Assembly (NCBI RefSeq): GCF_019175385.1
Contig: NC_083339.1
Span: 28,611,637 to 28,675,636 of the forward strand
Length of the DNA: 64,000 bases
Origin: Lycium barbarum
Lineage: Eukaryota; Streptophyta; Magnoliopsida; Solanales; Solanaceae
Reading direction: 5' to 3'
Positions 1 to 64,000 of the stretch are shown one piece after another. How positions within the stretch are numbered: position 1 is the first letter of the stretch; every line of letters begins with the position of its first letter. The notes beneath the pieces were generated by a model. It saw nothing but the letters and a program-made list of their open reading frames with translations, ran no database searches and had not been told where the DNA came from. The translations under genes were made by a program, and so were the position numbers.

Positions 1-1478
1 AGGACTCGACTGTTTCATTCTTAGTAGAGGAAGTCCAGAAGCACCAATATAACGACCCTGTGCTAGTTCATTATAAAGATTTACTTACTCGGAAGGAAAA
101 GTCACAATTTGACGTTTCTGCAGATGGAGTCCTCAGATATCGAGGCAGATTATGTGTTCCTGATGTTGCAGGGCTAAGTCGACAGATCTTGGAGAAAGCC
201 CATCATTCTCGTTATTCCGTCCATCCAGGAACAACAAACATTTACCATGATCTTAAATCTATATATTGGTGGGATGGAATGAAGAAGGGTATAGCGGAGC
301 TTGTAGCCTAATGTTCTAATTTTCAACAGGTTAAGATGGAGCATTAGAAGCCCGAGGATTGCTGCAAGCCATAAAGATTCCAACCTGGAAATGGGATAGA
401 CTTCATTACAGGCTTACCCCGTTCCCAGTGTAAGTATGACTCTATGTGGATAGACTCACAGAATCAGCTCATTTCCTGCCAGTCAGAACTATGTACTCAG
501 CAGAAGATTATGCAAGGCTGTATATCAAAGAAATAGTGCGACTTAATGGTGTTCTAGTATATATTATTACCGATAGAGGAGCACAATTTACAACTAATTT
601 TTGGAAGTCATTCAAAGAGGGCTTGGGGACACAGGTGAGGCTTAGTATAGTGTTCCATCCACAGACTGACGGACAGGCTAAGCACACTATCCAAACCCTT
701 AAAGATATGCTGAGAGCGTGCATGTTAGATTTTGAAGGAAATTAGGATGATCATTTGCCACTTATTGAATTTGCGTACAACAATAGTAATCACTCCAGTA
801 TTCAGATGGCTCCATATGAAGCTCTACACGGGAGGAAATGTGGATCACTTATTGGATGGTTTGAAGTGGAAGAGACAACGTTAGTAGGTCCAGATCTGAT
901 CCAGCAAGAAGTAGAGAAGGTCAAGCTTATTCAAGATTGACTACTGATAGCTTAAAGCCGACATCTTATGCGGGCAATCATCGATGAAACTTGGAATTAA
1001 AAGTTAATGATTGGGTATTCTTGAAGGTGTCGCCGATAAAAGGTGTGATGAGATTTGGCAAGAAGGGGAAGCTTAGTCCCCGGTATATTGGGCCTTATAA
1101 TATTATGCGCAAGGTAGGCCAAGTACCTTATGAGTTAAATCTGCCTTCAGAGTTGGAATTAGTCAAGCCAGTGTTTCATATGTCAATGCTTCGTAAGTGC
1201 ATTGGAGATCCTTCCAGAATTGCGCCTGTAGACGATGTCCAGGTTACTGAGAAGTTGTCCTATGAAGAAATACCCATTGCCATTCTGGATAGGCAAGTTC
1301 GAACACTTAGGACAAAAGACGCAGCCTCAGTTAAATTCATGTGGAGAAATAATAATAGGGAAGAAATGACTTAGGAAGCTGAGGAAGATATGAAGTCTAG
1401 GTACCCGCATTTGTTTCCACCTCCAGAAAACGTGCAGACGGAGCCACCAGCACCCTCAGGTACATATTGCTTCTAGGA
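1..1478 (+). pseudogene. gypsy pol remnant: integrase zinc finger, catalytic core and chromodomain-like C-terminus
   Basis: Integrase would insert element cDNA into the chromosome. Reading across several stops and frame changes one sees the HHCC zinc-binding region (HHSRYSVHPG near 203-232), with a stop at 309 just before its first Cys. Next come the core motifs VDRLTESAHF (about 447-476) and ITDRGAQF (about 578-601), then the HPQTDGQ block near 655-675. In this family HPQTDGQ is followed by S-E-R-T, whose Glu is the third catalytic residue. Here the bases read A-K-H-T, so the Glu is lost. The GKKGKLSPRYIGP motif (about 1057-1095) and a chromodomain-like segment with LSYEEIPIAILD (about 1258-1293) follow. 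Stops occur at 309, 743, 937 and 1372. It cannot encode a working enzyme. Confidence 0.88.
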
Positions 1479-1648
1479 AGGATTTCTTGGTCATGCGTGA
1501 CCAGTACAAATATTATTGTGGTATCCCTATGAGGCATTGTATAGTTTGGGTCGTGGTGATAGGATGGTAATGATACTGTTACAAGGGAAACTCTGGCAAA
1601 ATTTTCATAACATTCTTAAGAGCTTAACATTCGAGGACAAATGTTCCC

Positions 1649-1660
1649 AAGGGGGGAGGA
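1649..1660 (+). promoter_or_regulatory. polypurine tract of the first gypsy element
   Basis: A purine run of A, A, six G, A, G, G and A lies directly before the TG that opens the 3' LTR at 1662. It would prime plus-strand cDNA synthesis. The preceding bases, ATTCGAGGACAAATG, are typical of the 3' end of chromovirus elements. Confidence 0.8.
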
Positions 1661-2166
1661 ATGTTACACTTCGTAGCTTTGTACGTTAAGATTCGCTAGG
1701 TATTAGTCGTTCAATTGGGGACACAGGAGTTATTGTCAAAAATATACAAGACTATACATGCTTATCTTATGATTATGAGGGTTTAAGTTCATATAATAGG
1801 TCATGGAAGTGTTGGAGAACAAGTGAATCAAGGAGATTAAGTTTTCGAAACTTTGGAGAAAATTTGGATAAGGTTTTGTACGATAATTTTGGTCTAACTT
1901 GAGAGAAGAATATCTTTTAGTATATTAAAAGTTTTAAAGTAACACAGAAGCCTAAGTTCAGGAAGTCTAGTTTCCAACGCAACAAACTGTGCATCGATCG
2001 GACATCGGAATCAAATATTATGAGCATTTTAAGATGGGCTGTTGGAGGAGGGGAGTAACCCTACGCGAACGCTCCATAAGGTGGCGGGAACACATAGGGG
2101 AGGACTCAGCAACCCAACGCGATCACGCTGAGCAAATTTGGAGTCAGTCTAAGAAAACTCTGCAAC

Positions 2167-2176
2167 CTTATAAAAG
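2167..2176 (+). promoter_or_regulatory. TATA-like box in the 3' LTR
   Basis: CTTATAAAAG lies about 505 bp into the LTR and is followed by a pyrimidine-rich stretch (cttaccccctcatttcc). This is the usual arrangement for an LTR promoter and transcription start. It would lie at the end of U3. Confidence 0.55.
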
Positions 2177-3247
2177 AGGGCTTACCCCCTCATTTCCTAT
2201 CCAAACACACCTAAACCCTCTCCAAATTTTTGGAAACTTCCCCTAACTTTCAATTATCACATTTTAGCGTGAATTAAGTGAAATTCCCCAAATTCAGGTC
2301 CGAATGACGTATAGTTACGATTGTAATATCGTATTGCGAGGGATTTTGGCTTGAATCCAAGGTGGATATCAAAGATAACGCGGATCTAGCTGGGGTAAGG
2401 TATGAAGTCCTCCTTATTAGTATTGATTTAAGTTTAATTACGGAGATAGATAATAATTCTGTTGGTGGAAATATTCATTAAACATCGTGTAAGATGTTAT
2501 ATGAAATACTTTGGTATTGATGATGATGTTGTTGGTGTTAGTATTGTTGTTGTTGTGTTGGTTGTTGGTATTGTGATTTCGAGCTAGGGATATAAATAGG
2601 GGAGATGTTGTCCGATTTTCAGCAGGATATAAAGCAGTTTTATTTGAAAGCTCAGCACAAGTTCACGATGATAATTTTAACGATAGTGTGAATTCTTTCG
2701 AATGTGGATTTATAGGCTCGGAAGGATAAGCGTAGGTAGTAGCAGACTGAACAGGTATGTCAAGGCTAGCCCCTTTCTTTCCAAAGGCATGATTCCTTTC
2801 TTGTGAACCCATAAATATTTTCCAGAATGTCCTTATTCTCAAGAGCTAGAGATTCATGATTCTGAAAGTTTCTTATGACGCTGAAGATGAGTATGCTTTT
2901 ATGATAATAGTGATGGTGGATGATCTTATTTCTAGAAACTCCAAATCTTATGATTGTAATGCTATTATGAAGTTATTGAGTCTATTCAATGATTTTCTTG
3001 ATGTCACTCATTGTTGATTGATCTCACCTTATGTTACTTGTTCCTTCAAGGTGAGATGTAGCGATGATGATTCTTCCATAATATAAATCGGAGGCTACCG
3101 ACCTTACGCCACTCCGATAAAGTAGTGGCTCTTATTCGGGCTCTCATGCATGCTATGAATATGATGTATGTGTATAGCTATTTTTGTGATATTACCGAGT
3201 ATTATTATTTCATTTAACTTATGTATTACTGTCATTCTCATTCTTCA

Positions 3248-3250
<3 letters not shown>

Positions 3251-3320
<70 letters not shown>
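3251..3320. repeat. (AT)n microsatellite, 70 bp
   Basis: Uninterrupted AT dinucleotides directly precede the first of the 56-bp tandem units. Confidence 0.95.
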
Positions 3321-3324
<4 letters not shown>

Positions 3325-3532
3325 CACATTTGACAGGGAGTGACGATGTGGCCTTTGTTGTGGCGTTTATATATATAAGGCACATTTGATAGGGGGTGAC
3401 GATGTGGCCTTTGTTGTGGCGTTTATATATATAAGGCATATTTGACAGGGGGTGACAATGTGGCCTTTGTTGGGGCGTTTATATATATAAGGCATATTTG
3501 ACAGAGGGTGACGATGTGGCCTTTGTTGTATA
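3321..3532 (+). repeat. 56-bp tandem repeat, nearly 4 copies
   Basis: The string aaggcacatttga/aaggcatatttga starts at 3321, 3377, 3433 and 3489, exactly 56 bp apart. Each unit runs through a block like cagggggtgacgatgtggcc and ends in a short (TA)n, so each unit carries its own piece of the neighbouring AT tract. Copies differ at a few positions. A related stretch, GGCACATTTGACAGGGGGTG, occurs next to (TA)n in the LTR of the minus-strand element near 38280-38303. Confidence 0.93.
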
Positions 3533-3993
3533 TGTTTCCTGATCTACAGTCATACTGATTCATTCAGATTCATACATTCACCGGCATGTCTCAAATGCCT
3601 TCCATGATTTTATGTGCATGTTGATTTTATGCCTTACATACTCAGTACATTATTCGTACTAACTCCCCTATTGCTCGGGGGGCTTCGTTCGTACCCGAAG
3701 GTTCAGATAAGTAGAGAGGAGGTCTAGCTCGATAGGGCTTCCACCCCACAGTAGTCAGTACGCTCCATTCGGTCCGGGGCTGCAATTCACTTTTGGCATG
3801 CTATTTCAACTTGTATATATATGGGTATGACGGGAGCCCTGTCCCGTCCTCTTTATAGTTTGTACTCCATTAGAGGTTAGAGGTTTGCAGACAAATGTAC
3901 GTAGTTAGGATGCTATGTAGCCATGACGACTCTTATTTTGTTGCACAGCATGTGTAGCGACCTAGTTAGCTTGCATTATATATATATATACAT

Positions 3994-4056
3994 ACATCTG
4001 AACTATACTGACTTGAAAGAACGACATAGTAACTCTGTATCAAGAACTCATAACCA

Positions 4057-4089
<33 letters not shown>

Positions 4090-4289
4090 NNNNNNNNNNN
4101 NNNNNNNNNNNNNNNNNNNNNNNNNNNNNNNNNNNNNNNNNNNNNNNNNNNNNNNNNNNNNNNNNNNNNNNNNNNNNNNNNNNNNNNNNNNNNNNNNNNN
4201 NNNNNNNNNNNNNNATATATACAGATGTTTATGAGTTCTTGATACATAGTTACTATGTCGTTCTTTCAAGTCAGTATAGTTTAGATGTG
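3994..4289. repeat. long inverted repeat flanking an AT tract and an assembly gap
   Basis: The left arm (about 3994-4062) and right arm (about 4222-4289) are reverse complements with few mismatches. For example, actgacttgaaagaacgac on the left matches gtcgttctttcaagtcagt on the right. AT dinucleotides and the N run lie between the arms. The arms could form a hairpin with a stem of roughly 65 bp. Confidence 0.88.
4090..4214. other. assembly gap (125 N)
   Basis: The run of N sits at the centre of the inverted repeat and within AT dinucleotides. The true length is unknown. Confidence 0.99.
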
Positions 4290-4399
4290 GGTCGTATATG
4301 GGCCACCCTATTGTTCAATGAGCCCCGGGTACTAGTAGATGGGTGCTTGGTCATCCAAGGTCAGGCACTCATCACGACTCATCGATTTGGGTCGTAACA

Positions 4400-5499
4400 G
4401 TAACAACTTTCCCCCTAGACAACACCTTCTGTAAATATTGTTGCACTGGATACCTCCATCTATTATACCTATTATGCCTTCCTGGATATTGAAATCCCTT
4501 AGATGTTGTTGCTACTGTTTGTTTCTCAGTTGTCACTTCCTCAGTTTTTTCACTTCTGCCTCTCCTTCATTAACATCCTCTTTCTTTTCTACCTTCAACT
4601 CAGGATGTAACACTCTACTCTCTTTCTTTGCATGGCCTTGTAACTTACATTCAGTACAATACTTAGGCAAATGATCATACTGAATCTTCACTTTCATAAC
4701 ATTTACTTCCTTGGTTTGGTCATCTTTAATCTCCATCATAACAAACTTAGGAAGATCTAATAATAAATCCAGTTGTACCTTTACCCTAGCACAATTAGGC
4801 CTGGTTTTATTAATAGTAGCCATGTCTAATAACAAAGGTTTCCCAACTGCCGATGCTAAGGTAAACGAAGATTCCTTAACAAAGTAAGTAGGCAGTAAAT
4901 AAGGGAAAGTATCCATGCCATTGCATTTGAAGTCTCTTCTTCAACCCTAAAATGGGAATCATATATGAGAGGTCTCATCTGATAAGACTTACCATCCTTA
5001 GACTTCAACCAAAAGGCACTCTTAGAAGAGATGTTTATGAAATCTTCCGTTAAAGAACATCTAATCAAAACATGTCAATCTCTTAAGAATCCAACTTGAT
5101 ACTTTCCCTTAGCCCCACATTGACTTGGAATAATATCTCTCAACTCATCCATTCCTGGCGAGCCATAAGAGAACTACCTATAATAGCATGCTGTAAATTC
5201 TCTATTTGCTCCATTCTTGATACTTCTGATGTAGTCCAATGAACCACTGGGATACTATGAACATATTGAACCTCCTTGATAGGTATAGGATCAACAATGG
5301 GGTTAGTAGTAGGGTTACATTCATGCACAAAAGTCTGCATGTAGGTTGCAGCGTTTGTTTCTTTGACTGAGAGAAGCGGGACAATTGGCTGAGAAACGGG
5401 TATTTTCGTGTTGGTAAGGGGAGGGTAGTGATCTAGGTTGGAAGTTGATGGACGCTGGCCAGCCACTGTTGACGGCTGAAAAGTGACCGGAGTGGCCAT
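4400..5499 (-). pseudogene. LINE ORF1 remnant with degenerate CCHC zinc knuckle (DUF4283-type plant protein)
   Basis: ORF1 proteins of plant L1 elements bind element RNA. Reading from 5499, the segments are a Ser/Thr/Pro-rich N-terminus (start MATPVTFQ), a region like the plant DUF4283 domain (about 5068-4860, e.g. WLKSKDGKSYQMRP), then [22 protein letters not shown] knuckle [15 protein letters not shown] follows near 4690-4640, where the last Cys of CX2CX4HX4C is replaced by Ser. A stop near 5140, another near 5075, a frame change near 4860-4916 and a further shift near 4530 disable it. A basic tail (about 4530-4400) continues in a different frame up to the insertion point. Confidence 0.8.
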
Positions 5500-5583
5500 A
5501 GTTTGAAAATAGGTTTAGTTTAGGGTTTGCACGGGAATAGGAGGAGAAAGAAGAGAGCTTTTCTATGAAGTTAATTGATAAAC
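4400..5583 (-). mobile_element. LINE (L1-type) 5' portion: 5' UTR and ORF1, cut by the gypsy insertion
   Basis: Minus-strand ORF1 coding sequence starts at about 5499, with about 80 bp of pyrimidine-rich leader upstream, and runs leftwards until the LTR at 4399 interrupts it. The right end (about 5583) abuts sequence homologous to the Tat-element LTR. The LINE therefore appears to have inserted into that LTR, with the gypsy element inserting later into the LINE. The 3' remainder and ORF2 would lie left of the window. Confidence 0.75.
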
Positions 5584-6400
5584 ATAATTGAGGCATCTTT
5601 AAATTTGAAAATAATGACTTTTTGGGACAAATAATTGACAAACTTAACTAATATTTAAACAAAAATGATCATAGACCCGTGGATTATTGGACCATTGGGA
5701 CAAGATGTGGACTTGGACTATTTTGACTAATTTAGACTAAAAATGACTTAAAAGTCTAAAATATGGGATATGGTTAAACTATGGATAATAATAGTATGTC
5801 AAAAAATGATTTTCTTAAAAAACCTAACTTTAACTAAAAATCTTTTTCAAAACTTGGGTGGGCTTACGTAGTGTTCTACTTAGGTTAATACCTTCGGGTT
5901 TTTTTAACCTAGGTGTTCTAGTCCAAAATCCAAAACGCCTAATTTTGGGCAAAACATTACCACTTTTATTTCTTTAAAATATTGTATTTTGCATAAATGA
6001 CTAACATTTTATTGCAGGAATCTAAAACAAAAGCAGTTTTTATCAAAAACAATTTATATTCACAAGGCATATTATTAGAATCTGTATGCCAACCGTATTT
6101 CATGGATCCTTAATATCGGGGTGCCTAACACCTTCCTCGGGGGATCACTGGAACCCTTACCCATACTTTGGCTTAGATAGGGTTCTTTTAAAATTTAACC
6201 GTTGTAAATGAACCCTTTCGAACTGGTTTTCCTAACTTACCTATAAGTTAGGTAGCGACTCTAAAACAATATCCATTTAGAGCACCATCGACGTAGAAGT
6301 GTATTTTTTTATTTTCCCGGTACGATTAAACCCGTACTTTCCCGGGATACTTTTTTTTTTTAAGTGCAAATCCGAATCGGAAAAAAACAGAACTGCTACA
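5584..6400 (+). repeat. 5' LTR of the Tat element, 3'-terminal part only
   Basis: This segment aligns with 33835-34606, sharing stretches such as caaaaatgatcat, ggataataatagtatg and gtgcctaaca. It has an extra block of roughly 40 bp near 5875-5915 relative to the other copy. It ends GCTACA directly before the primer site. The upstream part of the LTR is displaced by the LINE insertion and lies outside the window. Confidence 0.83.
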
Positions 6401-6402
6401 TA

Positions 6403-6420
6403 TAGCGACTTTGATGGGGA
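6403..6420 (+). promoter_or_regulatory. primer binding site of the Tat element
   Basis: TAGCGACTTTGATGGGGA follows the LTR end by 2 bp. It resembles the TGGCGACTC(T/C)...GGGGA primer site of Ogre/Tat elements, complementary to the 3' end of an Arg-type tRNA (from memory of the clade). Confidence 0.6.
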
Positions 6421-7690
6421 TAATTAAAGGTTCTAACCATAAGGGTTCCAATAATTTATTTTTTTTGTGTAATATAAATTGTTTAAGTGATATAAACTGC
6501 TTCTGGGTTTAAATTCCCGCAAAATGACTGTCATTCATGCATGCATACTCCGCCACTCCTAACATTTATTTTACACTTTGTTTCTGAGGGTGACAACGCG
6601 AGATGAGTTGCAGTCATACCTCCACTAAAAAACCCTTTTGCTATCATTCTTTGGCGGTCTCTAAGGTCGAGTGGGCATGTGGTCAACCCATATCCTTAGA
6701 GAACTCATCCCTAGCTTGTCATCTAGGGTAACCTGTGTCATTTTCTTGAAAAACCACTCTAGAATAACTAGTGTAGAGCAAAGCCAAATCCTACTGGTAT
6801 AACGCATACTAACCATAGACCGGTTTGGGTATCTCAGACCTACCTGAATCGGACAGGATAGACACCTTACTATGTTCAGATGGTGTAAAAACCCGAAGGC
6901 ATTGCATCCCACTACTTGCTATTTGGAAGCATTATTGTGCCTTCTGTGAAATAAATTATTGTTCCTGGGGGCGGGGAGCTAACAGTGTTCTGTTTTACAA
7001 ATGGATATTTCTGCATTTAGTTACTTTAAAGCATTGTAATCCCACTTGGCAAAGATATTATTAATGAAAAGCATTGGGATTTTTATTTATGGGAACAATA
7101 AAGTTGTTTTACATATGACATAATTTTGCTTCATACGTTAGTAGCCTCGGAGTAACGAGGTAGAGGAAAAATGAATTATATATTGCCTAAATGTTTATTT
7201 GATATAACTGTTTTGTGTGATATATTTTATTAAAAACTCTTGATTGGTCAACATTCTGAACACTACCCAAAAGGAAAACAAAGGAAATAACCCACAAAAC
7301 TAATTTAGCTCCACTCTTAAAATGTTGATTTGCTGATAAGAAATGAATACTCCAGACAAGGATAAAAGATGAAAATGAGAAGATAATGATGACTTGTTTA
7401 GTTAGGTAGAAAATTTTTAAGTATCCCTTTACTGCTTTCAATTAAGAGGAATATTCCTTTATCTTTTTATGTGAATGGAATCGCGCCGACCTGATGTCCC
7501 ATTGGGGGATACGTGGGAAGTCTACATAAGGCCTAGTCAGGGTAGAAAAAAAACAAGTTTCGGGTAGCATAGGAAAAAACCTTTTCAGTGAATTCCCGAA
7601 CTACGGACGGACCTGATCAATATTTCTTAAAACACAGCACGACCAAAATACCCTCAGCATGTAAATCAATGAAGAGTTGAAATAAGATAT
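6421..7690 (+). other. leader of the Tat element, no gene seen
   Basis: About 1.3 kb between primer site and gag. Only short, unsupported reading frames occur. The block tgggggatacgtgggaag near 7503-7520 resembles the gggatacgtaggcgctc repeats in this element's 3' UTR. Ogre elements often carry an extra ORF before gag; none is recognisable here. Confidence 0.6.
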
Positions 7691-9073
7691 ATGAATCTAT
7701 GTGCTATAAACTACAAACAATATGATATTTTGTATTTTGTGCCTAAACTAGCACTAACTTGGGAGCCTTTAAGTTGTTTTCTCTTAAAGACAGGGGTCGA
7801 TTCGCTGGCACCAGTTACTCGATCAAAAGATGCTGCAGCGCCCTTAAACCCTCCACAAGAAGAAAACATGCTTGAGACTGCGCCACCAAACAACAACCAG
7901 AATAGAACTGCCTTAGTCGAGGGTATCCCAACAGCTGACATAGCTGGAATGCCTTTGGAAGAGGCCATTAACCTGCTAATAAGGCAATTAGCTGAAGCTA
8001 GAGAAGAAGTAGCCCGCCTAAGGGCTGAAAAAGAAAATACTACTAATACTGAGGCTAGAAGGCCTGCACCCACTTTCCCAAATTTAGACTTATCAATCCT
8101 TGACCATTTCCCATAGACTCAAACTGGAGCTACTTTTCAAACTGCACTGCACCAAAGCACCACCCATGCGGGGAATTCCTCCCACCAAACACCAGCTTTC
8201 CAAATTCCTGCTCATGCTACAGCATCTCACAACCCAAATTCTTATCAAACTCCTCGGCCAGCGAGAACTCCTACAACCCACCCCGTGCAACCAAATGGTC
8301 TTTTTTAAGGTCATATCACCCATATTGACTCCTCGCCAGAACTGAAGAACATGGAAATGTTCTTTAAGGCTATAATAGACAAAATCGAGAAATATATGGG
8401 GAAGAAAATTGCTAAACTAGAGCAGGCTCCAAGAAGAAAGAAGGATTGAGATACTCTGATTTGTGCATACATCCTGACTTGAGTGTACGAGAAGGTTTCA
8501 AAATTTGACCATTTAAATGGGTCAGGCAATCCGAGGGCCCACTTGAGAGCTTATTGCGACCGGTTGGTCGGGAGTGGCGGAAAGGAAGCGTTGCTCATGA
8601 GATTATTCAGTCGAAGTCTGTCAGGAACAACTATGAAGTAGTTCATCTCACAAGACATAAGTCGATGGAAGACATGGGAGGAGATGGCAAGTTAATTTAT
8701 AGAAAGATTCCGCTTAAATGTGGAAAATGTTCCTGACCACTTCTCACTGGAAAAAATCCGTCAGAAATTGACTGAAACCTATAGAGAATATGTCAGTCGT
8801 TGGTGAGATGAGGTAGTGCGTGTGCTACCACCTATGACTGAAGCTGAGCTGGTAGCTGTATTTATACGGTACCAAAAAGCTGATTGTTTTGCCAAACTGA
8901 TAACTATGAAAGGGAGCTCCTTTGCAGATTTAGTCTCTATTGGGAAAGACATCGAGGATGGCCTCAAGACCAATAGGATTGTCAGTGCACTAAATAGAGC
9001 TGGTGCGTCTGGCACCACGAGTGGCAAAAAGAAGAAAGAAGATGTAGCTTTGTTTCTAAAGCCACTAGCTTAA
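7691..9073 (+). pseudogene. gag remnant (N-terminal and capsid region) of the Tat element
   Basis: Gag packages element RNA. The recognisable gag part begins around 7795 with LAPVTRSKDAAAPLNP, followed by a helical stretch LRAEKE-type coiled segment (about 7950-8045). The capsid-like part includes FDHLNGSGNPRAHLRAYCDR (about 8500-8560), GKEALLMRLFSRSLSG, FSLEKIRQKLTETYREYV (about 8740-8795) and PPMTEAELVAVFIRYQ. In-frame stops occur at 8114, near 8306, 8447, 8480, 8640, 8694 and 8803. Several sit where the family has Trp or Arg, e.g. TGG to TAG and CGA to TGA. Small frameshifts are also present. Confidence 0.8.
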
Positions 9074-9165
9074 AAAGCCCAAGAAAGGAGATAACCCACA
9101 AAAATCATGACAACTATCAATCGCCTCCACCAACTAGCTATATAACCACTTCACCCCAATATAGC

Positions 9166-10098
9166 GTGATGTTTGTGTGCTACGCACAAACTGGCTACCA
9201 AGCTTCACAACCAAATTACCAAATACTAGCACCTAGCAACCAAGCTCTACAACCAAATTATCAAATGCCAGCACCTTATAACCAAGCTTCACAAAACCAA
9301 ACTTTCCAAAAACAGCCTCCACCAGCAAACTACGAGGCACCCCAAAAGAAACCTCTAAGAGTATTCACTCCTTTACCAGAATCACGGGCTAGTTTGTTTG
9401 TCAAACTAAGAGACGTCCGTCGAATGAATACTGTTCCACCAAAACCTGCTAACCCCAAGGATCGATGGTACAGGCCAAATTTCACTTGCGCCTATCATTC
9501 TAACCAAGTTGGTCATACTACCGTATATTGCATAAACCTGAGGCACAAGCTACAAGATATGATTGACAATCATGCGCTTATCCTGGAGCCAACCCCTCCA
9601 AATGTTGACACAAATCCTCTCTCTAAGCATGGAGGGAAACAAATTCATATGATAGAAAGAGGTGACGAATGGGAAGAAAGTCCTGCGATTATTTGTCCAA
9701 ATATTGAAGGGTTAGAAAGCATTGTCGCCTCGTTGTCCTTACAAGAGAAAAAAGAAGTGTTAGGTGCCATGATTAAGAACTTTGAGATGTCCCAGTCATC
9801 TGTTGTAGCCAAGAAAGAGCCATTCATGCTCAAATATCCCTCAACAGTTTCTCCAATTCTGAACGAACCGTTCGTACTCAAAAGATTAGGGCCAGTTGAG
9901 AATACACCTTTTGTGATCAAATCATCACACCTGATAATGGTCAACAAAGGAAAAGAGGTAGCCGATGTGGTTCAGGGTATGACCAGTTCTCCAGAAGAGC
10001 CTGTACTTGGAGAGCCATGTCGTGAAAATCCTCATAAAAGATCAATCAATGAAGGTGAAGCTGAAAACTTTTGGAGGCAAATGCTAGTCAAGGATTAA
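9166..10098 (+). CDS. gag C-terminal region of the Tat element (310-codon open stretch)
   Basis: This is the longest intact reading frame in the element. It starts with a Gln/Asn/Pro-rich repeat part (about residues 1-60, units like SQPNYQ), then a basic segment. A Cys/His motif CAYHSNQVGHTTVYC at about residues 107-121 resembles the zinc-finger-like region of Tat-clade gag. The rest is acidic and hydrophilic, with repeated EPFMLKYP/EPFVLKRL units (about residues 214-245). The first codon shown is only the first Met in an open stretch; in an intact element it would be continuous with the capsid part upstream. Most likely non-functional because its neighbours are broken. Confidence 0.7.
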   Translation: MMFVCYAQTGYQASQPNYQILAPSNQALQPNYQMPAPYNQASQNQTFQKQPPPANYEAPQKKPLRVFTPLPESRASLFVKLRDVRRMNTVPPKPANPKDRWYRPNFTCAYHSNQVGHTTVYCINLRHKLQDMIDNHALILEPTPPNVDTNPLSKHGGKQIHMIERGDEWEESPAIICPNIEGLESIVASLSLQEKKEVLGAMIKNFEMSQSSVVAKKEPFMLKYPSTVSPILNEPFVLKRLGPVENTPFVIKSSHLIMVNKGKEVADVVQGMTSSPEEPVLGEPCRENPHKRSINEGEAENFWRQMLVKD

Positions 10099-10209
10099 TC
10101 GATTGTTAGCACTTGCATAAGACTCCTACCAGGATATCAGTAATGTTATTATTACTCAGTTCGTCTCAACATCTCTTAGACTTAATGAAAGGTTTGGATG
10201 AAGTCCAAG

Positions 10210-10993
10210 TACCCGCCGACACTACAAGTGAAACATGGCCGAAATTGTAGGGTATGTTGTACGAGCGCATAATATATAATTTTCTGATGATGAATTACCA
10301 AGAGAGGGTAAGACCCGCAACAAGGCCTTACACATAACAGTCAAATGTCGCGATAAGATTATCCCTCAACTGCAGATTGATGGAGGGGCTGGGTTGAATA
10401 TATGCCCTATAACGACTTTGAAACAGCTTGGATATGATGTTGGTAAAATCCGCTAGAGTCGAAGCATTGTAAAATCTTATGATGGCGCAACCAGTGACCC
10501 AAATGGAGAAACAGATCTGCAAATACAAATGAGCCCTGTAGAGTTTATCGTGGAGTTCATTATCAGGGATATCAAAACAAGTTATAACTTATTGTTGGGA
10601 CGACCTTGGTTGCACGCCATAGAAGTTGTAGCATCTTTGTTACATCAGTCTCTCAAATTCATCTGGGATGATTAAGAAGTCGTGATTCACGATAAAGAAA
10701 GTATCCATAACTATCCAGATAATTCAATACTGATCATATAAAAATTGCCAAGCAATACTGATTTTCGCACCATTGAATTAGCCATGTTGGATCGCAGGAG
10801 GGATGATGAGGATATCCATATGCCACCGGTCTACAAAATAGTTGACACGACTATGATAAGAAATAGGTTTGAGCCTAGGAAAAGTCTGGGAAGGAACTTA
10901 CAAGTAATTAGAAAACCAGTGACTATCGAAAATGGGAAATATCGATTTGGGGTCAGCTACAAGCCGTGTGAGGCAGAAGAAGAAGAAAAATGA
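10210..10993 (+). pseudogene. retropepsin-like protease remnant of the Tat element
   Basis: The protease would process the polyprotein. The active-site region reads IDGGAGLNICPITTLKQLGY (about 10375-10434). The DGG form in place of DSG/DTG is usual for Tat/Ogre-type elements (established knowledge, from memory). The flap/C-terminal motif SYNLLLGRPWLHAI follows at about 10580-10620. Stops occur near 10280, 10456, 10672 and 10738. After a frame change comes an open stretch from 10745 to 10993 with no recognised domain, ending in a Glu-rich tail. Confidence 0.75.
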
Positions 10994-11491
10994 GGACCAA
11001 GAGGTCCTATTAAAATGAGAAGCCATTTCCTTATCTATACCAGTCTTTCACAGCATGCCCATTGAGTCACAATGATGAAGATCCAGAAGAGGGTTTAAGG
11101 ATGTTGTTTTAGGAAGAGGAATGCACAACCATCATTAAAGAATGTTTTGAAGCACTAGAGATTCGTCATGCTGAGCCAGGGGCAATGTCAAGTGGATGAA
11201 ATTCCACCCTGTTGTTCACCTTGCGGTAGAAAGAATGCTCATTTTCAGAAAAATGGCGAAAGTCAGCTTTGAGGCCCAGCTTATTGTCGTTTCATGCTTT
11301 TACATTTCCTTATTACATGTTGGTTAATAATGGAAATGGCTCGATGTTCCATCCCGAGTCAGGACCATAGTTTGTATCACTCTTTTAAAATTTCAATGAA
11401 AACGCCTCAAAGTTTGCAATAAGACAATATTGTTTTACCTTACCATTATATATATATATATATATATACACATAATTAAGATTGCTTTTAT
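10994..11491 (+). other. degenerate linker between protease and RT, no domain recognised
   Basis: Broken coding-like sequence without a recognisable domain, including an (AT)n tract at about 11448-11468. It lies where the Tat polyprotein has its protease-RT linker. Confidence 0.5.
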
Positions 11492-13048
11492 ATGATTGAT
11501 AATTGTGTTACTTTGCTTTACTGTAATAACGCAGAAGCCACAAATAATGTCATGACATGTTACGAAACAATTAAGTACGATGACGAACAAAACGAAGATC
11601 AAGAAAAAAAGATAGCTGAACCAAAAGGGTTGATAGACGTCAAAGAGGAGTATGAAAATAGACCAACAACAAACCTAGAGGAAACGGAGGCAATTAATCT
11701 AGGAAATGAGAAAATGGTCCGAGAAACAAGGATAAGTGTACATTTGACAGAACCTGAGAAAGAAAGGTATTGAAGTCTGTTGAAAGAGTATGAAGATGTT
11801 TTTGCTGGGTTATACGCCGATACGCCGATACCCCGGGTTTGAGTACAAACATTATCGCTCATAGGTTGCCAATTCTAGAGGGATTTGCCCCAGCAAAGCA
11901 GAAAACCAGGCAGCCTAAGCCCGATGTCAGCATCAGAATCAAAGAAGAAGTCAAGAAACAGATTCAGTTGGGAGTTGTGGAACTGACACCCTACCCGACA
12001 TGGTTAGCAAACATAGTCTCGGTATGAAAGAAGGATGGAAAATAAGGATCTGTGTGGACTATTGTGATCCTAACTGTGCTAGTCCAAAGGATAATTTCCC
12101 ACTCCCTAACATTCACATACTTATTGACACCTGCACCAAATATGAGGTGCAGCCTTTTGTGGATTGTTACGCGGGCTACCATCAGATACTAATGAATTAG
12201 GAAGATGCTCAGAAAATTGCTTTCATCACACCATGAGGAGTATATCACTACTAGGTAATGCCTTTTTGGCTCAAGAATGCCGGTGCTACTTACATGAGGG
12301 TGATGACCACCATTTTTTAGGATACGATGCATAGAGAAATCGAGGTGTATGTGGACGACATCCTCATCAAGTCCCGAGTGGGTGATGATCATCTTGATCA
12401 TTTGAGAAAATTCTTCGATAGACTCCGTAAATACGATTTGAAGTGCTTGCCAGGAAGTTTCGAGGGTTCATAGTCAGCCGTCGCAGTATGGAGTTGGATC
12501 CCACAAAGATCAAAGCAATTCAAAAACTCCCACCACCAACAACAAAAAAAGAGGTCATGAGTTTCCTAGGAAGATTGAATTACATTGGACAATTCATTGC
12601 CCAATCCACAATAATTGTAGAACCAATTCTCAAACTCCTTAAGAAAGATGCTCCAACTAAATGGACAGATGATTGTTAGAAAGCTTTTGATACAATCAAA
12701 AGATACTTGTCCTAACTACCCGTTTTGGTCGCACCAAGGCTAGGAAGCCCTTTACTGCTATATATGTCAGTATCAGAAAATGCTTTTGGGTGCATGTCAG
12801 CGCAAAATGATGAAACAGGCAAGAACGAGAGAGCCATCTATTATATCAGTAAGAAGTTCATACCCTATGAATCCAACTATTCCTTGATAGAAAAGACATG
12901 TTGCGCTCTAACCTGGGTGTCTCAGAAGTTAAGACATTATATGGCCGCATACACGACTCATTTGGTCTCTGAATGGACCCCTAAGGTACATTTTTTGCTA
13001 ACCTATGCCAATAGGGAAGATAGCCAAATTGAAAATGCTATTAAGTGA
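11492..13048 (+). pseudogene. reverse transcriptase and gypsy-type RNase H remnant of the Tat element
   Basis: RT copies element RNA to cDNA and RNase H removes the RNA. The RT part begins around 11755 after an acidic linker. Visible motifs are RIKEEVKKQIQLGVVEL (about 11933-11982), a KKDGK block near 12030, the catalytic box VYVDDILIKSRVG (about 12347-12385, both Asp present) and MSFLGRLNYIGQFIA (about 12557-12600). The first RNase H gives RAIYYISKKFIPYESNYSL and CCALTWVSQKLRHYM (about 12830-12950). Several frameshifts and stops (e.g. 11771, 12027, 12198, 12677) break it. Confidence 0.83.
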
Positions 13049-13121
13049 GTTCGATATCCAATACATCGCATAGAAAGCAATTAAGGGACAAGCATTAGTA
13101 GATTTAATGGCATAAAGCCTG

Positions 13122-13526
13122 GTGGATGACAATCCCGTACCTTTGTGGACTTACTTCCTGGATCAAAAAGTGATAACAAATGAGGGTGAAAAAAATGAAG
13201 GTGAATTAGGCTGGAAAGTATACTTTGATGGAGAGTTCAACTTTAAAAGATCGGGAATTAGAGCCGTTTTGATTTCGGACTCAGGCCGATATTATCCAGT
13301 AGCCACAAAGTTGAACTTCAATTGCACCAACAAAATGACTGAATACGAAGCTTGCATCATAGGTCTTCGTTTAGCCCTTGACATGGATATGCGGAATCTT
13401 CAGGTAATTGGCGACTCAGATTTGTTGATTCATCAGGTTCAAGGAGAATGGGCCACTAAAAATGAGAAGATCATACCATATGTCAGACTTGTACAAAGGC
13501 TAGCGGATCCATTTCAAGAAGTCTAG
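13122..13526 (+). pseudogene. second, archaeal-type RNase H (aRNH) of the Tat element
   Basis: Tat-clade elements carry a second RNase H between the gypsy RNase H and integrase, acquired independently of the first. The 134-codon open stretch has WKVYFDGEFNFKRSGIRAVL (first catalytic Asp), then MTEYEACIIGLRLALDM (Glu) and LQVIGDSDLLIHQVQGEW (Asp). This is the expected D-E-D order and spacing. The downstream part of the domain continues in another frame after the stop at 13524. The domain itself looks almost intact, but the polyprotein around it is broken. Confidence 0.85.
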
Positions 13527-14939
13527 TTCAAACATATACCAAGAACCCAAAATGAGTTTGCTAATGCATTGGTAATAATAGCATCCATGATTCAACATCT
13601 TGACAGTAAGTACATTGATCCTGTCAAAGTCGAAATCGGAGATCAACCAGCTCACTGTGGTTTTGTAGAAGAAGAGATTGATGGAAAACCTTCGTACGTC
13701 GACATTAAAATGTATCTGAAGAAAGGAGAATACCCTAAAGGAATCACCATCAATCAGAAGAAGACTATCTGGAAGTTGGCAAATGATTTCTTCCTCAATA
13801 AGAATGTTCTGTATAAAAGAACCCTAGATTTGGGTTTGCTCAGATGTGTTGACTCTGTCGAAGCCACAAGGTTGATTGAAGAAGTATATGCTGGAATCTG
13901 CGGGCCTCACATGAACGGGTTTGTGTAGAAAAAAATGATTTTAAGGACAGGTTATTACTGGATGACTATGGAGAACGATTGTAGCAAATTCGTCTAGAAA
14001 TGCCACAAGTGTCAAATTCATGGAGACTTGATAAAGGTCCCTCCAACATAGCTGAATGCTCAGACATCACCTTGGCCATTCGCCGCTTGGGGAATGGATG
14101 TCGTAGGACCAATTGAGCCAGCTGCGTCAAACTAGCACCATTTTATTTTGGTCGCCATAGACTACTTCACCAAGTGGGTGGAAGCAGCATCTTATGCGTC
14201 AGTAACAAAGAAAGTAGTAGCAAACTTTGTGCGCAACAACATCATATGCTGATTTGGCATCCTAGAATCGATCATAATAGATAATAGGGCTAATTTGAAC
14301 AGCCACCTGATGAAAGAAATATGTGCTCAATTCCGAATTACTCACCAAAATTCGACCACATACCGGCCACAAATGAATGGAGCTGTGGAAGCCGCCAACA
14401 AAAACATCAAGAAGATCCTCATAAAGATAATTGATAATTACAAAAACTAGCATGAACAATTGCCATATGCATTACTGGGATACCGCACAACTATCAGAAC
14501 TTCAACTGGAGCCACTCCATACCTGTTGGTCTACGGCACTGAGGCGGTGATACCAGCCAAAGAAGAAATCCCTTCCCTTCTAATCAAAGAAGTAGCAGAA
14601 TTGGACGACACTGAATGGATCCGTGAAAGGCATGAGCAACTAGCTTTGATAGATAAAAAGAGGATGATCGTTGTTTGCCATGGTCAGTTGAACTAACAAA
14701 GAATGGTGCGAGCCTTCAACAAATATGTGAGGACTAGACTTTTCCAATTAGGGCAATTGGTGCTCAAGCGGATATTCCCAAATCAAGAAGAATACAAAGG
14801 GAAGTTCGCGCCAAACTGGCAAGGGCCTAATATGATGCAGAAAGTGTTATCAGGAAGAGCAGTCGTCCTTGCTGAAATGGATGGCCAAGAGTGGCCAAGA
14901 TCAATAAACATAGACGCCATCAAGAGATACTATGTTTGA
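13527..14939 (+). pseudogene. integrase remnant of the Tat element
   Basis: Order of motifs: NVLYKRTLDLGLLRCVD (about 13800-13850); a zinc-binding HHCC-like part (CGPHMNG near 13900, then CHKCQIHG near 14000); the core with GMDVVGPIEP, VAIDYFTKWVEAA, IIIDNRANLNSH and NGAVEAANKNIKKIL (about 14090-14410), where the three D, D, E positions can still be seen. Next come LPYALLGYRTTIRTSTGATP (about 14460-14519), GKFAPNWQGPNMMQKVL and the end IKRYYV at 14939. Stops occur at 13926, 13993, 14050, 14131, 14248, 14448 and 14694. No chromodomain follows, consistent with Tat rather than chromovirus. Confidence 0.85.
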
Positions 14940-15183
14940 AAAGAAGACGACTACAGAGATTCTTAGTTTTTTGTAGTTTTATGTAGCTTTTTATAGTTTT
15001 ATGTTGCTTTTTGTTGCATTTCCTTTACTTGTAATTTTACATTTTTAGGAAAAAAAATCCAAAATTATGTACGAACTATGCGAGGAGCTGATTCCCTATA
15101 TTTATAAGGGGACACGTAGGTTACAAGCTCAGTCGCTTTAACCCAAAAATCCAAAATTATGTATTTCGAACTACGTTATGATC

Positions 15184-15305
15184 TGATTCCCATTTGGGAT
15201 ACGTAGGCGCTCTTTTGAGTTTGTTCTCACCAATAAATCTCGATGTATTTATCCCGAAATACGTTATGACCTAATTCCCATTTGGGATACGTAGGCGCTC
15301 TCCCG
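15184..15305 (+). repeat. direct repeats around gggatacgtaggcgctc
   Basis: Two nearly identical blocks of about 100 bp (near 15160-15215 and 15250-15305) carry cgttatga, a variable base, and cccatttgggatacgtaggc. A more diverged third copy lies at about 15065-15125, and a related block is in the leader at about 7490-7520. Confidence 0.8.
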
Positions 15306-15399
15306 AGCTCGGTCGTTCCAAACAAAATTCCCAATAAACCCTAAGAAACCTCAGAGATGTTTTGGCAAAAGAAATACACAAACAACCCCATATGGAAAC

Positions 15400-15675
15400 T
15401 AGGGCAGAATTTTTTAGAGGACCTCAAAAGTTCTTTTGATATACCAGTTCAAAGATATAAATTGAGTAGAACTTCTACACTGGGACAGAATTTTTGAGAA
15501 GGACTTCAAAAATTCCTTCGACACGATAAAATCCAGAATCAACAAGTATACTCTTAAACTTGGGCAGAATTTTTGAGAGGATCTCAAAAATTCCTTCTAC
15601 AGGGTGAAATTCAAGTTGGTACAAAAATGTATATAAGCTGGGACAAAATTTTCGAAAGGGATTCAAAAATTTTAA
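15400..15675 (+). repeat. about 79-bp tandem repeat, 4 diverged copies
   Basis: The motif gggcagaatttttgag, or a variant of it, begins near 15402, 15481, 15562 and 15640. Each is followed by a caaaaattccttc-like block. Copies are diverged but evenly spaced. Confidence 0.8.
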
Positions 15676-18089
15676 TAAAAGTCATGCTCAAGACAAAAAG
15701 AGTGATATAAGACCTCGTTTGGGTAACCAATGTCATGACATTAAAAGGCTGTGTGTGGAATATATCCTTTTCAAAATTACTATTACTATGAAATTTAACA
15801 CTTACAGAAAATATGCGTCTTCCAAAATATAAGCTTGCTATTTTCCAAACCCATCATCCAAAGATTTCTTGTTTGTAAAAATATTTTTCAAAAAATTGAG
15901 CATTCTGTCCTGCCAAAATGTGAATTGTAGAAGTCCATCTGTAGGAAGAGCGGTCAACCACATAGGAAACTTACGAATTTTTCTGTAGATGCAGGAACGA
16001 ACAAACAAAGATTTTTACACTAACTTGTTTGATTAGATGTCTAAATAGGGATAACAATGACAAAACAAAGCAAAAGGAAACCTTGAGACGAAATGATAAG
16101 GAAGAGTGGCCGACAAGGGTAATGAAATCCTCCTTAATTAAAGTTGTTCTACGCTGACAAGTTTGTTCGTTTTGCAGAGCACGAAATTTTTAGAAAAAAT
16201 AATTTTAAGACTACTGAAAGATATAATAACGGCTTACCGAAGCCTGGTCTCTATTAAATAGTATTGCATCAAGGTATTGAGACCCCGACCTAGATGTCGC
16301 ATGGCTTGCCTTGATACATTGACTGATTAGGCATCTTAAATTTGATAAGCACAGTTCTCACCTGAATCTAGTGACATAATTGTGACATCAAATTTAAGAT
16401 CGTCGACACAGACTATCAACAAAGATGGATTAATCCTGGCCCGAAAGATACTTACAGCTTTCGTCTTAACAATCTATGCTTTGGAGACAAAGAGTTGATA
16501 TAGGCATTGTAGTGTCGTATTCATTATGAAAGAGTTTAGTCCTTTTGGAAAATGTGTACCCTTTCAGCGGGCAGGTATTCTTCCCTGGAGTCAAAAAAGG
16601 AGTGTATCAGTCTTACCACCGAGGTAAGCTTCATTCCTCAAAATGACGATTTGGGCAATACGACTACATGCCGAAAGGATATAGTCGCCGTCCATATATA
16701 GCTAAAATATGTAGCATAATTCGGAGGTTGATGTCCATAATCGTTGATATATGAATATGATTCCTACATCAAGATTTGCGGTCGCAATTGCAGTTTATCT
16801 CAAGTCAATGTAATTTTGGTTCAGGGATAGCGGTTGTCATGAGAAAAGGCCCCACACTTGAGTATGCAGTCGTTAACTTGAATATTCTGACTAAATGTTG
16901 TAATTCTGGATACAAAGTTTAGTGGTCATCATGAAAGGAATATGATATTGTACTCTGTTGTATAGTCTTCATTTGGGTATTTTTTACTATAGGTGTTGTA
17001 GTCCCAAAACTGGTGTAACGCAGACTTCGTATGAGGATAACGATGCAGTCGACACCAGATTTGCGACAGTCACCGCAGTATGCGAAAATGATGTGATCCC
17101 AAATTTTCAGGGGTAGCGGATGTCGTAAGAAACGAAAATGGCCTCGCTCTTGGAAACATGTTCTTCATTAATAGCATCCTGCTTACGAAAACAAAAATCG
17201 GACTAGGGTGTGAAGGTTTCGCAAGAATGCGGTATAGCCCGACCCAAATCCCAATGGAAGTGATCATTGAAAAATGAAAACATCTAGAAATGACGAGAAA
17301 AGAACCGAACAAGGTGTCGCGATTATTATCCAAAGTAGTAAAAATCATTTCAAAATATACATACATACACAAAAGCACACACTTACAGGAAAAGAAGAAA
17401 AGAAGACAGATGAGTATTCGCAAGGAGCCGAACAAATGGCGAAATCAACAAATTAATCCTTTAAAACAAATGGAAACATTTCCACACAGGTATGACATTT
17501 ACAATTAAAAAAATCAAATGAACTGACACGCAGGGCTTAGCATTTGGAGGCGGATTAAAAGCTACCAAGAGGGAAGCAGAAGCCAGACTCAAACATGCGG
17601 AGCTAACGTGGAATTTTTCTTGGGCAACTGGTCAAAACTGTGAACGAAATTCAAGCTTTCTACACCAGGATCGAAGCATCACTTCCTGCAACTGAACTCA
17701 TAAATCCTTCAAAAACCCGTTTTCGATCGAATTTTTCACCGAAAATAGTCAAAGGGATTCTCACATAAAGGGATATTCCTTTTCGGGCTATCGAGTCGAG
17801 ATACAATTGGCCTGATTTCTAAAGTCAGGGATATGTAGGATGCTCAAAATTCAAGGGTCGGCCATATTCCTATGATTATCTCGGGACATCCCGAGATAAT
17901 TTAAAATTTTCTTGATTTTTCAGTCGTCCTAGAGTCAGAACTACAAACAGCCTAAATTCTCACATAACCCGAGATATGTAGGAAGCCCAAAGATCGGGAT
18001 CCGGCCATATTTTTGAAATTTTTCTCAAAGAGAAAGTCGTAATTTCGATTATTCGGTAAAAATTAGGTTTGTCAAAATTCGTAGCTCAA

Positions 18090-18126
18090 GGATGGCCTTG
18101 CCATCCTGGAACTCCGAAGGGGCAGT
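18090..18126 (+). promoter_or_regulatory. hairpin and polypurine tract before the 3' LTR of the Tat element
   Basis: GGATGGC and GCCATCC (18090-18106) form a perfect 7-bp stem with a 3-nt loop. The purine-rich gaaggggcag (18116-18125) follows just before the LTR at 18127. Confidence 0.65.
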
Positions 18127-19438
18127 TGTTGACACCTAATTTTCACCTCATAAGATGCGTATTTTAGTTTTCAAGTTTCCCGAGTCAAAGACGGAGTAAG
18201 GGTACACCCTTTAAAGATTAAAATTTCAAAATCCTGAGAAAATGGCAAAAAACGGTTAAATATTATTTCTTGAAAAAGAAAAAAAACTGACAACTATTAG
18301 ATATACAAGTTATTTAATTTCATCCCGCTCCATCTAATTCAGAAAAATTGTTAATTAAAACGACGTATAAATTACCGCTCATTTTTTACCGCATTTTTTA
18401 GTATTGTAAATATTGCTCAGAACTATGTCAATATAGGGCTCGTTTTGAAGCTTACATTTTAACTTTACAAGGTATTATTGTTATTTAGGCCGAATAATTA
18501 TTATATTTAGTATATATATATATATATATATATAATATATGCTTCATATTACAAATTGGATAGGGAGGGGGTCTTTTTATATTTCAAATAAAAAGGGGCT
18601 TATATATAATATTTCTTTTGACAAAAAGGGGGGGGGGGGGGAGTTTAATGAAATAAAATTTACCCTCCCGCCCCCATATTTTCATTTACACCCGTCTCTC
18701 TCTCTTTCTCTTCATATCAATGGCAATTTTTGGGCAAGGGTTTTGCCACTGCGATACGGTGGTTTCACGGTTGTTTTGACTGAAATTGAAAGGGCTTTTA
18801 TGCCTTTTCAGCTGTTCATGTCGATCCGAGGTTCAATTTTACTTAGTTTTCATAAATTTGCACCAGTTGGTTCTATTTGATAGATGTTGCTCGGGGTACC
18901 CATACGTGTGGTTACCATGGGCGGGACCTTGAGCCCCTTGCTAACTTGTATACCACACGCTGCCACATGGATACCCTATGGTAATTTCCATATGGCACCA
19001 TTGGGGATGGGGTACGATTTTGGGGATTTTTTCCATTTGGTTTTTGATTCAATTGTACTGTTGGGTTATATGATTTGTGTGATTCACGCTGGTAGTTGTA
19101 ACATTCTCGTATAATTTGATTTTGTGGATTTTATTCTAAATTTTAGGGTACAATTGGTTAAGATTTCGTTTGTCCTTCCTCTCTAAATTTATTTTAAAAT
19201 TGGGGATAGGGTACGAATTTGGGGGATTTGGGGGGGGGGGGGGGGGGGGATAATGGCCAGGTGCCCTTCTATTTTTGCCCTAGGGTTCCAATATGTTTGT
19301 GCTATAAATAGCAGGTCTTGTTGACAAAGAAAGGGTCCATATTTTACTCCCTAAAAAGAAAACCTATGTTTCATCTAGACTATCTATACAATTGATAAGT
19401 ATATATATAAAAAAATACAATAGATAGAGAAAAATATA
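18127..19438 (+). repeat. 3' LTR of the Tat element, segment 1 (U3)
   Basis: Starts TGTTGACACCTAATTTTC after the polypurine tract. It contains (TA)n at about 18511-18540, G-runs at 18628-18641 and 19230-19249, a CT-rich stretch and a TATA box. It is cut at 19438 by the inserted element, whose 5-bp target duplication (atata, 19434-19438) ends here. Reading frames at 18539-19114 are not supported as genes. Confidence 0.82.
19302..19310 (+). promoter_or_regulatory. TATA box of the Tat LTR promoter
   Basis: CTATAAATA lies about 1.18 kb into the LTR in the context tgtgctataaatagcagg. This is the expected place for an LTR promoter. The nested insertion at 19439 falls about 130 bp downstream and would truncate transcripts from it. 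Confidence 0.7.
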
Positions 19439-22400
19439 TGTTACGACCCATTCCGTCGTTACGGTGACTTCAAAAATATTCGTGACAACGCCTCCCGAAG
19501 ACATGCTTGAGCCTTCCCTTGCAACTTGGGGACCATCAACTTGATCGGAAAATCATATGAGTTGCACGTAAAGAATTAGATCGGGGCCCGCGAGCCCAGC
19601 TCTTACCGCTTCAGTGTCTTTCATGTTGCCCCAGCGGTGCGGCAGTAGCGGCTGGGCAGAGAATCCCATTCGACTGCCCCAACGTCACCTTTGACGCCGA
19701 AGCAACGATGAGACCAACCTAGTAGTCACGAGCAGTGAATCCACCTATTAAAGTGACATTTCGGGAATTGGCTTCATTTCTCAAAACCTTAGAGGGTCCA
19801 GCCGTCTTTAGAGTCATTTTGGAGCAAAAAATGATACTTCCTTGGGAAAGATTATCCCCCTAACCTCTTCCATCCATTCTCCCAACATTGATTCTCATTA
19901 AGGATCTTTGTCTAGAACCACAAATGGGTAGCTCAAATCTCTTAAATTCGAAAATAATAAACCCTTGTCCTTCTTGATGTAAAATCCCTTGGAATATTTT
20001 CCTATACTCATCATCCTAACATGATTCCTAACATAATCCTTCACCTATTCCATTAAAAGACATATGGGTCTCTATTTTAGATCTTGGAAATGGGTTTCTT
20101 GAAATAAGCCTAAATTGACAATTTGACCAAACCAGTAATTTGAGTAGGGTCATAGATGTCCTAAATGAAGGTTAATTGATCAACTAGTGTTGTGATAGTG
20201 AATTTTTAGGTAGGATAAAAATTCTATATCTACCTTAGCAATTTCGAAGTCCTTGGAAAGGACCCTAATGGTGCATTCTACTCTTGGGTCTCTTGGTTGT
20301 CTCCAAGATTTTCATATGGTTAACGCGGTCGTAATTAATTGAGGCACCATTGGATATTCGTGGCACCCGCTCGGCCCTGAGGTAGGTTACGGCTTCCTTT
20401 CAGTAGACTCCGGTTAGTTTTTTGTATTGTTGTGGAGAACAAATGGAGAATGCATGTAAAGTAATTTGGAGATATGGGATGGAATCTTAGGATGGCATTG
20501 TTATGTGTGACATTTTTGTTCGGGCTTGTGGCCTGTAGACTCCTTAGGTATTGATGTGACGTTGTTGATTTTCGATGGATTTATGTGACTTGGGGGTAGC
20601 GGACGGAATCTAGTTATGCCTATCAATAAGATTATTGTAGCAAATCTAAGCGCTAGCTGGAAATATAAAATGAATCACGATAGTGAATGATACCCTAGTT
20701 AATGGCAACAAGTGACTCGAATGTAGGGTGAGATTTTTATCCTAAGTAAATAGGCTTATTAAGAAAATGGTAATACTGTATGTTAAATAATTGACCTGAT
20801 GCGTGTTAGGACTAGCCGACCGTTATATGTGTCGATTGTTTAATTGTGTTGGCTTGATGGCACATGTATTTGATAGATAGCGAATGTCGCGTGTTGTCCT
20901 GATTTGGATAGGATTGACATACCAGTTGTTGGTATGTGTACTATGACATATTATTGGTGTACCCACTGTTGGTACTTCAGTTATTTATATATATATTAGC
21001 GTACCCATTGTTGGTACTTGAGTTATTGATATATATTGACATACCCACTATTGGTATTGTGATGTGATATATTGTTGGCATACCCTGTTGAGGTACTTGT
21101 GATATTGAGCTTACTATTAATGATTGACATATGCATTGCACGCATTCTCTCATATTATCATGCATGGTGATGATCCGGTATCGTTGATTGAGCGAAACTG
21201 ATATTTGATAAACTCTTTTACTTGAGTGATTGTGAAAATGATCGATGACCGAAGATCCATTTCGAAATCGTTGTTTATATGAAACTGATACTTGACAAAC
21301 TCTTTTACTTGAGTGATTGTGAGGAGGCCGATGTCCGAGGTTCAATTTTTAAGAATCGTTGATTTACAAAACTGATATTTGACAATTCTTTTGAGTGATT
21401 ATGAGGAGGCCGATGTTCGATAGTTATTTTCGGGCATCATTGTTGCATGGTCGATTCCAATGTTATCTCGGAATCTATTATAGTGCATGGGCTCCGCGGG
21501 TCCCCCAGAGTGGTTCCGGTGAGACTCCCCTAGTGAGCAATTAGTCGGGGTCCTATCTGTCCGTTTGGCAAAGATCCGAGACGGGTGGCACTCAGACTTC
21601 TCGAGTCACACTGGGTTGTGCTGCCGAGATGTCGATATTTCCGTTGTTGGTATGATGCTACGTGTAGCTGATAGATAGCGAATGCCACTTGTTGTCCTGA
21701 TTCGGATAGGATTGACATACCCGTTGTTGGTATGTGTACTATGATACATTATTGGCGTGCCCACTATTGGTACTTGAGTTATTGATATATATATTGGCGT
21801 ACCCACTATTGGTGCTTGAGTTATTAATATATGTTGGCATACCCACTGTTGGTATTGTGATGTAATATATATTGTTGGCGTACCCTGCTGAGGTACTTGT
21901 GATTTGAGCTTACTGTTAACGATTAACATATGCATTGCACCCATTCTCTCATATTATCATGCAAGGCCGATATTCGATGATGATCTGATATCGTTAATTG
22001 AGTGAAACTGATATTGGATAGACTCTTTTACTTGATTGATTGTGAAAAAGACCCATGTCCGAAGATCCATTCCGAAATCGTTGTTTATATGAAACTGATA
22101 CTTGATAAACTCTTTTACTTGAGTGATTCTGAGGAGGCCGATGTCCGAGGTTCAATTCCGGAATTGTTTATTTATGAAACTGATATTTGACAACTCTTTT
22201 GACTGATTGTGAGGAGGCCCATGTTCGATGGTTATATTTGGGCATTGTTATTGCATGGCCGATTCGGATGTTATCCCAGAATCGATTGTAGTGCATGGGC
22301 TCCGCTGGTCCCCCAGAGTGGTGCCGGTGGGACTCCCCCTGTGAGCAATTATTCGGGGTCCCGTCTGTCTATTTGATATAGATCCGGGACGGGTGGCACT

Positions 22401-23415
22401 CAGACTTTACGAGTCACACTGGGCTGTGCTGCCGAGATGTCGATATTTCTGTTTGGAGTACATGTGTACATCTCATTTGCATAGCATGGCATGGCATCAC
22501 ATTCATACCATTATTGCATTGCATTGCATTATGACTTAATGGAGATGTCGTGATGACTATATTGTAACGATTATGTTGCTGATTCTATTGTGTTAATTGT
22601 TCCAGTATTAGATATACTTAGACTTATCATATGGGTTTTAGATGCAATACGTAGGTAATGATAAACAATTGGACTCGAATCTTGTGACTTATATTACCCA
22701 TTTGTGCCTGTTAAACAAACCTAAAACTAGTGATGTATCATGTTAAGTGAGGTTGGACATGAAGGTGTCGTAACAATGAGTTCATTCCTAAAACACGGAT
22801 GAGAGACCTGAGAATGGTAAAGATGTTGTGAATCTGTATATATGTTTAGCTGACTTATAATTTGTGATAGATTAGTTGTGACCTAAGTTAGATTGAAGTC
22901 GTGATCTATTGTTTGGGGATATGTGACTTTATTTAGTGATTATCATCATTATTCGTGAATTCTCTACCAATATGTGCTACTAACCATCGTCGGCCTATGA
23001 TACCTACTCAGTACGTGTGGTTGTACTAATACTGCACTTGCTACACCCTTTTCGGGTGTAGATTATTTCAGGTGATTGATCGAAGTGTATGCGGTGCTTG
23101 TCTGGAAGGCCTCCTCCCATTTCATTTCGGGATTGGAGGTTGAGCCTTAGTATATGATTGCACTCTGAAATTTACTTAGTTGCTTTTGTATTAGTCTAGA
23201 CCAGTTCATGGGAAATTGTATCGAGTCTGTAAAAATGTATTGTCAAATTATATAACATTCAAGTTTGTATTTACAAATGAAATTCTGTTGTTTTTCTTAA
23301 TTTCCAAATGCTTCTGAAAGGAAAGTTATGTGATTGAAGCGTTGTATAAACGAGAGGGTTCGCCTACCAAGGTGGGAAGGTAGGTGCCCGTACGAGCCCA
23401 AAATGGTTCGTGACA
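19439..23415 (+). repeat. left LTR of the LARD-like element (3977 bp, contains a tandem duplication)
   Basis: Homologous throughout to 26909-30049 but longer, because a block of about 798 bp is present twice (about 20855-21650 and 21651-22445). It also has shorter internal repeats: about 45-bp units with a cccactgttggtactt core near 20940-21100, and about 86-bp units with gaaactgata near 22004, 22091 and 22176. No gene is supported. Confidence 0.9.
20855..22445 (+). repeat. 798-bp tandem duplication within the left LTR
   Basis: The string ggattgacatac occurs at 20911 and 21709, 798 bp apart, and the sequences that follow match to about 22445. The other LTR has only one copy (about 28281-29080). 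The junction near 21640-21655 falls in a gttgttggtatg motif that recurs in the unit, which suggests unequal exchange or template switching at a short repeat. Confidence 0.85.
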
Positions 23416-23418
23416 AGT

Positions 23419-23431
23419 TGGTATCAGATCC
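23419..23431 (+). promoter_or_regulatory. primer binding site of the LARD-like element
   Basis: TGGTATCAGATCC lies 3 bp after the left LTR. It matches the initiator-Met tRNA complement TGGTATCAGAGCC with one mismatch. It fixes the element's orientation as plus. Confidence 0.8.
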
Positions 23432-23775
23432 TAGGTTACCGGTGTACTAGGTACAAGAGCAATGTCTAGTAGAGTCTCGTGGAATGGTATGTAGACGTCC
23501 GTGCTCGTCCACGAGAGGCTATAGGGCATCTAGGAAAATTCTCGTTCTTTCTTTCAATTCATGCTACTTCGGTAAAATTGGTATCTCGGTTATCCCAATT
23601 GGTATCAAGATGATTCCAATTGGTGTCTACACGCGACAAGCAAGTTGTTCTTGAAATCAGGTCTGATATGTGTTGAGCATAGTCAAGTTAAGCTTTTGGT
23701 TGCGAAATGATCCAAGTTGGTGCAATATTGCTGCCAGGTATTATGCCCCAGCGGTCAGTATACCACTGTAGCATT

Positions 23776-23897
23776 ACCGCTGCAGCGGGTCTGTCACCGG
23801 TGAAGCAGCTCCTTCCATTTACTCCTCGACCGCCTCTGCGGCCCAACCACCACCGAAAGGGGACCGCTGTAGCGGTTTGAGAGACCGCTGAAGCGGT
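23776..23897. repeat. cluster of ACCGCTNNAGCGGT palindromes (cluster 1)
   Basis: Perfect or near-perfect copies lie at 23776-23789 (last base G), 23863-23876 and 23884-23897. Each has 6-bp inverted arms around 2 bases. A looser copy (accggtgaagcagct) lies between them. Confidence 0.85.
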
Positions 23898-24099
23898 ACT
23901 ACCAGATTCAGAGGCCTGAACCCTTCCCCTGTTTTCAGACTGATTCCTTTGTTTGAGTCAATTAACAGACTAGATAAAAAGCAGCAACAAGTCAAAACAA
24001 CAGTTATGTCACAACAAGCCCGACAAGGGAAAGAATCATTCGAATGACTACTACGAAAATGATTACCATTACCAAAACAAAGGAACTAAGCACTCAACA

Positions 24100-25680
24100 T
24101 CACAAAACAATTATCCAACATGAGCCATGAACCAGGCTGGCCGAAAACCAAAAACAACATCCTCCAAACAAGGGAAACAAAACAAACCAAAGAAAAAGGA
24201 AAGATTGTTTGAAACTGCAGAACCCAACATGGACAACCATATCATCACCAAAAAAGGAAAGAGGGAGAGGGTCTCTAATCAACAATCTTGCTCATGGCGT
24301 CATTATCGTCAGAGCTGCCGACTGCCTCCACCTGCCCAGCTTCACCACTGGCCTCACGGGCATCTCCAGGAAGGAATACCTGTCAGAGTCATCCTCGTCG
24401 CCTATGGAAATCGGCACGCCAGAGCGTATTGTGTCCCATATGGCCTTGGTTCCTCTCCAGTTATAGATGAACACTTTATCCCTGGATCTAATCCTGGCAA
24501 CCTCAGCATCAAAGTCCTCCCAAAGTTTTCTGTGGTCTGTGGCCAAGGTAGAATAGATTGTCTGCATGAAGGCAAGCGACTCTCCCATAGTCTTCTGGGT
24601 ATTGAAATAACCCGTCATCTAATCCCTAGTAACAAAAGCGGCAGCATCACCCGATGAACTGGAACCATCATCTGGCATGGGCATCACCTGGAAGATGGCC
24701 TCCATCTTATCAAAACATGTCTCTATGCGCTCGAAGGGACCCTGAAGGCGAGAGGCCCCAGACCCAGTCCCAGTCCCCTGACCACCCTCAGCACCGGTCT
24801 CGTCATCAGTCCCAGCCCCACTACCTCCCTCTCGGGCATCACTAACCTTCCTTCTCTTCCTACTCTCCCTGCTAACCACGGCAGTACCCTAACTCTTCAC
24901 CAGAAGTGGGTGAAATAAATTATCACTGGGCACCCACTCATCTGTCGCATTTTATCTTGGCACCTTAAACCTCTTGCAAAGCGAGTTGATCAAGGACGGA
25001 AACATCAAACTTGCACCTCCGTCCCTCAGGATGTCCTTCCACTCCACAACCACCTAAGAGCCGACATTAACTGGTATGTCCGCAAGGATATAGGCAACAA
25101 CCAAAGCACGAGGGAAAGTCACATCCCAGACATTCTTTGATGGTCGCACTCTACGAGTGATAATATTTAACCACCGCTTTGTCTCCGAAGTAAAATAATC
25201 ACTAGAGATCGCACCTGCCATCGGCCCAAATGGCATACCTCATCTCACTCTCATGAACCAACACCGAAGCCAACCACCTCGAATCCTGCTCCGCCGCCTT
25301 GGCTGCAAAAGGATCCTCCAGATGATTGTCAAGTTTGTACACCCTGTACATGGCCTTGGGCCCCACCTTCACCCTAGTACCTCGAATAACAATCTCTGGG
25401 CTAGGAGAATCTAAGTCCACTGTAGGCAACATAGCGTAGAATTCCCTCACCCAGTTTTGGTTGCAACGACCGGGGTCCTCGACCAAACGGTCCCACTTGA
25501 TTCGATTTAATTGGGCAAGAAAGTTTAAGGCCCGTCTTTCCACGTTGGTCATGTCGAAGCCTCGCTCTAACAAAAAGGACATGGGCAACTGCTGCAAGTA
25601 CAACTAGTAGTTATGGGGTGTAGGAAATTTCTCGTAAGCGAGAACCTCCTCCTCACTTTGAACTTGTTAAATTCCTTCTG
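24100..25680 (-). pseudogene. antisense remnant of a 'putative plant transposon protein' domain gene
   Basis: Read on the minus strand, opposite to the LTR element's own sense. Ordered segments: MSFLLERGFDMTNVERRALN, WVREFYAMLPTV and IVIRGTRVKVGPKAMYRVY (about 25570-25350), TSETKRWLNIITRRVRP then FPRALVVAYILADIPVNVG (about 25200-25055), and SLMFPSLINSLCKRFKVP (about 25010-24960). A Gly/Ser/Thr-rich acidic linker (about 24850-24780) and a helical C-terminal part follow to 24292. This pattern fits the plant domain I recall as Pfam PF20167, which is carried by many plant repeats. Stops at about 25613, 25056, 24954, 24894, 24621 and 24294 and a frameshift near 25220 disable it. Function unknown. 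Confidence 0.72.
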
Positions 25681-25827
25681 GATTCTATGTCATTTTACCT
25701 GCAAGGGATTTAGGAAGGAGTTGGATTCACATCATAGCAATTATGTATCAATCTAGAAGGGAACAACTTGAAACGAATGAAAATTTTCCCCTAGTCACAG
25801 AATCTACCAGTTGCAGAAACTGCAGTT

Positions 25828-25968
25828 ACCGCTGCAGCGATCTGCAGACTGCTTTAGCGGTGCCGTTGTTATAGTAAGCAGGCCGCTAAAATGGCTGTCT
25901 ACAAATCCCCAATGACCGCTAAAGCGGTAAGACGACCGCTTCAGCGGTAATCCAACCGCCGAAGCGGT
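25828..25968. repeat. cluster of ACCGCTNNAGCGGT palindromes (cluster 2)
   Basis: Copies at 25915-25928 and 25935-25948 are perfect, at exactly 20-bp spacing. The copy at 25955-25968 keeps the spacing but has one arm mismatch (ACCGCC). Degenerate copies lie at 25828-25840 and 25848-25861. Confidence 0.88.
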
Positions 25969-26694
25969 ATCATTGTCCCCAACAGATCCATCGCGAAATT
26001 CAGTTTCCAACCCCAAATTTTGACCCTAACACCGTCTGCCAACATGTATCTAACCAAAAATCAAGGTGCATGAAGTTTAAGCCTATTAAGGGACTGTTCT
26101 AACAACAAACCAACATATATTTTGGGATTATCTGAATAAAATCTTGAGTAAAATTTCATTACTATGTTTGAGTTTTTTGGTCCAAATTTTTCATCAACTA
26201 TGCAGTACTGGATGTTTAGACAATCCTAATGCTAAATTCGTTGTAAAATTCAGCCTATCAACACCCCATGAACCCATCAACCAAAAACCCAAAAACCCCA
26301 ACTTTGACGGTTAATAAACCCATTAATCAAGGCATAAGGACATACAAATCATGCTTACCTATTCTAATACAAGTAGAGGGGAGAAATTTCTTACCTTGAA
26401 GGCTGAAAAATTGAGTATGGTTGGAGATGATTGTGAATGGCCTTGGAAACCCTCTTTTCCTTCCTCTTGGGGAACAATTTTTTGAAGTTGAAGTTTAGAT
26501 TAAAGTGTAAGTGGAATATGTGGGTATTTGAGGGGATTTTATAGGGTTGGAGGGGAGTTAAAAGGTTGTGTTGGATTAGGAGGTGGGGAAGTAGTTGTAT
26601 GTGAAGGGAGGAGTATTTGTAGGAATGGGAAAAGGTGAAGGGAAGAGGCTTATATTTTTTTCTTGTTTCTATAAGCCGCTCCACCGGCAGGATT

Positions 26695-26742
26695 ACCGCC
26701 GAAGTGGTACCGCTGAAGCAGCAGCCTTACCGCTGAAGCGGT
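26695..26742. repeat. cluster of ACCGCTNNAGCGGT palindromes (cluster 3)
   Basis: Copies at 26695-26708 (two mismatches), 26709-26720 (partial) and 26729-26742 (perfect). Confidence 0.82.
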
Positions 26743-26867
26743 AAACAGTAGCAAAGTCCGACCAGCTTACTGATACGACCTGCGATTAAGTCTTACCCAT
26801 GTATTTTCTCATGGACCTATGTGTAAAACTTATCCAAGCTTACTCGGGTCATTAACCTCGATATGCC

Positions 26868-26908
26868 CTTGCTGTTCGGGGACGAACGGTTGTTTAATTA
26901 GTATCTGA
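26868..26908 (+). promoter_or_regulatory. 3' end of the LARD internal region (plus-strand priming region)
   Basis: From TTCGGGGACGAACGG to GTATCTGA, this segment matches the corresponding end of the minus-strand gypsy element (complement of 40075-40112) with only about four differences and no length change. No classic long purine run is present, so both elements share an unusual 3' end. Confidence 0.7.
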
Positions 26909-29900
26909 TGTAACGACCCATTCCGTCGTTACGGTGACTTTCGAAATATTCGTGACACCGGCTCCCGAAGACATGCTTCAGCCTTCTCTTGCAACTTAGG
27001 GAGTATCAACTTGATCGTAAAATCATATGAGTTGCGCATAAAGAATTAGATTGCGCATAAAATCATATCAACTTCAGCGTCTTTCAAGTCGCCCCAGTAG
27101 TGCCGCAGTAGCAGCTACGCAGAGAATCCCATTCGACTGCCCTAGCGTCACCTTTGATGCCGAAGCAGTGACGAGACTGCCCCAGCGGTCACGAGTAGTG
27201 AATCGACCTATTTAAGTGACATTTCGGAAATTGGCTTCATTTCTCAAAACCCTAAAGGGTCCAGCCGTCTTTAAAGTCATTGTGGAGCAAAAAATGATAC
27301 TTCCTTGGGAAAGATTATCCCCCTAACCTCTTCCATCCATTCTCCTAACATTGATTCTCATTAAGGATCTTTGTCTAGAACCACAAATGGGTAGCTCAAA
27401 TCTCTTAAATTTCAAAATAATAAACCCTTGTCCTTGTTGATGTAAAAGCCCTTGGAATATTTTCCTATGCTCATCATCCTAACATGATTCCCAAGCTAAT
27501 CCATCACCTATTCCATTAAAAGACATATGGGTCTCTATTTTAGATCTTGGAAATGGGTTTCTTGAAATAAGACTAAGTTGACAATTTGACCAAACTAGTA
27601 ATTTAATTAGGGTCATGGATGTCCTAACTGAAGGTTGATTGATCAACTAGCGTTATGATAGAGAATTTTTAGGTAGGATAAAAATTCCATATCTACCTTA
27701 GCAATTTCGAAGTCCTTGGAAAGGACCCTAATGGTGCATTCAACTCTTGGTTCTCTTGGTTGTCTCCAATATTTTCATATGGTTTACGCGGTGGTGATTA
27801 ATTAAGGCATCATTGGATGTTCATGGCACCCGCTCGGCCTCGAGGTAGGTTACGACTTTCTTTCGGTAGACTCCGATTAGTTTTCCGTATTGTTGTGTAG
27901 AAGAAACGGAGAATGCATGTATAGGAATTTGGAGATATGGGATGGAATCTTAGGATGGTATTGTTATGTGTGACATGTTTGTTAGGGCTCGTGGCCTGTA
28001 GACTCCTTAGGTATTGATGTGACCTTGTTGATTATCGGTGGATTTATGTGACTTGGGAGTAGCGAACGAAATCTAGTTATGCCTATCGATGATATTACTG
28101 TAGCGAATCTAAGCGCTAGCTGATGCCCTAATTAAATGGTAACGAGTGACTAGAATGTAGGGTGAGATTCTTATCCTAAATAAATTGTCTTATTAGGAAA
28201 ATGGTAATACCGTATGTTAAATGATTGACTTGATGTGTGTTGGGACTAGCCGCCCGTTATATGTGTTGATTGTTTAATTGTGTTGGCTTGATGCTACGTG
28301 TAGCTGATAGATAGCGAATGCCACTTGTTGTCCTTATTCGGATAGGATTGACATACCCGTTGTTGGTATGTGTACTATGATACATTATTTGCGTGCCCAC
28401 TATTGGTACTTGAGTTATTGATATATATATTGGCGTACCCACTGTTGGTGCTTGAGTTATTAATATATGTTGGCATACCCACTGTTGGTATTGTGATGTA
28501 ATATATATTGTTGGCGTACCCTGCTGATGTACTTGTGATTTGAGCTTACTGTTAATAATTGACATATGCATTGCACCCATTCTCTCATATTATCATGCAA
28601 GGCCGATATTCGATGATGATCCGATATCGTTGATTGAGTGAAACTGATATTGGATAGACTCTTTTACTTGATTGATTGTGAAAAAGACCCATGTCCGAAT
28701 ATCCATTCCGAAATCGTTGTTTATATGAAACTGATACTTGATAAAATCTTTTACTTGAGTGATTATGAGGAGGCCGATGTCCGAGGTTCAATTCCGGAAT
28801 TGTTTATTTATGAAACTGATATTTGACAACTCTTTTGACTGATTGTGAGGAGGCCCATGTTCGATGGTTATATTTGGGCATTGTTATTGCATGGCCGATT
28901 CCGATGTTATCCCGGAATCGATTGTAGTGCATGGGCTCCGCTGGTCCCCCAGAGTGGTGTCGGTGGGACTCCCCCTGTGAGCAATTATTCGGGGTCCCGT
29001 CTGTCTATTTGGTATAGATCCGGGACGGGTGACACTCAGACTTTACGAGTCACACTGGGCTCTGCTGCCGAGATGTCGATATTTCCGTCTGGAGTACATG
29101 TGTACATCTCATTTCCATAGCATGGCATGGCATCACATTCATACCATTATTGCATTGCATTATGACTTAATGGAGATGTCGTGATGACTATATTGTAATG
29201 ATTGTGTTACTGATTCTATTGTGTTAATTGTTCCAGTATTAGATATACTTAGACTTATCATATGGGGTTTAGATGCAATACGTAGGTAATGATAAACAAT
29301 TGGACTCGAATCTTGTGACTTATATTACCCATTTGTGCCTATTAAACAAACCTAAAACTAGTAATGTATCATGTTAAGTGAGGTTGGACATGAAGGTGTC
29401 GTAACAATGAGTTCATTCCTAAAACACGGATGAGAGACCTGAGAATCGTAAAGATGTTGTGAATCTGTATATATGTTTAGCCGACTTATAATTTGTGATA
29501 GATTAGTTGTGACCTAAGTTAGATTGAAGTCGTGATCTATTGTTTGGGGATATGTGACTTTATTTAGTGATTATCATCATTATTCGTGAATTCTCTACCA
29601 ATATGTGCTACTAACCATCGTCGGCCTATGATACCTACTCAGTACGTGTGGTTGTACTAATACTACACTTGCTACACCCTTTTGGGGTGTAGATTATTTC
29701 AGGTGATTGATTGAAGTATATGCGGAAGTAATGTGGTGCTTATCTGGAAGGCCTCCTCCCATTTCATTTCGGGATTGGAGGTTGAGTATGATTGCACTTT
29801 GAAATTTACTTAGTTGCTCTTGTATTAGTCTAGACTAGGTCATGGGAAATTGTATCGAGTCTGTAAAACTGTATTGTCAAATTATGTAACATTCAAGTTT

Positions 29901-30049
29901 GTATTTATAAATGAAATTTGGCTGTTTTTCTTAATTTCCAAATGCTTATGAAAGGAAAGTTATGTGATTAAAGCACTGTATAAACGAGAGGGTTCGCTTA
30001 CCAAGGTGGGAAGGTAGGTGCCCGTACGAGCCCAAAATGGGTCGTGACA
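26909..30049 (+). repeat. right LTR of the LARD-like element (3141 bp)
   Basis: Starts TGTAACGACCC and ends GGGTCGTGACA. It matches the left LTR with scattered substitutions and small indels, but carries only one copy of the 798-bp block. Short reading frames at 28257-28826 lie in the internal tandem repeats and are not genes. Confidence 0.9.
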
Positions 30050-32336
30050 ATGTAAAAATATAAAAATATAAAAAGAAAAGGTGATTTAAGGATTTGACAA
30101 GGGTTTTGTTGCTTTGAGTGTTGAATCAATCCCATTCTGATCTTTAGGTTGCCACAACAAAGATTAAATTCTTATTTCAATCTTTGTTTTCATTTAAAAC
30201 TATGATTATCTATTGTTTGTGATACTTGTTAGCTAGAAAAATGGTAACATAATAGTTTGATTCTGCTTTTATGATTATGTGAGCATTATATGTCCTTTGT
30301 TGTGGTTTGAAATTGAAAAATGAGTTAGGAAGCTTAAACAAACAATGTTAAGTATTCTTGAGTTTGTTAGGTTAATAAAAATGAAGAAAATGATAGTTTA
30401 AGTCAGGATACTTGACACTAAGTTAGTAAAGTTGATGTTTTTAATCTAAGTTGGCTACTTTTGATAAGATCTTGTTAAGTAACATTATGTAGTTGGAAAT
30501 TTTCTTCAGTATATAACATTACCTTCCTGATCCTCTTTGATATTTTAATATTGCAATTTAGATTGGGAAACTTTTTGGATGGTTTGAAAGGAAATATGAT
30601 CAAGTGAAAACACCTTTAAGTCCAAAAATGTCCCTTTTGAGCCTCTTTAGTCTCAAGTGTTGAAAAAGACTTCTTTCCTCCATTATTAAGTGATTGTTTA
30701 CTTGTTTCAATAGCTGATTCGTTTTAGAACTATGTGACTGTTTCTAAGAATGTTAAGATTGTTGAAGAAAGTAAGTGTTTTTTTTTAAATGGATCCTGGA
30801 GTCTTGTTTTAAAGCTTAACTGAAAATGGATCCTGGAGTCTTGTTTTAAAGCTTAACTGAAATTTGTGAAAACTTGAATATCCTGTGTGAGTTCGAGTTT
30901 GAAAAAATAGGATTTGCATATCATCTTTTGACTTTAAAACTGCTAAAACTTGATACTCAATGTAGTTAAGAGTCTTTAAACTTGATTTGTGATTTATTTA
31001 GCTTCTAGTTTTAGTAAAAATGATTTTAAAGAGGCTTAAGTTTTTTCTAGGATATAGTTCATAGATTTAAAGTTTTAAAATTGTCTAAGTAAAGATTATA
31101 GTTTAAAATGAGAACTTGGATGTTTTATTAGCTTTTAACTTTGTCAAAATAGTTCAAATAAAAGTGCAAGTTAATCATGTGTGTGGTTCATGATGTTTTT
31201 GACATCCTGAAATTGACTAAGGGTTGCTAAGTCTAAAATTTGAAATCTGTTTGCTGAATTTGGGTTTAGTAAGTCCGTACAATCTTGTATTGTTTCTTGT
31301 TTGAAATTTTTGAAAAGTTCAATAATAAAATAGGCCAGAAATGCCCTTCATTTTAACATTTGCTTTGTTTGGAACCATTCATGTCATAAAGATATTAAAA
31401 AATGACGTGTGTTTTCAGAAAATGAACATAAGAAGTTTGCATTAGTGTCAGTTTGATGAATGTAGTCCGTGATTTGTAAAAGTTGTTTTTCCTCATTTGT
31501 GTGTCCTAAGTGCGCAAAACTGTTTGTTTTATAGCTTAAGTTCTTTTAAACCAACTTAGCTTAATTAAAGATTTTAGAACTCTTAGTTTTCTAGAAGTTG
31601 GAATACTAAGATGTCCTTGAATTAAGCTAAAGCACGATCTTTACTAGTTCAGTTTGCCTTTCCTTTATTTTGAAATGAATCTCAAGGTGCATTTTGTCTA
31701 AATCCTGCCTTGGTGCATTGTTTAAACTATGATTGATCTCTATTTTCCATTTGATGATCCTAGACTGAGTGTCATATACCCTCTATGAATCCTTATTAGA
31801 TTCTCTTAAACTATAGTATTCCCTGTTTGAAACTGCCTTTGTTGTATGACTTGCAATGTGAGAAATTTAACTTAAAACCATTCCAAGGCTAGGCCATGTC
31901 CCTTATTAGCCTTATTAAGACACGGTTTGATCTCTTGAAATCAACCCAGCTTGAAATACCTCTTTGTATGATAGTATTTATAACTTGTACGCTGTTTAGA
32001 ATAATATTACTATTTTGGAAGAAAAATTGAACGTTTTTAATAACTGGAATCTTTAAGATTAAGATTTTAAGAACAAAGAACCTATTTGGACTCAAAACCA
32101 ATGGACTCTGGTTGATAATTTTGCTATAGTTTGCATTTTTTGCTCATTTTTTCCAAATCTGAGAAGTACAAAGTTAAGTAAAACTGTTTCTTGTGTAAAA
32201 TTGCTTTGTGATTCCTGCTAAGTGATTAAAGTACACATTGAACCTAGTATTAGCTATTTGTACTTAAACTTGTGGATTCTACCTAGCATGGATGGCATAA
32301 GCATTGGGACGCATATTGGAGCAGAAAATATTAATT
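30050..32336 (+). repeat. 3' LTR of the Tat element, segment 2
   Basis: Continuation of the LTR after the nested insertion. AT-rich, T-rich on the plus strand, with no protein domain. It includes a 37-bp tandem duplication at 30789-30862. It ends at the 9-bp target duplication atattaatt (32328-32336). Confidence 0.75.
30789..30862 (+). repeat. 37-bp tandem duplication
   Basis: atggatcctggagtcttg begins at 30789 and again at 30826. The two 37-bp units are identical. Confidence 0.92.
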
Positions 32337-32599
32337 GGGCATTTTACATAAATAGCAAATATTTGGGGTTTAATCAAGCTGCATAGCTAATGTTTCAATA
32401 TTTACGTTCTGTAGCAAATCAGTCCAGCTACCACATGTGTATTCAATTTTCTTTTTTAGCTGTACTCATGAATACAATAATTTTTTTCCACTGTATTCAT
32501 AAAATAACAATCTGTATTCATAAATAGACTTGTTGTATTCATGAATACAATGAGTAAAAACTGAATACATATACACCAATAATTACACAAATACATCAT

Positions 32600-32925
32600 A
32601 TTTTTCGGTATGTATACAACAGATACAGACGAAAAATACAATATAAACATTCATACACCAAAATATTAACAAATATGTCATATTTTCTGGTATGTATACA
32701 ACAAATACAGGCGAAAAATACTGTATACAACATAGATACACCAAAAAATTAACAAAAACGGCATATTTTTCGGTATGTGTACAACAAATACAAACGAAAA
32801 TATTGTATACACGGTAAATATACAACAAATAGAGTGAAAATCTAGACTTTTTCTAGATTTGACCGGAAAATATTTTCCGGTATGTATACAACAAATTCAA
32901 GCGAAAAATATTGTATACACGGTAA
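32600..32925 (+). repeat. four subterminal repeats in the MULE-like element
   Basis: Each unit runs roughly tttttcggtatgtatacaac, then aaatac..gcgaaaaata and tgtataca. Spacing is about 75-105 bp. Subterminal repeats of this kind can be transposase-binding sites (inference). Confidence 0.75.
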
Positions 32926-32933
32926 CTTAACTT

Positions 32934-33260
32934 AAAATTGTAAGTATATGTATCAGGTGGAGAATCTTTTGAAGAAAGTTCTTTTACCAGTTCAATGGCT
33001 TGTTCTTCGCGGTTCGAAGAGCAAAGGGTCCTCACAGCAATATCTGTTGAGACTTTATTTGGAGGGAAACCATTGTTAGACATAAGATTAAGAACTTGAT
33101 GAACAGGGGTTAAAGAAAGGTCAATTGATTAATGACAAAGTTGCATAATCATTAAGGCGCAGGCACTGGGTTAGCAATGTTGCTTCTTCAACTAGGATGA
33201 AAATTGAAAATTAGACTCGACATGGTGGAATGAATCCATAGCCACTGCCACCATTCTCTC
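32934..33260 (-). pseudogene. captured 5' fragment of a pentatricopeptide repeat (PPR) gene
   Basis: On the minus strand, LSLTPVHQVLNLM leads into SNNGFPPNKVSTDIAVRTLC (from 33083), EEQAIELVKELSSK and PPDTYTYNF. This has the PPR helix pattern (V..LC..GR..EA..L...L, then PPDTYTYN). The match ends abruptly at about 32934, where the transposon's own repeat resumes. The upstream part (to about 33260, possible start MVAVAMDS) has stops at about 33195, 33174 and 33129. PPR proteins bind organelle RNA; this piece, little more than one and a half repeats, cannot. It looks like genomic DNA picked up by the element. Confidence 0.75.
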
Positions 33261-33617
33261 TCTGTCGTCAAATCAGATTTTTTTAGGATCTGAGTATATT
33301 TTCTCAGATCTAAGCACATTTTATTTTTTGTATCTCAGATCTGGAAAAAGGGAAGGGGCTGGCAGTGACGGTGGTGAAGGGGCACGGCAATCGCTGGAGC
33401 ACCGGCGGCGGAGCAGTGGGGAGAAGAGGGGGGGAGAGAGATGGGAGGGATGGGTTGGGAGTGAATAGTGTCATGAGTATTCTATATTGTGTGTGTGTAT
33501 ATATAGTTACTAAATGTTATTAATACACAAATGTTTGCTATGAGAAGTAATTAAGTTAAACTATAGCTACTAAATGTTAATATTCACTATATGTTTGTTA
33601 TGTCATGTAGTTATTCC

Positions 33618-34606
33618 ATATTAATTTGTGCATCTTTCTGTTGGGCTTGGTCGGCCCAACTCCTTACTCTATTCAGTTTTGTATTTTAATTCATTTTGTG
33701 TATGATTTATTGGAACCTTTGAGATTATCACATATTTAGAGTCGCAAAAACTATTTTTAAACCTCTAAAAAAAGATTTTTGGAAAATTCTTGTGAAAAAC
33801 GGCTTTTTGGTCTAATTATACTTGGATAAAATTGACACATCTTTAAATTTGAAAATAATGACTTTATGGGATAAAAATTTGACAAACTTAACTAATCTTT
33901 AAACAAAAATGATCATGGACACATGCACTATTGGACCATTTGGACAAGATGCGGACTTCGACATTTTTGACTAACTTAGGCTAAAAATAACCAAAAAATC
34001 TAAAATATGGGATATGATTAAAATATGGATAATAATAGTATGCCAAAAAGGATTTTCTAAAAAAAACTAACTTAACTAAAAATCTTTTTTAAAACTCGGG
34101 TGGGCTTACATAGTGTTCTAGTCCGAAACCCAAAACGCCCAATTTTAGGCAAAACTTTACCACTTTTATTTCTTGAAAATGTTGTATTTTGCATAAATGA
34201 CTAACCTGTTATTGCAGAAATCTAAAACAAAAGCAGTTTTATCAAAAACAATTTATATTCACAAGGCATATTATTAGAACCCATAGGTCAACCGTATTAT
34301 ACGGATCCTTAATACCGGGGTGCCTAACATCTTCCCCGGGGGATTACCAGAACCCTTACCTATACTTTGGCTTAGATTGGTTTCTTTTAAGATTTAACCA
34401 TTTTAAATGAACCCTTACGAACAGGTTTTCCTAACCTACCTATAAGTTAGGTGGCGACTCTAAAAAAATATCCATTTAGAGTACCATCCACGTAGAAGTA
34501 TATTTTTTCCTTTTCCCGATACAATTAAACATTTACTTTCCCGGGACACTTTCCTTTTTAAATGAGGCAAGTGCAAATCCGAATAAGAAAAAATAGAACC
34601 GCTACA
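33618..34606 (+). repeat. 3' LTR of the Tat element, segment 3 (end)
   Basis: Starts with the right copy of the MULE target duplication. From about 33835 it is homologous to the 5' LTR fragment at 5584-6400. It ends GCTACA at 34606, the same end as the 5' LTR at 6400. Confidence 0.83.
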
Positions 34607-37090
34607 GTGATATCTTAAGTTGCATCCTTATTTGAAAATGCATGGAGTGTATGTATGAGAATCTACCCATGGGATGTGTTGTCTGTTCTTGATGTCTGAT
34701 GGTGATGAATTATGGCATAATGAGAGGTTCGATCATTGGTCATGTAGCCTGTTTGTATACTAAGTGATGTGGTAAAATCATGATGTGTGAAGGTTCCTTG
34801 TTCTGATAATGAGTATGATTAAAGGGAGGGTGTTAAGGATTAATTTATTAAGTTAAAAGGTAAGTATGTTATAGTTAATCCATGAGAGTATCCCTTGTTC
34901 GATTCAGTGGTTTGTCTGATTTTGTTTTACCTAAGAAGCTGAAGATAATTAACTTTAAAAAGGAGACTCTTGGATCAATAATGTCCAGAGGAGTTAATGA
35001 AGTTTGAGACCTTAATTTGGCTATGATCCTTAGACTAGCTTACCTGCAGAAGTCAGCAGGGTCATTTAATGACACATAATTTAGTTGATTGATAAGGAAA
35101 GGGGATCAGGGAATGTATGTGGATGGACTTAAGTCACCTGGAACTTGAGGAGGTCTTTTAAAGATACCTTAAGGCAGGATTGGGAAGAACCAAGATCAAA
35201 CTTGGTTCATAATGTCTTTCCCTCAAATAAAAGGTGCCATGGCATACCTCAAGGATCTGTGGGGCATGTATTGCATTATGAATATCCCCTGATCTCTATT
35301 CCTTATCAATGAACCAAGGAAAAAGGGTATGAGTCAATTAGGAGGATGTTAGAGTGAAGAGTGTGGACTAACAATAGATCATTAGTTGTTAATAATGGAT
35401 CAGGTGAATTAATTGTTTTACAGGTTTGATCTTCTTTAATATTAAAATGAGACAAGGTAAAGGGAAGGAAAGATGGAATCATCTAGGTCAGTTTGGATTT
35501 TATGTATACATTAGTTGTTAATAAGAAGAATACTGTTTGGGAAGCAAGTTAGTAAGTTATCTAAATCAATCTTTGAGAAGGTCATTGGAACTTGAGTAGA
35601 AACCTAACTATCTGCCATATGGCCTATTTGTGAACATGAGTATCATGTTGCCTTTGCACGTGCACATTGCATTTTAGGACCTATTTTAACATTGATTGAG
35701 ACTTTGTTTTGGAATCCAGTTATGCCAAAAAGTCTTAAAGGTTGATTAGATTAAGTATTTAGAAGATCATAGTTAACCCAAGTCTATTTGATTACCTGTT
35801 TATATGAGATGTCTCTGAATCCTGTTTGAAGACCTTGAGTGCATTAAAATGAAGTTGACACTGGTCCTAGTCCATATGTGTGATTGTCCCATGCCTAAAA
35901 TCTGTTAAAAAAAAGTGTAAGTCAAGCTGCTAACTTGAAGTTATACTTAAATCACAAAATTCCTGCATAGTTTTATCTAGAGTAAACTGATTCAAGGTTT
36001 AGAGTGAAAGTATCTAGCATGTTACCTCTTGAACTATTTGAGTCTTGGTCTGAGCTTAAATACTTTGTCCATGTGTTTAATTGCCACTACTTGACTGATT
36101 GCTTCATAGGAACCTCTGTGACTTGGCTAGATAGAGTTTATAGTATGACATGACCTGCTGAATGTTCAGACTAGCTTGTGATGATTCTGTGAAATTAAAA
36201 TGACTTAATGAACCTACTACGGAAAAAATTGACTAGGGATAAAACTCAATTCAAAAGAATATGGGAATCACTCTGTGTCACTAAGGTGTGTTTAGAATGG
36301 CATACATCTTGTCTTGCTAGCATTAGTAGTTGTTGGTCTTTTCTGAATATCACTGTGTCTTGCAACAGTTAGTTAGACTCAGAGAGGCCTGCTTTTTTAT
36401 ACTCAATTGTGCCATGCTTGTTTAGATCCCCACTGGTTTTATTACACCACGCTATGGTCCTGCACATGTCCCTTTGTGAATTAAATGGATGACCTAATTT
36501 AGAGTGTTTACAAATCTGCTCAGTTGTGTGTGAATTCTCTATATGCATCTTCTGCTGATTGCCATTGTGTGAATTTCCTTGTGCTCTCCCATGAGCATTG
36601 AGACTTGCAGTTAACTTCTGTCTAAACCATGTTTACATACTTATAGTCTATCCTTATCCATGCTATGTCTAAGTGTTCTTAGTTGGCCTTCTGTCTAAAC
36701 CATGTCTGCTTGCTTCTATATATATATATATATACATTGTAGTTGTTCTATTCATCCATGACCTTGTATTTTGGTTGTTGCTTCCATTTATACTATGCCT
36801 ACTATCTGTGTTTGGCTGTTGGTTACACTGTGTCTGCATATGTCATCTATGCTATCCTTTATATAAGTGTGAAGTCCTATGTTATCATTCCTTCTCTTTT
36901 GGCTGTGTTGGTTGGGAATTAAGTTAGCTATTTGGGTCTTAAGCCTTCCCCTGGTGTCCTGCCATGCCGGAGGTTCATGAAACCTTTTGGATCTTGTGCG
37001 GCATTAGGAACATGCATGGTGGTGACTCTCCCTCTTACTACCCAAATCCCTACCAATAAAAATCCTAGTAGCGCAGATATGAATGTTTAT
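34607..37090. other. about 2.5 kb unassigned sequence, no gene
   Basis: No protein domain or clear LTR boundary is visible. It has a TATA-like cctttatataag near 36857-36868 and an (AT)n at 36717-36734. The style (promoter-like box followed by a ccttcccctggtgtcc block near 36944) resembles an LTR or UTR of another retrotransposon, but I see no second copy in the window. The open stretch at 36673-36927 is read-through of the AT tract. Confidence 0.4.
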
Positions 37091-37099
37091 TCTTTCCTA

Positions 37100-37533
37100 G
37101 CTCAGTAGTGAGACTTATTTTGGTTCGTTTAAGCTCACTTCAAGCTCAAACTGAATCTCACTAGTTGCCTCTTTTCCTCTAGAAGTTGTATCCATCCATT
37201 TTTTCATTTGGTTCTTTAGCAAAGAATTTTCTCTAGTTACTTCATCAACCTATTCCTTCAAATCTACGATGGAAACTACCATGTCATCCCTTTCTTGTTC
37301 TAATTCACCTATTTCTTCAGTTAGAATACCCTTTTCTTTAATGACGCTATGATATGCATCGATTAACACATTTGCTAATGGCATAAATTGTTCTGAGAGT
37401 AACTTTTCAAATATTTCTAAACATCAAAAAAAATTACCTCATCCTATTCCTTGTCATTATCAACATCAGATTTAGCCATTAGTTCAAAGATTGACTCATA
37501 TTCTGAAGGTCCATCATCAACAGCCATCATGGA
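37100..37533 (-). pseudogene. copia gag-pol remnant, part 2 (coiled-coil region)
   Basis: Minus strand: MAVDDGPSEYESIFELMAKS, then after stops and a frame change a long charged helical stretch (EEIGELEQERDDMVVSIVDL-like, about 37330-37240) and EATSEIQFELEVSLNEPK near 37170-37120. Solanaceous copia elements have this heptad-like segment after the gag zinc knuckle (from memory). Similarity fades at about 37100, where the unassigned block begins. Confidence 0.65.
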
Positions 37534-40074
37534 TATTACCCAACCCATCATGATAGGACCCACACTAACCCCCCTGGTGGGCGAACCATCTCCTTAACTA
37601 ATTTCTCATTCATTAAATCAATTATGAACCATCAACAAAGAAAATAACCATAAGATGTCTAATCCTGCCATAATAAGATAAAAGTACGGAACTCTAAGCT
37701 ATTACAACCACAAAGATCTGAAAGTCATCATACAAGGACTCTAAAACATAAAGTTGTCTAAGAATGAACAATTGTCTGAAATGGCATAAGTGTCTAGAAA
37801 TGAAAAAGACATCAATAAGGAAAGATCTTCAGGCGGCATGGCATGGATATGAGCTCACCCTTTGATCTGAATGGGAAATGGGCCTAGGCAAATGTGAGGT
37901 CTAGAAGAAGTCTCCGGCACTCAATATACACCCAAAAATAGGGTGCAGCAAGGTAGTATCAGCACAAACACTATGTACCGGTAGATATCATAGGCCGACT
38001 AAGATTAGTATCGTGCATACATTTCTAAAACCAACAAAATAGGCAGATAGGCACAACAACACAGCAATATCAAGAGTCAATTACCAACCAGGACACAACG
38101 CACAACACGAATAAGTTAAGTCCCATGTAATGCAATCAATGATAGTATCTCAATCGTAGACACATGCTAAGGGCATTAGTGGTACAATAGTTGACCTGCA
38201 GGGGAACATCGTGTCCATGTACCACTCGATCCGAAACTGACTTCGGATCACGAGCCTATAACTAGGCCATATCCTCACCCCCTGTCAAATGTGCCATATA
38301 TATATATATATATATTCCGATCACAAGATAAATCTCAACGTGGTTCAAGTCCTGAACTCAATATGAAGCATAATCAATCAATAATATTAGTGTCAATGAA
38401 TACAAGTCCTCATGCCACAAGTCATATCAAGATCAGATAAATCAACTCAACAATAGCATGAACATACAAGATATCTCAAATATCAAGAACAGTATATATT
38501 AACCCCATCCTTTTAATTCACAACAAATACACCTTATGTTCAATACATAAAGTAATGGCGACAAGCCCACATAATCAAAAGTCACACCAACCTAAGTAGT
38601 ATCCAAGACAAGCCAACATAATCAGAAGTCACACCAACCTAAGTAGTATCCAACCAGACTTCATGCCCGAAAGCCTAATCATGCTTTTTCCCATCAATTC
38701 TACTACATATACAAGCTACTAATCAAAGTATAACTCAAGTAAAGCATAACCCACCTCAATGCATAACTGGAACGAACACAAGTTACTCGTCGTGAGCTTT
38801 CCCCTTGCGTAATGCCTTGGAATGCTCAAAGTCTAGCAATATAATGCTAAGTGAGCAACATACCATCTAATCAAATACGAAACAATATTTGGGAAATAAT
38901 ACCCAAAATGGCCCTAACCATCCAAAAAGGCGAACCCAGAATTTAAGGGTGAATTTATCCTACCCTCAGTCCCAACAATCATAATCCTTCATTTCATGGG
39001 TTTCTAATCACCTTAGACATTTCAATTCAGAATATAGGCAAAACCCCCCAATTAAAGTAAACCCTAAGTCTCAACATATCATCTCAAATAATTAAGTAAT
39101 TCCATCCTGGAAGGTGACAACCTATACTTCTAGATGATATGAAGAGTAATATAATCAATAATCCATAATTTAAAAAAGGGTTTACTGATTCTATGATTTT
39201 CTTACACCATTAGAGAACCAAGACCTAGCATAAGAACTTAATGGAGGGATGAAAGTGAACAAAGTAATGGTTAGGACTTACCCTAAAGGCTGCTTCCACC
39301 AAATTAATGAAATAAATCGCCTCTATTGCTCTAGGAACTCTTTAGGGGAGTTTATGGCTAATGACTTGTACTCAGCAATATAAAAAATTGGTTACTGTTT
39401 CCCGACGATCGCTGCAACAATCGATATTTCCCCCCAGCGGTCCCGCTATAGCGGTCAAACACCCTGCTGTGGCGCACCTTATTAAAATGGACGACTCGCT
39501 ATAGTGGACCACTACCCGCTATGGTGAACTTCCCCTAAACCTTACTCACCGTGGTGGCAATCAACACTCCTTTATGGAGGTCCCACTGTAGTGGCACCAT
39601 GCTCGCAACAGTAGTCACACCAAAACCAGAAACTTCTGGTTGTTTACCAAGTTTTCCCAAAATCTCGACATCAGTCTGAGGCCCCCACATACACAAATAA
39701 GATATACATATATAGGCAAAAGAAAAAGGTCTACGAACTCACCTGTGGCCTCAGAATTCCCAACGGAGGTTTAGTTTACTGAGTCAACCCCCAAACGGAA
39801 TAAAACAAGTTTTCAAACAAATGCACAAAATACAATCAAGCATCTCAGAAATCGAACCATCCATCCCGCCAAGTAATAATCAACCCTCCGGACCTCAGGG
39901 AATCGGCGAAAATTCAAAAAAGATCCGTTTACCCAAAAGTCAACTATTGGTCAAATTCCTTCACTTAAGGATTCTAACTCTTTAAGTTTTCACTAGAATC
40001 GCTTCTAGTCTCGGAAACGGATCAGCAGGGGAAAAATGGTCAAAACGCACCTAACTACCTAACGGGTCATTACA
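37534..40074 (-). repeat. 3' LTR (left) of the minus-strand gypsy element, 2541 bp
   Basis: Aligned with 44380-46907. In plus-strand reading it starts tattacccaaccc, so the terminal TG is mutated to TA, and ends ggtcattaca. It contains (AT)n at about 38294-38315 and a degenerate block of agcggtc/ccgct motifs near 39405-39600. No gene. Confidence 0.88.
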
Positions 40075-40617
40075 TCAGATACCAATTAAATAACCGTTCA
40101 TCCTCGAATGGACAAGGGAAGAATCAAGAGGAAAGGCACCTGACTGGGTGAAAAGTTGGGGATACTTATTACGCATATCGGACTCGATCTCCCAAGTAGC
40201 CTCCTCAACTGGATGATTCTTCCACTGAATCTTCACTGACGCTATCTCTTTAGACCTCAACTTACGAACCTCTCCATCTAAAATGGTAATAGGCTCCTCC
40301 TCATAAGACAAGTTCTCATCTAGAAAGAGTGAATCCCAATGAATGATGTAAGAACTGTCATCGTGAAATCTTTTTAGTATAGACATATGAAACATCGGGT
40401 GAACACCAGACAAACCGGGAGGCAAAGACAATTCATAGGCCACCTTCACCATGCAGCTAAGAATCTCAAACGGACAGATGAACCAAGGATTAAGCTTGCC
40501 CTTCTTCCCAAACCTCATCACACCTTTCATGGGTGATACTTTCAACAAAACCTGCTTCCCAACAATGAACTCAAGATCTCGGACCTTTTAGTCCGCATAC
40601 TCCTTCTGTCTACTCTA
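40075..40617 (-). pseudogene. chromodomain-type C-terminus of the gypsy polyprotein
   Basis: An open stretch from 40548 to 40075 gives LKVSPMKGVMRFGKKGKLNP, then HPMFHMSILKRFHDDSSYI, then a chromodomain-like LSYEEEPITILDGEVRKLRS followed by VKIQWKNHPVEEATWE with its aromatic positions intact. Chromodomains of this type direct integration to heterochromatin (established for chromoviruses). Upstream, SRQKEYAD (about 40617-40590) has a stop before the KVRDLEF block. The frame is open, but there is no integrase core in front of it. Confidence 0.82.
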
Positions 40618-42720
40618 CAAGCGACGATCTCGCCTTAACACAAACCAACACCCTACCCGAATCAGACATGTCCAGCCTCACGAAACTGTTAACCAGATTC
40701 TGAACCTCCATGGCTAACGGATGCTCCAAAGAGATCAAGCAAGCCAAACTACCCATACTAGCTGCCTTCATAGTTAAGGCATCTGCTACCACGTTTGCCT
40801 TACCAGGATGACATAAAATGGTAATGTCGCAATGCTTAAGTAACTCCATCCATCTCCATTGCATAGAATTAAGATCCCACTGAGTAAACACATACTAAAG
40901 ACTGCGATGGTGGTGAATACCTCGCAATGGACACCATAGAGATAGTGCTCCAAATCTTCAGAGCAAATACCGCTGCGACCAACTCCAAATCATGGGTAGG
41001 GTAGTTCTTCTCATGAATCTTCAGCTACCTGAAAGCATAAGCAATAACTTTCTTTTCCTGTATCAAAATGGCACCCAACCTAGAACGCGAAGCATCACAA
41101 TAAATCACAAAGTCCTTTCCCTCTACGGGCAATGCTAGAATCGGAGTTGAAGACAATAAGGTCTTGAGCTTTTGAAAGCTCTCCTCATACAGTTCGGACC
41201 ACTGAAAGGGTACTTCTTTCTGAGTCAAATGGGTTGAAGCAAACCCCTTCACTAACTAACGATAGTAACTGGCCAAACCCACGAAGCTTCGAATCACTAT
41301 CACTGAAGTAGGCCTATCCCAATCTCTCACTACCTCAATCTTCTTAGGATCAACCATAATCCCCTCCTTCGATACCACATGACACAAGAAAGATATAGAC
41401 TCAAGCCAAAACTCACACTTGGAGAAGTTGGCATACAACTTCCTATCTCTCAAACAACCCTCGAGTATTTAACGTGATCCTCCCTACTCCTCAAGTAAGC
41501 CAATATGTCATTAATAAACACTATCACAAAAGAATCCAAGTATGGCTTAAAAAAGTTATTCATCAAATTCAGAAAAGTAGCTGGGGTATTAGTAAGCCCA
41601 AAAGACATAACAAGAAAGTCATAGTGTTGATATCGAGTCCTGAAGGCTGTCTTAGAAATATCTTCAGCCCAAATCTTCAAATGATGAAAACCCCATCTCA
41701 AATCGATCTTAGAAAACATGGAAAACCCCAAAAGCTGGTCATATAGATCATCAATACGAGGAATGGGGTACTTATTTCGAATGGTGACTTTGTTCACCTG
41801 GCGGTAATCAATGCATATCCATATAGTCCCATCTTTTTTCTTCACAAAAAGCACAGGTGTGCCCCAAGAGGAGACGTTTGGCCTAATAAACCCCTCACTC
41901 AGAAGATCCTAAAGCTACTTCTCCAACTCTTTCGACTCTGCTGGTGCCATTCGATATTGTGAAATAGAAATAGGGTGAGTCCCTGGCTCTACGTCAATAT
42001 AGAAATCAATAAAAAAATAAATATCACGGTCGAGTGGAATACCAGGCAAGTCCGTGGGAAATACCTCCGCAAACTCACACACCACAAGAACTGACTCAAG
42101 TGATGGAACGTCAGCACTAGTATACCAAATATGTTTCATATAAGCTAAAAAAACTCTATCAACTAACTTCCTAGTGTGAAGGAAAGAAACAATCTTCTTT
42201 GGGGAGGGACTAGGGGTACCCTTCCACTTAAGTCTAGACATACCCGGCATAGCTAATGTGACAGTCTTGGCATGATAATCCAGAATCACATAGTAAGGAG
42301 CTAGCTAACTCATACCCAAAATAACATCAAAGTCTACCATATCAAGATTCACTAAATCACCCATGTACCATAACCCATAAATGTAATAGTACAAGACTGG
42401 TATACTTTATCTACAATCATTGAGTCTCCAACTAGAGTAGATATATGAATAGGAGCATCAAGAATATCAAAAATCATATCAAGACCTATAGATAAGTACA
42501 TGGACACATAAAAGAATGTAGAACCCGGATCAAACAACACAGAAGTTGTCCAGTGACAGACTGAGATGTTACCTGTAATGATTGTATCGGAACCCTCAGC
42601 CTCTGATCTACCAGGAAAGACGTAGCAATGAACCCATCCGCCACTAGCTTGCGAACCTCTATGATAACCTTATCCTGACTGAGCTCCGCTACCACCAGGC
42701 CGATATCCACATTTGCCTAA
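40618..42720 (-). pseudogene. protease, reverse transcriptase and RNase H remnant of the minus-strand gypsy element
   Basis: Read right to left: protease motif MLFDPGSTFFYVS (at 42540); the start of RT (about 42289-41915, ending AESKELEK); RT core [18 protein letters not shown] and [13 protein letters not shown] (about 41845-41750); then [10 protein letters not shown] at about 41525-41495. In this last motif the family's FIDD reads FIND, a GAT to AAT change at 41510-41512. Next are [47 protein letters not shown] and YCDASRSRLGAILIQ (RNase H), and WMELLKHCDITILCHPGKAN. Multiple stops and frame changes are present. The catalytic Asp to Asn change alone would inactivate RT. Confidence 0.85.
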
Positions 42721-42885
42721 ATGAGATTCGTCTCTGCTATGCTGGGTGCCGCCTCTGCCGGCTGGATGCCGCCATGCCCAGTCTGATCACGGTCTCTACT
42801 ATAAGATCCTCTTCGTCTAACTAATGAAACCTAACCCCTGAGAGCCTGGTACTGAACACTCTGGCCACCTTATCTAAGTCTGGCA

Positions 42886-44163
42886 CAATTTCGCTTGAAA
42901 TTCTCCTGCTCACCACACTTAAAGCATCCATGGTCTAGCGTCGGCCGTTGAATAGAAACCTAAGAAGCAGAATAACCACCATAAAAATCTGGCCTGTGAA
43001 CCCCCTGGCTGACTAGAAGAGTACTGACCGGCCCCTGATGGGCCTCCAATCGAAGCCTGCATAACTGACTGAATCGGACGTCGTGAATAAACCTGGGAAC
43101 TCTATCCGTGGGAGAATGAACCACTGAAGTTACCACCCTTGTGGGGCTTCTTCTCTGCGTACTTACAAAACTATCCTGTCTAACACCCTTAACGGTCTTA
43201 ACATGGTCCACTATATCATGGAAAGAAGATCCTGAGGCTCTTAGCTGAAGAGCAGTGTTCAACCCTTTTACAAACCTTCTAACCCTCTCCTCCTTAATAG
43301 GAAATAGCTGGAGAGCATAATGGGACAAGGAATGGAACCGGGCCTCATAAGCAGTAACTGAAGAACTCCTCTGCTCAATGCTACCGAACTCATCACGCTT
43401 CCTATCCCTCAGAGTACGCGGGACGTACTTCTCCAAGAAAACAGAATAGAACTGAGTCCAAGTCAATAGAGGCAACCCAGCTGATCTACACTCCACATAA
43501 GCCTTCCACCACAACTTTGCATCACCCGAGAGGTGGAGGATCACAAACTCAACACCATACTTCTCAATCGCCCCTAATTTATGAAGCCTCTTGTGACAGT
43601 CAATATTGAACTCATAAGCATCCTTAGTCTCAGCTCCATAGAAAACTGGAGGCTTCATCCTAGTAAACCTCCAAAACAAATCATGCTCTTCACTGGTCAT
43701 CACCGGCCCTGCCACTGGTCTAGGAAATACCTTAGGTCCTAGAGCCTTATCCATACGTGGAGCCACAGCTGCAACATGTTGTGCCCCTAAGGCACGAACC
43801 CTGTCCTGAGCCGAATCAGCCAATCTCACACACTGGCCATCTGGAGCGACTGGTAACATATCTGCCTCAGTCAAACTGTTTAACAGGTTTAACACTCGAA
43901 CCATAACATCTGACAACACTGGAGTAGCTATAATGTCTAGCTGAGCTGGTATTGCTGCAAACTCTGTTGGCTCATCTGGAGCTACCTGAGGCACGGAGGA
44001 TCTAACACGAGCCTGAAAGCCGCATGAGCCCCGGCACTGGCTGGTGCTGCTTCCTAGCCTCTACCACAACCGCAGCCTGTGAATTGGCCTTTATTCTAGC
44101 TGCGGCCCCAGTAGCTGGCTCAGGTACCTCATCCACAGCTGTCCTCACACGAGTCATCACCAT
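42886..44163 (-). pseudogene. gag of the minus-strand gypsy element
   Basis: Likely start at 44163 (MVMTRVRTAVDEVPEPATG). A frameshift near 44000 is followed by a 344-codon open stretch (43994-42960) with the retrotransposon gag core: FYGAETKDAYEFNIDCHKRL, WWKAYVECRSAGLPLLTWTQ, FLEKYVPRTLRDRKRDEF and VTAYEARFHSLSHYA. A zinc knuckle lies just past the stop (about 42930-42886) and reads CFKCGEQENFKRNC. The His of CX2CX4HX4C is replaced by Asn. The capsid part looks complete for a Tekay/Del-type gag. Confidence 0.85.
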
Positions 44164-44360
44164 CTGTGAGAGAATAGAATGAAAATTCAAATACCAATTT
44201 GAATCATCAAGATACCAATTGGAATCAAGTAGCATGAAAGGAAAAGAGAATTTGAATTTTCCTAGTGTCTCATAGCCTCTCGAAGATAAGTACAGACGTC
44301 TCTGTACCGATCCGCAAGACTCTACTGTACATGTCCTTATACAATGAGATCGACGAACCT

Positions 44361-44376
44361 AGAGCTCTGATACAAA
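44361..44376 (-). promoter_or_regulatory. primer binding site of the minus-strand gypsy element
   Basis: The complement reads TTTGTATCAGAGCTC, matching the initiator-Met type TGGTATCAGAGC with two changes, 3-4 bp from the LTR edge at 44380. It proves the minus orientation of the element. Confidence 0.78.
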
Positions 44377-44379
44377 CAT

Positions 44380-45120
44380 TGTCAGGACCCAACCCGTCGT
44401 GATGGCACCCACACTAACCCCCCTGGTGGGCGAACCATCCCCTTAACCAATTTCTGATTCATTAAATCAATTATAAACTATCAACAATGAAAATAATCAT
44501 AAACTGTCTAGCTGTGCCATAATAAGATAAAAGTGTGAAACTCTAAGCTATTACAAACCCAAAGATCCGAAAGTCACGTACAAGGACTCTAAAATATAAA
44601 TTTACCTAAGAAAGAATAACTGTCAGAAATAGCACAAGTGTCTAGAAATGAAATACACATCAATAAGGAAAGATCTCCAGGCGGCATGACATGGATAGGA
44701 GCTTACGCTCTGATCTGAATGGGAAATGGCCTTAGGCTAAATGTGAGGTCTGGAAGAAGTCTCCAGCATGTAATCTGCACTCAAATATAAGGTGCAGCAA
44801 CGTAGTATAAGTACAAACACTATGTACCAGTAGATATCACCGGCCGACTAAGATTAGTATCATGCATACATTTGTAAAACCAACAAAATGGGCAGATGGA
44901 CACAATAACACAACAATATTAAGAGTCAATCATCAACCAGGCCATAATGCACCACAAGAATGAGTTATGCCCAATGCAATGCAATCAATGATAGTATCTC
45001 AACTGTACACACATGCTAAGGGCATTGTTCGCACAATCAATGATGGCATCCATGTACCACTCGCTCCGAAACTGACCTCGGATCACAAGCCCATAACTAG
45101 GTTACATCCTCACCCCCTGT

Positions 45121-45162
<42 letters not shown>

Positions 45163-46907
45163 ATCAAAAGATGAATCTCAAGGTGGTTCAAGTCCAGAAC
45201 TCAATATGAAGCATGATCAATTAATAATATAAGTGTCAATGAATTCAAGTCCTCATGCCATAAGTCATATCAAGATCAGATAAATCAACTCAACAATAGT
45301 ATGAACATACAAGCTATCCCAAATATCAAGAAGAGTATATATTAACACCTTTCTTTCAATTCACACCAAATACACCTCATGTTAAATACATAAAAAAAAG
45401 GGGCGACAAGCCCATATAATCAGAAGTCATACCAACCTAAGTAGTATCCAACAATACTTCATGCCTGAAAGCCTAATCATGCTTTCTCTAGTCAATTCCA
45501 CTACATATATAAGCTACTAATCAAAGTCTAAGTCAAGCAAACCATAACCTACCTCAATGCATAACTGGAATGAATGCAAGCTACTCCTCGTGAGCTTTCC
45601 CCTTGCGTAACACCTCAGAACGCTCAAAGTCTAGCAGTATAATGCTAAGTAAGCAACATACCATCTAATCAAATAAGAAACAACATTTGTGAAATAATAC
45701 CCAAAATGCCCCTAACCATCCAAAAAGGCGAACACAGAATTTAAGGGTGAATTTATCCAACCCTCAGTCCCAACATTTTAATCCTCCATTTCATAGGTCT
45801 CTAATCACCTTAGACTTTTCAATTCAAAATTTAGGCAAAAATCCTCAATTTAGGTGAAACCTATGTCTCAACATATCATCTCAAATAATTAAGCAATTCC
45901 ATCCTAAAAGGTGACAACCTACACTTTAAGATAATATGAACAATAATATAATCAATATTCCATAATTTAAACAAGGGTTTACTGGTTCTAGGGTTCTAGG
46001 ATTTTCTTACACCATTAGAGATCCTAGAAATGGCATAAGAATTTAATGGTGGAATGAAAGTGAACAAAATAATGGTTAAGACTTACCCTCAAGGATGCTT
46101 CCACCAAAGTAACGAAATAAACGCCCCTATTATTCTAGGAACTATTTAGGGGAGTTTATAGCTAATGACTCGTACTTAGCAATATAAAAATGGGTTACAG
46201 TTTCTCGACGATCGCTACAGCGGTCGATATTTCCGCCCCAGCGGTCTTGCTATAGCGGTCAGACACCCTGCTGTGGCGGACCTCACTAAAAGGCTCGACT
46301 CAACATAGCAGTCTAGACCACGCCATAGCGATCACGCTATAGCGGCCTACTACCCGCTCTGGTGGACTTCACCTAAACCTAACTCACTGCAGTGGCAGTC
46401 AACACTCCGCTGTGGCGGTCCAGCTATAGTGGTACCATGCCCACTACGGCGGTCATACTAGAACCAAAAACTTATGGTTTTTCACCAAATTTTCCCAAAA
46501 TCCCGACATCAGTTCGAGGCCCTATATACACAGACTAGATATGCACACATAGGTAAAAAAAATGTGCTATGAACTCACCCGTGGCCTAGAAATTCCCAAC
46601 AGAAGTCTAATACTGAGGTAACCCCCAAACGGAATAAAACAAGTTTTCAAACAAGTGTAGAAAATACAATCAAGCATCTCGAAACCAAACTATCCACCCC
46701 GTCAAGTCATAATCGACCCTCCGGACCTTACATAATCGACGGAAATCTGAAAAAGTTTTGTTTACTCAAAAGTCAACTATTGGTCAAATTCCTTCACTTA
46801 AGGATTCTAACTCCTTAAGTTTTCACTATACTCACTCCTAGTCTCAAAAACGAATCAGCATGGGTAAAATGGTCAAAACGCACATCACGACCTAATGAGT
46901 CGTTACA
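44380..46907 (-). repeat. 5' LTR (right) of the minus-strand gypsy element, 2528 bp
   Basis: In plus-strand reading it starts TGTCAGGACCCAACCCGTCG and ends GAGTCGTTACA. It contains (AT)n at 45125-45159 and a cluster of imperfect palindromes such as CCGCTGTGGCGGT (46407-46419) and gctatagcggtc (46249-46260). No gene is supported. Confidence 0.9.
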
Positions 46908-47933
46908 ACGGATGCATCACCTTGATCATCCCTATCTTAAGATTCACTGGAGGTGTCTCCCCAGGCAGCCAGAGCTTGCTTCACCAAATTGTCAGTTGCA
47001 TCTCTTCTTTTGAACCTTTTATCAGGAACCTGGCTACTCTTTGCTGCCTTTTAAGTGTTGTTTCTATAATAGTCCTATCTGTGGAGAGGACATTCTTTGA
47101 TGAAATGCCTAGGCTTCCCACAATTGTGACAATGGTCATTTCCTTTAGGATTCCTGCTGAAGCTTCCTTTATTTGGGAATCCACCATTTCTTTGGACCAT
47201 ATTTTGGAATCTTCGAGTGACGTACAGTATATCAGATTCATCACCACTTGAGTCCCTTTTAGCAGCAGCTTTGAGAATCAGGATTTTCTCCCTAGTTGGC
47301 TCCCTCCTTTCTAGATCTTGTTGTCTTTTCAACTCGTAAGTTTTGAGGTCACCAATAAGCTCATCAATAGTCAGCTTCTGTAAGTCCTTGGCTTCAGAGA
47401 TGGCATTGACTTTACTTTTCCAAGAGCTTGGCAGTACAGTTGAGTATTTTACGAACCAGTTTATTGGTTGCAATGGTTTCCCCCGAGAGAATGGAGTTCA
47501 TTGATTATGGAGATGAGCCTCGTATGCATGTCTTGAATGGACTGACCAACTTTCATCTTAAAGAGTTCATACTCCGGGGTAAGCATATCTATCTTGGACT
47601 TTACCTAACTTGTTCCCTCATGAGCAATTTGAATAGTATCCCAGATTTCCTTCTCATATTGACATGTCGAGATACGATTGTACTCATCACATCCACTACC
47701 GCAAATAAGGATTTTCGTTGCTTTGTAATTCTTCTCTTTGGATCTGTTGTGACCCCAGCTTGATCTGTCTTCATATGAACATGAGGACCATCACAGATGA
47801 TGTCCTACAGCTCAGAGTCCTCAGCCATGATATAGTTATGCATCCTTGTCTTCCACCACCCATAATACTTTCCATTGAATCTTGGTGGTCTTGTGCTAGA
47901 CTGTCCTTCCTCTAGGTTTGGTGGAGTAGCCAT
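46908..47933 (-). pseudogene. copia gag, part 1, with intact CCHC zinc knuckle
   Basis: Likely start at 47933 (MATPPNLEEGQSS), then PPRFNGKYYGWWKTRMHNYI, the N-terminal signature of copia gag (UBN2-type). A stop follows at about 47807 where the family has Trp. After frame changes come ISEAKDLQKLTIDELIGDLK and KTYELKRQQDLERRE. The zinc knuckle CHNCGKPRHFIKECPLHR (about 47130-47077) has all four ligands of CX2CX4HX4C. After the stop at 47075, acidic residues (DTSSESEDRDDQ-like) continue in other frames to the gypsy insertion at 46907. Confidence 0.83.
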
Positions 47934-47975
47934 AAAGGAGATCTTTTCTAGGTGTTAACCTTTTAGAAAGAACCT

Positions 47976-47989
47976 GCTCTGATATTAAT
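47976..47989 (-). promoter_or_regulatory. primer binding site of the copia element
   Basis: The complement reads TTAATATCAGAGCA, close to the initiator-Met type TGGTATCAGAGC, directly beside the proposed LTR edge at 47990. Confidence 0.6.
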
Positions 47990-48757
47990 TGATAGAATAT
48001 AAGAGTCTATCAAACAGTTTCGAGAACCAGGTTATCTATTTGTTCCCTTGAGTAAAACAGAAAGTAAATAACATAAGATATTTACGTGGAAAAATCCTTG
48101 CTCAAGGGATTAAAAACTATGAGCTACCGGAGTAGGATTTCCTCAAACTTCACTATAAATGAGCAACTTCATATTACAACCTATTGCAACCTATGAATTA
48201 ACTCTTAATCCCTCCCCCTTACAACAACTCTATTGCAAGACCTTTACAATAACTCGATCGCAAAGGACACATCTTGACTAACTCTAGCCAAGTGAACAAC
48301 TCAGAAAGGTTGAAAAATCTGTCCTACTATGAACTTTTTGAAAGCAGTGTAGGAATACAATATTAAAGAACAAAAGACAGAGACTCAACAACCTAAAGGA
48401 CTTAAGACATCTACAGTGATTAGAGAACTGGTCCTTCCGTTTGTTGCAGTTTTGTTCTTGATGAGCACTTTGAGAGCAGTGACAGCTAGCGCTTGTGAAT
48501 GAGTGATTTTCTGATTTTCAAAGTGTTAGGTATTCACTTGCAACATGTTGTTTATATAGGAGATCATGTGAGATGATATAAAAGGGATATTTCATCTTGT
48601 TTTGGCCATTTGCAAACTACAGCTGTGTTGTTGCATTGCTGTCAGTCGGTACAGTGCAGCAGCTTTATAACTTTAGAGTTGACCTTGTAATGGCTAAAGG
48701 ACCTGATCCCACCTGGTCCCTCTAAAAGCATGTCTGGTTCCTCAGATATGTTTGTCA
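47990..48757 (-). repeat. probable 5' LTR of the copia element (768 bp)
   Basis: Boundaries are inferred: in element orientation it would begin TGACAAACATATCTG (48757) and end CTTATATTCTATCA (47990) next to the primer site. A TATA-like CTATATAAAC lies near 48548-48562 (minus). No second LTR is in the window, so the outer edge is uncertain. Confidence 0.55.
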
Positions 48758-49116
48758 AATCATCAAGATATAAAATAGCATAACTTATCATAAAGGGTTA
48801 TCGAGAAATGTAGTGAGATCGTTGTGAAGTCTTCATCCTTAATTAGAAATTTGGGGTTATAATTCTTAGAATGAATATTCTTTTAGGAAGCGCTTTACCG
48901 TCTTTCATAGACTTACCGAGCACAAATTCAAATTAGTACGGTCAGTAGCAGATTTGAATACTATATGACCAAACCAAAAAAAATTGAAAGGGTGATCCAA
49001 TGGGTAACACACTTCTGGGAGTAAAAAATTTTTTTTTTCTTAGAATGAAAATGATTATAATACGCTGATTTAGAACTTACGGAATTCATGAAGTTCATCG
49101 TGTAACTACTTGGGAA
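48758..49116. other. no gene or repeat recognised
   Basis: About 360 bp of AT-rich sequence between the copia LTR and the Helitron-like 5' end. Nothing recognisable apart from a short T-run at 49030-49039. Confidence 0.5.
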
Positions 49117-49692
49117 TCTATATATAATATAAAGTTAGGCATAGATAAGGTGATATGACACCTCTCTATGACCAGCATTGTTATTTATCTTTTTTCACAT
49201 TTTTTGGCATTTTTTCTTCAATTTTATACATTATTTATATACTAAGTAAATCAATTAAAAAAATGCCTCATAAAGTAAATACAGCAATATAACCCATGTA
49301 ACAGTAATAAATGATGGTCTTTATGATAAATCATTACAATAAAGCCCATGTAACAGTTATGGCTGAATCAGCCCAGAACACTAATGGATGTCCATTCCTT
49401 TTTTTGGACTTCCGGTCTTCCTCTTTTCCCTTTCCAAGCAAATCTCTTTTACTCTTCTGCCTCCCACTCGGAAAAATACTTCTTTTCGCTATTAATATTT
49501 TTTAATTTATTCCATGTTTTTGTTAGTTGTAAAACTGAAGTTTGTTTTATCGTTATTTTTTGTTTTATCATATTTTAAATGTAGAAAGTGTCTAAATATA
49601 GTATTAAAACTTCATTCCAACAACTCTTCATTTGCTAAAACTTTTACCCCTTTCGTTTTCTCGATACCTCTCTTATTAAGCCAAGAGACATA

Positions 49693-49812
49693 CAACAACA
49701 ACAACAACCCAGTGAAATCCCACAACGTGGGGTCTGGGGAGGGTAGAGTGTACGCAGACCTTACTCCTACCAAGGTAGGATGGCTGTTTCCGAGAGACCC
49801 TCGACTCAATAA
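49693..49812 (-). repeat. SINE 3' region (TS/SolS-like) with (GTT)n tail
   Basis: The plus strand shows (CAA)n, then cccagtgaaatcccacaacg and ggggtctggggagggtagag, a sequence very widespread in solanaceous genomes. The tRNA-related SINE head is missing and replaced by 5S. Confidence 0.85.
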
Positions 49813-49844
49813 AAACATAAAAAGAGGTCAGATACGCAAAAGGA

Positions 49845-49963
49845 GGGATGCAACACGAGGACTTCTCAGGGGGTCACCCATCCTAGTACTACTCTCGCCC
49901 AAGCACGCTTAACTTCGGAGTTCTGATGGGATCCGGTGCGTTAGTGCTGGTATGATCGCATCC
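49845..49963 (-). ncRNA. 5S rRNA-derived head of the retroposon (not a normal 5S gene)
   Basis: About 119 nt match plant 5S rRNA from memory, from GGATGCGATCATACCAGC to cctcgtgttgcatccct. The internal control region looks complete, with AAGTTAAGCGTGCTTGGGC (box A) and aggatgggtgacc (box C) present. The changes seen are in the 3' third (ccccctgagaa where 5S has ctcctgggaa). It could still serve as an internal pol III promoter for the retroposon (inference). It is a single copy with TSD, not part of a 5S array. Confidence 0.88.
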
Positions 49964-50742
49964 TAAGCCAAGAGACATATTTATCCTTTTTCTCTTTTTT
50001 TAAATTTTCCTCATTTTTTTCCCATTTATGTCTATTAAAATTCCACTTCCATAAACTCATTTTTTATCTTTATAACCTATATCTTTAATAATCTCCATAA
50101 CTCCTATTCCTTTCATGTTCATAACCTCCAAACTTAAATTTGTAAGTTTATGATAATTTATGTTGTTCCTCCATATATACCTATATCTATCTATATTGCA
50201 AGGCAAGCCTTTTTTAATCAGATGGCGGTGTATCCTAATTGGCATTTGATGCACTCATAAGCAAAAGAGTTAATAAGTACATATTAGCCTTCTTGGCTTT
50301 TTGTTACTCATGTTGAAGAGATTCTTCATCAAAGAGAATTAGGCTATGCTTATATCATTTTGTTGCACCAGTAAAAGCTATCCAGGGAGTACTATCAAAT
50401 TTGTTTGCTTACTTTATGACTTATACTTTGTATTTTGACATTTTCTATAATGCAAAAAGTAAATATTGTTTATTATACTTTCCTTATATTACTACTATAT
50501 TTGCTTCATGTTGGCTTTTCCTTTGTGATTGTGAAGATCATTATGTTGGATTCTTACTATTAAAGTGTATAATAGGAAGAGGTTAGTAAGTACTTTTTTT
50601 TCTTGAAGATATATGCTTGGTTAGTAATAAGCATACTTAGGGGATCATGAACAATGAGACGGAGATTACGGAATAGAAAATAAAGAAAAGAAAAATAATG
50701 AAATGAAATTTTGAAAATTATGATTAACGGAAATGTAATATA

Positions 50743-50860
50743 GAATTACAGATGCCGCAAATCCGCATCTTCTGCTGCAACTTTAAAAGTGAAGAAATAC
50801 AGAATTACAGATGCCGCAAGTCCGCAGCTTCTGCTGCAGCTTTAAAAGTGAAGAAAAAGA
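50743..50860 (+). repeat. 59-bp tandem duplication
   Basis: gaattacagatgccgcaa starts at 50743 and 50802. The two units differ at a few positions. Confidence 0.9.
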
Positions 50861-51258
50861 ACTATGAAAGAATATATTTTTTTGCTAAAATTAAAGATAA
50901 AAAATTTTAAAAAGCGTAATTTAATGGACCGACGCCACAATTGGTGTTGCTCCTTTTTTCTTTTGCTTTTTTCTCCGCCCGGCTTTTAGTTTATTTACTT
51001 TCATTTCACGTTTTCTTTTATATGAATATAAAGAAGTTACAAAAAACAAACTTTAATGGGTGAAAATAATAGAATATCTATACACATATATTTAATAGAT
51101 ATTATATAAAGAAAACCATGTATTAAAAATAACCACCCACACAAACACACGTATTTGAAAGTGAAAATTATCCTTTTAAATTCTATTTCTTTCATTTCAT
51201 TTCAATTAAAATTTGATAACGAAAAATGCAGTTCATCTAAGCCTTAATTATAATAAAA

Positions 51259-51287
51259 CTAGACGGCCTATGCCCGTGCTGCGCACG
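51259..51287 (-). mobile_element. Helitron-type 3' terminus (minus strand)
   Basis: On the minus strand the hairpin CGTGC-GCA-GCACG (51287-51275) has a 5-bp stem. Twelve bases follow, then CTAG (51262-51259) and T outside. This is the canonical Helitron 3' end (hairpin, short spacer, CTRR, insertion before T). Confidence 0.65.
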
Positions 51288-51349
51288 AGCCCACCACTTT
51301 AGATTATAGTGTATCTATGTGTATGTAGTTGTGTTTGGATAGTGATAAT

Positions 51350-51383
51350 ATATATATACACACACGCACACACACACACACAC
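51350..51383. repeat. (TA)n/(CA)n microsatellite
   Basis: Alternating TA then CA repeats, directly before the first copy of the 972-bp direct repeat. Confidence 0.85.
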
Positions 51384-52304
51384 TATGTTCAAAACACGAT
51401 TAATATAACATTGTAGTTTATGTTCCATATCTAAAACTTTATTATATTAGTGTTTCCTACGAATACAAAGTTGGCAAAAATTTATTAATACTTTTTAAAA
51501 GAGAAGACTTATTTAAAAGGAAACTATTTTCCTCTCTTTGAGATAAAACAATAGCAATATTTAAGCATCAGTTGATGCTTTCAATTTTAATTTGTTTAAT
51601 TTAAAGGTGTAAAATAATTATTATTTTTTATCAAATTTTGATTTGGATAATTATAATTCAAATTATTAAATTAATTTTACATGTTTAAAACGAAACAAAG
51701 TAGAAATTGATTTTCTATTTAAAGGAAGAAATACTATTTTTTAATTTTTGGTAAATATTCTCGGTTTAGCTCATTTTACTTGTCATGTTGTCTTTTGCAT
51801 GGTTTTTAAGGAAACGTCAATTAGAATTATAATTTAACTAATTTACCTTATTCATTATTTGATCTCCATTTGATATTTTTGGTTTTACGACATTAATCTC
51901 TTTTCACATTTATTAGAGTAAGAATAAAAATTAAAAATTAATTAAATTCTATCTTATTTTAAAATATAAATATTTTAAGTATATTTGTTTTAGTAAACAT
52001 AAAAAATAAATAACATGGCAGAATAGCAAATAAAACGGTTCAATATCTAGATTAGATCTCAGGCTAATTTAAAAAAAAAAAAATTGTATGGTTTGGCTAC
52101 TTAACCTTTTAAACAAAAGCAATAATATGGGGGTCCATGTTTTTTGCGGTACAATAATTTCATTTGCTCCCACTAATGGGTTGATAAGCATGTGACAATG
52201 AATCCATCATTATTGACTTAATGGGATACTTTGGAAATTACATGAATATTGTTTGATATAGGGTGCACTTTTTTTTTTGACATTATTAGTTTGCACTGTT
52301 TTTA

Positions 52305-52355
<51 letters not shown>

Positions 52356-53325
52356 TATGTTCAAAGCACGATTAATATAACATTGTAGTTTGTGCTCCGT
52401 ATCCAAAACTTCATTATATTAGCGTTTGCTACGAATATAAAGTCTGCAAAAATTTATTAATACTTTTTAAAAGAGAAGACTTGTTTAAAAGGAAACTATT
52501 TTCCTCTCTTTGAGATAAAACAATAGCAATATTTAAGCATCAGTTGATACTTTCAATTTTAATTCGATTAATTTAAAGGTGTAAAATACTTATTATTTTT
52601 TATCAAATTTTGATTTCGATAATTCTAATTCAAATTATTAAATTAATTTTATTTGATTTTCTATTTAAACGAAGAAGTACTATTTATTTATTTTTTAGTA
52701 AATATTTTCGGTTTAACTCATTTTACTTGTCATGTTGTCTTTTGCATGGTTTTGTAAGGAAATGTCAATTAGAATTAGAATTTGACTAATTTACCTTATT
52801 CATTATTTAATCTCTATTTGATATTATTTTTTATTTTACGATATTAATCTCTTTTCAAATTTATTAGAGTAAGAATAAAAATGAAAAAGTAATTAAATTC
52901 TATCTTATTTTAAAATATAAGTATTTTAAGTATATTTATTTTAGTAAACATAAAAAATAAATGACATAGCGGAATAGCAAATACAACAGTTCAATATCTA
53001 GATTAGATCTCAGGCTAATATAAAAAAGTAAGAAAATTGTATGGTTTGACTACTTAACCTTTTGAAGAAAAACAATAATATAGGCTCCATGTTATTTGTT
53101 GTACAATAATTTCATTTGCTCCCACTAATGGGTTGATACGCATGTGGTAATGAATCCGTCATTATTAACTTAATGGGATACTTTGGAAATTATATGAATA
53201 TTGTTTGATTTTTTAATATGAGATGCACTTTTTTTTTTTTTTGACATTGTTTGTTTTTTTTAATATGGGGTCCACTTTTTTTCCGTGAGTTTGGGGATGG
53301 TGAGTTCCACTTTTTTTTTATATAT
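51382..53325 (+). repeat. 972-bp direct repeat, two tandem copies
   Basis: actatgttcaaa begins at 51382 and 52354. The following about 900 bp match with scattered substitutions and a few indels. The second copy lacks a stretch near 52650. An (AT)n tract (about 52308-52353) separates the copies. AT-rich, no gene. Confidence 0.88.
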
Positions 53326-53535
53326 ATTGCTTGGTGTTTAGTATGGGGTCCACTTTTTTTTTATAGACGACGGACGACGAAGCGTGGGTTTAAACCCATG
53401 TTTAATCCTATGCTTCTATATAGTTATAAAATCACATATTTTTATAATATGTCAATACATTCAATTAATTTTTGTATGTATATATGTGAACAATTTTTAA
53501 ATTTTTTTTATTTCAACCAAATTGTTTTTAATATC

Positions 53536-53562
53536 CGCGCGAAGCGCGAGCTAATTCCCTAG
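53536..53562 (+). mobile_element. Helitron-type 3' terminus (plus strand)
   Basis: CGCGC-GAA-GCGCG (53536-53548) forms a perfect 5-bp stem with a 3-nt loop. Ten bases follow (agctaattcc), then CTAG (53559-53562) and T outside. All features of a Helitron 3' end are present. It stands out because it is GC-rich inside strongly AT-rich DNA. Confidence 0.75.
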
Positions 53563-53852
53563 TCATTAGATAGGTAGAAATTAATGAATTGATATTGAAA
53601 TTGAACTACCTATTAATGGGTAAACGCCATGTTGTCGAATTGAGAGTTAATTAGCTATTTCGACGATTGTGTATTGGAGAATGATAAAATATTTTGGTTG
53701 AATAGAAGTAGATATGATATTATTGAGATGATTGATACCTAGGTTGGAGTTGTATGGTAATTAAATTGTTGAAGATATTTATCAGATTTCTCCTCTGACC
53801 ACAAAAGAAAGACTGTATTCTTGTCATTTCACCGCCAATTAATTTTCAACTA

Positions 53853-54100
53853 TTCGCTCCATTTCGATTTAAAGTAGGCTAATTTGATTAAGCACGGGGT
53901 TTAACATAATAAGAAAGATTTTTAAATTTCATGGTCTTAAATTAGAGATGTGCATAATGTATTAAAATACTTTTTGAGTCTTGTGGTCTTGAACAAGTCA
54001 TGTCGAATGTTAAAATTATAGAGTTAGCAAATATAGAAAAATGTATTCTTTTTTAAATAACCTAAAAAAGAAAGTAAGAAAATTGAAATAAAGAGAGCAA
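53853..54100. mobile_element. Stowaway-like MITE (about 248 bp)
   Basis: The left end ttcgctccatttcgattt and the complement of the right end (ttgctctctttatttcaatt) form an imperfect terminal inverted repeat. The element is flanked by TA at 53851-53852 and 54101-54102. The internal sequence (e.g. agtcttgtggtcttgaac) resembles a MITE very common in Solanaceae (from memory). Confidence 0.68.
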
Positions 54101-54102
54101 TA

Positions 54103-54619
54103 ATATTTGTCTGTAGTTTGTAATATTTTTCCACAGGAAATTGATTATTAATTAATTACTAATGTTCTTTTTCTTATATGATCGTCTTCACACGAGATTG
54201 GTAAATAAATAAAAATACAAGAAAACTTTATAGTCATATTCTTTCAGTCATATAAATCAGAGTATAGAAATTGGCTTTATGCAATTTGGTAAAATTCCCA
54301 AATCTTGAAAATAAAAAATCATTATTGATATACAATCTAGACCTTCAAACAACCAAACAAAGGCTGAAATACCAAGCTGGATTTGGGAATTTACCCCTCC
54401 TGATGTTATCTTAACCTTTCTAGCAATCTTCTTGGAGGTCTAGAAAAACCTAATAGTTTTACCAGCTATCTAGCAGTGATTCACTTGCATTCCAACAGCC
54501 TCATGAACATATATAGTGTTACTTATGCCATTTGGTGCAACTTGGACACACTGGGAAGCTTCTGAATTGTATAAAACTGGAGACCAACAACTGGAAATAC
54601 ACACTGAATGACAAACTAA
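54103..54619. other. no gene recognised
   Basis: AT-rich sequence between the MITE and the LINE 3' end. A short plus-strand open stretch at 54532-54726 runs into the LINE poly(T) and is not a gene. Confidence 0.5.
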
Positions 54620-54650
54620 TTTTTTTTTTTTTTTTTATATCAAAGTTCCA

Positions 54651-56667
54651 TCATATTGATGGACGAGTTAGGCAAGACTCCAACCTGTTCATTCCAAAAA
54701 GGATAATTACACAGAGGAGGACATAAACCTTAGCATCACTTAGATGATGTAGATTGAAGGAATCCAATCTAATAGCTATCAGCCTATAGTACATGTACAA
54801 AAGATTGAGGGACTCCACCCTATACAAAGTTGAATTTTTTGGAATGAAAATTACTACTACATACAGATATGCAGCTACAAGCAATAAATCGAAATGATCA
54901 GGTGATACCATCATTGATGCAAAAGTGGTTCTTCTTTGGTCATACCATCTTGAAACTCTAACCCGATTAGGAAGGGAAACAGCTTCATTGAAGATAGTAA
55001 GAAATTTGTTATGTACTCCTAGATTGGCAAAGTGATCAGCAATGTCATTGCCCTCTCTAAAAGTATGTACAAAAAGAAAATTTCTGGAATTTGAGATCTC
55101 CCATATATGAACTAGAATATGCCAGATTTGCGAGTGAGGTTGACAAGACTTGTTGAGCATATTCACAATAAGCATGGAATCAGATACCACAATAAAATTC
55201 TAAAATCCCAAGCTATAGCATATGCTGCAACCCTGCAAAACTGCTTTAGCTTCAGCAACATTATTGGTACAGAGGCCATAATAGTCTGAGAAAGACTTAA
55301 CCACAGGACCCCTATGACTTCTAATAATACCTCCTCCGCCAGTTTCTTCAGGATTGCCTTTCCTACAACCATCCACATTTAGCTTAAACATCCAAGATCA
55401 GGTTTTTTTACACCTGATAGCCTTAGAGTGAATAAGAGGTTTTAGGCCCTCAATTGTTCTACATTTGTCTATCCACAAATGTGGAAGCAAAAGTTTTGGG
55501 AATTGGACATTTAAGATAAGATTCATAAATTTAATCACTAGCTGGATAATATGCCAATTGGACATTTTGAAGTTCTCAAACCTGGCAGAACATATGTTCT
55601 TCCATATTTCCCAACAAATGATAATAGAAAGACATTGAATCATGGTAGAATGAACATTATTACTAGTTTTAGCCATCCACCGATTCATAAGTTTAAGTCT
55701 TATGTTTTGACTTCTATAAGAGATATTACTATACTTACAAAAATAAGTCCATACCTTTTCAGAAATCAAGCTCTTATTGAAAAGATGATCAATAGTTTCC
55801 TCCTTATAGATGGTACAACATGAGCATCTAGAGGGTATAACCACTCCAATAAATTTAAGAATATCATCTGTTGGTATTTTGCTTTGGAGTAGTCTAAATA
55901 TGAAAAAGGAAATCCTGAAGAGAATCCTTTTGTGCCAAATCTTCTAACTAGAAAGACTAGTGCACTGTTTCTGTCTCACCAATTGCTAGGCTGATTTACA
56001 AGTGAAATTCCCTTAGTCTTCAAGAAGCCAATAGGGTTAATCTGCTAACCTGCCTTATTTACATCAATATCCAACTTTTTTATAGTGTGAACCATATCTA
56101 GTGGAAGAACTTGCGGAAACTTGTCAAGATTCCACAAGCCACCATTCATGAATTCACTAACTTTTGTGATCTTTGAAGCTCTTCCCACCTGAAGTATAGA
56201 AGCAATTGCTCCCAATCCTGACCAGTTATCCCACCAAAGGAATTCATCACCTTTTCCAATCTTCCAGAAAGTATGTGGTTCAGCTTCACTCTTAATGTTC
56301 ATGAGTCTTCTCCATACATGTGATTGGCCATGACCCCATATTTTGTCAACTAGATGTGATCTTTTGCAGTACTTTGCTAGAAGAAAATCCTTAAGCAAAG
56401 TATTTTGAGTCCTTAAATTCCACCAAAGCGTTGTAGAGAAAGTACTACAAATGTCTTTTAGAGATATGAACCCAGCTCCTTTTTCATTGACAGGAAAACA
56501 TAGGTCATTCCAAGAATTCCAATGCCTCTTGTTCTTGTTTTGATCTCTACCCCAAAAGAAATTGGCCACAATCTTATCTATTTGATCCAGGTTAGTTTTA
56601 GTAGGTTGAATCACAGCCAAGAGGTGAAGTGGCATAGCATGGAGGATAGATTTTATAAGGACTGCTT
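54651..56667 (-). pseudogene. LINE ORF2, C-terminal half: zf-RVT region and RNase H
   Basis: From the interruption: KAVLIKSILHAMPLHLLAVI, IVANFFWGRD, HVWRRLMNIKSEAEPHTFW and FLWWDNWSG (56680-56045). After a frame change comes a zf-RVT-like CSCCTIYKEETIDHLF (near 55820). RNase H follows, with MFKLNVDGCRKGNPEETGGG (from 55391), NNVAEAKAVLQG and VVSDSMLIVNMLNK (about 55200-55150), and REGNDIADHFANLGVH near 55050. All four acidic positions (D, E, D, D) remain. Stops at about 56045, 55398, 55200 and downstream break the frame. Confidence 0.85.
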
Positions 56668-59597
56668 TGTCACGACCCAATTCGCGAGTCGTGGTGGCAC
56701 CTACACTATCCCTCCGAGTAGGCGAACCACATTACTAATAACAAGTTAAATAAGCAGAAAAATTAAATAAGAATAAGTTATCAAGTCTTAAATGCTTATC
56801 ATAATTAGAAATGTCACGACAACCCCAAAATCTGGTCAAAGGGTACAAGAGCGCTAACATAGTACGGAATAGAAGTCTGAAAATACCCGAAGGCTACATA
56901 TTGTCTGTAGAATACAAGAACCGAAATAAATAGAGGAGGTCCTTAAGGGGCCACGGATGACCAAGTAGCTCACCCTGAATGACTGAAGATGTCACCCTCG
57001 CGTATCAGCCACGGGGTGTAGAACTGGAACCTGGATCGTACTCTGCACTCAACAAAAGTGCAGCAAGAGTAGTATCGGTACAACACTTGTACCGGTAAGC
57101 ATCATAGGCCGACAATGATTAGATAACGCATGAAGAAGTTGAAACCAACAAGTAGCATATAGAGCAAACAGGTATGGTCACGTATCATATACAAATAATG
57201 TATAAAGGAATCATGAAATCAACCAAGACAGATATAATTCACCAAATGATCAGTCAAATATAAGAGTGGATGAATGCAATGCAATGCAATACAATAATCA
57301 CCTCTCTCACTCCACTCTCGTACACACATGCTAAGGGCAGTGCCTCAAAGCCATGACCCATGGGGGACCCGCGAAGTCCATGTACCACTCGTGCTCTCCG
57401 GCAGAAACCTCGGAGGCTTTTAATCACTCTCAATCTCCGGCAAAGACCTCGGAGTCTCTCAATCAGTCACCTCACCAATCATCACAACAATAATATGGAA
57501 AGCATGCCATGCATGATATCAGTCTCAACAATATCACCAATATAAATCAACAAGTACAAGTCATATTACTGTCCACTGTTCAATTATCAATATTACCATT
57601 CTTTTTCATGCGATGAGTGAACTAGTATGTGACAGAGATACAAACAAGTGATTATCACAGAAATAACACATTTGGCGACAAGCACACATAACAGCTGACA
57701 AACCAACCTAATTAGAATTCACCTCCACTTCATGCCCGAAGGCCTATCATGCTATCCCCGTCACTTTCTACAACTACATGCGATTCTCTAATCAGAGTCT
57801 AACTAAAGTAGACCGTAACCTACCTCAATGCCGAACGAGTGCCACGAACAATCAAACTAATGCCTTCCCTTTGCGTAGAGCCTCTGAACGATTAAAATCT
57901 ATAAGATATGCGATCTACGTTAGAATACGAATCTACGAGCACCCATATTGCTATATTTATATTCGAAACCCAGAAACGCACCCCAAAAAGTGGCATTGGG
58001 CCCACAAGGGCAAGATTGTAATTTTATTGAAAACTGGCATACAATAGCCCAAACTTATGATTCTCAACAATCATCGAAATCCGATCACGAATCGACGTTC
58101 AATTCCACATTTTACTTGAAAACTCGTTTCCATGGAAAACCCACCAATTTCTATATACCATTATTTTATTGAATTTTTTTGAAATATCAAGAATATGAAA
58201 TATAATGGACAATAATAAATAAAATAAAAAATCTGATCCAAACACACAATATAGATGAAAGCATTCACAGATTAAGACAAAAACATAATTTAATATATTT
58301 GAACAAGGGCTTCCATTATGTACATAGTACCAAAACTTTTGCATACTTAATGAAGAAAAAGATTGTTAAATAGACCTCAAGCAATTGCCAAAAACATCTT
58401 CGTCAACTGAGGAAAAGCTCAACAAGCAGTAGCTCAACATTATAAAGTCATTAAAATCGTCCAGTCATTAAAATAGTGACTCTAGACCATGATGCATTCA
58501 TGAGACAGATCAAAGGAAACATGCACCAAAAAAAAAAAAGAATTCTAACGTACATATATATCATCCAAGAAATCCAACATCAATACTTAGTTATATTTCA
58601 CATGATATTAAACAATTTAAATATATAGTATGAACTAAACTCAAGTAAAAGAAATGGATCCATAATCATTACTAATACCATCTCTGACATGAACACTATA
58701 ATCTTAATCACTAAACACATAGAGGATTAATTATATTACACCAAGAATCAATAATTGGAAGAAATCCTTACTTGCACAGTTGAGTTCCTAGAATTCTTTT
58801 TGGAATGTTTTTGCTCTTCCTCTTGATATTTCTGGTGTTGTTCAAGTTAAAGTAATTTGTGTCCACTTCCAATAATGAATCGAATGGAGCAAGATCCGTA
58901 ATAAGATCTTGGACATGGGTGGTGTCTTGATAATTTAGAAAAGAAGAAGAATTGGTGTTTGTTGGCAGTTAAAGGAGCTGGAGGTTATCATTATCATTGC
59001 CTTGTTGAAAAGGAAACATGAAATTATCCCTCTGTACTTCCACTAATTAATATGTTTTCAACTTAATAATAAGTACATGCACTAACTAATTGTGACTTTC
59101 CTTTATCTTCATCATTAATACCTACCTACCTAACAAATTTATTACTCCCTCCGTAAGTCCAAATAGTAGATTGGCCCACTTCTTTTACCTTTTATTTAAT
59201 AACCAACCAATGCATTTTAGTCCACCAATCCATTAGCATATTAGCCAAATAAAATAAAATAAAATAAATACTCTCTCCTCATGCCTTATATATATATGTG
59301 TAAATAATATTCCCCTTAATTTCTACAATTTACTTATCCACTTAACCACCTGTAGAAATATAGTCCTTCCGCCAAATATTTTAATTTCCAACTTAGATCT
59401 TATATGTGTGAAACTCATATTCCTATAAATAAACTATTCACACATATTAAATAAAAAGATATTTAAAAAAAAATATCCGCCAATTAAATCGCCATGCCAC
59501 CAAATTCCCGCAAATTAAGAATACCCTTTAAACTACGAAAAAGGTATTTTAGCGAAAACTAGTTCACAGGTTCTAAACGACCAAACGGGTCGTTACA
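56668..59597 (-). repeat. solo LTR (2930 bp) of a gypsy family, inserted in LINE ORF2
   Basis: Plus-strand ends are TGTCACGACCCAATTCGCG and AACGGGTCGTTACA. The perfect 5-bp TSD tgctt lies at 56663-56667 and 59598-59602. Landmarks such as ccctttgcgtagagcctctg (57867-57886) match those in the LTRs of the 37.5-46.9 kb element, so it is a related family in the same (minus) orientation. No internal region is present: the element was lost by LTR-LTR recombination. An actccctccg motif near 59150 may be a MITE fragment inside it. Reading frames within it are not genes. Confidence 0.9.
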
Positions 59598-61124
59598 TGC
59601 TTTGCCTCAATAAGAAAGGAATTTGGATTGCCAACCCTGAAGTCTATTAGAGATTTTTGTAACTAGACTATTGAAGTAGATCACTCTTTTCCTCCCAAAA
59701 TAAATAGGGCATCCCAAATAAGTCATAGGAAAAGGGCAATGTGAAAAAACAGTGATTCTCTTGATCTCATTGATTCTGGGATCATCATTCTTGAAAGACA
59801 CATAGAAGCCAGACTTGTGCTTATTCACAAGTTGTCCAAAGACCCTTTCATATTGATTGAGTTTGGACATAAGTAACTCCAAAGAAGTTGGATCACAGGA
59901 AGAATATTGAATTGTGTCATCTGCATAGCACAAATGGTTGATTTTTGGCCCATTGCCCATAACTCTAAGTGAAATAGGGAATGAAATTAGTATTCATCAA
60001 AATGTTCATAAGCTTGGATAGAAGTTCTGCCCCAATGACAAATAAAGATGGGGATAGTGGATCTCCTTGCTTGATACCTCTGCTGGACTTGAAAAAAACA
60101 TGTCTAACCCCATTAATATTAACAGAATACCACACATTGGTCATTAATCTCCAAACCATACCAATCCAAAATTCTGAGAATCCAAGTTGTCTAATGACTT
60201 TATCAAGGAATTCCCATGAGACTCTGTCATAAGCCTTAGCCATGTCTAGTTTAAGCACAACATTCCCATGTTCAGTGGTTTTATTGATGTTATGGACCAT
60301 GTCTTGAGTCAGCATAATATTTTATGTAATTGATCTACCTTTTAAGAAACATGTTTGGTTAGGGGTAATCAACTTGTGCATCAATGGACTCAATCTTTGA
60401 TTCACCTGGGCTTTGAGATGATCTTGCAAGAGAAATTGCTAAGACTGATTGGTCTCAGTTCAGTGAAAGTTTGAGGATTAGCAACTTTGGGGATCATAAC
60501 AAGACATGTATGTGTGAATGCCCTTGGAATTGGGGTACCTGCAAAAAAATCAAGAATCATTAGTAATAGATCATTTTTAATAGTTTCCCAACAGGCTTGA
60601 TAGAATTTCCCAGAAACTCCATCAGGCCATCAGGACCTGGTGAACTCTAGGAACTCATAGAAAAAACAATGTCCTTTACTTCTTGTAAAGAAGGAGGATC
60701 AGATAACATTTTATTATCACAGTGAGTAATAAGTTTAGGAAGACAATTCACAATGGAAAAATCAATATCATCATTTTCCTTAGTAAATTGTTTTTGAAAA
60801 GGTATCCTTCAATAGCTATAAGGTCATCTCCTTCAATCCAATCTCCGCCATCATTCTTAATTTTGTCCAAGCTATAAGGTCATCTTCTTTCTTCCATTTA
60901 TTCATTAATGACTTGAAAAATTTGGAGTTCACTTCACCTTCAACAAACCATTTTATCCCAGATTTTTGCTTCCAAAAGGATTTTTCTTTTTTATAGGCCC
61001 TGATAAGTATGGCATTGGCATGATTCAGAGATGCTCTATTGATTTTAGAAGTATCAGCTATCATAACATTTTCAAGATCAACCTTGTTCTCCAACTCTTT
61101 TATAGTATCAAAAATGGTGCCCAC
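59598..61124 (-). pseudogene. LINE ORF2, N-terminal part: reverse transcriptase
   Basis: From 61124: a linker with SFWKQKSGIKWFVEGEVNSK (about 60985-60925). Broken frames with SSGPDG-like and PRAFTHTCLVMIPKVANPQT-like motifs follow around 60650-60480. RT proper is in two open stretches: GNVVLKLDMAKAYDRVSWEF (about 60265-60205) and SSRGIKQGDPLSPSLFVIGA (about 60095-60035), then HLCYADDTIQYSS with the catalytic YADD (about 59935-59895) and MTYLGCPIYFGRKR. The solo LTR cuts in right after LQGWQSKFLSY. Catalytic residues are intact, but stops and frameshifts prevent expression. Confidence 0.87.
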
Positions 61125-61135
61125 AAATGATTTGT

Positions 61136-61829
61136 TAACTTAATTGTGCTACAATGTACGTCAATGGGAGATAGTCTATGCTATTTATATTTTAATTTTA
61201 ATTTTTTTTAATTATAACCTAAAGTTAGTCGGGTAGGGGAAAAGTTAATTTCGAAAAATGTGGCATTCAATACAGACGGACATTCCTTCGGCCAATCCTT
61301 ACTATTTACTACTAACCATCTCTACCATCATAACTAGCGCTACCGCCAACTACCATCAACACCATCGTCAACCACCGCACAATTTTCGGCCACCACCATC
61401 AACACCGCATTTGCTAACATCAACCAACTCCATCATCACAAGCACCACCACAACTACCAACCACTTCCACAATCAGAACTATCACCACCACCACTACAAA
61501 GCATCTCCACTATCACTAGCGAACGTAAATTTTTTATTTTTATTATCAATAAGTATTTTTATTTTATTAAATTTATTTTCTAATAGTTAGTTTTTTTTAT
61601 TTGAATTGTATATTTATTATGTTTAAATAAATACATTATGCACATTCAGATGTTTAAAAACAAACCCTCTTAATTATTCAGATGTGCAATATCATATAAT
61701 ATAATATTAAAAGCGAGAAACTCCTATCTTCAAAGTTGGATTACCATCTTACCCTGTAGTAAACCAAAATGTAATAATATCCCAAAAATGTTGATGGATA
61801 TATATATCCTTTTAAAATATAAAAACCAC

Positions 61830-61873
<44 letters not shown>

Positions 61874-61986
61874 CATAACAGTAAATGCATTTATACCAAA
61901 TAACTCATCTTAATATTCCCCGTAGTCTTCCACTTTCCAGTCATTATAACTCTTCCGTTACCCTTTCTCATTAGAAAGTTAATAGT
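61136..61986. other. low-complexity sequence, no gene
   Basis: Contains a CCA/CAA-rich stretch (about 61300-61510) that reads on the plus strand as a His/Thr/Asn/Pro-rich 110-codon frame. This is simple-sequence DNA, not a protein I can support. The block ending ataatataatattaaaagcg near 61696-61716 looks like another Helitron-type 5' end, but is too weak to call. Confidence 0.5.
61830..61873. repeat. (TAA)n microsatellite
   Basis: About 14 units of TAA in an otherwise AT-rich region. Confidence 0.93.
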
Positions 61987-62241
61987 CCCTTCATTTCATA
62001 ATAAGTGATTTTTTAAGCTTATGCACACCTCTTAAGAAATTGTTCACTCCTAGATAAGTAGGAGTTTTTTTATTAACTTACCCCTAATCAATTTTTATTA
62101 CTTTCTAGAAAAAGAAAAGGTAGTTTGTGAATCTTGACTATTTAAATAAGGATAATTTTGGAAGAATCTGCCCAAAGTCTTATTGAAATCCTAAAGCATC
62201 ACTTATTTTGGAATAAATTAAAATGCCTAAAACACCACTTA
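61987..62241. mobile_element. MITE truncated by a Helitron insertion
   Basis: The left part cccttcatttcataataagtg has an inverted counterpart, cacttattttggaataaatt, near 62198-62217. The right terminal part is cut at ccactta|tctatata, where the Helitron 5' end begins between A and T. The end of the MITE would resume beyond the Helitron's 3' end, outside the window. Confidence 0.6.
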
Positions 62242-62640
62242 TCTATATATAATATAAAGCTAGGCATAAACAAGGTGATGTGGCACTTCTCTATGGCCAC
62301 CATTCCTATTTATCTTTTTTCTCATATTTTTGGATTTTTTATACATAAATTATTAACTAAATGGCTTAAAAAAAGCCTCACATGATATATGTTGAACTAA
62401 AGCCCACGTATCTGTTTATCAATAATGTCATTTAATCATATCAGTTACATGTGTTCCTTTGTTTTCCAGAATTAAATAATATCATTTAATCACTAACCGT
62501 TTTGGTTTTGGTAAGTAAATATCCGAAAAAATAAGAACTAAGCATTTTGCTAATTCCAGCATCTTCAGCAACTTCCTTCTTCTTGGTGCAAATTTCAAGA
62601 AGAATTTAAGCTTTGCGGCATATAAGGCATGGGAAATGGG

Positions 62641-62796
62641 AATGGGATTGCTTTGAAGGATGAGAAGATGCCTACTCATTCAAGTTGTTTCAAGGATATC
62701 TATTTGTTTTATGAGTTGATGGATACGAAGCTTAATCATATGATTAAGTCGACGTTGCCTTTATCCAATGACCATTGCAAGTATTTTCTTTTTCAG
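62641..62796 (+). pseudogene. captured exon fragment of a group C-like plant MAP kinase
   Basis: The frame gives [36 protein letters not shown] and [14 protein letters not shown]. The YELMDTDL...[13 protein letters not shown] block belongs to the kinase hinge and alpha-D/alpha-E region of plant MAPKs. ALKDVMMP..R.SFKDVY is typical of group C (MPK1/2/7 type, from memory). The match ends at CAG|GTATTG (62796/62797), a good splice donor at the position where plant MAPK genes have an intron, so genomic DNA was captured. The catalytic loop, activation loop (TEY) and N-lobe are absent. The usual Asp after MDT is Lys. Confidence 0.82.
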
Positions 62797-63215
62797 GTAT
62801 TGGCTAGCTGGGAACTCATTTCTATTTGTTGGCTTCTTCTTTTCCCCTCATCATAGGTAAAATTCTTCATTTCTTCTTCAATATTTTTTTAGTAACAATG
62901 GTGTGATGTGTTTTTGTTAGTAGTAATTCGACAATATTATAACATTTTTAGTATGACGTGTTCAATTTGTTATGGCTGTTATTATAAATCCGAGAAATTT
63001 TATAAAGAGGCAAACTATTTTCTTATTTATGTTTCAAATTTATTGGAGACAATTTGATGTCTATTTTGCAGGGACATCGATAAATCAAATATTGAATCAT
63101 GATGAGTATTTATCTCAAACACGTCACGTAAATATTATTATTTGTATTTTGTGTGATATAATACACTTTTTTCCTTTTCCTCAAATGCTTGAACACTTCT
63201 ATAATAAAGGAATGA

Positions 63216-63280
<65 letters not shown>
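63216..63280. repeat. compound (GT)n(AT)n(GT)n microsatellite
   Basis: GT repeats at 63216-63230, AT at 63231-63250 and GT at 63251-63280. Confidence 0.93.
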
Positions 63281-63285
<5 letters not shown>

Positions 63286-63486
63286 CTGTTTTTATTTGTA
63301 ATTATAAGTTCAAAAATTTTGAAATTCATCGATGAGAACTTATTTCTTGCTAAGTGCAGAGAGTAATAGTGACAATAATGTTTTTTCCAATAAGTCATCC
63401 TTTTGATCCTTTTTTTCTCTCCTTTCAATTCACTTCTTTAAAATAATGGAGTAACTAATTCTCAATAGCGTCTTACAAACATTGTG

Positions 63487-63525
63487 CCCCCCCCCCCCCC
63501 CCCCCCCCCCCGTTTTTTTTTTTTT
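63487..63525. repeat. C25 - G - T13 homopolymer block
   Basis: 25 C, one G, then 13 T. The length is likely to be unreliable in the assembly. Confidence 0.9.
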
Positions 63526-64000
63526 GGTAATCTCTAACTGTTTTAAGGCTCCTATAATTTTATTATGTTATTAACATCATACAGATTTATTTCTACTTCA
63601 GCTGCATAATTGGTGATCAGAGTAACTAATTGAGATACAGAAGTAGTGATTTGCAATATACATATATCAAGACTTTTTTGTAAAAAATTATATAAATTAA
63701 TTACGTATGAATTGTCAAACATTATTATCCATTTTTGTCAAGCCATTGTTTTCTTATTTGAATGGAAATATCATATGCGATTGCCATGTCTTCTTTTTCC
63801 GTGATGTCATTTAATTAATTTTGGGTGTTATTGTTCTTATAAATAAACTTTTTATTCTTTTATACTTTTCGTTTTCAAAGGCTCTTGGTACTCTATATGT
63901 CTTGGAATAGTTTTAAATTAATAAAAAAATGCACGAGATACGAAATATATGTATTGTTCAGTTGCCTTATATATTGTCTTTAATTTGGTAATTAAGCATC

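What the first reader, a model, noticed from the sequence alone, without database searches (positions are those of the whole stretch)
49677..49979. 5S rRNA-headed SINE with a perfect 16-bp target site duplication
A full-length 5S rRNA sequence and a TS-type SINE tail, on the same strand and in the right order, form one 271-bp insert between identical 16-bp duplications. The 5' end of the insert is exactly the 5S +1 base and the 3' end is (GTT)n, so the chimera itself retrotransposed. Known relatives are fish SINE3 (5S-derived) and the plant Cassandra TRIMs (5S inside an LTR). I do not recall a plant SINE with a 5S head and a tRNA-SINE tail. If it recurs it is a SINE family with a swapped pol III promoter; if unique, it is a one-off template switch.
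Basis: partly seen in the sequence, partly recalled or inferred. Interest (0 to 1): 0.87.

Follow-up and report, generated by a model that had tools for sequence, protein, structure and literature searches.

The report
Plant 5S rRNA fused to retroelement tail
A complete copy of the ribosomal 5S RNA, fused to what looks like the tail of a short jumping element, sits between matching duplications in what appears to be plant DNA; similar fusions are known in animals, and whether this one is a lone accident or one of many copies could not be tested here.

Summary
The sequence observation holds. On the minus strand a complete 5S rRNA (Rfam RF00001, model 1-120, 114.6 bits) starts at the first base of a 271-bp insert, continues into 152 nt ending in (GTT)nG, and is bracketed by a perfect 16-bp direct repeat. 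5S and tail most likely entered in one integration. It is not a 5S array fragment or a Cassandra LTR. Two nested insertions are unlikely but not excluded: a 5-nt repeat lies inside the link (chance about 0.11). The (GTT)n end and a duplication starting with TA fit the RTE-LINE signature reported for legumes; its upstream T-stretch is absent. The name 'TS-type tail' is recalled; no sequence here confirmed it. The decisive test, other copies with other duplications, could not be run: the genome search was unanswered in 18 of 18 tries. I favour a one-off template switch by an RTE reverse transcriptase onto a 5S transcript, because T4, T5 and T5 runs between head and tail should hinder RNA polymerase III. 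A 5S-headed plant SINE family stays open (0.3); AnnoSINE, by its own description, excludes candidates nearly identical to such RNAs. Moth HaSE3 is the nearest precedent.

The parts
49677..49692 (.). left target site duplication (3' TSD in the element's orientation), TAAGCCAAGAGACATA
   Evidence: the repeat finder: 2 copies, 100%, spacing 287
49964..49979 (.). right target site duplication (5' TSD in the element's orientation); in sense orientation it begins TA
49845..49963 (-). complete 5S rRNA head, 119 nt, starting exactly at +1; C-box AGGATGGGTG intact at 5S positions 80-89
   Evidence: RF00001 1-120, 114.6 bits, E 1.7e-24; positions; C-box motif from PMC10853983 passages
49808..49844 (-). 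37-nt link between 5S and the 115-nt tail; begins TCCTTTT (possible 5S terminator) and holds T4, T5, T5 runs (insert positions 123-126, 141-145, 149-153); contains TATGT, the first 5 nt of the sense TSD
   Evidence: residues KRR next to 5S in 3 of 7 protein hits (P0001-P0003) are weak evidence that its first bases are 5S 3' flank
49693..49807 (-). 115-nt retroposon-like tail from GAGTCGAGGG to (GTT)nG; RTE/TS-SINE type by recall only
   Evidence: TTG-repeat ending of TS SINE and its partner LINE described in PMC3747384 (passages)

Best explanation
A single retroposition product made by a plant RTE-clade LINE machinery. Reverse transcription was primed at a nicked target and began on the (GTT)n tail of a SINE or RTE RNA; after about 115-150 nt the enzyme switched to a full-length, probably untrimmed, 5S transcript, copied it to its 5' end, and the joint cDNA was integrated, duplicating 16 bp. 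Shown: full-length 5S, tail, order, orientation, one 16-bp TSD pair around both. Inferred: RTE as the enzyme, template switching as the joining step, and that it is a dead copy because T-runs lie between the 5S promoter and the tail.
For: One 16-bp TSD pair around both parts and no second direct repeat of 12 nt or more in 49600-50050. It shows features listed for LINE template-switch chimeras in PMC2104539 (full-length 5' RNA, same orientation, flanking repeats). (GTT)n ending and TSD beginning TA match the signature that PMC13295347 reports for legume RTE elements (sequence). T4/T5/T5 runs between head and tail would hinder a pol III master copy. No second copy in the window.
Against: The T-stretch about 10 nt upstream of the TSD is absent: there is A5 instead. 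The tail's identity is recalled, not aligned, so 5' truncation of the tail partner cannot be shown. In LINE-1 chimeras the 5S part is typically truncated and antisense (PMC13174262, passages), unlike here. TATGT occurs both in the link and right after the tail, so a second, 5-bp TSD cannot be excluded. Full-length sense 5S chimeras seem rare, so meeting one in 64 kb mildly favours a multi-copy family (inference, weakened by the scan's selection of oddities).
Confidence: 0.5

Rival explanations
1. A member of a 5S-headed plant SINE family: an RTE-dependent SINE whose tRNA-derived pol III promoter was swapped for the 5S internal promoter, multiplying as 5S-derived SINE families do in animals.
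For: Complete 5S with intact C-box; exact +1 start; TSD; RTE-like ending. Animal precedent HaSE3 (PMC3272025, passages). Such a family could be overlooked: AnnoSINE excludes candidates nearly identical to Rfam RNAs at E 1e-15 by default (PMC8825457, passages), and this head scores E 1.7e-24 (different search size); that it would be dropped is inference.
Against: No other copy in 64 kb. T4, T5, T5 runs downstream of the promoter. [quoted passage not shown] Genome not searchable.
Confidence: 0.3
2. A read-through transcript: an RTE or SINE tail had inserted just downstream of a 5S gene, and the 5S transcript running through the weak terminator into that tail was retroposed (one step short of founding a family).
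For: The link starts TCCTTTT directly after 5S; 3 of 7 antisense-ORF hits (P0001-P0003, unnamed sources) carry the same KRR residues next to 5S, and P0001 aligns further, IKRGQIR-KRRD to VKRGERETKRRD.
Against: Three shared residues plus a gapped stretch is weak, and T/C-rich terminators produce them easily; the other 4 of 7 hits read KKR or KKG there. T5 runs further on would also have to be read through.
Confidence: 0.11
3. Two sequential insertions: a 5S retrocopy with the 16-bp TSD, then a short tail fragment inserted 5 bp into its 3' TSD, duplicating TATGT.
For: TATGT stands at insert positions 145-149 and again directly after the tail. 5S retropseudogenes are abundant in mammals (PMC5322556, passages).
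Against: A 5-mer prefix turns up in about 0.105 of 10,000 shuffles of the 45-nt link region; a 5-bp TSD is short beside the 16 bp of the outer pair; the second insertion would have had to hit within 5 bp of the first one's end (inference).
Confidence: 0.05
4. 5S array fragment, Cassandra TRIM remnant, or an assembly join.
For: 5S-like DNA does occur in arrays and in Cassandra LTRs (PMC10853983, PMC10886601, passages).
Against: No second 5S in the window; no LTR pair of 12 nt or more in 49600-50050 and a 16-bp TSD, where the 5S-bearing TRIM Ajax makes 5 bp (for Cassandra the value is recalled); a false join would not be expected to make a perfect TSD (inference).
Confidence: 0.03

Closest known systems
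HaSE3, 5S-derived SINE of Helicoverpa (PMC3272025, passages)
   Same: 5S head; shares body and tail with a tRNA-derived SINE whose tail matches an RTE LINE; [quoted passage not shown]
   Different: Repeated in moths; here one copy in plant-like DNA, family status untested
Ped-1 of springhare (table row in PMC3747384)
   Same: 5S head with BovB listed as partner LINE (RTE clade, recalled)
   Different: Mammal, family; no sequence compared here
TS SINE of tobacco with partner LINE RTE-1_Stu (PMC3747384, passages) and the Angio-domain SINEs (Seibt 2020: reference entries and one review sentence only)
   Same: 3' end of about 100 bases shared with an RTE LINE and ending in TTG repeats; this tail looks alike by recall
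   Different: tRNA-related head; no alignment to TS could be made here
LINE template-switch chimeras: U6 or 5S with LINE-1 (PMC13174262, passages); WEIRD/MGL/Mg-SINE in Magnaporthe (PMC2104539, passages)
   Same: Bipartite insert, a small RNA upstream of a LINE or SINE 3' part, often flanked by TSDs
   Different: 5S in LINE-1 chimeras (27 insertions described; 10.5% of a catalogue of 253) is typically truncated and antisense; here it is complete and sense
Cassandra TRIM (PMC10853983, passages)
   Same: Plant retroelement carrying the 5S internal promoter
   Different: LTR element; shared 5S core of about 70 bp in mid-LTR; here no LTR and a complete 5S at the very end

Membership tests
5S-derived SINE (SINE3-type) | 5' head homologous to 5S rRNA with internal promoter | tested here: met
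   RF00001 1-120; C-box intact; A-box and IE limits recalled, substitutions inferred at 24, 93, 98 lie outside them
5S-derived SINE (SINE3-type) | 3' tail shared with a partner LINE | tested here: inconclusive
   (GTT)n ending fits plant RTE; no LINE sequence available to align
5S-derived SINE (SINE3-type) | flanking TSDs | tested here: met
   16 of 16
5S-derived SINE (SINE3-type) | multiple copies with different TSDs | tested here: inconclusive
   one copy in 64 kb; genome search unanswered 18 of 18 times; the other collections gave only chance matches or none
LINE template-switch chimera (features as in PMC2104539) | 5' part a full-length copy of a cellular RNA | tested here: met
LINE template-switch chimera (features as in PMC2104539) | 3' part a 5'-truncated LINE or SINE, directly joined, same orientation | tested here: inconclusive
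   same orientation by recall of the tail's direction and its (GTT)n end; truncation and exact join not testable without the partner sequence; 37-nt link unassigned
LINE template-switch chimera (features as in PMC2104539) | short direct repeats flank the chimera | tested here: met
Plant RTE-type insertion (as described for legumes in PMC13295347) | TSD starts with T, then A; LINE ends (GTT)n | tested here: met
   TATGTC... and (GTT)nG; the legume SINEs described there end in Tn instead
Plant RTE-type insertion (as described for legumes in PMC13295347) | T-stretch about 10 nt upstream of the TSD | tested here: not met
   AGAGAAAAAGGATAAA precedes the TSD
Cassandra TRIM | two LTRs carrying 5S | tested here: not met
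   only one direct repeat family, the TSD, in 49600-50050; only one 5S in the window
Angio-SINE superfamily | 37-bp Angio-domain near the 3' end | not testable with these tools
   domain sequence not in any text seen; paper not held; resemblance is recalled

The most novel reading that the evidence does not exclude
This is one copy of a 5S-headed SINE family in a flowering plant, in which an RTE-dependent SINE exchanged its tRNA promoter for the 5S internal promoter, missed because plant SINE finders look for tRNA boxes (recalled) or exclude near-perfect 5S matches (AnnoSINE).
Probability: 0.3. Interest if true: 0.78.

Novelty: new variant of a known kind. Interest (0 to 1): 0.5.

Why it matters
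In the texts seen, plant SINEs are described as tRNA-derived, and 5S-derived SINEs are reported from animals and from one fungus (abstract start in listings). A 5S-headed chimera in plant DNA would show that the step from which 5S-headed SINEs could arise also happens in plants. It makes a plain question testable: do plant RTE LINEs switch templates onto pol III RNAs, and did any such fusion become a family? It also points to a possible blind spot in SINE annotation.

Tried and rejected
Array fragment rejected: a single 5S in 64 kb. Cassandra rejected: no LTR pair. Two sequential insertions: one search shows no second repeat of 12 nt or more, but it could not see shorter ones; a later check found TATGT in the link and directly after the tail (chance about 0.105), so this stays a minor rival.

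Functional RNA fold of the tail or whole insert: not supported, z 0.44 for the insert, 0.50 and -0.24 for two tail pieces. A hairpin in the tail looked as if it carried paired changes against a tail consensus that I recall, but with no relative to align I do not count it.

Searches in collections that are not of plants: tail 17-mer, 2 stretches in viral contigs and 8 in genome contigs, each matching only 16-17 bases of the insert there; junction gap pattern, 3 IMG/VR contigs matching 13 bases (one of the 3 read); 5S core, 23-nt tail and 26-nt junction patterns, 0 each in viral contigs; plasmids and phages, no match. The 17-mer has the recalled canonical first base and differs there from the window; one search used letters that the window holds, in viral contigs only. 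Protein search with the ORF crossing the junction: 7 proteins of 11 candidates at E up to 10. All 7 share the antisense-5S part. Of the 3 compared one by one, P0001 aligns over the link, and P0003 and P0006 run on into the tail's frame with gaps; I take the last two as chance, untested. The sense frame gave 1 candidate and no hit. Literature search by tail letters: 0 papers.

Pfam hits (LINE and LTR domains, Transposase_32 'putative plant transposon protein') fit a plant.

Full report
Observation. The window carries, on the minus strand, a 271-bp insert (49693-49963) between two identical 16-bp repeats, TAAGCCAAGAGACATA, at 49677-49692 and 49964-49979. The first 119 nt of the insert in sense orientation are a complete 5S rRNA (RF00001, model 1-120 of 120, 114.6 bits against a gathering score of 38, E 1.7e-24), the only Rfam match in 64 kb at gathering threshold. 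The remaining 152 nt run to (GTT)nG. The bases beside the two repeats differ on both sides.

Chance. In 20 first-order random windows there was no non-simple 16-mer pair 100-1000 bp apart. The real window has 46 runs of such pairs: 37 in two large duplications (20.9-22.4 kb and 51.4-53.2 kb), 7 in or beside tandem arrays, this one, and one other isolated pair at 35380/35509. At one fixed offset the match probability with local composition is about 7e-9. The repeat abuts both element ends to the base.

What the TSD shows. One 16-bp pair brackets 5S and tail together, and no second direct repeat of 12 nt or more exists in 49600-50050. A 5-nt repeat, TATGT, lies in the link and directly after the tail; such a 5-mer arises in about 10.5% of shuffled links. 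A single integration is therefore much the simplest reading, and a second insertion with a 5-bp TSD a minor rival. A single integration does not separate a template switch during that event from the copying of an RNA that was already chimeric; PMC2104539 (passages) describes flanked products of switching with a full-length cellular RNA upstream.

The head. Seven protein hits of unnamed origin are antisense readings of 5S genes (P0005 is joined to an unrelated membrane-protein-like start). Where they cover the place they differ from this copy in ways that, with the plant 5S consensus I recall, imply three substitutions here, at 5S positions 24 (seen against 3 hits that reach it), 93 (against 7 of 7) and 98 (5 of 7 read P, P0001 reads L as here, P0002 reads T). 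The C-box AGGATGGGTG (motif from PMC10853983, passages) is intact at 80-89. So the promoter looks usable, though A-box and IE limits are recalled.

The link and tail. Directly after 5S comes TCCTTTT and then two T5 runs, at insert positions 123-126, 141-145 and 149-153. They lie between promoter and tail and would be expected to hinder pol III, an argument against this copy being a source gene. The 115 nt from GAGTCGAGGG to the end resemble, by recall, the tail shared by TS SINE and RTE LINEs. PMC3747384 (passages) states that about 100 bases of the TS 3' end are nearly identical to a potato RTE-clade LINE and that both end in TTG repeats. No such sequence could be fetched, so the identity of the tail stays unproven.

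Which enzyme. PMC13295347 (passages) reports for legumes that RTE LINEs end in (GTT)n and their related SINEs in Tn, that TSDs begin with T, typically followed by A, and that a T-stretch lies about 10 nt upstream. Here the (GTT)n ending and the TA start fit; the T-stretch does not, A5 standing in its place. TA occurs at 8.3% of positions in the window, so the fit is modest evidence.

Recurrence. The window holds no second copy of head, tail or junction. The genome search was unanswered in 18 of 18 tries. Viral, bacterial and archaeal, plasmid and phage collections gave only chance matches or none, as expected of collections that are not of plants; that says nothing about recurrence. Protein searches with frames crossing the junction found relatives of the 5S part; two alignments run on into the tail's frame with gaps, which I take as chance.

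Literature. In the listings and passages seen I found no plant 5S-headed SINE; I read no paper whole. [quoted passage not shown] AnnoSINE excludes candidates nearly identical to Rfam RNAs (PMC8825457, passages), so an element like this one might be dropped (inference). The library holds open-licence papers only: Wenke 2011, Seibt 2020, Seibt 2016, Ohshima 2012 and Nishiyama and Ohshima 2018 are not held, and Repbase was not available. Closest relatives in print: HaSE3 of moths and Ped-1 of springhare. LINE-1 chimeras include 5S, but typically truncated and antisense (PMC13174262, passages).

Weighing. The T-runs, the lack of a second copy in the window and the known habit of LINE enzymes to switch templates favour a single event; the complete sense 5S, the animal precedents and the filter in annotation keep a family open. 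I give 0.50 to a one-off switch, 0.30 to a family, 0.11 to a read-through transcript, 0.05 to two sequential insertions and 0.03 to array, Cassandra or assembly readings.

Noticed in passing
51382-53209: Two direct copies of an AT-rich stretch of about 880 bp, 89% identical, with a pure AT repeat between them: tandem duplication or LTR-like pair.
   Followed up: partly
20501-22869 and 27964-29500: Duplicated composite repeat: about 1.2 kb at 97% identity and 1.1 kb at 86%, containing 42-bp and 87-bp tandem arrays; the outer limits are those of the slice compared.
   Followed up: partly
54651-59993 (minus): Broken LINE-like reading frames with zf-RVT, RVT_3 and a sub-threshold RVT_1 match; L1-like by recall, not shown to be the RTE partner.
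   Followed up: partly
35380-35524: The only other isolated 16-bp direct repeat pair found (CATTAGTTGTTAATAA, spacing 129): possibly the TSD of another small insertion.
   Followed up: no
50737-50856: 59-bp unit present twice in tandem at 93%.
   Followed up: no
49116-49215 and 62241-62340: A dispersed 100-bp repeat at 87% identity, one copy upstream of the insert and one near the window's end.
   Followed up: no
3312-3529: 56-bp tandem repeat, 3.9 copies, next to an AT microsatellite.
   Followed up: no
protein P0005: A 134-aa predicted protein on a 1186-base contig joins a membrane-protein-like start to an antisense 5S reading; perhaps a chimeric contig.
   Followed up: no
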